From a virus, in IMG/VR virus record IMGVR_UViG_3300023172_002166, positions 1-27,528 of that record: a stretch of 27,528 bases of DNA, one strand, 5' to 3'. Of the stretch, positions 1 to 27,528 are shown piece after piece. The translations under genes and the position numbers were made by a program. The number at the start of each line of letters is the position of its first letter. Within the stretch, counting starts at the first letter, position 1. Under the pieces are notes generated by a model. It saw nothing but the letters and a program-made list of their open reading frames with translations. It did not search any database and was not told the DNA's origin.

Positions 1-167
1 CCTGCAATCCTATCTGCAAAATATTGTAAAAAACCAATACCCTCGCAGATGTAACCAAGAATCTTATCTCTAAAATATGCTAGTGTTTCCAAAGTTGCCT
101 CCTTTAAGGTCCGCACTGAGCGTCTAACATTACGACGCTTCTTAGGATCTTTGATAATTTTAGCCAT
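1..167 (-). CDS. Small basic protein, N-terminal part only
   Basis: An open frame starts at ATG 167-165 and runs off the left edge of the window, giving 55 residues with no stop. The product begins MAKIIKDPKKRRNVRRSVRT, very rich in Lys and Arg, and continues into an amphipathic, mildly hydrophobic stretch (FRDKILGYICEGIGFLQYF). I do not recognise a family. The basic start could bind nucleic acid, but that is a guess. A sigma70-like promoter lies directly upstream at 173-201, with its -10 box so close to the ATG that the message would have essentially no leader. No Shine-Dalgarno sequence is visible before the ATG. It may be longer than what is visible here. Confidence 0.6.
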   Translation of the reverse strand, partial: MAKIIKDPKKRRNVRRSVRTLKEATLETLAYFRDKILGYICEGIGFLQYFADRIA

Positions 168-172
168 ACTTT

Positions 173-201
173 ATTTTATAGGTTTGCTGACAGGATGTCA
201 A
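173..201 (-). promoter_or_regulatory. Sigma70-like promoter for the left-edge gene
   Basis: On the minus strand, TTGACA (201-196) is followed by a 17-nt spacer and TAAAAT (178-173); TATAAA at 180-175 is an alternative -10 with a shorter spacer. The -35 box follows directly on the T-run of the terminator at 201-230. A perfect inverted repeat, TGACA-3 nt-TGTCA (188-200), overlaps the -35 box and could be an operator. The predicted start falls at about 166-168, on the ATG of the downstream gene. Confidence 0.6.
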
Positions 202-230
202 TAAAAAAGGCGGATATAATCTACCCGCCT
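201..230 (-). terminator. Rho-independent terminator ending the 239-522 micro-operon
   Basis: Read on the minus strand, AGGCGG pairs with CCGCCT as a 6-bp GC-rich stem (230-225 with 213-208), followed at once by TTTTTTAT. It begins 9 nt after the stop codon of the 239-406 gene. This is the classic intrinsic terminator layout and the clearest terminator in the window. Confidence 0.75.
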
Positions 231-238
231 GGTATTTG

Positions 239-406
239 TTACAGGAACATACGTTTTTGGCAATCGCTATACTGCCATAACCTCATACGGTTTTCTAAAT
301 CTGTAATGTTCTGCGACTTTGACAGATAATACTCTAACGCACGTTGGTCATGTTTTCTTCCCCAACTTTCCATTTTTTCTAATAGGTCATTGAAAAATTT
401 CAGCAT
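239..406 (-). CDS. 55-aa DUF3563-like small protein
   Basis: The frame runs from ATG 406-404 to TAA 241-239. The 55-residue product starts MLKFFNDLLEKMESW and contains ALEYYLSKSQNITDLENRMR. The pattern of a short amphipathic start, then a YL..SQ..DLE.RMR segment, resembles the DUF3563-type small proteins of proteobacteria and phages, whose role is unknown to me. The start overlaps the stop of the upstream 40-aa gene by 7 nt, so translation is probably coupled. It ends 9 nt before a strong terminator. Family assignment is from memory of the motif, not from a search. Confidence 0.65.
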   Translation of the reverse strand: MLKFFNDLLEKMESWGRKHDQRALEYYLSKSQNITDLENRMRLWQYSDCQKRMFL

Positions 407-522
407 GAGGACCACCATCCACTTGTTTTATACTGCATGATTCTTGCGTTGGCTCTTTCAGCCTGCAAACGAATCATTTTAATTATTGCTTTCTTAAAAC
501 TTCTCTTGATTTTCTGTGTCAT
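400..522 (-). CDS. 40-aa basic small protein
   Basis: ATG 522-520 to TGA 402-400 encodes 40 residues starting MTQKIKRSFKKAIIKMIRLQ and ending GWWSSC. It is strongly basic and likely forms one amphipathic helix. An AAGGAA Shine-Dalgarno lies about a dozen bases upstream. A perfect T4-type late box (582-589) sits some 60 nt upstream, and the 55-aa gene begins inside its 3' end. I cannot name a family; short basic proteins of this kind are common in T4-like marine phages. The promoter, ribosome site, overlap and terminator together make this two-gene unit convincing. Confidence 0.6.
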   Translation of the reverse strand: MTQKIKRSFKKAIIKMIRLQAERANARIMQYKTSGWWSSC

Positions 523-581
523 TTGTGTGTGTTTTCCTTATAAGTGTGTGAAAATGTGTGTGTAACTCTACGTTACGCAGA

Positions 582-589
582 TATTTATA
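582..589 (-). promoter_or_regulatory. T4-type late promoter box TATAAATA
   Basis: The minus strand reads TATAAATA exactly at 589-582. By T4 numbering the start would be near 576, giving a leader of about 54 nt before the 40-aa gene at 522. It lies in the 107-nt AT-rich gap between the amidohydrolase stop and the micro-operon. No sigma70 -35 box is evident, as expected for gp55-dependent late promoters. Confidence 0.7.
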
Positions 590-629
590 TTTTATATTAT
601 AAAACATTTATAATTTACAGCAATAACTG

Positions 630-1988
630 TTATGCAATATAACCGTAGAATTGATTATTTCTAGGTTGTCTATACTGCTGTTTAATTTTCGATAACTTAT
701 CTTCATCTAACTTGTTAATGCTATCAGTAATATCTACATTGTAGAGTCTAGCGGCATTGAGTCCCAGTATCTTCTGTTTGACTATGCCGTTAGGTTCCCC
801 TAATTGTTTATCCCAGCCCATGCGATTCATTACATGGTCGGGTATCTCAAGTCTGCGTAATGCTTCTATCTGCCACTGTGGTGAGCCATACCACACAGAA
901 TCCGTACCCCATAGTATTCTGTCCTCACCCATCATATTAAGCATCTGACCTAGCCAGGCACTTGCTACCAATGGATTAAGAACAACCATACTACCAAAAC
1001 TTGTACCTAGTTCTGCATAAACATTTTTAAGTCCATGCTTGTGAACAATGTCGCACAGATCAGTAGTCCATTCTATACGTCCCGTTTTGATGAAGTCCTT
1101 GAGAATATCTTCTGGATTTTCTGGACTAATACGCAGAGCACTATGATAAACAATAAAGTTTAGGTTGGGCCAGTCTCTAGCGGCTTGTGCTACATCTTGT
1201 ACTGTGCCGTACTCCCATAAATCTCGCCAAGACTCTTTGTAGTCTGGTGGCAGTAGTCCTTTGTGTACGCAGATATTTTTAATACCCGACTTCTCAGCAC
1301 GTTCAAACCAGGGATAAACTAGTTTTTCGTCATCTAGTCTAAACTGTTTGTTCTTACGTGTAGGATAGGCAAAGGTCCCTATTGTATAACACTTCCAACT
1401 GTCGGGCTTTATGACTTCGATAGCACGATCAACTTCATCTAAGTATCCTGGAACTTTAGGCTGTACAATAGTGTGACTGAAACTACGCTTACTGCCACAT
1501 ATACTGTTTATAACATCGCTTGCCCATTTAATACTGTCGTTGTCTATTAGATCTTCGTCATAAGAATCACCAGGTGTTCCACTTATCAACGCAAGTTTGG
1601 TATCGCTGTCCAAGTAAACTTCTTTAACATAGTTGTCAAACTTTTGTGTATCAAATGTTGGATAACGTTCTACGTCTGGATTTAGGTATTCATGTGCCCA
1701 CTGTCTGTATACTAATAATCCTGGGTTGCTGTAGTTATCTTTAATAAAGTGTGTTTGCACATCAAATATAAACTGATCGCTAAGGTCACCGTAGTCGGAG
1801 TAAACAAAGCCTGGACCATATACAGTATTCATAGCATTGAAGGAATCTTCAAATGTGCTATCAGCATTTATTTTGGATTGTACTAGTCGTTGTTGTGGTG
1901 TTTGTGGCAAAGGGGTATACTCCCCATTACTCACGTTTTGAGTAGGGATTGGACTGGGCTGTAAGTTTTCTGCAGGTTTGTTAGTCAA
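630..1988 (-). CDS. Amidohydrolase (PF04909-type TIM-barrel metal hydrolase)
   Basis: The 452-residue product has the hallmarks of the amidohydrolase-2 (ACMSD-like) family: DVQTH near residues 76-80, VHKG with H242, YHSA with H282, and GTDSVWYGSP with D363 as the likely metal-binding and catalytic Asp. The first metal motif reads D-V-Q-T-H rather than the usual HxH. Family members hydrolyse or decarboxylate small ring or acid substrates; the substrate here is unknown. The chosen start is TTG (1988), which overlaps the end of purM by 8 nt; the first in-frame ATG (residue 53) would remove a Pro/Gln-rich leader but keep the whole barrel. Its link to purM is translational coupling, so both may be made together. 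Such an enzyme is unusual in a phage and was probably acquired from a bacterium. Confidence 0.8.
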   Translation of the reverse strand: MTNKPAENLQPSPIPTQNVSNGEYTPLPQTPQQRLVQSKINADSTFEDSFNAMNTVYGPGFVYSDYGDLSDQFIFDVQTHFIKDNYSNPGLLVYRQWAHEYLNPDVERYPTFDTQKFDNYVKEVYLDSDTKLALISGTPGDSYDEDLIDNDSIKWASDVINSICGSKRSFSHTIVQPKVPGYLDEVDRAIEVIKPDSWKCYTIGTFAYPTRKNKQFRLDDEKLVYPWFERAEKSGIKNICVHKGLLPPDYKESWRDLWEYGTVQDVAQAARDWPNLNFIVYHSALRISPENPEDILKDFIKTGRIEWTTDLCDIVHKHGLKNVYAELGTSFGSMVVLNPLVASAWLGQMLNMMGEDRILWGTDSVWYGSPQWQIEALRRLEIPDHVMNRMGWDKQLGEPNGIVKQKILGLNAARLYNVDITDSINKLDEDKLSKIKQQYRQPRNNQFYGYIA

Positions 1989-2916
1989 CTTCCACTATTG
2001 TTCCTATAGTCCAGGCATTTATGTTGTGACTAGATAATATTTGATAAGCATACTCAACATTGCTTTCATTTAAAATAATGGTCATGCCTATGCCACAGTT
2101 GAATACTCTAAGTAGCTCTGCGTCATCAATGTCTGCGGCTTTTTGTATACGTCTAAATATTTCTGGTATTTGCCATGTGTCTACATCTATACGAGCGTGT
2201 AGATGTTTAGGTACTATGCGTGGTATATTTTCCTGTAGGCCGCCGCCAGTTATATTGGCAACGCCATTTAGTCCTATCTTTTCGTGTAATTCTAAAATAG
2301 GGTTAACATACAACCTTGTTGGTGTTAATACGTCCGGTGTTGGCAACAACTTTTCAGTTTCAATTAAGTAATTAATAAGACTGAATCCATTGCTATGTAA
2401 GCCACTGCTGGCTAAACCAATTATAGCATCGCCCGACTTAATACGGGAGCCTGTTATAACGTCGTTGCGTTCTGCAAAGCCCACACAAAAGCCGGCAACA
2501 TCAAAACCACCATTAACTATTACATTGGGAAGTTCTGCTGTTTCACCGCCTACTAGGTTACACCCTACACTCTTACAAGCATCTGCAATACCACGTATTA
2601 CCTGTGTGGCATTTTTAGGGACTAAAGGGCTAGTTGCATAGTAGTCTAAAAAAGAATGAGGTTGCGCTCCATGACATACCATGTCATTCACGCACATTGC
2701 AACACAATCAAAACCAATATTGTAATAGTCTTGATCTGTATTCGCCAGTCTGACCTTAGTGCCTACACCATCGTTGCAGGTCACCATAACTGGATCATTT
2801 AACTTAGGCAGTTCGGATATAGCGGCAAAGCCACCTATACCTGCTGTGAGTCCTTTTATGTTCTCAACAACCTGATTGCCTGCGTCAATGTCTACGCCAG
2901 ACTCTTTGTACTTCAT
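1981..2916 (-). CDS. purM: Phosphoribosylformylglycinamidine cyclo-ligase (AIR synthetase)
   Basis: PurM closes FGAM to aminoimidazole ribotide with ATP, step five of purine synthesis in the cytoplasm. The 311-aa product has NDGVGTK (residues 48-54), VNDMVCHGAQP (76-86), GGETAELP (123-130), LASSGLHSNGF and ITGGGLQENIPR, all PurM signatures of the AIRS fold. Bacterial enzymes are around 345 aa, so this is slightly short, but both halves are present. purM is a known auxiliary metabolic gene of marine T4-like cyanophages, where extra purine supply is thought to support phage DNA synthesis. The ATG overlaps the TGA of the upstream small gene as ATGA, and its own end overlaps the amidohydrolase start. 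Confidence 0.95.
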   Translation of the reverse strand: MKYKESGVDIDAGNQVVENIKGLTAGIGGFAAISELPKLNDPVMVTCNDGVGTKVRLANTDQDYYNIGFDCVAMCVNDMVCHGAQPHSFLDYYATSPLVPKNATQVIRGIADACKSVGCNLVGGETAELPNVIVNGGFDVAGFCVGFAERNDVITGSRIKSGDAIIGLASSGLHSNGFSLINYLIETEKLLPTPDVLTPTRLYVNPILELHEKIGLNGVANITGGGLQENIPRIVPKHLHARIDVDTWQIPEIFRRIQKAADIDDAELLRVFNCGIGMTIILNESNVEYAYQILSSHNINAWTIGTIVEVD

Positions 2917-3089
2917 TCAGCAACTTTTGCTTTGGAATGCTCCAGGAAAGTTTTAACGAACCTAAGTGTTTTACGACTTGTATCGTACACATACTCTTTG
3001 GTGTCGTCTTCACCGTTGACCTGAATAACATAGCCGTTGGCTACTCGTCGAATTTCTACGCTATCAAAATTAAAATCTAAGTTTTCCAT
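2913..3089 (-). CDS. 58-aa small protein upstream of purM
   Basis: The product starts MENLDFNFDSVEIRRVANGY and continues with VIQVNGEDD and YVYDTSRKTLRFVK, a small mixed alpha/beta-looking protein. Its style resembles short conserved proteins of T4-like marine phages, but I cannot name a function. I chose ATG 3089-3087. A GTG at 3125 would add 12 residues but lies upstream of the start site predicted for the promoter at 3126-3154, so it is less likely. The stop overlaps the purM ATG (ATGA), indicating coupled translation. Confidence 0.7.
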   Translation of the reverse strand: MENLDFNFDSVEIRRVANGYVIQVNGEDDTKEYVYDTSRKTLRFVKTFLEHSKAKVAE

Positions 3090-3125
3090 AATAAATGTGC
3101 CATAAAAAATTAATACTACATTCAC

Positions 3126-3154
3126 ACATTAACATCACTTGTTGGCAATGTCAA
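3126..3154 (-). promoter_or_regulatory. Sigma70-like promoter of the small gene-purM-amidohydrolase run
   Basis: The minus strand shows a perfect TTGACA (3154-3149), a 17-nt spacer and TAATGT (3131-3126), a weaker -10. The predicted start near 3119 leaves a leader of about 30 nt before the ATG at 3089. It would allow early, host-polymerase-driven expression of purM. Confidence 0.5.
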
Positions 3155-3170
3155 AGTATAATTTTACCAT

Positions 3171-3545
3171 TTAACGCCGTTTGACGCCTCTTGTTGGTCG
3201 ATATACATGCCAATCATCTTCATAACAATGTCGTACTTCATGACCAAGGTCGCCTAACGTAAGGCTGTCTTTATCCATAATTAGTACACACTTGCGAATA
3301 CCATTCTTAGGTTCCCACTGTAATGCACAATGTTGAATCACGTAATTGACATCTTTTGCATATTGTCTACACACAGCATCTGCATTGTCAACCACTCTTA
3401 CTTCTAATGCTATGTGCGGATAAATGACATTAGCCTCAAACACTTGGTCAAATGGAAGATCCCACTCATCTTGTGCTCTGCCCATGTCAATAAACATAAC
3501 CATTAACACTAAAGATGTTACTACTAATGATTTACCTTTATTCAT
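3171..3545 (-). CDS. Secreted HExxH metalloprotease-like protein
   Basis: The 124-aa product begins with a clear signal peptide: MNKGK, a hydrophobic core to about residue 21, and a plausible cleavage after GRA (residue 24). The mature part carries HEVRH at 102-106, an HExxH zinc site, within LGDLGHEVRHCYEDDWH, so H113 or an acidic residue nearby could be a further ligand. Cysteines at 59, 73, 86 and 107 could form two disulfides in the periplasm. HExxH alone does not prove proteolysis. It is a single-gene unit with AGGAG six nt before ATG 3545 and a near-consensus promoter. A secreted, probably early protein suggests action on the host envelope or on superinfection, which is inference. Confidence 0.7.
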   Translation of the reverse strand: MNKGKSLVVTSLVLMVMFIDMGRAQDEWDLPFDQVFEANVIYPHIALEVRVVDNADAVCRQYAKDVNYVIQHCALQWEPKNGIRKCVLIMDKDSLTLGDLGHEVRHCYEDDWHVYRPTRGVKRR

Positions 3546-3574
3546 AACCTGCTCCTGTTATTAAAACAGTTACA

Positions 3575-3603
3575 AGTATAGGCCCATTTGGTTATTTTGT
3601 CAA
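3575..3603 (-). promoter_or_regulatory. Near-consensus sigma70 promoter
   Basis: On the minus strand, TTGACA (3603-3598), a 17-nt spacer and TATACT (3580-3575) match the sigma70 consensus at 11 of 12 positions. The start is predicted near 3568, 23 nt before the ATG of the secreted HExxH protein, with AGGAG (3556-3552) between. This is the best host-type promoter in the window and implies early expression. An imperfect palindrome (CAACT...AGTTG, 3601-3619) touches its -35 box. Confidence 0.75.
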
Positions 3604-3629
3604 CTAAGTTTATAAGTTGTTGATTTTAC

Positions 3630-3637
3630 TGTAAATA
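3630..3637 (+). promoter_or_regulatory. T4-type late box TGTAAATA, five nt before a start codon
   Basis: TGTAAATA differs from TATAAATA at one base. It ends five nt before the GTG start at 3643. With T4 numbering (last A at -6) the first transcribed base is the G of the GTG. The same spacing recurs at 8625-8632 and 8648-8655. Confidence 0.5.
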
Positions 3638-3642
3638 GTTTT

Positions 3643-4620
3643 GTGCTACATCAAATAATTAACAAGTATATCGACCACTTTTGGGTACACGATGGTGCCT
3701 TATATAGTCCTATCACTGACGACGGTTGGACTGTTGACTTTGTGGAACGTCCTGAAATTGCATTTACAGACCCTGACTTTAAGTTGTTTATTGTACTACA
3801 GGACATGTTAACATTTAAACCCAATACCACACTGCCTAACGAATTAATTACTATTCACGACTACTATAAAAACCGTGACATCAACATGAAACAAGTTGTA
3901 GTCCTAGTATGGAATCACGGTGTTGCGGATACTTGGCATCATGCTAACCCCGATAGTTTCCAAGTTGTGGAATTTAGTCCTTGGCAGTATAACACCGCAC
4001 TTCAATATTTTACTAAACGCCATGACATAGAAAAAGCGAGTAATAAACGTAACCCTAATTATATTGCTGTCGTACCTAATAGGATCACTAAGCGTCATAG
4101 AGAACTTGTATATAATGATTTGAAAAGTAATCCCTTAATGAACGTCAGTCTACAGCAACGTGGCATAGAACTAAAGTACCCTGGCAAAACATTTGAAGGC
4201 TACGACTACAATAACGCAGACAACTTAATTAGCATAGGTAAAAATTATGCGGATGCTTGGCTTACAGTAGTTTGTGAAAGTCAGTATTACGAATACCAAG
4301 GCATCATAACAGAAAAGACTTACAATGCTATTGTAACACGTACTCCATTTTTACTAGTAGCCACACAAGGGTTAGGGAGACATTTAGAAGCACAAGGCTT
4401 TAATCTTTATAGAGCATTAGGCAATGACATTTGTGATGATTTACACAACAACTCCAGGAGACAGGATGTTTTAACTTACTTGCCTAGAAATTTAAGATAT
4501 GCAGAAGAGATTTATCACATCTGCTACGACACTTTAACTTACAACTATCACTACTTTATGAATGGTTATGCAGACTTTTTATTACACAGTTTTCATAATC
4601 AAATCAAGAACTTACGTTAG
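3643..4620 (+). CDS. Glycosyltransferase-like protein (GT10/exostosin-like C-terminal lobe)
   Basis: The 325-aa product has a C-terminal block, VVCESQYYEYQGIITEKTYN (about residues 209-228), then TPFLLVATQGLGRHLEAQGF. A Glu-Lys-Thr/Phe donor-site motif followed by a buried hydrophobic strand is typical of fucosyltransferase-like (GT10) and related GT-B enzymes found in marine phages. Donor and acceptor cannot be told. The start is GTG at 3643; no other start lies near, and a late box sits five nt upstream with no Shine-Dalgarno. It is one of only three plus-strand genes. Its TAG shares bases with the TAA of the convergent FkbM gene (4617-4620). Confidence 0.6.
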   Translation: MLHQIINKYIDHFWVHDGALYSPITDDGWTVDFVERPEIAFTDPDFKLFIVLQDMLTFKPNTTLPNELITIHDYYKNRDINMKQVVVLVWNHGVADTWHHANPDSFQVVEFSPWQYNTALQYFTKRHDIEKASNKRNPNYIAVVPNRITKRHRELVYNDLKSNPLMNVSLQQRGIELKYPGKTFEGYDYNNADNLISIGKNYADAWLTVVCESQYYEYQGIITEKTYNAIVTRTPFLLVATQGLGRHLEAQGFNLYRALGNDICDDLHNNSRRQDVLTYLPRNLRYAEEIYHICYDTLTYNYHYFMNGYADFLLHSFHNQIKNLR

Positions 4621-5450
4621 CCGCCACCGCCCATCATAGTTTCATAACTTAAACGAATGCCTTCTGATCTGATATCGATCTGTTGATCCCATGACTCGTA
4701 TGCTTGTAAGTAGTCAGGTTGTTTTTGACTGCTGTGTACTGCAAGAATATTCATTACACCACTGTTTACAAATATGTTTGTAGAGTTACTTCTGTGATTG
4801 TGCTGATTAAAATTATATATAGGCATCCAGTATAGTTTATACTTAGGAAAATAGTTTGTAAACACATACTCACAACGCCTAGCAACTTCTTTTGTCATAC
4901 ATTCGTATTGTATAACAGGCTTGTGGTTTGCTATAAAGTTAAAACCACCTAATAGAATCTCTCCTTCGTTGCCTTCGACATCTATCTTAACAAGTTTAAC
5001 TGGTCGGTTGAAGTTACAGACATTGTCTAACTTGTTTACAAAACAAACTGTGTCTCCCTCGCCTGTTTTCATAGTGCCATAGTTACCTTTAACTGTGGGA
5101 TCATAGTCGCCGATTACGTCTAGTCCTACTTTGTTGCTAAGTCCACTACGAAAAACATGTACGTTGTCTAAGTTATTAATTTTTACATTTTTTACCAGCA
5201 CGTCATAACTACGCTTGTTAGGTTCAAATGCTAGTACCTGTCCTTTGGGGACAAGACTACTATATGCCAGTGTATGTGTGCCTATGTTTGCACCTATGTC
5301 TATAATGATGTCATCGTCATTGATGTAAGGACTTACATAATCTATTTCTAACTTACTGTATTCGCCATAGTATTGTAAACTAGCACCGATAAACTGATCG
5401 TTTCTGTAATAATACATTTCGCCATATCTTGTATGCGTCTTACCTAACAT
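4617..5450 (-). CDS. FkbM-family SAM-dependent methyltransferase
   Basis: The 277-aa protein has motif I DIGANIGTHT (51-60), LAFEPN (74-79) and KIDVEGNE (155-162), the FkbM methyltransferase signature. FkbM enzymes O-methylate sugars and other small hydroxyl groups using S-adenosylmethionine. The C-terminus ends in a Gly run (MMGGGG). The ATG lies 11 nt inside the upstream glycosyltransferase with GGGAG upstream, so the two are translationally coupled. Within the island it is a natural partner for the neighbouring glycosyltransferases, probably methylating the sugar they add, though this is inferred from context. Confidence 0.85.
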   Translation of the reverse strand: MLGKTHTRYGEMYYYRNDQFIGASLQYYGEYSKLEIDYVSPYINDDDIIIDIGANIGTHTLAYSSLVPKGQVLAFEPNKRSYDVLVKNVKINNLDNVHVFRSGLSNKVGLDVIGDYDPTVKGNYGTMKTGEGDTVCFVNKLDNVCNFNRPVKLVKIDVEGNEGEILLGGFNFIANHKPVIQYECMTKEVARRCEYVFTNYFPKYKLYWMPIYNFNQHNHRSNSTNIFVNSGVMNILAVHSSQKQPDYLQAYESWDQQIDIRSEGIRLSYETMMGGGG

Positions 5451-6096
5451 CTTCTAACTCCCAATTAACTTCATGTGGTTTTGGTTTACCGTGAAAGACT
5501 ACAATACTGTTGTCTGGGTGAGCCTTGCCTTCTAAGTATTCCCAACGATAACTGATTGTCCAGTGCCATGGCCACCATTTTTTGTTTTCATTTTGAAGTC
5601 TAGCAGTAAGATAATCTTGATCTCCTCTAAACTTACTCATTATCTCTTTTTGATTACTGTAAAACTCATCCCAGTACTTTGTAAACTTGCTGTGGTCAAA
5701 CATCATAACTGAACTATTGCTGACATGGTAGTCTGGTTTAACTTTTCTATTATAGTCTTGGCATATCCAAAAACTATCGTCCCAGACTTCTAAAAATTTG
5801 TCTATAGATTTATTAATAACAACATCCAAATCTATGTAAAAAGTTGGACCGGTGTATCCTATATCCTGCTTGAACATGTACATCTTATACCACCACATCC
5901 AACGTACTGGGACTGGATAAGGTTGTACTTTTGCAAACTTGACATTAGGATTGTCATGTGGCATATCAGTAATACACCAAAAATCAAAGTCTTTGGTACA
6001 GTTTGCTTTGACCATGTCATACAATCTATCAACATATTCTGTAGAATATGCTGGGCCAACTCTAACACATACTATGTTAAACTTTTGAGCCACCAA
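5440..6096 (-). CDS. Glycosyltransferase with DxD motif (GT8-like, GT-A fold)
   Basis: The 218-aa product shows FYIDLDVVINKSID (about 86-99), whose DLD at 89-91 is a DxD metal and nucleotide-sugar site, followed by SNSSVMMFD, GDQDYL and a C-terminal VVFHGKPKPHE. This order is typical of small GT-A enzymes related to GT8. The start is TTG 6096 or the adjacent GTG 6093; no ATG is near, and the frame overlaps the cupin gene by 20 nt. It reads like a sugar transferase for phage or host glycans. Sugar and acceptor are unknown. Confidence 0.75.
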   Translation of the reverse strand: MVAQKFNIVCVRVGPAYSTEYVDRLYDMVKANCTKDFDFWCITDMPHDNPNVKFAKVQPYPVPVRWMWWYKMYMFKQDIGYTGPTFYIDLDVVINKSIDKFLEVWDDSFWICQDYNRKVKPDYHVSNSSVMMFDHSKFTKYWDEFYSNQKEIMSKFRGDQDYLTARLQNENKKWWPWHWTISYRWEYLEGKAHPDNSIVVFHGKPKPHEVNWELEDVR

Positions 6097-6430
6097 CAGT
6101 TTCTCTTTCTATATCGTCGTGATCGAATTCTGCCCAATATAACTCAAATGCTACTGTATCCTCTAATGCCTCAAACTGATGAAACTCTCCTGGGCCAACG
6201 GCTGTGAAGTCTCCCGACTCTAATATTGTTTCGTCTACTAAATCGTAATTGTTTTTCCATACTCTAATTAGTAGTCGGCCTTTCTCTACAAAGAATCCGT
6301 TCCATTTTGTTTTGTGCAAGTGTTTACTACAATACTTGCCTGCATTTGCTTCTATTCTGTGGAATTCTAAAACTCCATTAGCATGAATAAGTTCTGTAAC
6401 TCCCCAAACTTTACCTGCTTTTGTTGTCAT
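6077..6430 (-). CDS. Cupin-domain protein (sugar isomerase/epimerase-like)
   Basis: The 117-aa single-domain cupin carries HLHKTKWNGFFVEKGRLLI with H37 and H39, then GPGEFHQFEA with H84, the usual metal ligands of the two cupin motifs. The arrangement recalls the C-terminal cupin of type II phosphomannose isomerases and small sugar-nucleotide cupins, which would suit the glycan setting, but a binding-only role is possible. AAGGA stands nine nt before the ATG at 6430. It overlaps both neighbours by 20 nt. Confidence 0.75.
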   Translation of the reverse strand: MTTKAGKVWGVTELIHANGVLEFHRIEANAGKYCSKHLHKTKWNGFFVEKGRLLIRVWKNNYDLVDETILESGDFTAVGPGEFHQFEALEDTVAFELYWAEFDHDDIERETVGGSKV

Positions 6431-7259
6431 ACTGTAATCCTTTTGATTCTAAATATGTGTGCCACTGTTGTCGTTGTTCAAAGTCTAATAATTTGTAAGC
6501 ATCTGCCTTAATACTTGCTGTTAGTACTTCTGGATCTTCTAATAGTTGCCAAAAATCATCAATGTCGGGTATTTGCCAGTCTGCTAAGTTTGCACATTTA
6601 TATGTAGGTGCTGTGTTAGTGTAGTACTGGTCAAACACTGGTCTGGTGAACTGACTATACAATATCATTTCTGTTACAAAATGTGGATATTGACTGTACT
6701 TCTCAAACCAATCAACAAACGACATACCAGTTGTTAGTTTAACATAACTTATCATAGTTTGCAAAACTTTTGAGTTAACTGGGTAAGGCATACCGCCTGG
6801 TGCTATCCACATTTCGTCACGTTGGTCAAAGCCTAATAGGTCTTTACATACTGTAAAGCCTTCACTGAACTCGTCGAATACTGGCATCTGATTAGTAATA
6901 AACTTACCGTTGTCAAACATAGTAGCAGGATCCAGCGTTCTTACTAAAAATGTTTTAGCATCAAACCACAATGTCCAGTCTGATTGTGCCTGTAATGGTG
7001 CTAGTAACTTACATAACTGCTGTGACTCTCTGCCGTTTATTGTTACATTACGTTTATAGCCTATGTCTTCTCTGGAAAGTAAAGTAACACGTTTGTGGTG
7101 TACACCCCACCACCTAGTATCGAATTTACGTAACTGATGATCGTCGTTTATAACTACAAAAATGTCTTTGACATCTTTGAGGTATATGTCAAAACTTTGT
7201 GCTTGTGTCTTTAATAATTGTAGTTCAGGGTTATATACGACTGTGACTGTGCTAATCAC
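6411..7259 (-). CDS. Putative glycosyltransferase (DUF6492-like)
   Basis: The 282-aa product starts ISTVTVVYNPELQLLKTQAQSF, a GT-A-like first strand, and has TLWFDAKTFLVRTLDP (about 96-111), where D100 replaces the usual DxD position, then APGGMPYPVNSKVLQTM and HFVTEMILY. This layout resembles the DUF6492 glycosyltransferase group. The start is GTG 7259, overlapping the TGA of the upstream gene (GTGA) with AAGGAT nine nt before. Activity is unproven and the donor unknown. Confidence 0.6.
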   Translation of the reverse strand: MISTVTVVYNPELQLLKTQAQSFDIYLKDVKDIFVVINDDHQLRKFDTRWWGVHHKRVTLLSREDIGYKRNVTINGRESQQLCKLLAPLQAQSDWTLWFDAKTFLVRTLDPATMFDNGKFITNQMPVFDEFSEGFTVCKDLLGFDQRDEMWIAPGGMPYPVNSKVLQTMISYVKLTTGMSFVDWFEKYSQYPHFVTEMILYSQFTRPVFDQYYTNTAPTYKCANLADWQIPDIDDFWQLLEDPEVLTASIKADAYKLLDFEQRQQWHTYLESKGLQYDNKSR

Positions 7260-7918
7260 AGACTAATATCCTTATAGTAACTTTCCCAGTCGGTGCTGTA
7301 GTCACAATCTTTGTAATCATCAAACCACGGTCCGCCATCAGTGTAGTGTATACATTTTACATCATCTTTGTGGTTATATTCTCCTGCTAACCAATTCCAT
7401 TCTAAAGGTAAGTCGCCTATTAAGTGATCTCCTTCTAGCCACTTAAATTGGTGTAGTTCTAGTCCACTTGCTTTCATTACATAGTCTGGTGTAAGTGTTG
7501 TACACTTTTTACAGTTAAGTAACATAAAACTTGACCAATTTTTCTTTTCGTATTTTGTCTGTATTTGTCCTAAAAACTTTGTATCTGTTTTAGGTTGGTA
7601 GTCATGTTTACATAATTGTACTGCGTAACTGTCATCACGTAAACGCCATAATTCATTAATGTCTGCTGTCATTAACATATCACAGTCCATAAACAGTGCC
7701 CAGCCTTGATAGTTCATAAGGTGTGGTACAATAAATCTACTAAAACTAAATTCAGTACTACTGAGGTCATTACGTTCTCTTACGTAATCATCTTTAATGT
7801 TTTCTAAATATATAGGAGTAATGCTTACAGGCTTTGTGCTGTTTTTTAGTATACTGTAACTAAGAACATTAAACGATACCTTCTCTTTTGTGTCGTATCC
7901 TATAAAAACATTAATCAT
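7256..7918 (-). CDS. GT8-family-like glycosyltransferase
   Basis: The 220-aa protein opens INVFIGYDTKEKVSFNVLSYSI, has ALFMDCDMLMTADINELW with the DCD metal motif at 78-80, NWSSFMLLNC (127-136), and ends with HYTDGGPWFDDY (191-202). These are features of bacterial and viral GT8-type enzymes that use UDP-sugars. It overlaps the FkbM gene upstream by 4 nt (ATGA-type) and the next glycosyltransferase downstream by 4 nt, so it belongs to a continuous translational run. Acceptor is unknown. Confidence 0.8.
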   Translation of the reverse strand: MINVFIGYDTKEKVSFNVLSYSILKNSTKPVSITPIYLENIKDDYVRERNDLSSTEFSFSRFIVPHLMNYQGWALFMDCDMLMTADINELWRLRDDSYAVQLCKHDYQPKTDTKFLGQIQTKYEKKNWSSFMLLNCKKCTTLTPDYVMKASGLELHQFKWLEGDHLIGDLPLEWNWLAGEYNHKDDVKCIHYTDGGPWFDDYKDCDYSTDWESYYKDISL

Positions 7919-8619
7919 AAATCTATCTTATCCTTGTGTGCAAATACAGTATCCTTGCTTACTGATCCTCGTTGAAAAAATCCCCATTCTAATAACTTTA
8001 ATTTTACTAAGTGTTTCTTTTCTTTTTCTTTAGGTGTCCTAATAGGAAGTTCAACGCATAGAACAGGTTTATGTATTTCTAGTGTTTTCCTCGCACCATC
8101 TAGCACTGATTCCTCTGTGCCTTGTACGTCTATTTTAATTAAATCTACATTTTCAAAATCAAATGAATCTAGTTTACGTTGTTCTACTGGATAACTTTTA
8201 AGATCTTCATATGTAAGCAAAGAGTCTGTGGGACCTTCTATAACTCCTTGGGCGCTAGTTCCTGCATTTCCAGTTGCTTTTTCTTCATAGAAAAATTTAA
8301 CAACTTCTTCTTTGTTTCCTAGTGCATATGGATGTAACGTTACATTGGAGTAGTTTTTAAGATTTATTTCAAACGCTTCTCTACAGTCTGGTTGTGGTTC
8401 AAAAGCAATAACTGTTTCGAACCTATCTGCAAATGGTCTACTCCACGTGCCTATGTTTGCACCAATATCTATTACTGTCCTAAAACTTTGGCAGTGTCGT
8501 AATGCATGTTCACGGTGTGCAATTTGATAATCAGAGGTATTGTTTGCACTAAAGAATTCTAAAAAGTCTTTTTCCCTTGAAGGCATATACCAACCATAGG
8601 CGTTAATCAACTTTGTCAT
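7915..8619 (-). CDS. FkbM-family SAM-dependent methyltransferase
   Basis: The 234-aa product has DIGANIGTWS (51-60), IAFEPQP (71-77) and KIDVQGTEE (162-170), the FkbM set. It is the first gene of the minus-strand run that ends at 4617. Its ATG at 8619 is preceded by AATAAATA ending five nt upstream and lacks a Shine-Dalgarno, so a late transcript would begin at the ATG. The gene faces the plus-strand glycosyltransferase at 8661 across 41 nt. It likely methylates a sugar hydroxyl. Confidence 0.85.
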   Translation of the reverse strand: MTKLINAYGWYMPSREKDFLEFFSANNTSDYQIAHREHALRHCQSFRTVIDIGANIGTWSRPFADRFETVIAFEPQPDCREAFEINLKNYSNVTLHPYALGNKEEVVKFFYEEKATGNAGTSAQGVIEGPTDSLLTYEDLKSYPVEQRKLDSFDFENVDLIKIDVQGTEESVLDGARKTLEIHKPVLCVELPIRTPKEKEKKHLVKLKLLEWGFFQRGSVSKDTVFAHKDKIDL

Positions 8620-8624
8620 GCAAT

Positions 8625-8632
8625 TATTTATT
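8625..8632 (-). promoter_or_regulatory. T4-type late box AATAAATA, five nt before a start codon
   Basis: The minus strand reads AATAAATA (8632-8625), then five nt, then ATG 8619. It fits the NATAAATA form used by marine T4-like phages. With the last A at -6, transcription starts on the A of the ATG. Confidence 0.6.
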
Positions 8633-8647
8633 TTAGCGATTTTACCT

Positions 8648-8655
8648 TATAAATA
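8648..8655 (+). promoter_or_regulatory. T4-type late box TATAAATA, five nt before a start codon
   Basis: A perfect TATAAATA is followed by five nt and the ATG at 8661, so the predicted first base is the A of the ATG. It stands back to back with the minus-strand box at 8625-8632 in one 41-nt gap, forming a divergent late promoter pair. Confidence 0.7.
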
Positions 8656-8660
8656 ATTAT

Positions 8661-9545
8661 ATGCACACTTTATCAGTCTTTACGTCCTGGCATCCTGCAG
8701 GATATGAAAAATATGGAAAACAATTCATTTCAGGATACAATTCAAATTGGCCAAAAGAAGTTCCATTAGCCATATACGCAGAAGATCATATACCAGACAC
8801 TGGTGGTAATCCAAACATAACTGTGTATGACCAACGACAAACATTGCCAGAACTTAAAGCATGGCAAGAAAAACACAAAGACAATCCACATGCACATGGC
8901 TGGAATAAAGACAAAACACTTAAAAGTTTTTTATGGGACGCAAGTAGATTTGCTAATAAAGTATTTGCACTTTGGCATTGGGCTGAACATTGTAATACGG
9001 ACATATTCATTTGGTGTGACGGAGATGTAAGAACACATACTCCTATGCCATTGGATTTTTTACATAGCATTGCACCTGGTAAAAAGCAACTATCTACTCA
9101 CTTGGGAAGAGTTACTTGGCCCGAATGTGGTTGGATGATGTTTAATCGGCACCATCCTCGGTTCAAAGACTTTATGACAAAGTGGCGTTGGATATATGAA
9201 AGCGATGATATCTTTAATCACAAAGAAACGCACGACAGTTTTATCTACGGCGAACTAGTAGAAGAATTCAAACAACAAGAAGTTAAGTTTAACGATTTAG
9301 GCAGTCCAGAAGCCAGCGGACATATTTTTATTAATAGTGTGCTAGGTCAATATATGGACCACCTTAAAGGATTTCGTAAAGAAGTAGGTAAAAGTCTAGC
9401 AAAAGACATACAAAAGAACTTCCAACACAAAGATAATACTTGGTGGCATGATGTAAAAAATTACACTAAGGCAGATATTGCTAGAGAAAAATTAAAAAAG
9501 CCACATGAATATGCCGCTAAAAAAGTTAAGACGAAAGGTCTTTAG
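8661..9545 (+). CDS. Phage-type glycosyltransferase (GT-A-like)
   Basis: The 294-aa product starts MHTLSVFTSWHPAGYEKYG and has TDIFIWCDGDVRTHTPMP, whose DGD (120-122) is a likely metal and nucleotide-sugar site, then THLGRVTWPECGWMMFNRHHP. This is close in plan to glycosyltransferase-like proteins of T4-like phages. In-frame TAG at 8634 limits the start to ATG 8661; no Shine-Dalgarno is present and a perfect late box ends five nt upstream. Its last 20 nt overlap the convergent sulfotransferase gene. The C-terminus is Lys-rich. Confidence 0.65.
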   Translation: MHTLSVFTSWHPAGYEKYGKQFISGYNSNWPKEVPLAIYAEDHIPDTGGNPNITVYDQRQTLPELKAWQEKHKDNPHAHGWNKDKTLKSFLWDASRFANKVFALWHWAEHCNTDIFIWCDGDVRTHTPMPLDFLHSIAPGKKQLSTHLGRVTWPECGWMMFNRHHPRFKDFMTKWRWIYESDDIFNHKETHDSFIYGELVEEFKQQEVKFNDLGSPEASGHIFINSVLGQYMDHLKGFRKEVGKSLAKDIQKNFQHKDNTWWHDVKNYTKADIAREKLKKPHEYAAKKVKTKGL

Positions 9546-10245
9546 TAATACGCTTATAGCCTAGTTTTCTAAAATCACGTTTATATCTTTGAAATATTAG
9601 TTCTAATACTTCTTCGTTTAAATCTTGCCAACTACCTTGCTTGTCGTCATTAACTAAACTACGACGAGGTTCAACATGGGTACCAAGTTCCTTAAGCCAT
9701 TGCCATAGTCTATCCATTTTTTCAACTTGAAATATCATTGCTTGACTTCCTACAATATACTCCCACTGACTGCTTTTAATTATTCTACACATGTCTTTCC
9801 AATGTCCACCTTTGTGTAACAACCTGTCTATGTCTTTTAAAACGCTTAGTGGAGTAGCCTTATCCCAGTAGAGTAATCTTTCTGCTAGGTCTTCTTTATT
9901 GTTATTCTTAATATCCTCAAGTCCGTCATGCATACGTTGGTCAAGTTTTTGTTGATAGTAAAACCAACTGTGATATCTTGCATAAGGATTCCTCACAACA
10001 GTAAACCAAGTTTTTGGCGGTGGGAACACTCTAGGCATTTTGCTTTGGCTTTTATGAGGCCAAGCGGTTCTAAATTTTGTATGTGTGTTGAATACGGGCC
10101 ACGGTGACCAAGGCATGTCTAACCTTTGCTCATATAAACGAGGACGTGGATCAGGACCAGGACTAGCAAATGCATCATATACGCTCGTTCCTGCACACTT
10201 AGGAATGTGGATAAATCCTAACTTGTGATTTGTAGTTACAAACAT
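9526..10245 (-). CDS. Sulfotransferase (Sulfotransfer_2-like, PAPS-dependent)
   Basis: The 239-aa protein has FIHIPKCAGTS (11-21), matching the 5'-phosphosulfate loop, and FTVVRNPYARYHSW (81-94), matching the 3'-phosphate site with R85 and S93, then a C-terminal RYKRDFRKLGY. These are the two PAPS-binding elements of carbohydrate sulfotransferases, which move sulfate to sugar hydroxyls or amines. The ATG shares one base with the upstream TAA (TAATG). Its end overlaps the plus-strand glycosyltransferase by 20 nt. Sulfation of a phage or host glycan is the natural reading, and PAPS would have to come from the host. Confidence 0.85.
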   Translation of the reverse strand: MFVTTNHKLGFIHIPKCAGTSVYDAFASPGPDPRPRLYEQRLDMPWSPWPVFNTHTKFRTAWPHKSQSKMPRVFPPPKTWFTVVRNPYARYHSWFYYQQKLDQRMHDGLEDIKNNNKEDLAERLLYWDKATPLSVLKDIDRLLHKGGHWKDMCRIIKSSQWEYIVGSQAMIFQVEKMDRLWQWLKELGTHVEPRRSLVNDDKQGSWQDLNEEVLELIFQRYKRDFRKLGYKRITKDLSS

Positions 10246-10808
10246 TATTTGACTAGTATGTAATCGTGCTTCTGTTGGTCAACTACTCGATAACCCAGTG
10301 TTTTACAAAATTCTAATGCTTCAAACTTTTTACCTTTACCCCACTTTTCTGTAGCATCATTTTGTTCTATGCAAAGAGTAGGACTGTATTTTTGTATTGT
10401 TTCAACTGCACCTTTAAGAACTTTAAGTTCGTGTCCTTCAACATCTATTTTAATAAATCCTATGTTGTCGAACTTAAAACTATCTAGTGTGCGCAGGTTT
10501 GCCACTTTACGTTTTCTGCTACTAACATGGTCATCTCTGCTTTCAACAATAACTCCTCCCCACGCAGTCAACTGTTCTTCTTTATCATGAAGTCCGTAGT
10601 TGTAAAAGGTGCATCGGTTTTCATGTTTTACATAACGTTCCATTATTGAAGTTTGTCTGTAATCAAAACTATAACAATGTTGAAACTTTTCTAGTATAAG
10701 ACTAGTAAACTGTGCGTACCTTGCACCTATGTCAATAGCGTTACTAAAATTAGTTATGTGGGGTATACATTGTTCCCAAGTTGGTTGGCATGGATTAATA
10801 GTTTGCAC
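10245..10808 (-). CDS. FkbM-type methyltransferase with altered SAM motif
   Basis: The 187-aa product has DIGARYAQF (26-34) where other FkbM proteins have DIGANxGxx, SFDYRQT in place of the FEP loop, and a good FIKIDVEGHE (118-127). The missing glycine in motif I may lower SAM binding or change it, so the protein could be degenerate or could have a specialised role. It is also shorter than its two paralogs in this window (234 and 277 aa). It overlaps the upstream methyltransferase by 14 nt and is joined TAATG to the sulfotransferase. Confidence 0.7.
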   Translation of the reverse strand: MQTINPCQPTWEQCIPHITNFSNAIDIGARYAQFTSLILEKFQHCYSFDYRQTSIMERYVKHENRCTFYNYGLHDKEEQLTAWGGVIVESRDDHVSSRKRKVANLRTLDSFKFDNIGFIKIDVEGHELKVLKGAVETIQKYSPTLCIEQNDATEKWGKGKKFEALEFCKTLGYRVVDQQKHDYILVK

Positions 10809-11610
10809 CTCTATGATCCTTTTGTCTTGTATCTACATTATCGGAACTGTATTCTCCTTTGAGATCATCCACTATATCATTGACATAGCGTCCTTGAAAA
10901 GGAATCTGAAAAGGTTGGTCTGTAGTTTTTGTATATGCGGCAACAATGCTAACATTCTGTGCTTTGCCGTCTCTGTTGTGTAAGTTGTCATACACTTGTT
11001 CTAATTTGCTAATAGGATTACGTGGCTTCTTCTGTTCATAAAATGCCCAACTGTCCATACTAGTTTTACAGTCTGCATAATGACCTGTGTTTTGTGCCAG
11101 CCACATAAACTGCCACTTGTAACCATTTGCGGCTACGATATCTCTGAACAGTTGTGGATGATAACTATAGAAACAATGATTAAACCATGGAGCAAAAGGC
11201 AATACACAAATAATAGTGCCACCTACTTTACATAAGTTGTGCATGTTTTCAAATACAGTACGTTGGTCAAAAATGTGTTCACCTGTGCCATTGTTTGTTA
11301 CATAATCAAATTGTGTTGTATAGTTGTACTTGTCTTTAAGTATAAAGTTAAGATCCATTGCAATACTGCGTAATTCAGTATTAATGTCTATGGCAAGATA
11401 ATCTGAAAAGCCTAAGTCCTCAAAGTACTGCCATACAAACTCTGTGGGTTTTCGTAAGTTTTTACCACTTACTTTTGCACAATGATCAATCCACTTGTCG
11501 CTGTATCTAAATCTTTGATTACCCCATTCTACCACAGTTGCTCCAGGCTTAAAACAACCTTTACTAGATAGAGTTGCAGTCGCTAACTGCATGATGTTAT
11601 TGAATGCCAT
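10795..11610 (-). CDS. Class I SAM-dependent methyltransferase-like protein
   Basis: The 271-aa protein has a first strand VVEWGNQRF (26-34) in the motif I position, YLAIDINTE (71-79) as motif II, and a methyltransferase-type C-terminal half with GTGEHIF, FENMHNLCKVGGTIICVLPF and HPQLFRDIVAANGYK. The glycine-rich loop is weak, but the post-I and motif III/IV order fits a class I fold. It follows the 2OG oxygenase gene by one nt. The target is unknown; the setting favours a sugar or lipid-linked intermediate. Confidence 0.65.
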   Translation of the reverse strand: MAFNNIMQLATATLSSKGCFKPGATVVEWGNQRFRYSDKWIDHCAKVSGKNLRKPTEFVWQYFEDLGFSDYLAIDINTELRSIAMDLNFILKDKYNYTTQFDYVTNNGTGEHIFDQRTVFENMHNLCKVGGTIICVLPFAPWFNHCFYSYHPQLFRDIVAANGYKWQFMWLAQNTGHYADCKTSMDSWAFYEQKKPRNPISKLEQVYDNLHNRDGKAQNVSIVAAYTKTTDQPFQIPFQGRYVNDIVDDLKGEYSSDNVDTRQKDHRGANY

Positions 11611-11611
11611 A

Positions 11612-12388
11612 TTATACTTTCGTTTTAATTTCTTTTACTTTCCACATACGACCGTTGCCGTTGAATTCGCCAATTATGTTAATACTTCTTCTTCGTAGTC
11701 TGGGTTGTATTCTAGGTGTTACACTATGCACACTACCTTTAACATTTAAAAACATACAAAAATTGTTTGCTTGATAAGGTACTTCACGCTGAGGTTGATG
11801 TATATCATCTGCAACTTGTCTGCCAAGTGTTTTGTTTACTTCTGTAATTTCCTTGTGTACACTATGAACAGTGAAGTTACCACCTAATGAATCATCTTCA
11901 GGTAACCTCATATATAACAGCCCTGCATATATTTCAACAGGATTGTCTATGTGAGGTGTCCTAGTAGTGCCCGTTTGATCAACGGGTTCGTGTACAACAA
12001 ACTGACAGTCTGCTACATAACTGCCCGAGTTATCTACATCACGCGGAGTAACACTTCCTTGTAATAAGTCGTGCAAGAATTGGTCACCGTATGCTTTTGC
12101 AATGTGAGGACCAAATAATTCTATACAAGAATTAAAATATTCTTTACTTGTATGATATGCAAAAAAGTCTTGCCAAATTGCAGGTGGTTGTTGCTGTTGG
12201 CATTCTTTCATCTTATAACGATATGTTACACCGTTGTCATGTGGACTTGTACTACAAACAAGTTCCATAGGAAATGTTTCACATAATTCTTTATATCTTT
12301 TTTCAGGAAGTGCGCCTTCTACACAAACATAAGGGTAAGGGTCAGTTTCTACTTGTTTTACGTTTTGTAATACGCTTAGTTCATGCAT
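11612..12388 (-). CDS. 2-oxoglutarate/Fe(II)-dependent oxygenase
   Basis: The 258-aa protein has TPHIDNPVEIYAGLLYM with H146 and D148 as the HxD iron ligands, GGNFTVH after the core strand, and GSVHSVTPR with distal H221 followed by RRRSINIIG supplying an Arg for 2-oxoglutarate. This is the double-stranded beta-helix oxygenase layout, which hydroxylates proteins, sugars or small molecules. The ATG lies in the end of the upstream capsule-type gene (8-nt overlap). In this island it probably oxidises a glycan or its precursor, but this is inference. Confidence 0.8.
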   Translation of the reverse strand: MHELSVLQNVKQVETDPYPYVCVEGALPEKRYKELCETFPMELVCSTSPHDNGVTYRYKMKECQQQQPPAIWQDFFAYHTSKEYFNSCIELFGPHIAKAYGDQFLHDLLQGSVTPRDVDNSGSYVADCQFVVHEPVDQTGTTRTPHIDNPVEIYAGLLYMRLPEDDSLGGNFTVHSVHKEITEVNKTLGRQVADDIHQPQREVPYQANNFCMFLNVKGSVHSVTPRIQPRLRRRSINIIGEFNGNGRMWKVKEIKTKV

Positions 12389-13229
12389 CTGTTTTTCTTT
12401 CTTTTTCTAAATATCTCCAAGCACTTCCACTTAACAGCTCGTGTGTTTCGAATTGATGGTTACATAAATTAAACAACCATGGCATTCTGTCAAATTCTTT
12501 AAGTTTCTCAATGTCCATTATATTATTACTAATAGGATATGCCGCACATTGTTCGCTACATATAATAGGTATCCCTTGTATAGCGGCTTGTATTGCTACA
12601 CTACTGTGATAAGCAATCACACAATGTGCTCTTGATAATTCTTGTTCTAAAGGAAGTTGCGTCGGGTCAACCGGAGTACGTCCAATCTCTTTGCCTTTTT
12701 CATCTAAGATAACTTCACCAGGCTTACCCCTTACAATTATCTGTCTATTTGTTAAAGGTCTAATAGTTTCTAAAACTTTATTAGTCCATTCATGACTTCC
12801 AAACACATAACTTACTGCATCTGTAGGCGGCAAAATTAGAATTGTTTGTCCATCTCTGCGCCAAGGCTTAAGCTCAAATGTTCTATCAAATATTTTGTTA
12901 AACTTTGTAGAATCTGTATCTGTAATTTTGTTACAGTTGAACGCATCTGCTGTTACACGCATCCACTCGCTTGATTTATTGTAGCCAGCCTTAAAATACG
13001 CATGATCCATGTAGTAAAATTTATGTTTACCTGCAATTAGGTATTTTAGTAAATCACCACCGCCACGTATGATGCCTGCTGTAATTACTCTCGAAGTATC
13101 GCTAGGAATACGTTGATTCCTTATCCACCAATCTATGGGCCAAATTCTGCCTTGAGCACCTTTGCTCATATTATGGACAATACGTTCCTGTGTATTTGAT
13201 TTATTCTTAGGTAAGAATGAAACTATCAT
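12381..13229 (-). CDS. Capsule-polysaccharide-type transferase-like protein (copy 1)
   Basis: The 282-aa product has ILILPPTDAV (130-139), QIIVRGKPGE, then LPLEQELSRAHCVIAYHSSVAIQAAIQGIP (the YHSS-to-GIP core at 207-221) and a long C-terminus. An Arg-Lys-Pro strand followed by a Ser-rich S..AIxAxxxGIP motif is the nucleotide-sugar lobe seen in capsular polysaccharide export or transferase (KpsS/Kdo-transferase-like) GT-B proteins. Two further genes here (13207, 15500) share this core. It overlaps its upstream paralog by 23 nt, with AAGGA about a dozen bases before the ATG. Confidence 0.6.
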   Translation of the reverse strand: MIVSFLPKNKSNTQERIVHNMSKGAQGRIWPIDWWIRNQRIPSDTSRVITAGIIRGGGDLLKYLIAGKHKFYYMDHAYFKAGYNKSSEWMRVTADAFNCNKITDTDSTKFNKIFDRTFELKPWRRDGQTILILPPTDAVSYVFGSHEWTNKVLETIRPLTNRQIIVRGKPGEVILDEKGKEIGRTPVDPTQLPLEQELSRAHCVIAYHSSVAIQAAIQGIPIICSEQCAAYPISNNIMDIEKLKEFDRMPWLFNLCNHQFETHELLSGSAWRYLEKERKTDA

Positions 13230-14013
13230 TGATGTTATGTATTCCTTGACGTATTTCTTTTTCAGTAAATTGATAATAACTTAATGTATTTAACCATTTT
13301 GTACGATCGGGTCTAATAGGAGTTTCTATTTTACTAAGGTCCCACAGAGCTATAGGCGAGGCTGGTCCTTGCTCGTGAGTGAATACAGGTATGCCTAAAC
13401 ATGCGGCTTCGACTGCCGACATGCTAACTGATGTTACAACTGCATGTGCATTACTAGCATCTTCTGCAAAAGGTACTCTAGCCGCGGCTGGCCCACTAGT
13501 GCCACGTGCTCTAGGCTTGTGTCTTATTTTAATAGGTCTATCCGTGTAACGTTTTAGTGTTGCTACTGTTTGTTCAGTCCATCCAGGTTGTCCTATGAAT
13601 CGTTCCATAGTAGGACTACTAGGGCACACCAAAATATGATCACCACGAGTTTGCCAATCATGTACTTCTACTCCTAATTGTTTAAATCTATCATTGGGAT
13701 AATCATTTACCCAAGTAACATGTGTTGCATTAGGTACAATACGCCAGTAAAAATCCATATTTGGATTGACTGCTTCTTTTAGTCCATTCCAACGACCCCA
13801 ATAAGGCATGTCAGTAAAGTACCACTTGAGCCCTAGTCTAATATGTTCTTTAACTAAGTGATAATTTTTGCCTACAAATCCCCAAAAGAAACTGGGTCCA
13901 GTTTCGTCCCAAGAATAATCTAGTATTTTTCTAAACCCATAACACTCATGTAAAGGGTTCATAACACGATAGGCTTTGCTGTCTTCTTTATGTCCCGGAC
14001 AATATAAGTTCAC
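13207..14013 (-). CDS. Capsule-polysaccharide-type transferase-like protein (copy 2)
   Basis: The 268-aa product shares the fold markers of its downstream neighbour: DHILVCPSS (125-133), IKIRHKPR (161-168) and SVSMSAVEAACLGIPV (195-210), then GPASPIALWDLSKIE matching the copy-1 region after the core. The N-terminal half is unlike copy 1, as expected for an acceptor-binding lobe. The start is GTG 14013, overlapping the carbamoyltransferase TGA (GTGA) with AAAGG upstream. It probably transfers an activated sugar or polyol phosphate. Confidence 0.6.
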   Translation of the reverse strand: MNLYCPGHKEDSKAYRVMNPLHECYGFRKILDYSWDETGPSFFWGFVGKNYHLVKEHIRLGLKWYFTDMPYWGRWNGLKEAVNPNMDFYWRIVPNATHVTWVNDYPNDRFKQLGVEVHDWQTRGDHILVCPSSPTMERFIGQPGWTEQTVATLKRYTDRPIKIRHKPRARGTSGPAAARVPFAEDASNAHAVVTSVSMSAVEAACLGIPVFTHEQGPASPIALWDLSKIETPIRPDRTKWLNTLSYYQFTEKEIRQGIHNINDSFILT

Positions 14014-15485
14014 GAGAAAACCTTTACTCCATATTTGTTTTCAAATCTATCTGCGTCAGCACGAGTATCTACCATGGGCTCTCCCCTAATGTTTAAACTT
14101 GTGTTCAATAACATAGGACAACCTGTTTCTGCGTACCATGTCTCTAACAATTTTCTAAAGCCTGGACTATCGTTCTTGCTAACTGTTTGTACACGGCTAG
14201 TTCCGTCTACGTGTACAATAGCAGGAAAGTCTTCGGGCTTTTTACATGTAGCAACTACTTGCATGTAGGGACTATCTTCCCAAGCCATAGGCATATCAAA
14301 GTAATCGTGTACATGTTCAGCAAGTATGGCAGGAGCGAATGGTCTGAATAGTTGTCGCTTTTTAATCTTGTTAACAGCATCCTTTATTTCTATACCGCGG
14401 GGGTCTGCTAATAGACTGCGATGTCCTAATGCTCTAGGACCAAACTCTGCTCTGCCGCTTGCTACACCTGCAATCTTATGTTCTTTAAGATAATTTACAA
14501 GTTCTTTTACAGGGTACTCACCTGGTATGTCAGTACCCAAATAAGGGTGTTGCCAATTTAACTTAGTGCCTTGTAGTATAGCGGCGGCTCCTAGACTACT
14601 ACCAGCATCACCTGGATTGGGCATAATCCAAATGTCTTCAAAGTATTTGCCAATGTTCCTGTTTGCTACACAATTTAGTGCTACTCCGCCCATAAACACA
14701 ACACTAGATTCGCCTGTTAGGTCACGAGCCTTACGGAATACAACATCTAACAGTTCTTCCGTTAGTACTTGTACACCTGCGGCAATATCAGTGTCTTTAG
14801 AGTCTTTTAAGTAGTCTTTTTCAATGCCCAAGTGCATATTTTTGCTAAATTTAAGTCTCCGAGGATCACTTATTAGGTCACTCTTGATAGTACTACTAAG
14901 TTTGCCATCACCAAATGCACTCATGCCCATTAGGATATATTCTTCATCTAGTGGCTTTAGACCTACTCGTTGTGTAAACGCAGAGTACATTAGTCCAATA
15001 CTATGGGGATACTTGTTTGACCAAAGTTTTTCGTATTCTACTTCTCCATCAAAGTCTTCTACAGCATGCCATATACTCATAGTATCCCACTCGCCTATAG
15101 CATCTACCACAACAACTGCGGCACTTTCGAATGGACTAGTTGCAAAGCCAGCGGCGGCATGTGATTCGTGATGATCGGCATAGTAAACCGGAATATCTGA
15201 CAGTCCTGTAAAGTAACGTAAGTTTGTTTTTACTGTGGGCCATTGTAATGCATCGTCCCATTGTCCTGCAAATGCTTGTCTAAATTTTTTATTCCAGGGA
15301 TTTTCGTAATAGATTATTTTGTCAGGCTTGCCATACTGAAATGCTTCTTCAAATATCTGTTTGTTGATCCAGTTGTCGTGCTTGTGCTTACTGAAACGTT
15401 CAGTATGTCCTGCAAATAGTATTTCTTTTTCGTTGATTAGCGTTACGCCTGCATCGTGGAAACCGTAACTTACACCTAGTATCAT
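14010..15485 (-). CDS. NodU/CmcH-type carbamoyltransferase
   Basis: The 491-aa product has ADHHESHAA (103-111) with the catalytic His residues, VVVDAIGEWDT (125-135), MGGVALNCVAN (265-275), and a C-terminal domain with FGPRALGHRSLLADPR (348-363) and LNTSLNIRGEPMV (460-472). Family members use carbamoyl phosphate and ATP, via a carbamoyl-adenylate, to O-carbamoylate sugars, antibiotics or, in some phages, modified nucleosides. It is shorter than many bacterial members (about 550-600 aa) but both domains are complete. It heads the minus-strand run down to 9526, faces a plus-strand gene across 14 nt, and has a late box about 60 nt upstream. Confidence 0.9.
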   Translation of the reverse strand: MILGVSYGFHDAGVTLINEKEILFAGHTERFSKHKHDNWINKQIFEEAFQYGKPDKIIYYENPWNKKFRQAFAGQWDDALQWPTVKTNLRYFTGLSDIPVYYADHHESHAAAGFATSPFESAAVVVVDAIGEWDTMSIWHAVEDFDGEVEYEKLWSNKYPHSIGLMYSAFTQRVGLKPLDEEYILMGMSAFGDGKLSSTIKSDLISDPRRLKFSKNMHLGIEKDYLKDSKDTDIAAGVQVLTEELLDVVFRKARDLTGESSVVFMGGVALNCVANRNIGKYFEDIWIMPNPGDAGSSLGAAAILQGTKLNWQHPYLGTDIPGEYPVKELVNYLKEHKIAGVASGRAEFGPRALGHRSLLADPRGIEIKDAVNKIKKRQLFRPFAPAILAEHVHDYFDMPMAWEDSPYMQVVATCKKPEDFPAIVHVDGTSRVQTVSKNDSPGFRKLLETWYAETGCPMLLNTSLNIRGEPMVDTRADADRFENKYGVKVFS

Positions 15486-15493
15486 ATTAAATA
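15486..15493 (+). promoter_or_regulatory. Late-like box ATTAAATA, six nt before a start codon
   Basis: ATTAAATA keeps the TAAATA core and lies in the 14-nt divergent gap; six nt separate it from ATG 15500. The predicted first base is 15499, one base before the ATG. The match to the consensus is weaker than at 8648, so it rests partly on sharing the spacing of the other two plus-strand genes. Confidence 0.4.
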
Positions 15494-15499
15494 TGTTTT

Positions 15500-16369
15500 A
15501 TGAAAATTAGCTTTTGGCACAACAATGTTGCACTTGCTGGTCAAGATATTTATAAGGCATTTGAGAACACTGTAGCAAAAACAGACCAGATAGTACACGA
15601 AGATATGTCAGCAGATGTTGCTGTAATATGGAGTGTGTTATGGCGTGGGCGTATGCAAGGTAACCAAGCAGTATACGATCATTTTCGTAGCCAAGGCAAA
15701 CCTGTTGTAATTATAGAAGTGGGTGTGTTAAAGCGCAACGAGTCATGGCGCATTAGTGTTAACCACATAGACAACACAGGTTACTATGGTCATTTAGATC
15801 ATCCTATAATAGAAGGCAGACATGAACGTTTTGACTTTGTGCCTCGTAAGTTTTTAGGTACAGGATCTAAGATTGTTATTTGCTGTCAGAACGAAGCAAG
15901 TCAGTTATGGCGTCATATGCCAGACACCAGCACATGGTTAGATCAAGTCGTACAACGTATAAAAATATTTCACCCCACTAAAGAGATCATTGTTAGACCA
16001 CATCCAAGATATCCTGTCGCACAAAGTGTTCACAATAGATACCAAGTCGAACAACCAAATAGACAGGGTGATAAAGATGATACAGATTTTTTAGATACTT
16101 TAGATGATGTTTACTACGTAGTAAGTCCCACCGGAGGATCGGCAATAGAAGCCATTATTGCAGGAGTACCTGCTATTGTTTCTAAAGAAAGTCTAGCAAT
16201 GCCTGTTGCTAGAACAGACTACGCAACTCCTCTAGTACCTAATAAACAGGATCGCAAACAGTGGATTAAAAAGTTACGTAATACAGAATGGTTCTTAGAT
16301 GAGATTCAAGAAGGCACACCTTGGCGCAGACTTAGGCCGTTTGTGCTAAATCAAATAAATGCCCGCTGA
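15500..16369 (+). CDS. Capsule-polysaccharide-type transferase-like protein (copy 3)
   Basis: The 289-aa product has KIVICCQNEAS, EIIVRPHPRYP (162-172) and VVSPTGGSAIEAIIAGVPAI (207-226), the same Arg-His/Lys-Pro and S..AIEA..GVP layout as the genes at 12381 and 13207. The RPHPR strand is the most classical of the three. It is encoded on the opposite strand to its paralogs. There is no Shine-Dalgarno, and the late-like box is six nt before the ATG. Its 3' end overlaps the convergent methyltransferase by 38 nt. A sugar or Kdo-type transferase for a surface polymer is likely. Confidence 0.6.
   Translation: MKISFWHNNVALAGQDIYKAFENTVAKTDQIVHEDMSADVAVIWSVLWRGRMQGNQAVYDHFRSQGKPVVIIEVGVLKRNESWRISVNHIDNTGYYGHLDHPIIEGRHERFDFVPRKFLGTGSKIVICCQNEASQLWRHMPDTSTWLDQVVQRIKIFHPTKEIIVRPHPRYPVAQSVHNRYQVEQPNRQGDKDDTDFLDTLDDVYYVVSPTGGSAIEAIIAGVPAIVSKESLAMPVARTDYATPLVPNKQDRKQWIKKLRNTEWFLDEIQEGTPWRRLRPFVLNQINAR
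15547..15554 (-). promoter_or_regulatory. T4-type late box TATAAATA inside the opposite-strand gene
   Basis: The minus strand reads TATAAATA exactly at 15554-15547, within the coding part of the plus-strand gene at 15500. The predicted start is near 15541, a leader of about 56 nt before the carbamoyltransferase ATG, close to the 54 nt seen at the 582-589 promoter. It would restart the minus-strand run beyond the inverted gene. Confidence 0.55.
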
Positions 16370-17087
16370 TCCAGCGTAGTAATAAATGAGGTTGATTAGT
16401 TACGTGGTTGAATCTATCTATACTTTCCTCAAAACTTTTAGGTAACAATTTCTTATCACGAAGATCATGCCATGTAGTTGTCATAGGATCCATCGGCTTA
16501 ACTTTACTTTTGTAGACTACTGCATGTAACCAAGGGTCATCTTTGGCTTTGTAGTACAAACCATCTTTACAATCAAAGCCAGCACACGCCATCATGAACA
16601 CCAAGTTTATAATGTTAAAATTATAAAAGTGTCCTGGTAAATGATGGATGTGTGTCCTATTATATTCAATGTTGTGCAGTTGTGGTAATATTACACACAA
16701 CATACCACCAGCGTTCATTTGTTCATTCCAAACTCTTAACGTGTCATAGGGATTTTGTACATATCCTAAACTATCATGACTCCATATCAGATCAACCTTT
16801 GTAGGAAGGAAGGGAGCCTTTGTAAAATCGTTTTCAACAACTTTTAAATTTTTTGGTAGGTTATATTTTATACTAGGTTTCAAATCAACAGCGAAACATT
16901 TGTAGTTATGTGGGATAGGTGGGTCGTCTCTACTTGCGCACTCTGCCCACCACTTTATGTCTAAGCCTGCACCACAACCAACATCTGCTACACTACGAAT
17001 ACTGTCCATTAAGTCATCGTGTTTATACAGTGCTTCTAGTGTAAACAAACTTTGCTGGTGACTTTCTTCTGGTGTTAGTTGTCTCAT
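16332..17087 (-). CDS. Class I SAM-dependent methyltransferase
   Basis: I start the gene at ATG 17087, which overlaps the uvsY TGA as ATGA and has GGAAG upstream; an in-frame ATG at 17180 would lie 97 nt inside uvsY. The 251-aa product has VADVGCGAGLD (33-43) as motif I, CFAVDLK as motif II, and VDLIWSHDSLGYVQNP as motif IV, then GGMLCVILPQ. This is a clear SAM methyltransferase of the type 11 style. It is the last gene of the run that contains uvsX and uvsY and ends overlapping a plus-strand sugar transferase. Substrate unknown. Confidence 0.8.
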   Translation of the reverse strand: MRQLTPEESHQQSLFTLEALYKHDDLMDSIRSVADVGCGAGLDIKWWAECASRDDPPIPHNYKCFAVDLKPSIKYNLPKNLKVVENDFTKAPFLPTKVDLIWSHDSLGYVQNPYDTLRVWNEQMNAGGMLCVILPQLHNIEYNRTHIHHLPGHFYNFNIINLVFMMACAGFDCKDGLYYKAKDDPWLHAVVYKSKVKPMDPMTTTWHDLRDKKLLPKSFEESIDRFNHVTNQPHLLLRWISGHLFDLAQTA

Positions 17088-17536
17088 ACGCTTACATCTT
17101 CCATACCTGCTGTTCGCAGTCTTGTAATGTGACCTAGTTGCCATTGTTTGGCTTCCAGGCCTTTCATAATACCTAACCATTTATTACGAAGTAGCGCAAC
17201 TTCATTAATTAGCGTTTCAAAGTCTACTACTTCGTCCTCACCATCAACATACTTCTCAGCATCTCTACTGGTCAACGCACGTTGATAGCCTTCTAGATAT
17301 TTCTTAAACCATTTACGTCTAATGCGTCGTAGTTCAATGTTAAGATAGTTTAAGACTGCTTCTATCTCTTGTAACTGATTAAATCTATGTTCAGTTACAC
17401 CAGGCAAGTTAGTAAGGGACTTCTCTACGTTGCCCCATATCTTAACTTCCTGTTTGGCTTCGTCTAACTCATTGTTGTAGTGTGCAATGAAGTCAGGCAA
17501 AAAAGCCAAGTCTTGAACTACTTTGTTATACCACAT
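17084..17536 (-). CDS. uvsY: UvsY-like recombination mediator
   Basis: UvsY loads the UvsX recombinase onto gp32-covered single-stranded DNA in T4. This 150-aa product (T4 UvsY is 137 aa) matches the marine T4-like form as I remember it: LPDFIAHYNNEL, LPGVTEHRFNQLQEIEAVL, SRDAEKYVDGEDEVVDFETL and a closing LRTAGMED. It is mostly helical with basic patches (ELRRIRRKWFKKYL). The ATG overlaps the upstream TAA by one base (TAATG). uvsX lies nearby on the same strand and gp32 further upstream, completing the recombination trio. Confidence 0.9.
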   Translation of the reverse strand: MWYNKVVQDLAFLPDFIAHYNNELDEAKQEVKIWGNVEKSLTNLPGVTEHRFNQLQEIEAVLNYLNIELRRIRRKWFKKYLEGYQRALTSRDAEKYVDGEDEVVDFETLINEVALLRNKWLGIMKGLEAKQWQLGHITRLRTAGMEDVSV

Positions 17537-17775
17537 TAGTCGTCAAATTCTAGTTCGTCCATGTCGTCATCGCCGTCCTCTTCATCGAGGTAATCTTCAG
17601 CGGCTCTTTTTAGATAAGAATCTGTAGCACAAAACTTTTCGAACTCTGGGTCTGCAATTCCCATGTCTACTAGATTGCCCACTAATTGATCTGCGGCTGT
17701 TTGTCTATCTTTACTGGGTACATACTCTTTCATAATCAAGTATGTTTCTGTTAATACGTCTAATTCAACTGACAT
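17536..17775 (-). CDS. 79-aa acidic protein, candidate gp33 late-transcription coactivator
   Basis: The product has a helical N-terminal part (LTETYLIMKEYVPSKDRQTA) and a strongly acidic tail ending DDMDELEFDD. T4 gp33 is a small coactivator that bridges RNA polymerase and the sliding clamp through an acidic-hydrophobic C-terminal tail, and this tail has that character. In T4, gene 33 sits close to 32 and 59. The assignment is by length, tail and context only. GAGGA precedes the ATG, which abuts the radical SAM stop, and the gene is coupled to uvsY. Late boxes in this window make a gp33 expected in the genome. Confidence 0.5.
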   Translation of the reverse strand: MSVELDVLTETYLIMKEYVPSKDRQTAADQLVGNLVDMGIADPEFEKFCATDSYLKRAAEDYLDEEDGDDDMDELEFDD

Positions 17776-19152
17776 TTAATTTTCCTCACTTAAAAGCGAA
17801 TTTAGTTCTGGATAATAATCGCCAAAGAGCGTTGCTCTTTTTTGATCTTGGGGTTCCAGATATTCCCGTACACTACTTATACCTTCTTTAGAATCCATTA
17901 TATCCAAAATAGGTTCTATTTTGTCCTTAAAGTTTTGATTACTTAGTGACAATAATTTTGTTCTAACATTTTCCTTTACTATACTAGGCAAATTTGTAAC
18001 TGTCAACTCCGCTGGATTAGACAATGCACTAAATGTAACTGGCATTCCTAGTTGCTCGCCTAATTCAAACACTTCGTTTGCGTACATTACATTTATATTA
18101 GTTACTGTGGCATAGATATTACATGTGTACTCGGTTTCTGCATATTTGCGTAAATTGGCAGAAACTGTTCTCCAAGTAGATCCAAAACGTTCGTACATAA
18201 AACGTTTGCCCACAGCATCAATACTAAAACTTAGCTCAACTGCTTTAAACTGGTCCCAATAGTCAAACAAAAAATCTGCAAATACTGTGCCATTAGTATT
18301 ATAATGAAGTGTAACTTGTCTACTAAGTCCTGCATCTATAAAGTATTGTAACAGTTTTCTATGTGTTTTGTCTAGTAGTGGTTCACCACCTGCAAATGTA
18401 ATGTATCTTACGTCTTTACTGATGCTGATAATATCAGACCAAAATGTACTAGACTCATTTGCTAACCAGTTGAACTCTACCGTTTCTGCATCTGCATAAC
18501 GACCCCACGTACTACTACATCTAGGACTGCATATTCTACATGCTAGGTTACACTTGTTGCCTAACTTGATATCTAAGTTTAATATCTTGTTTGATGTTAG
18601 GTCATTGTAGTCTATGTCAAACTTGTGTTCTCTAAACACATATTCATCGTTTAACCGTTTACTAACACCACCCTGTTCCTCAACTTGCCAACACTTGTTA
18701 CACGCACCAGGCTTATTTCCTAGTATGAGTTGTTGCTTAAGTTCTTGTTGTTTATCACTTGCAAAGTATTCAACAATACTTGTAGTGTCTTCGCCCAGTT
18801 GCCTATCCCATAAACAACAACGATGTAAACTACTGTCAACGTCTATCTCTAGTCCTGCCCACGGCGTCATACAAATTGTATCTGGTATGTTGTAGTTTGT
18901 GGGATTGTCTATTGATAAATTGCCTCTGTTTATGTTCTCAACAAAGAATGTATCAATGTCTAAATGTACAAATAACTTGCTAAGGTAACGCTCTAAGTGT
19001 TCTTTAGCATCAGAGTCTAAGACATCATCAATAAAAAGAATGCGTTCGTCGTCAGCAAACGCACCTTTATACACTGCCTTTAAATCTTTATAAATTTGAT
19101 TAATAGGCTGTGATAGTAGACTGCTATAATGTATTTTAGTTAGGTAGTTCAT
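17776..19152 (-). CDS. Radical SAM protein with N-terminal twitch/SPASM-like module (1)
   Basis: The 458-aa product has the radical SAM cluster motif CNLACRIC (C201, C205, C208) and GGEP (255-258). Ahead of it lies a cysteine module, C94 in CMTPWAG, C112-C113, and CNKC at 151-154, laid out like a twitch or SPASM auxiliary iron-sulfur domain but N-terminal to the core. About 90 extra residues precede this module, making it the longest of the four in the window. Such enzymes generate a 5'-deoxyadenosyl radical; substrate unknown. It overlaps the second copy by 17 nt and abuts the gp33 candidate. Confidence 0.85.
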   Translation of the reverse strand: MNYLTKIHYSSLLSQPINQIYKDLKAVYKGAFADDERILFIDDVLDSDAKEHLERYLSKLFVHLDIDTFFVENINRGNLSIDNPTNYNIPDTICMTPWAGLEIDVDSSLHRCCLWDRQLGEDTTSIVEYFASDKQQELKQQLILGNKPGACNKCWQVEEQGGVSKRLNDEYVFREHKFDIDYNDLTSNKILNLDIKLGNKCNLACRICSPRCSSTWGRYADAETVEFNWLANESSTFWSDIISISKDVRYITFAGGEPLLDKTHRKLLQYFIDAGLSRQVTLHYNTNGTVFADFLFDYWDQFKAVELSFSIDAVGKRFMYERFGSTWRTVSANLRKYAETEYTCNIYATVTNINVMYANEVFELGEQLGMPVTFSALSNPAELTVTNLPSIVKENVRTKLLSLSNQNFKDKIEPILDIMDSKEGISSVREYLEPQDQKRATLFGDYYPELNSLLSEEN

Positions 19153-20263
19153 TTAACCAGTTAACAAATGACGTTGGAAATATTGTTAAGTCTAGATTTC
19201 GACGTTTTACAAATTCTTTTAAAAATACAACTAGGTTTCTGTGTTGTTCTGTAGTACAGGGTGTCTGTATAGATTGTTTTATAAAGTTATCTTTGTTTTT
19301 GAATTGCACTGACTGTAAATGCTCTTTACTTTTGTCGTCTAATACATTTAATGCAAGATAGTCTGGTTCATTACAAAATACCATGTCTATATCATAGTCA
19401 GCGTATTTGTCCTCAAATTCTTTAAAATTAAAAATGGTTAAGTTTGATAACACACTACTAAATGACACTTTTCCTGCTTGTTGCAAAAGTTCTAAGTTCC
19501 GTGTAAACCTTTCATAACTGTTATTATATCTAGCGAACTCGTAACTGGCGCCCAATCCTTCAGCACTAACCATAAACTCCACATTGTCGCTTACATCCTC
19601 AAGTATACGTTCTAACCTATCAGTATTAACACCTAAGCCAGTATATAACTTAACAGGATTCGTAAAGTTTTTTAGCAACTTAGTTAAACTGTTGTTTAAA
19701 AAAGGTTCGCCTCCGCTTATAGATACAAACTCGTAATTCTTATACTTAACTATTTCATCTATCAGTAAATTATAAGACTCTGTTTGATCTATTTTCTTTT
19801 GCCCTAACTTTAATAAAATTTTATCGTTAACATTTATATCAAACCTAGCCTCATTGAGGTATGCACCGTTGTCGGCTATGTCTCTAAGCCAAGCAGTACT
19901 GTATTGTTTTGTGCAGTACACGCAAGTTAAATTACAATCACTGCCAAGATTAATATGTAATACTTCTGGTTCCGTTGTTATATTAGTATGTGTTACTTTG
20001 TCTGATCCCATAACAAGTCGTCTACTAGACTTTCCTTGACGTTCGGGAGCCCAACACGTACCTTCACAACTAGAAACCTGTATCCCATCCAACATATCCT
20101 TACGCTCTTGTGTTAGTATAGGTATATTAAACAAGTTACCTGGATTGTCTTTTAACCAAGTAGTGTCTATTTTATGCGGATAAGCGGCGCAACACGATTG
20201 TAATTGCCGCCGCTCAGGTTCTATAGTTAGCCACCAAAATTTTTGAGAGCAATAACTACTCAC
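19136..20263 (-). CDS. Radical SAM protein with N-terminal twitch/SPASM-like module (2)
   Basis: The 375-aa product carries CNLTCVYC-type ligands (C110, C114, C117 in DCNLTCVYC) and SGGEP (183-187). The N-terminal module has C5, C24-C25 and C66/C70 (SCEGTCW). A CxxxC spacing here replaces the CxxC of its paralogs. The GTG start at 20263 overlaps the uvsX end by 8 nt with GGAAG upstream, so it is translationally coupled to uvsX. No sign of a leader or membrane segment. The substrate is unknown. Confidence 0.85.
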   Translation of the reverse strand: MSSYCSQKFWWLTIEPERRQLQSCCAAYPHKIDTTWLKDNPGNLFNIPILTQERKDMLDGIQVSSCEGTCWAPERQGKSSRRLVMGSDKVTHTNITTEPEVLHINLGSDCNLTCVYCTKQYSTAWLRDIADNGAYLNEARFDINVNDKILLKLGQKKIDQTESYNLLIDEIVKYKNYEFVSISGGEPFLNNSLTKLLKNFTNPVKLYTGLGVNTDRLERILEDVSDNVEFMVSAEGLGASYEFARYNNSYERFTRNLELLQQAGKVSFSSVLSNLTIFNFKEFEDKYADYDIDMVFCNEPDYLALNVLDDKSKEHLQSVQFKNKDNFIKQSIQTPCTTEQHRNLVVFLKEFVKRRNLDLTIFPTSFVNWLNELPN

Positions 20264-21344
20264 TATCTACAACTTCCGGTTCCTCATTGGTAACTTCTAC
20301 TGTGGGTTCTTCAGTAGATTTTTCAATTTGACCCCACGAATTAATGATAGCATCCAAGCAACCTTCTTCGTTGCGTTCCCACTCTTTACGGTACATTTTA
20401 GTTTCTTCACCTTTAGCATTTACATGCTTGAGCCTATTGCCATCTTTTTGTAACAAGTTCTTTTTCTCAAACAAGTCTACTAATCCACTGTATGGATTCA
20501 TGCCTGTTTCATATGGGATCTTAACTTGTACACCTTCAAATGGTTTTGCATAACGAGTCTTCATTACTTTACAGCCTGCTCTAATACCTTTTACTTCGCT
20601 AATCTTGTTACCGTCCTCATCTTCTTTCAGTTTTAGTTTCTTCATAGCAACTACAATAGATGATGCATAGATAAAGCCTTGACCGCCTGAGATCTTGTCA
20701 TCTGGGTCAAACATATCTTGCGATGCGTATGTGTGGTTAGTACATACCATACCTACGTTGTGACTACCAAACATGTTAACACAGTTACGCACTAGTGCGG
20801 TTAGTGCTTTAGGTTTACGACCCATGTCACCTTTCAAGTCACCTTTGTCAAATTGGTCAACGTCTGTAGGTGTCAGCAACATACCTAAACTGTCAATTAC
20901 AAATAATACTTTAGGTCTGTCATCTTCTGGTGTCGCACGATAGTCTGCCATAAATTGACTAATAGTTTTTGCTACGTCATCAATCATAGCCAAACCTAAA
21001 CGCAACAATTTGTCCTCGCTGGTGTCAACACCTAGTGCATGTAACCATGCTTCATCTAGAGCGTTCTCACTATCTACTAGTACAACATAAATTCCTTGTT
21101 CTTGTGCGGCTTTAATAATGTTACCTGAACAAATGTAACTCTTACCTGCACCTGACTCACCTGCAAATACAGTTACCTTGCCAAGTGGCACACCTTTGTT
21201 AAAGTCTCCACTGATAAGATAGTTTAAGGCATAGTTGCCTGTTGAGATCCAGTCTGTAGGATCGTTAAAGCCAAAACTAATACCATCAATGGCTTTAGTT
21301 AGGCCTTTTCTAAATTTTGATACGTCGAAGGGTTTTTGTGCCAT
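20256..21344 (-). CDS. uvsX: UvsX RecA-like recombinase
   Basis: UvsX catalyses strand exchange in T4 recombination-dependent replication and repair. The 362-aa protein (T4 UvsX 391 aa) has Walker A GESGAGKS (62-69), Walker B VLFVIDS (146-152), the GMVCTNHTYAS segment and KISGGQGFIYASSIVVAMKK typical of the phage form. The C-terminus is acidic. GAGG lies before ATG 21344, one nt after the stop of an upstream radical SAM gene; its end overlaps the next radical SAM gene. It is thus embedded between enzymes that are not part of the T4 core set. Confidence 0.97.
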   Translation of the reverse strand: MAQKPFDVSKFRKGLTKAIDGISFGFNDPTDWISTGNYALNYLISGDFNKGVPLGKVTVFAGESGAGKSYICSGNIIKAAQEQGIYVVLVDSENALDEAWLHALGVDTSEDKLLRLGLAMIDDVAKTISQFMADYRATPEDDRPKVLFVIDSLGMLLTPTDVDQFDKGDLKGDMGRKPKALTALVRNCVNMFGSHNVGMVCTNHTYASQDMFDPDDKISGGQGFIYASSIVVAMKKLKLKEDEDGNKISEVKGIRAGCKVMKTRYAKPFEGVQVKIPYETGMNPYSGLVDLFEKKNLLQKDGNRLKHVNAKGEETKMYRKEWERNEEGCLDAIINSWGQIEKSTEEPTVEVTNEEPEVVDSE

Positions 21345-21345
21345 G

Positions 21346-22500
21346 TTATTGCCTCATAAGTTTATAAATGTCAGGGAATATTTGCTCACTGTCTGTACTT
21401 CTGCGAGCATCTATCCACTGTAAGTATTCAATCGTGCTGTTTGGATTTTTTTCAAACGGCTCTTGTATATATCTCAGTAAATTTCTATAACTGTTTTCTA
21501 ATAGATGTCCTAGGTTTTCGTTTATTCGTTTACGTAGTATAACACTTATTTTTTCTAGTGTCAATTTACTATGATGCCGAATGTTAAGTTCTACCGGCCC
21601 TGTTATTGGTCCTATTACAAATGCATTTGGATGAAAGTTCCAGTCATTTTTAAATTTGTCAATAAAATCAAACATGCTATACGCATTAAGAGCAAAGTAT
21701 AACATATTAAATGTTATCTTATGTCCTAGGTCTTTGATCCAACGTAAGTTACTACAAAAAGTTGCCCAGTCTCCACCATAACGAATATACTCGTACTCTG
21801 CACCCATTGTTTCTGCGCTCACTATCCAGTGTACATTCTTAAATTGGCATGCTAAGTCAAACACTCGAGTATTGGTATGACTAAGGTTAGTGTTGATGCG
21901 CAGACTCACGTCGGGATTGAACTCTAAGAGTAACTCTAAGAGTTCTTCGTTCTCTGTCATTAGCATGGGCTCGCCGCCTGCTAGGTAAACGTTTTTTAAT
22001 GTTTTTATGTTTTCAAAAACATAATTACGCAAGTCTTTATAAGTGTCTTTGCTTGGCTTAGGTTGTGCAATGCCTAGATCCTGTTCCCATTTGCTACTAA
22101 ACTCTGGACCGCAGTATATACAGGTAAAGTTACAAGTGTTTTGCCAACGTATATCAATTTGATGTAGTTCATGTGTGCTATGGTCATATATACCTTTATC
22201 TACATTTTTCAGTTCTTTGATATAGTACTTTCTGTCACTAATAACATTTATACCGGTAGTTTGTCTCTCCAGTTCATAACAGCCTTGACAACTCGCATGT
22301 TCTTTACCAGACTGTTGTGTTTGTTGTACTTCTCGATTTTTATCTCCAGAGACAATGTCACGTATAGACATCGTTTTAAGATCGCCTATGTCCTCGTATG
22401 CTCTTATACAGTTCTTGACTTGTCCATTATGGTTGACCATCATGCCTGTCCAAGGAACAGGGCAACGTACAGGACTTGTAACGTATTCTTTTGCGTCCAT
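21346..22500 (-). CDS. Radical SAM protein with N-terminal twitch/SPASM-like module (3)
   Basis: The 384-aa product has CNFTCIYC (C123, C127, C130) and AGGEP (174-178), with NTNLS and VSAETMGAEYEYIRYGG following as in radical SAM cores. The N-terminal module uses C13 in CPVPWTG, C31, and CQGC at 71-74. The VSAE(G/T)MGA.YE(F/Y).RY region is shared with copy 2, so these two look like the closest paralogs. The ATG shares a base with the SDR stop (TAATG), and its stop precedes uvsX by one nt. Confidence 0.87.
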   Translation of the reverse strand: MDAKEYVTSPVRCPVPWTGMMVNHNGQVKNCIRAYEDIGDLKTMSIRDIVSGDKNREVQQTQQSGKEHASCQGCYELERQTTGINVISDRKYYIKELKNVDKGIYDHSTHELHQIDIRWQNTCNFTCIYCGPEFSSKWEQDLGIAQPKPSKDTYKDLRNYVFENIKTLKNVYLAGGEPMLMTENEELLELLLEFNPDVSLRINTNLSHTNTRVFDLACQFKNVHWIVSAETMGAEYEYIRYGGDWATFCSNLRWIKDLGHKITFNMLYFALNAYSMFDFIDKFKNDWNFHPNAFVIGPITGPVELNIRHHSKLTLEKISVILRKRINENLGHLLENSYRNLLRYIQEPFEKNPNSTIEYLQWIDARRSTDSEQIFPDIYKLMRQ

Positions 22501-23021
22501 TATGCTAGACTAATGTCGTATACTTCCATGCCAACTTGGTCATGGTCCAATATGTTAGTAAGTTTTTCTACCCATGCTGTAACATTAGCACCGCCTTCAC
22601 CTTGTGTGTCAACTTTGCCTGGACGCACAATAACTAACTGAGGCCAAGTCAAGTTGTTACGCAATACTTCTACTGCGGACTCTAGTGTACGTTTTTGATG
22701 ATGATACTTCATCATGTCATAACCTTCTAAACAACTAACAGGCATACCTGCCATCATACTACTGATGTTAATAATCTTTTTACCTGGTTTATCTCGCCAG
22801 TATTCATATACATCAAACAATAGTTCTGTTTGTGCGTAACCTTGTTGTGCGTTGTTAAAGAACCAATCTGCTTGTGACACACGTTCTGCTATACGTTCGT
22901 GATGTTGTATGTTCCATCCATTACGTTTACTGTAATCTAATACTGTGTGTCCTTTTTTAACATAATGCTCTACTATGGCTTTACCAATGCCATTGCTACC
23001 ACCTGTAATTGCTATTTTCAT
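22500..23021 (-). CDS. Short-chain dehydrogenase/reductase
   Basis: The 173-aa product has ITGGSNGIGKA (5-15) as the dinucleotide-binding glycine motif, FNNA (55-58), NISS with S87-S88 and YDMMK (101-105) as catalytic Tyr and Lys. It is shorter than the usual 240-280 aa SDR because the C-terminal substrate region is reduced, yet the catalytic set is intact. AAGGA precedes the ATG, which overlaps the radical SAM TGA (ATGA). It would oxidise or reduce a hydroxyl or keto group using NAD(P), perhaps on the product of its radical SAM neighbours. Confidence 0.82.
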   Translation of the reverse strand: MKIAITGGSNGIGKAIVEHYVKKGHTVLDYSKRNGWNIQHHERIAERVSQADWFFNNAQQGYAQTELLFDVYEYWRDKPGKKIINISSMMAGMPVSCLEGYDMMKYHHQKRTLESAVEVLRNNLTWPQLVIVRPGKVDTQGEGGANVTAWVEKLTNILDHDQVGMEVYDISLA

Positions 23022-23968
23022 AAGTAGTCCTTGTAGTTAATTTTTCGAATAGTGTCTTGATACAGCATCCACTCTGTAAGTTTATGACTGTTATCTTGTT
23101 CAGTGCCTACAACATTCTCAAACAAGTCTTTGTGTGGCTCTGTTAAAAAGTTTGTGTGCCTTACACTTAGTACATCTGGTGATTCTAAAAATGCCCATGA
23201 CCAATTAACTTGTTTACTTTCTACAAATTGTTTAATGTTATTGAAGTCACCAATGTTTAATGCACTTATAGTAGACCATAAGTCTAAATGAAAGTTATCA
23301 TTTTTAAAACGTTTGTAATAGTTAAAAGTCTTTAGCCATGTTTTCCAAGTAACGGGCCAACGCAAGTAATCGTGTACTTTGTCTATGCCGTCCAAGCTCA
23401 TTGTTATTGTAACATCTATGTCACGTTTTAGTAATGGCTTAGGATCTATTTTAAGACTACCGTTAGTGTTTATTCTCACATAACGTATATTAGGTGGCAA
23501 ATACTCTAACAGTTTTTTATAGTTGGGACTCGCCGTGGGCTCACCGCCATTTATGTCTAACTTTACAATACGCTCTTGCGGAAAGTCATAAAACTTGTCT
23601 GTGTTGTCTACTGCTATCGTTTTGTTGGCAATAGCACCAAACTTTGTACTTAAGTGTGGGTTACAATGTTGACAGGCACTATTACAAACATTGTCTAGTA
23701 CCCCGCCTATAATAAGATAATCTCTGCGTATGTTATGTAGTTCTTGATGTTGCTTTTCAGCAAACTGTCTAATACTTTCTTTGCCTTCGTTTTCACTAAC
23801 ACGACAACGTATACATTCATCGGGCCAGTTACCTAAGTTTTGATTCCACTCACTGGCATTCATTTCATTAAATGATTCGAAGCGAGGTGCATTAACCATA
23901 TGCCCGCAACGACTAACTGTGCCGTCTGGGTTCAATCTTGCAAAATGTCTAAATCTAACGCAATTCAT
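23018..23968 (-). CDS. Radical SAM protein with N-terminal twitch/SPASM-like module (4)
   Basis: The smallest of the four at 316 aa. Radical SAM ligands are C95, C99 and C102 (CNSACQHC) and NGGEP is at 140-144. The N-terminal module has C3, C21 and CIRC at 52-55. A clear PDGTVSRCGH segment matches the usual dG.v..C pattern of SPASM-type domains, supporting the module reading. Its ATG overlaps the oxygenase-like gene by 14 nt. Substrate unknown. Confidence 0.85.
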   Translation of the reverse strand: MNCVRFRHFARLNPDGTVSRCGHMVNAPRFESFNEMNASEWNQNLGNWPDECIRCRVSENEGKESIRQFAEKQHQELHNIRRDYLIIGGVLDNVCNSACQHCNPHLSTKFGAIANKTIAVDNTDKFYDFPQERIVKLDINGGEPTASPNYKKLLEYLPPNIRYVRINTNGSLKIDPKPLLKRDIDVTITMSLDGIDKVHDYLRWPVTWKTWLKTFNYYKRFKNDNFHLDLWSTISALNIGDFNNIKQFVESKQVNWSWAFLESPDVLSVRHTNFLTEPHKDLFENVVGTEQDNSHKLTEWMLYQDTIRKINYKDYL

Positions 23969-24473
23969 TTACTGGTTCATTAAAAAATGTTATACTTAAT
24001 ACAATACGTGGCCCATACTCAATCTTTACACCGTGTGGTATTTGACTGTTAAACACGATTGGTTTTGTAAAGAACTTGTGTGTAATTATCTCTGAGTTTG
24101 CTACCCAGCCTTTTAAGTCATATACTTCTCTATCAAACTTGTCTTTTATTTTTGGTCTGTAACTAATATCCTCATCATACCAATAGTTGATGTTACCAAC
24201 ACAATTTTGTATAGGTATGTTAAGTTTAGCAACTACTGGTTTTGCATCTACGTGTAAGTCTAAGTGTCTAGTAAGGTATGTACAAGCAATGTCCCTAGGG
24301 TGTAGTTTAAGATCCTTAACTAGCCAATTCATAAGAGTAGGACAACTACGTAGACAAGTAGCCTCATCTATGTCGTTCCATCCTTCTTCTAATGTGTAGT
24401 GTGCAAGATGCTCCAATATTTCTCGCTGTATATGGATTATACCGTGACACTCTAGCTCTTTAAATGCTTTCAT
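23955..24473 (-). CDS. 2OG-Fe(II) oxygenase-like protein
   Basis: I start at ATG 24473; a TTG at 24494 would add seven residues. The 172-aa product has HLDLHVDAKPVVAKLNIPI, where H74 and D76 form an HxD iron site, and FNSQIPHGVKIEYGPRIVLS with distal H147 and R156 for 2-oxoglutarate. The spacing resembles small aspartyl/asparaginyl-hydroxylase-like enzymes common in marine phages. Its start lies inside the sulfotransferase-like gene. No relation in sequence to the larger oxygenase at 11612 beyond the active-site plan. Confidence 0.65.
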   Translation of the reverse strand: MKAFKELECHGIIHIQREILEHLAHYTLEEGWNDIDEATCLRSCPTLMNWLVKDLKLHPRDIACTYLTRHLDLHVDAKPVVAKLNIPIQNCVGNINYWYDEDISYRPKIKDKFDREVYDLKGWVANSEIITHKFFTKPIVFNSQIPHGVKIEYGPRIVLSITFFNEPVNELR

Positions 24474-25044
24474 GTATGTTTTTACTATGCTCAAAAACTT
24501 CTTTATAGTATTCCTTATAGTTTATACGAAGTACACGCATTAGTTCGTCAAAATGTACTTGTTCATCTATGTAGTTGTCCCATATCATCTTATCACAAGT
24601 CATGTAGAACTGTACTTTGTCAGACACAGGCACATCCATTGTATTATAGGGTCGTTCGTGAAATACTGTTACTTCTCTAATTTTATCTATGCTTTTAAAC
24701 ACAAAACTTGTTTGCTCGTTCATATAACGATGCAAGTTAATTAAAGTGTAAAACTGTGGTGCATAATGTTTATTTAAAAACAAATACTTCACAGCCGTAT
24801 GCATACTAATGCCAGTCTGGTGTACAAACGTACTTACACCACTTTTGAACCTTGCAATAGGTTCTCGCCAGTAAACTGTAATTGCTTGTGCTTGTTGTAT
24901 TTCTTTAAGAGTTGCTAACTTGTATCCTTCTTTATCTATGCTACTTGAGGCATTTTTAAGTATTTTAGCCACAAGTTTGCCTGACGGTAGTTTATATACC
25001 TCAGGTGTGTCGGGAAATAGTTCGTAATCGAGTTGTGTAAACAT
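24460..25044 (-). CDS. Sulfotransferase-like protein
   Basis: The 194-aa product has AKILKNASSSI (26-36), resembling the 5'-phosphosulfate loop (the Lys-Asn-Ala-Ser run), and WREPIARFKSG (59-69), resembling the 3'-phosphate site with R60 and S68. It is short for a sulfotransferase and the C-terminal half is not clearly conserved, so I mark it as like, not confirmed. It is the first gene after the gp32 hairpin and has no visible Shine-Dalgarno before ATG 25044. Together with 9526 it gives the phage two possible PAPS-dependent enzymes. Confidence 0.6.
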   Translation of the reverse strand: MFTQLDYELFPDTPEVYKLPSGKLVAKILKNASSSIDKEGYKLATLKEIQQAQAITVYWREPIARFKSGVSTFVHQTGISMHTAVKYLFLNKHYAPQFYTLINLHRYMNEQTSFVFKSIDKIREVTVFHERPYNTMDVPVSDKVQFYMTCDKMIWDNYIDEQVHFDELMRVLRINYKEYYKEVFEHSKNIHESI

Positions 25045-25060
25045 ATATTTGTAGTATTAA

Positions 25061-25086
25061 AGCAGGTACCCACCTGGGTACCCACT
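25061..25086 (-). terminator. Hairpin after gp32, probable terminator or processing site
   Basis: Read on the minus strand, GGGTACCC and GGGTACC arms form an 11-bp stem (two G-U pairs) with a 4-nt AGGT loop, 25 nt after the gp32 stop. Only TT follows the stem, so termination may be partial. A strong hairpin here would set gp32 apart from the genes downstream and stabilise its message, as in T4. Confidence 0.5.
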
Positions 25087-25111
25087 TCTAACTACTTACT
25101 ACTAGGAGGTA

Positions 25112-26104
25112 TTACTTTTGTCTATTTCTAATCATAGCCAAAATGTCTTCTGCTCTTTGGCTTGATGGTTTGCTAGCCTCTACAGGAGCAGTTGCTTCTG
25201 CTGGCTCAGCATCTTCTACTACAGGCTCAGGTTGTGCTTCTACTGTAGTTTGTGGTGTAGGAGCAGGCTGTGCCGCAGGAGCACTTTCAGTTGCAGGTTG
25301 TGCGTTAGCAATAACTACACCTGCTGGTCTGAAGTAACTGCCCCACTTGTCTGCATCATATGGTTGCCCATCTACTGATGCTTCAAACATCTCTTTCATA
25401 ACTTTAAGAGCTGTCTCGTCTGGACGCTTGGGCAAGAAGTCTGCTAGATTGAATAAACCATATTGTTCTATAGCCGCTGTTTCTGTTGATGTAAGTGCAG
25501 ACTCTCGCCTTGCCCAATTACTTGTAGAGTAGTCGCTGTAACCGCCTTTGCTAGTCTTAACTACTCTGAAGTCTAATCCTTGATTGTAATCAGTTGGTAA
25601 CTCAACCATGTCTGGGTCAAGCAATGCTGACTTAATCAAGTTAAAGATTTGTGGACTAATTACAAATCTACGAATTGGATTCTCAGGAGTTGTTTCCTCC
25701 TGCATTGGGTTTTCTTTTACAAAGCCTTGGAACAAGTAACTACGCTTCTTCCAGTACTTACGACCCATATCTTCTAAACTTGGATCTTTAAACCAAGTTC
25801 GAACCTCAGCAAGAATAGGACAGGATTCTCCCCACATCTCAACACAGGGTACTTGTACCTGTACAGGTTTGCTGTCTGCTTGTCCTTTAATACCCTGGAA
25901 AGGTAAACGGATCATAGCACGTTCTACCCAGAAAAAATCGTTTTTAGTATCTCCATCAGGAAGGAACCTGATAGTTGCGGTCTCACCTTCTTTTATGTTC
26001 CAGTGTGCAAAGATAGCATTGTCGCCACCTCCACTTGAACTACCACTTGATCGTGTTTCTTGTTGTTGCAGTCTTGCTCTGATATCGGCCAATGATGTTG
26101 CCAT
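25112..26104 (-). CDS. 32: gp32 single-stranded-DNA-binding protein
   Basis: gp32 coats single-stranded DNA and organises replication, recombination and repair in T4-like phages. The 330-aa protein starts MATSLADIRARLQQQ, has the core FAHWNIKEGETATIRFLPDG, VPCVEMWGESCPI, WFKDPSLEDMGRKYWKKRSYLFQGFV and RRFVISPQIFNLI, then a Pro/Ala/Glu-rich linker (about 270-315) and a short RAEDILAMIRNRQK tail. Only two Cys lie in the region where T4 gp32 has a His-Cys3 zinc site, as I recall is usual in the marine forms. AAGGAG stands eight nt before ATG 26104. It has its own promoters and a 3' hairpin. Confidence 0.95.
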   Translation of the reverse strand: MATSLADIRARLQQQETRSSGSSSGGGDNAIFAHWNIKEGETATIRFLPDGDTKNDFFWVERAMIRLPFQGIKGQADSKPVQVQVPCVEMWGESCPILAEVRTWFKDPSLEDMGRKYWKKRSYLFQGFVKENPMQEETTPENPIRRFVISPQIFNLIKSALLDPDMVELPTDYNQGLDFRVVKTSKGGYSDYSTSNWARRESALTSTETAAIEQYGLFNLADFLPKRPDETALKVMKEMFEASVDGQPYDADKWGSYFRPAGVVIANAQPATESAPAAQPAPTPQTTVEAQPEPVVEDAEPAEATAPVEASKPSSQRAEDILAMIRNRQK

Positions 26105-26165
26105 AATGTTTTCTCCTTAATAAGTTTGCCATAATGTATGCCTAATATGCACACACCACTTTAGT

Positions 26166-26194
26166 AGTGTATACAATTTTATTTATCTAGTCAA
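26166..26194 (-). promoter_or_regulatory. gp32 promoter region: sigma70-like plus overlapping late box
   Basis: On the minus strand TTGACT (26194-26189), 17 nt and TACACT (26171-26166) form a sigma70-like promoter with a start near 26159. Inside the spacer lies GATAAATA (26187-26180), a late box of the NATAAATA form, with a start near 26174. The leader would be 55-70 nt and ends in a strong Shine-Dalgarno. Nested early and late signals suit gp32, which is needed through much of infection. Confidence 0.55.
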
Positions 26195-26213
26195 TGCTAA
26201 ACGGTTAAATTTA

Positions 26214-27528
26214 CTATTTAATTCCGCTTAATCTTTTAATATCTTCTGCCGTTGTTTCGCCGTGTTTCTTTTTCTTTTTGTCTGTAACTGCATCGATGAA
26301 ATCTTCACTAGCATCGCCACCCAGTGTTTCCATTGTCATGTCACCAAAGTCTAATAACTTCAATAACTCTGGGTTTACGTCTGACAAGTACTTGTGTACT
26401 GCTGGTCTACCACAAGTGTCAGGACCTTTTTCGTCTGCCATCTTTTGTATTTCAGCATTAAGTCCTTCATCATCTATAATACCTTGTAGTGCTGTAATAG
26501 CATTACTACCGTCTTGTCCTACAGGAAAATGCTGTCCTACTAGTTTTTGTAACTTTTCGTGTGGTGCTACGTCGCCTTCGTTAACATCCTCGTCTTTCTT
26601 AAATGGATTAATTTTATCTATTGCACCTTTAATAGCCTTACCAACCTTAGTAGCACCTTTAGCAATTTTATATGCAGGCATTGACTGTGTTACTGGGTCT
26701 TTTTCTGGATCATATCCTGCTGGTGCGCCTTCCATTTTGTTACCAGCCTTTAGTTCTTCGTGCCAATTATCTGCTAGTTCACTTGCAACTGCTCTACGTA
26801 CTGCTGGTGGGAACATTTTAAAGCCATCATTTGCACCATGTTCTTTGCCATACTTCTTAGCACCAGTATCTGCATAATACTTCCATAATGTTTTTGCTTT
26901 ATCATGGTCATATATACCTTTATCCCACTTGCGTGAAAGGTTACGCATGATAGGCTCGCCTTGTTGTTGGTATAGTTGACCATCATTTTCAATATACAAT
27001 GCAAGTTCACGTATTGCATCTTCGTCAACTTCATTGTCTTCAACCATACTGTCTGCCCAGTCTGCATATTCATCAGATTCAAATGCAACGTCTTGATATG
27101 TTTCAGCATCTTGTTGTACTATCGGTTGGCTTTCCTTGATCGACTTAACACCCTTAATATACTGCTTGGCAAGTTGTACAGCCATACCGTATTCTTCTTT
27201 TAAAGATTCATCAACATGCTCTTCTAGTGTGTCAATTCGAGATGCCCATTTAGTTGCAAACTCTTTGATTGCTCCGTCTGCTTGTTCTGATACTTGTTCT
27301 AGTACTGTTCTTAATAATGCTTTTGTGTCAACAAAACTTAATGATTCAAAGTAAGCCTTGTCACCACATGTTCTGCCCAATTCTACAGATTCATCTGTGC
27401 GTACAAATTCATGTACTTGTTGTAACTGCTCTGACATATTTTTACTCCATGCTTTGTGCGCACTATAAACGTGTGGCAATGCAGACTCTAACTTTTCTGG
27501 GAAGCTCTTTTGTACAAATTTTTCTTTA
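26214..27528 (-). CDS. Large hypothetical protein, C-terminal part
   Basis: The frame is open to the right edge, so the N-terminus is missing; a TTG at 27479 is unlikely to be the start because coding continues unbroken before it. About 437 residues are visible. The first third is helical and acidic. The segment from IRELALYIENDGQLY through FPPAVRRAVASELADNW resembles a short domain I have seen in phage and bacterial proteins (YD..KA..LW.Y..D.GAKKY.KE), whose name I am unsure of, possibly DUF7178. Then follow a Gly/Lys-rich AYKIAKGATKVGKAIKGAIDKINPFKK region and a Lys run near the C-terminus. The role is unknown; a virion or scaffold protein is possible. Confidence 0.65.
   Translation of the reverse strand, partial: KEKFVQKSFPEKLESALPHVYSAHKAWSKNMSEQLQQVHEFVRTDESVELGRTCGDKAYFESLSFVDTKALLRTVLEQVSEQADGAIKEFATKWASRIDTLEEHVDESLKEEYGMAVQLAKQYIKGVKSIKESQPIVQQDAETYQDVAFESDEYADWADSMVEDNEVDEDAIRELALYIENDGQLYQQQGEPIMRNLSRKWDKGIYDHDKAKTLWKYYADTGAKKYGKEHGANDGFKMFPPAVRRAVASELADNWHEELKAGNKMEGAPAGYDPEKDPVTQSMPAYKIAKGATKVGKAIKGAIDKINPFKKDEDVNEGDVAPHEKLQKLVGQHFPVGQDGSNAITALQGIIDDEGLNAEIQKMADEKGPDTCGRPAVHKYLSDVNPELLKLLDFGDMTMETLGGDASEDFIDAVTDKKKKKHGETTAEDIKRLSGIK

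Follow-up and report, generated by a model that had tools for sequence, protein, structure and literature searches.

Diverged radical SAM enzymes with an N-terminal twitch domain in a cassette that appears to travel as cargo beside uvsX of large T4-like phages

The closest described relatives of the enzymes studied here fall under NF033640 (N_Twi_rSAM, 'twitch domain-containing radical SAM protein'), an NCBIfam subfamily that has so far been functionless and whose definition includes no operon with sulfotransferase-like or SDR genes. Its members share with our four enzymes, R1 to R4, an auxiliary cysteine domain followed by a radical SAM core; R2 and R4, unlike the subfamily, score below its cut-off and lie in clades of their own. 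The twitch radical SAM enzyme BtrN, a 2-deoxy-scyllo-inosamine dehydrogenase, has an auxiliary domain that aligns with theirs, including all four cluster cysteines, but that lies behind the core, whereas in the phage enzymes it lies ahead. The core fold and auxiliary domain of the SPASM-type RiPP maturases SkfB, SuiB and anSME are likewise homologous to those of the phage enzymes, which differ in their swapped domain order, their one auxiliary cluster site and the lack of an adjacent precursor gene.

Both the N_Twi family and phages with multiple radical SAM genes were already known. The T4-like marine phage TARA_ERS488813_N000010 carries 12 radical SAM genes (PMC5332604), and the host-recognition islands of pelagimyophages hold radical SAM cassettes (PMC7029224). 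As the available portions of these two reports describe them, the phages resemble those considered here in being large and T4-like, with many radical SAM genes, variable cassettes and an A-type Fe-S carrier; those portions assign the genes to no family and mention neither a domain order nor a conserved gene set nor a gp32-uvsX-uvsY location. The carrier is present in 8 of our 13 records. A further homologue, in KVP40-type Vibrio phages (phrog_14086), matches the twitch and core of R1 (residues ~94–406, 23–26% identity), but its neighbours differ, being QueC-like and nicotinamide salvage genes. Our literature search found no paper on phage radical SAM enzymes under the name N-terminal-twitch, nor any description of the gene cassette reported below.

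The window, a 27,528-nt stretch of the viral record IMGVR_UViG_3300023172_002166, encodes a UvsX with 66% identity to those of the jumbo phages Atu_ph07, CBB and GAP32. R1 to R4, reported in the original prediction as four radical SAM copies around uvsX, are intact frames with zero internal stops at the positions in Table 1, all on the minus strand. The interleaving of genes was also as predicted: uvsX lies between R2 and R3, with a 1-nt gap to R3 (at 21345) and an 8-nt overlap with R2, and a PF00106-matching SDR lies between R3 and R4. The block reaches beyond what had been recognized, through 2OG-oxygenase-like and sulfotransferase-like genes to 25044, and is bordered by uvsY and gp32. The small acidic protein next to uvsY adjoins it in many contigs, whether radical SAM genes are present or absent. 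Farther along, the window runs on into genes for a NodU-type carbamoyltransferase, a sulfotransferase and an FkbM-like methyltransferase.

Table 1. Features of the window between uvsY and gp32 (all coordinates refer to the window).
Feature	Coordinates	Strand	Remarks
uvsY-like recombination mediator	17084..17536	-	phrog_231, E 6e-15; right border of the second slot
Small acidic protein	17536..17775	-	79 aa; usual neighbour of uvsY
R1, N-terminal-twitch radical SAM enzyme	17776..19152	-	458 aa; uvsX-uvsY slot
R2, N-terminal-twitch radical SAM enzyme	19136..20263	-	375 aa, GTG start; uvsX-uvsY slot
uvsX recombinase	20256..21344	-	phrog_97, E 2.6e-67
R3, N-terminal-twitch radical SAM enzyme	21346..22500	-	384 aa
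Promoter-like site upstream of uvsX	21536..21564	-	TTGACA-17-TATACT, 11/12 matches; within the 3' part of R3
SDR, short-chain dehydrogenase/reductase	22500..23021	-	PF00106, E 7e-10; partner of R3
R4, N-terminal-twitch radical SAM enzyme	23018..23968	-	316 aa
o179, 2OG-Fe(II)-oxygenase-like	23955..24494	-	HxD...H...R; optional member
sulfT, sulfotransferase-like	24460..25044	-	PAPS-site-like motifs; obligate partner of R4
gp32-type single-strand DNA-binding protein	25112..26104	-	phrog_1192, E 1.5e-67; left border of the hotspot

All four enzymes contain the CxxxCxxC and GGEP motifs, as had been noted, and pass the gathering score (29.5 bits) of the Pfam Radical_SAM model PF04055, with 31.2, 39.0, 52.6 and 34.2 bits for R1, R2, R3 and R4, respectively. 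NF033640 is the best-matching model for each, R2 and R4 included, with corresponding scores of 290.4, 150.9, 232.8 and 118.1 bits (E-values from 2e-86 to 5e-34), a match far beyond chance; all 37 R4 orthologues scanned also match it. R1 and R3 lie above its curated cut-off of 170 bits and R2 and R4 below, so that the latter two are, on their sequences, relatives with the same architecture rather than formal members.

The auxiliary cysteine module that had been placed before the core is a four-cysteine site in all four proteins: C94, C112/C113, C151 and C154 ahead of core C201-C205-C208 in R1; C5, C24/C25, C66 and C70 ahead of C110-C114-C117 in R2; C13, C31, C71 and C74 ahead of C123-C127-C130 in R3; and C3, C21, C52 and C55 ahead of C95-C99-C102 in R4. 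Four N-terminal cysteines and all three of the core are 100% conserved among the orthologues (n = 20, 76, 110 and 92 for R1, R2, R3 and R4, respectively), so the architecture is that of an N-terminal twitch with a predicted auxiliary cluster. The permuted order is seen directly in alignments of the R3 profile, in which residues 10–85 align to the C-terminal auxiliary domains of BtrN (167–247) and SkfB (332–374) and the core aligns to their N-terminal cores; residues 13–75 of R3 also match the SPASM model PF13186. Structure models were obtained for R3 and R4 with pLDDT of 89 and 88. Their fold matches are at the superfamily level: the best include the sugar-active BlsE and DesII, tied with peptide enzymes, and the peptide maturases SkfB and SuiB, MoaA and viperin score equally.

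Each of R1 to R4 forms one clade with orthologues from other phages (support 99–100%). Membership of all four in one family would suit local tandem duplication of a single ancestral gene, in which case the set need not mark a pathway, but a single joint clade is rejected by the AU test run on a 47-row tree (p = 0.0002) and the seven cysteines are retained in every orthologue; the tree and the test rule duplication out as a serious candidate, leaving it extremely improbable. The original prediction had named unrelated clades as grounds for its refutation: the clades are indeed separate, but they belong to one family.

Comparison of the gene order in related phage contigs showed that the arrangement is not unique to this assembly, and also redrew its boundaries. 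The conserved unit, in the gp32-uvsX interval, is sulfotransferase-like, R4, (2OG-oxygenase-like), SDR and R3, the members of which nearly always co-occur (~80 contigs fetched); R1 and R2 belong instead to a second slot, the uvsX-uvsY interval, in which their presence and order vary. The four-enzyme set coupled to uvsX that was originally proposed is thus not upheld, as the conserved unit contains only R4 and R3 plus two to three genes of other kinds. Two linked pairs, sulfT-R4 and SDR-R3, can swap their order, and gaps within the module have medians of −19 to +6 nt, so that neighbouring genes overlap or all but abut. Either slot is frequently vacant or filled by other genes, and of 69 contigs that were selected by uvsX and span the whole gp32-uvsX interval, only 13 carry the unit or parts of it. 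Divergence of R3, R4 and SDR is correlated more strongly among themselves (r = 0.77–0.84) than with uvsX (r = 0.51–0.58), every value being positive.

The same slot, and the surroundings of other copies of the enzymes, also hold genes for SGNH hydrolases, amidinotransferases, a class III aminotransferase, a carbamoyltransferase and likely glycosyltransferases (several identified by eye only), and neighbours of this glycan-like kind are found in Bdellovibrionota clusters too. One 289-kb record contains 13 NF033640 copies above the cut-off; large aquatic phages of this kind have expanded the N-twitch family. A tblastn search of a public phage collection with R3 gave no match, nor did a first scan of genome contigs with one cluster copy as query. 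A second SDR, beside a DnaB-side radical SAM gene (L264), was considered as the same gene pair and rejected, since the SDR profile gives no match.

The partner enzymes are identified with differing firmness. The SDR motifs TGxxxGIG, NNAQ and YxxxK are conserved in 25 orthologues. The sulfotransferase-like and 2OG-oxygenase-like assignments rest mainly on motifs: KNGSSSL and RxPxxRxxSG, which are PAPS-site-like, are kept in 28 sulfT orthologues, four of which weakly match Pfam Sulfotransfer_2 (PF03567; best E 0.0015), while the sulfT of the window does not match that model. In o179 (18 orthologues), H81, H154 and R163 are invariant and D83 is at least 90% conserved, and one of the 18 matches Pfam (Asp_Arg_Hydrox, E 0.007). 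Profile searches of the PDB with the two proteins gave no meaningful match.

The promoter-like site before uvsX, like the others considered here a match to a sigma-70-like consensus only, occurs at the same position in five other contigs (L093, L100, L089, L017 and L014). Such sites precede uvsX in 51% of unique contigs with R3 or R4 upstream and in 57% of those with other genes upstream, compared with 13–15% for shuffles and 4% for contigs in which gp32 adjoins uvsX. The site within R3 may be a by-product; it is sited in conserved coding sequence. Where cargo comes before it, uvsX often carries a promoter-like sequence of its own.

These results bear directly on the original proposal that the pathway is functionally tied to recombination and co-expressed with uvsX. 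The conserved place beside uvsX and the tiny or overlapping junctions with it are as that proposal would have them; however, the module is missing from most close UvsX relatives with an intact gp32-uvsX-uvsY order, other N-twitch copies lie far from uvsX, and promoter-like sites would insulate uvsX from the cargo. We consider such a tie very unlikely. The often empty or otherwise filled slots and the promoter-like site before uvsX point instead to cargo at an insertion hotspot, as do the co-occurrence of the members and their mutual correlation above that with uvsX, and the module appears to be travelling cargo, separate from the repair machinery. The cassette probably encodes a multi-enzyme pathway, in keeping with the multi-step pathway on a peptide, sugar or nucleotide that had been suggested; the peptide option is disfavored, because overlapping or nearly touching genes leave no space for a precursor gene, which rules out a RiPP system with an adjacent precursor. 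Modification of a phage structural protein or peptide encoded elsewhere, in the manner of SPASM-type RiPP maturases, would be consistent with SkfB and SuiB being among the nearest solved relatives in both sequence and fold, and with the position of N-twitch gene clusters after tail-fibre-like genes in MAG-borne phage contigs, but the module holds no precursor and sulfotransferase, SDR and oxygenase partners are unusual around RiPPs, making this unlikely. Hypermodification of DNA, or of nucleotides destined for phage DNA, is in our judgement rather improbable. It would account for the replication and recombination neighbours: in related phages many N-twitch genes adjoin replication genes, with single copies flanked by primase and DnaB helicase or by gp46- and gp47-like genes. 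The folds resemble QueE, MoaA and viperin, while the KVP40 homologue lies close to QueC-like and nicotinamide-salvage genes. Against it, glycan-type genes occupy the same slots, the family occurs on Bdellovibrionota chromosomes with no phage replication genes alongside, and neither sulfotransferases nor SDRs are known to partner DNA modification.

The reading we favour, at about an even chance, is of cargo lodged in an insertion hotspot, a module that tailors a sugar or glycan and whose link with uvsX is one of place and timing rather than function. Redox tailoring of a sugar is our best guess for the function, and we infer the substrate from the match of the auxiliary domain to its counterpart in the aminocyclitol dehydrogenase BtrN, from the place of BlsE and DesII among the best fold matches, from the glycan-type neighbours and from the NodU-type, sulfotransferase and FkbM-like genes; the equal fold matches to peptide maturases, MoaA and viperin count against it, as do the replication-gene neighbours and the mainly motif-based sulfotransferase and 2OG-oxygenase assignments. 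In such a pathway, each radical SAM enzyme would use its core 4Fe-4S cluster and SAM for hydrogen atom abstraction, and the fully cysteine-ligated N-terminal cluster would accept an electron, the role put forward for such a cluster in dehydrogenases of the BtrN type. R3 and R4 would oxidise a common sugar or glycan substrate, the SDR would reduce or epimerise it, and it would be sulfated, with hydroxylation optional, giving a product that would decorate the phage or host surface.

More tentatively, and with the balance somewhat against it, an unrecognized biosynthetic system of many diverged N-twitch radical SAM enzymes may be common to large aquatic T4-like phages and to some Bdellovibrionota. 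In it, sulfT-R4-SDR-R3 would be a transferable sub-pathway that yields, during infection, a new modification both sulfated and radical-tailored. Radical SAM enzymes perform chemistry that few other enzymes manage, and a cassette with fixed partners offers a concrete, expressible unit for finding the function of the N_Twi family. The results also suggest that some of the viral 'ahbD' or 'moaA' genes that virome studies list as auxiliary metabolic genes may belong to this family, and the locus illustrates how large phages add cargo near core repair genes with uvsX expression kept.

On the minus strand of the window, a 27,528-base IMG/VR virus record, the order as transcribed is gp32, sulfT (sulfotransferase-like), o179 (2OG-oxygenase-like), R4, SDR, R3, uvsX, R2, R1, a 79-aa gene, uvsY and a methyltransferase, followed on that strand by a long stretch of carbamoyltransferase, sulfotransferase, FkbM-like and glycosyltransferase-like genes. 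The four radical SAM genes of the original prediction (R1–R4) are all intact and all match the N-terminal-twitch (N-twitch) family NF033640, which is curated yet without an assigned function; R1 (290 bits) and R3 (233 bits) exceed its 170-bit cut-off, whereas R2 (151 bits) and R4 (118 bits) are relatives scoring below it. As R1 also matches the AhbD model weakly, the 261 viral 'ahbD' genes from the Baltic Sea (PMC9301287) may for the most part belong to the N-twitch radical SAM type. T4-like phages rich in radical SAM genes have been on record since 2017 (PMC5332604), and pelagimyophages bearing radical SAM cassettes since 2020 (PMC7029224); no description of the conserved gp32–uvsX cassette was found in the open-access literature, the only literature covered.

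Viral contigs were scanned five times, giving 257 loci (214 once merged). Here sulfT, R4, SDR and R3 are essentially always together between gp32 and uvsX (~80 contigs), with o179 optional, the pairs swapped in seven contigs (SDR-R3 then sulfT-R4) and the interval empty in 34, counts that measure co-occurrence rather than frequency because radical SAM queries fetched most contigs. In the sample picked solely for UvsX similarity, the 69 complete intervals divide into 13 with the module, 30 without any gene and 26 with other genes. Other occupants across all fetched contigs, named by eye from sequence, comprise a different radical SAM family, amidinotransferase, SGNH-type and glycosyltransferase-like genes. 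A 385-aa non-twitch radical SAM gene fills the slot in L123, L135, L141 and L143, and an amidinotransferase that of four further contigs; a recurrent protein without a Pfam match (motif LNFYLHRxE or similar) accompanies cargo genes. The uvsX–uvsY slot holds R2 then R1 in the window, R1 then R2 in L100 and L107, and one or neither elsewhere. The predicted four-enzyme set coupled to uvsX is not supported: the conserved unit comprises R4 and R3 with sulfT and SDR, and the order and presence of R2 and R1 vary. Two further assemblies (L085, L086) share the exact window order.

Phylogeny did not bear out local duplication of the four enzymes. In a 128-row tree that also includes further copies from these phages and bacterial ones, R1, R2, R3 and R4 each form a single clade (support 99–100), and a tree constrained to one joint clade was rejected (p-AU 0.0002, 47 rows). 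Distance correlations are 0.77–0.84 among R3, R4 and SDR versus 0.51–0.58 for each against uvsX (20 contigs), which, although relatedness makes every correlation positive, fits an R3/R4/SDR unit moving partly independently of uvsX.

The predicted placement of the auxiliary cysteine module ahead of the core was confirmed: four N-terminal and three core cysteines are 100% conserved among orthologues (R1 n = 20, R2 n = 76, R3 n = 110, R4 n = 92). Residues 10–85 of the R3 profile line up with the auxiliary domains that BtrN and SkfB carry at the C-terminus, and the R3 core with their N-terminal cores, showing directly that the domain order is permuted. Predicted structures are confident (R3 pLDDT 89, pTM 0.88; R4 pLDDT 88, pTM 0.84), but their fold matches (SuiB, SkfB, BlsE, MoaA, anSME, NifB, DesII and viperin) have tied Z-scores, so the substrate cannot be named from the fold.

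An auxiliary cluster acting as electron acceptor has been proposed for BtrN. By analogy, the core and auxiliary clusters here would support 5'-deoxyadenosyl-radical chemistry with the auxiliary cluster accepting an electron; with the SDR, the 2OG-type oxygenase and the sulfotransferase-like protein, the simplest pathway would be sugar redox tailoring followed by sulfation, to which we give roughly even credence. Modification of a peptide or protein is unlikely: module genes overlap or almost abut (median distances SDR-R3 −4, R4-SDR −4, sulfT-R4 −19, R3-uvsX +1), so that across module contigs a precursor-peptide gene is absent inside the module. A nucleotide substrate is rated as quite improbable.

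The family is expanded elsewhere. NF033640-family matches number 14 in the 289-kb record behind L093 (13 above cut-off, seven in one tandem block) and 16, several of them weak, in the 357-kb record behind L120. Two phage records and three phage-like contigs assigned to bacterial MAGs share the conserved tandem block, which lies beside SGNH-type hydrolase, aminotransferase, amidinotransferase and carbamoyltransferase genes. Several large phages have in common such a block, with five to seven different N-twitch genes in conserved tandem order. An A-type Fe–S carrier occurs in 8/11 records with N-twitch genes and 0/2 without. The family is present in 40 of 144 Bdellovibrionota genomes, at no more than 11 copies per genome, and its genes are clustered there with glycosyltransferase-like, SGNH-like and PP-loop genes; Bdellovibrionota chromosomal clusters, as at L316 and L321, also include other radical SAM types and a QueC-like PP-loop gene. 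Lone N-twitch genes also separate primase from DnaB helicase and gp46-like from gp47-like genes, so junctions of replication genes appear to serve generally as insertion sites.

Loci of N-twitch genes and of the motif protein outside the window
Feature	Locus	Coordinates	Record
Tandem N-twitch block	L262	7401-16659	G001:88000-107500
Tandem N-twitch block	L266	6203-12753	
Tandem N-twitch block	L276-L278		
Lone N-twitch genes, replication junction	L264	5568-6686	
Lone N-twitch genes, replication junction	L272	4234-7856	
Lone N-twitch genes, replication junction	L269	5378-6667	
1611-aa bacterial protein, N-twitch domain and long C-terminal part without Pfam match	L295	6116-10951	G017:C40
LNFYLHRxE-motif protein	L262	6275-7429	
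LNFYLHRxE-motif protein	L266	12737-13822	
LNFYLHRxE-motif protein, gp32–uvsX slot	L193, L199, L244, L253		

Where gp32 directly precedes uvsX, upstream sigma-70-like promoters show no excess over shuffles (4% versus 2%). With the module before uvsX the figure is 51% (45 unique contigs), against 15% in shuffles and 0% in the next 300 bases upstream; with other genes it is 57% (46 contigs), against 13% in shuffles. The site often lies 17–38 nt from the uvsX start codon in other-gene contigs; in R3 contigs it is mostly ~190–213 nt upstream, inside the R3 coding sequence, so conservation of the protein may contribute. These promoter-like sites suggest that uvsX is expressed independently of the cargo.
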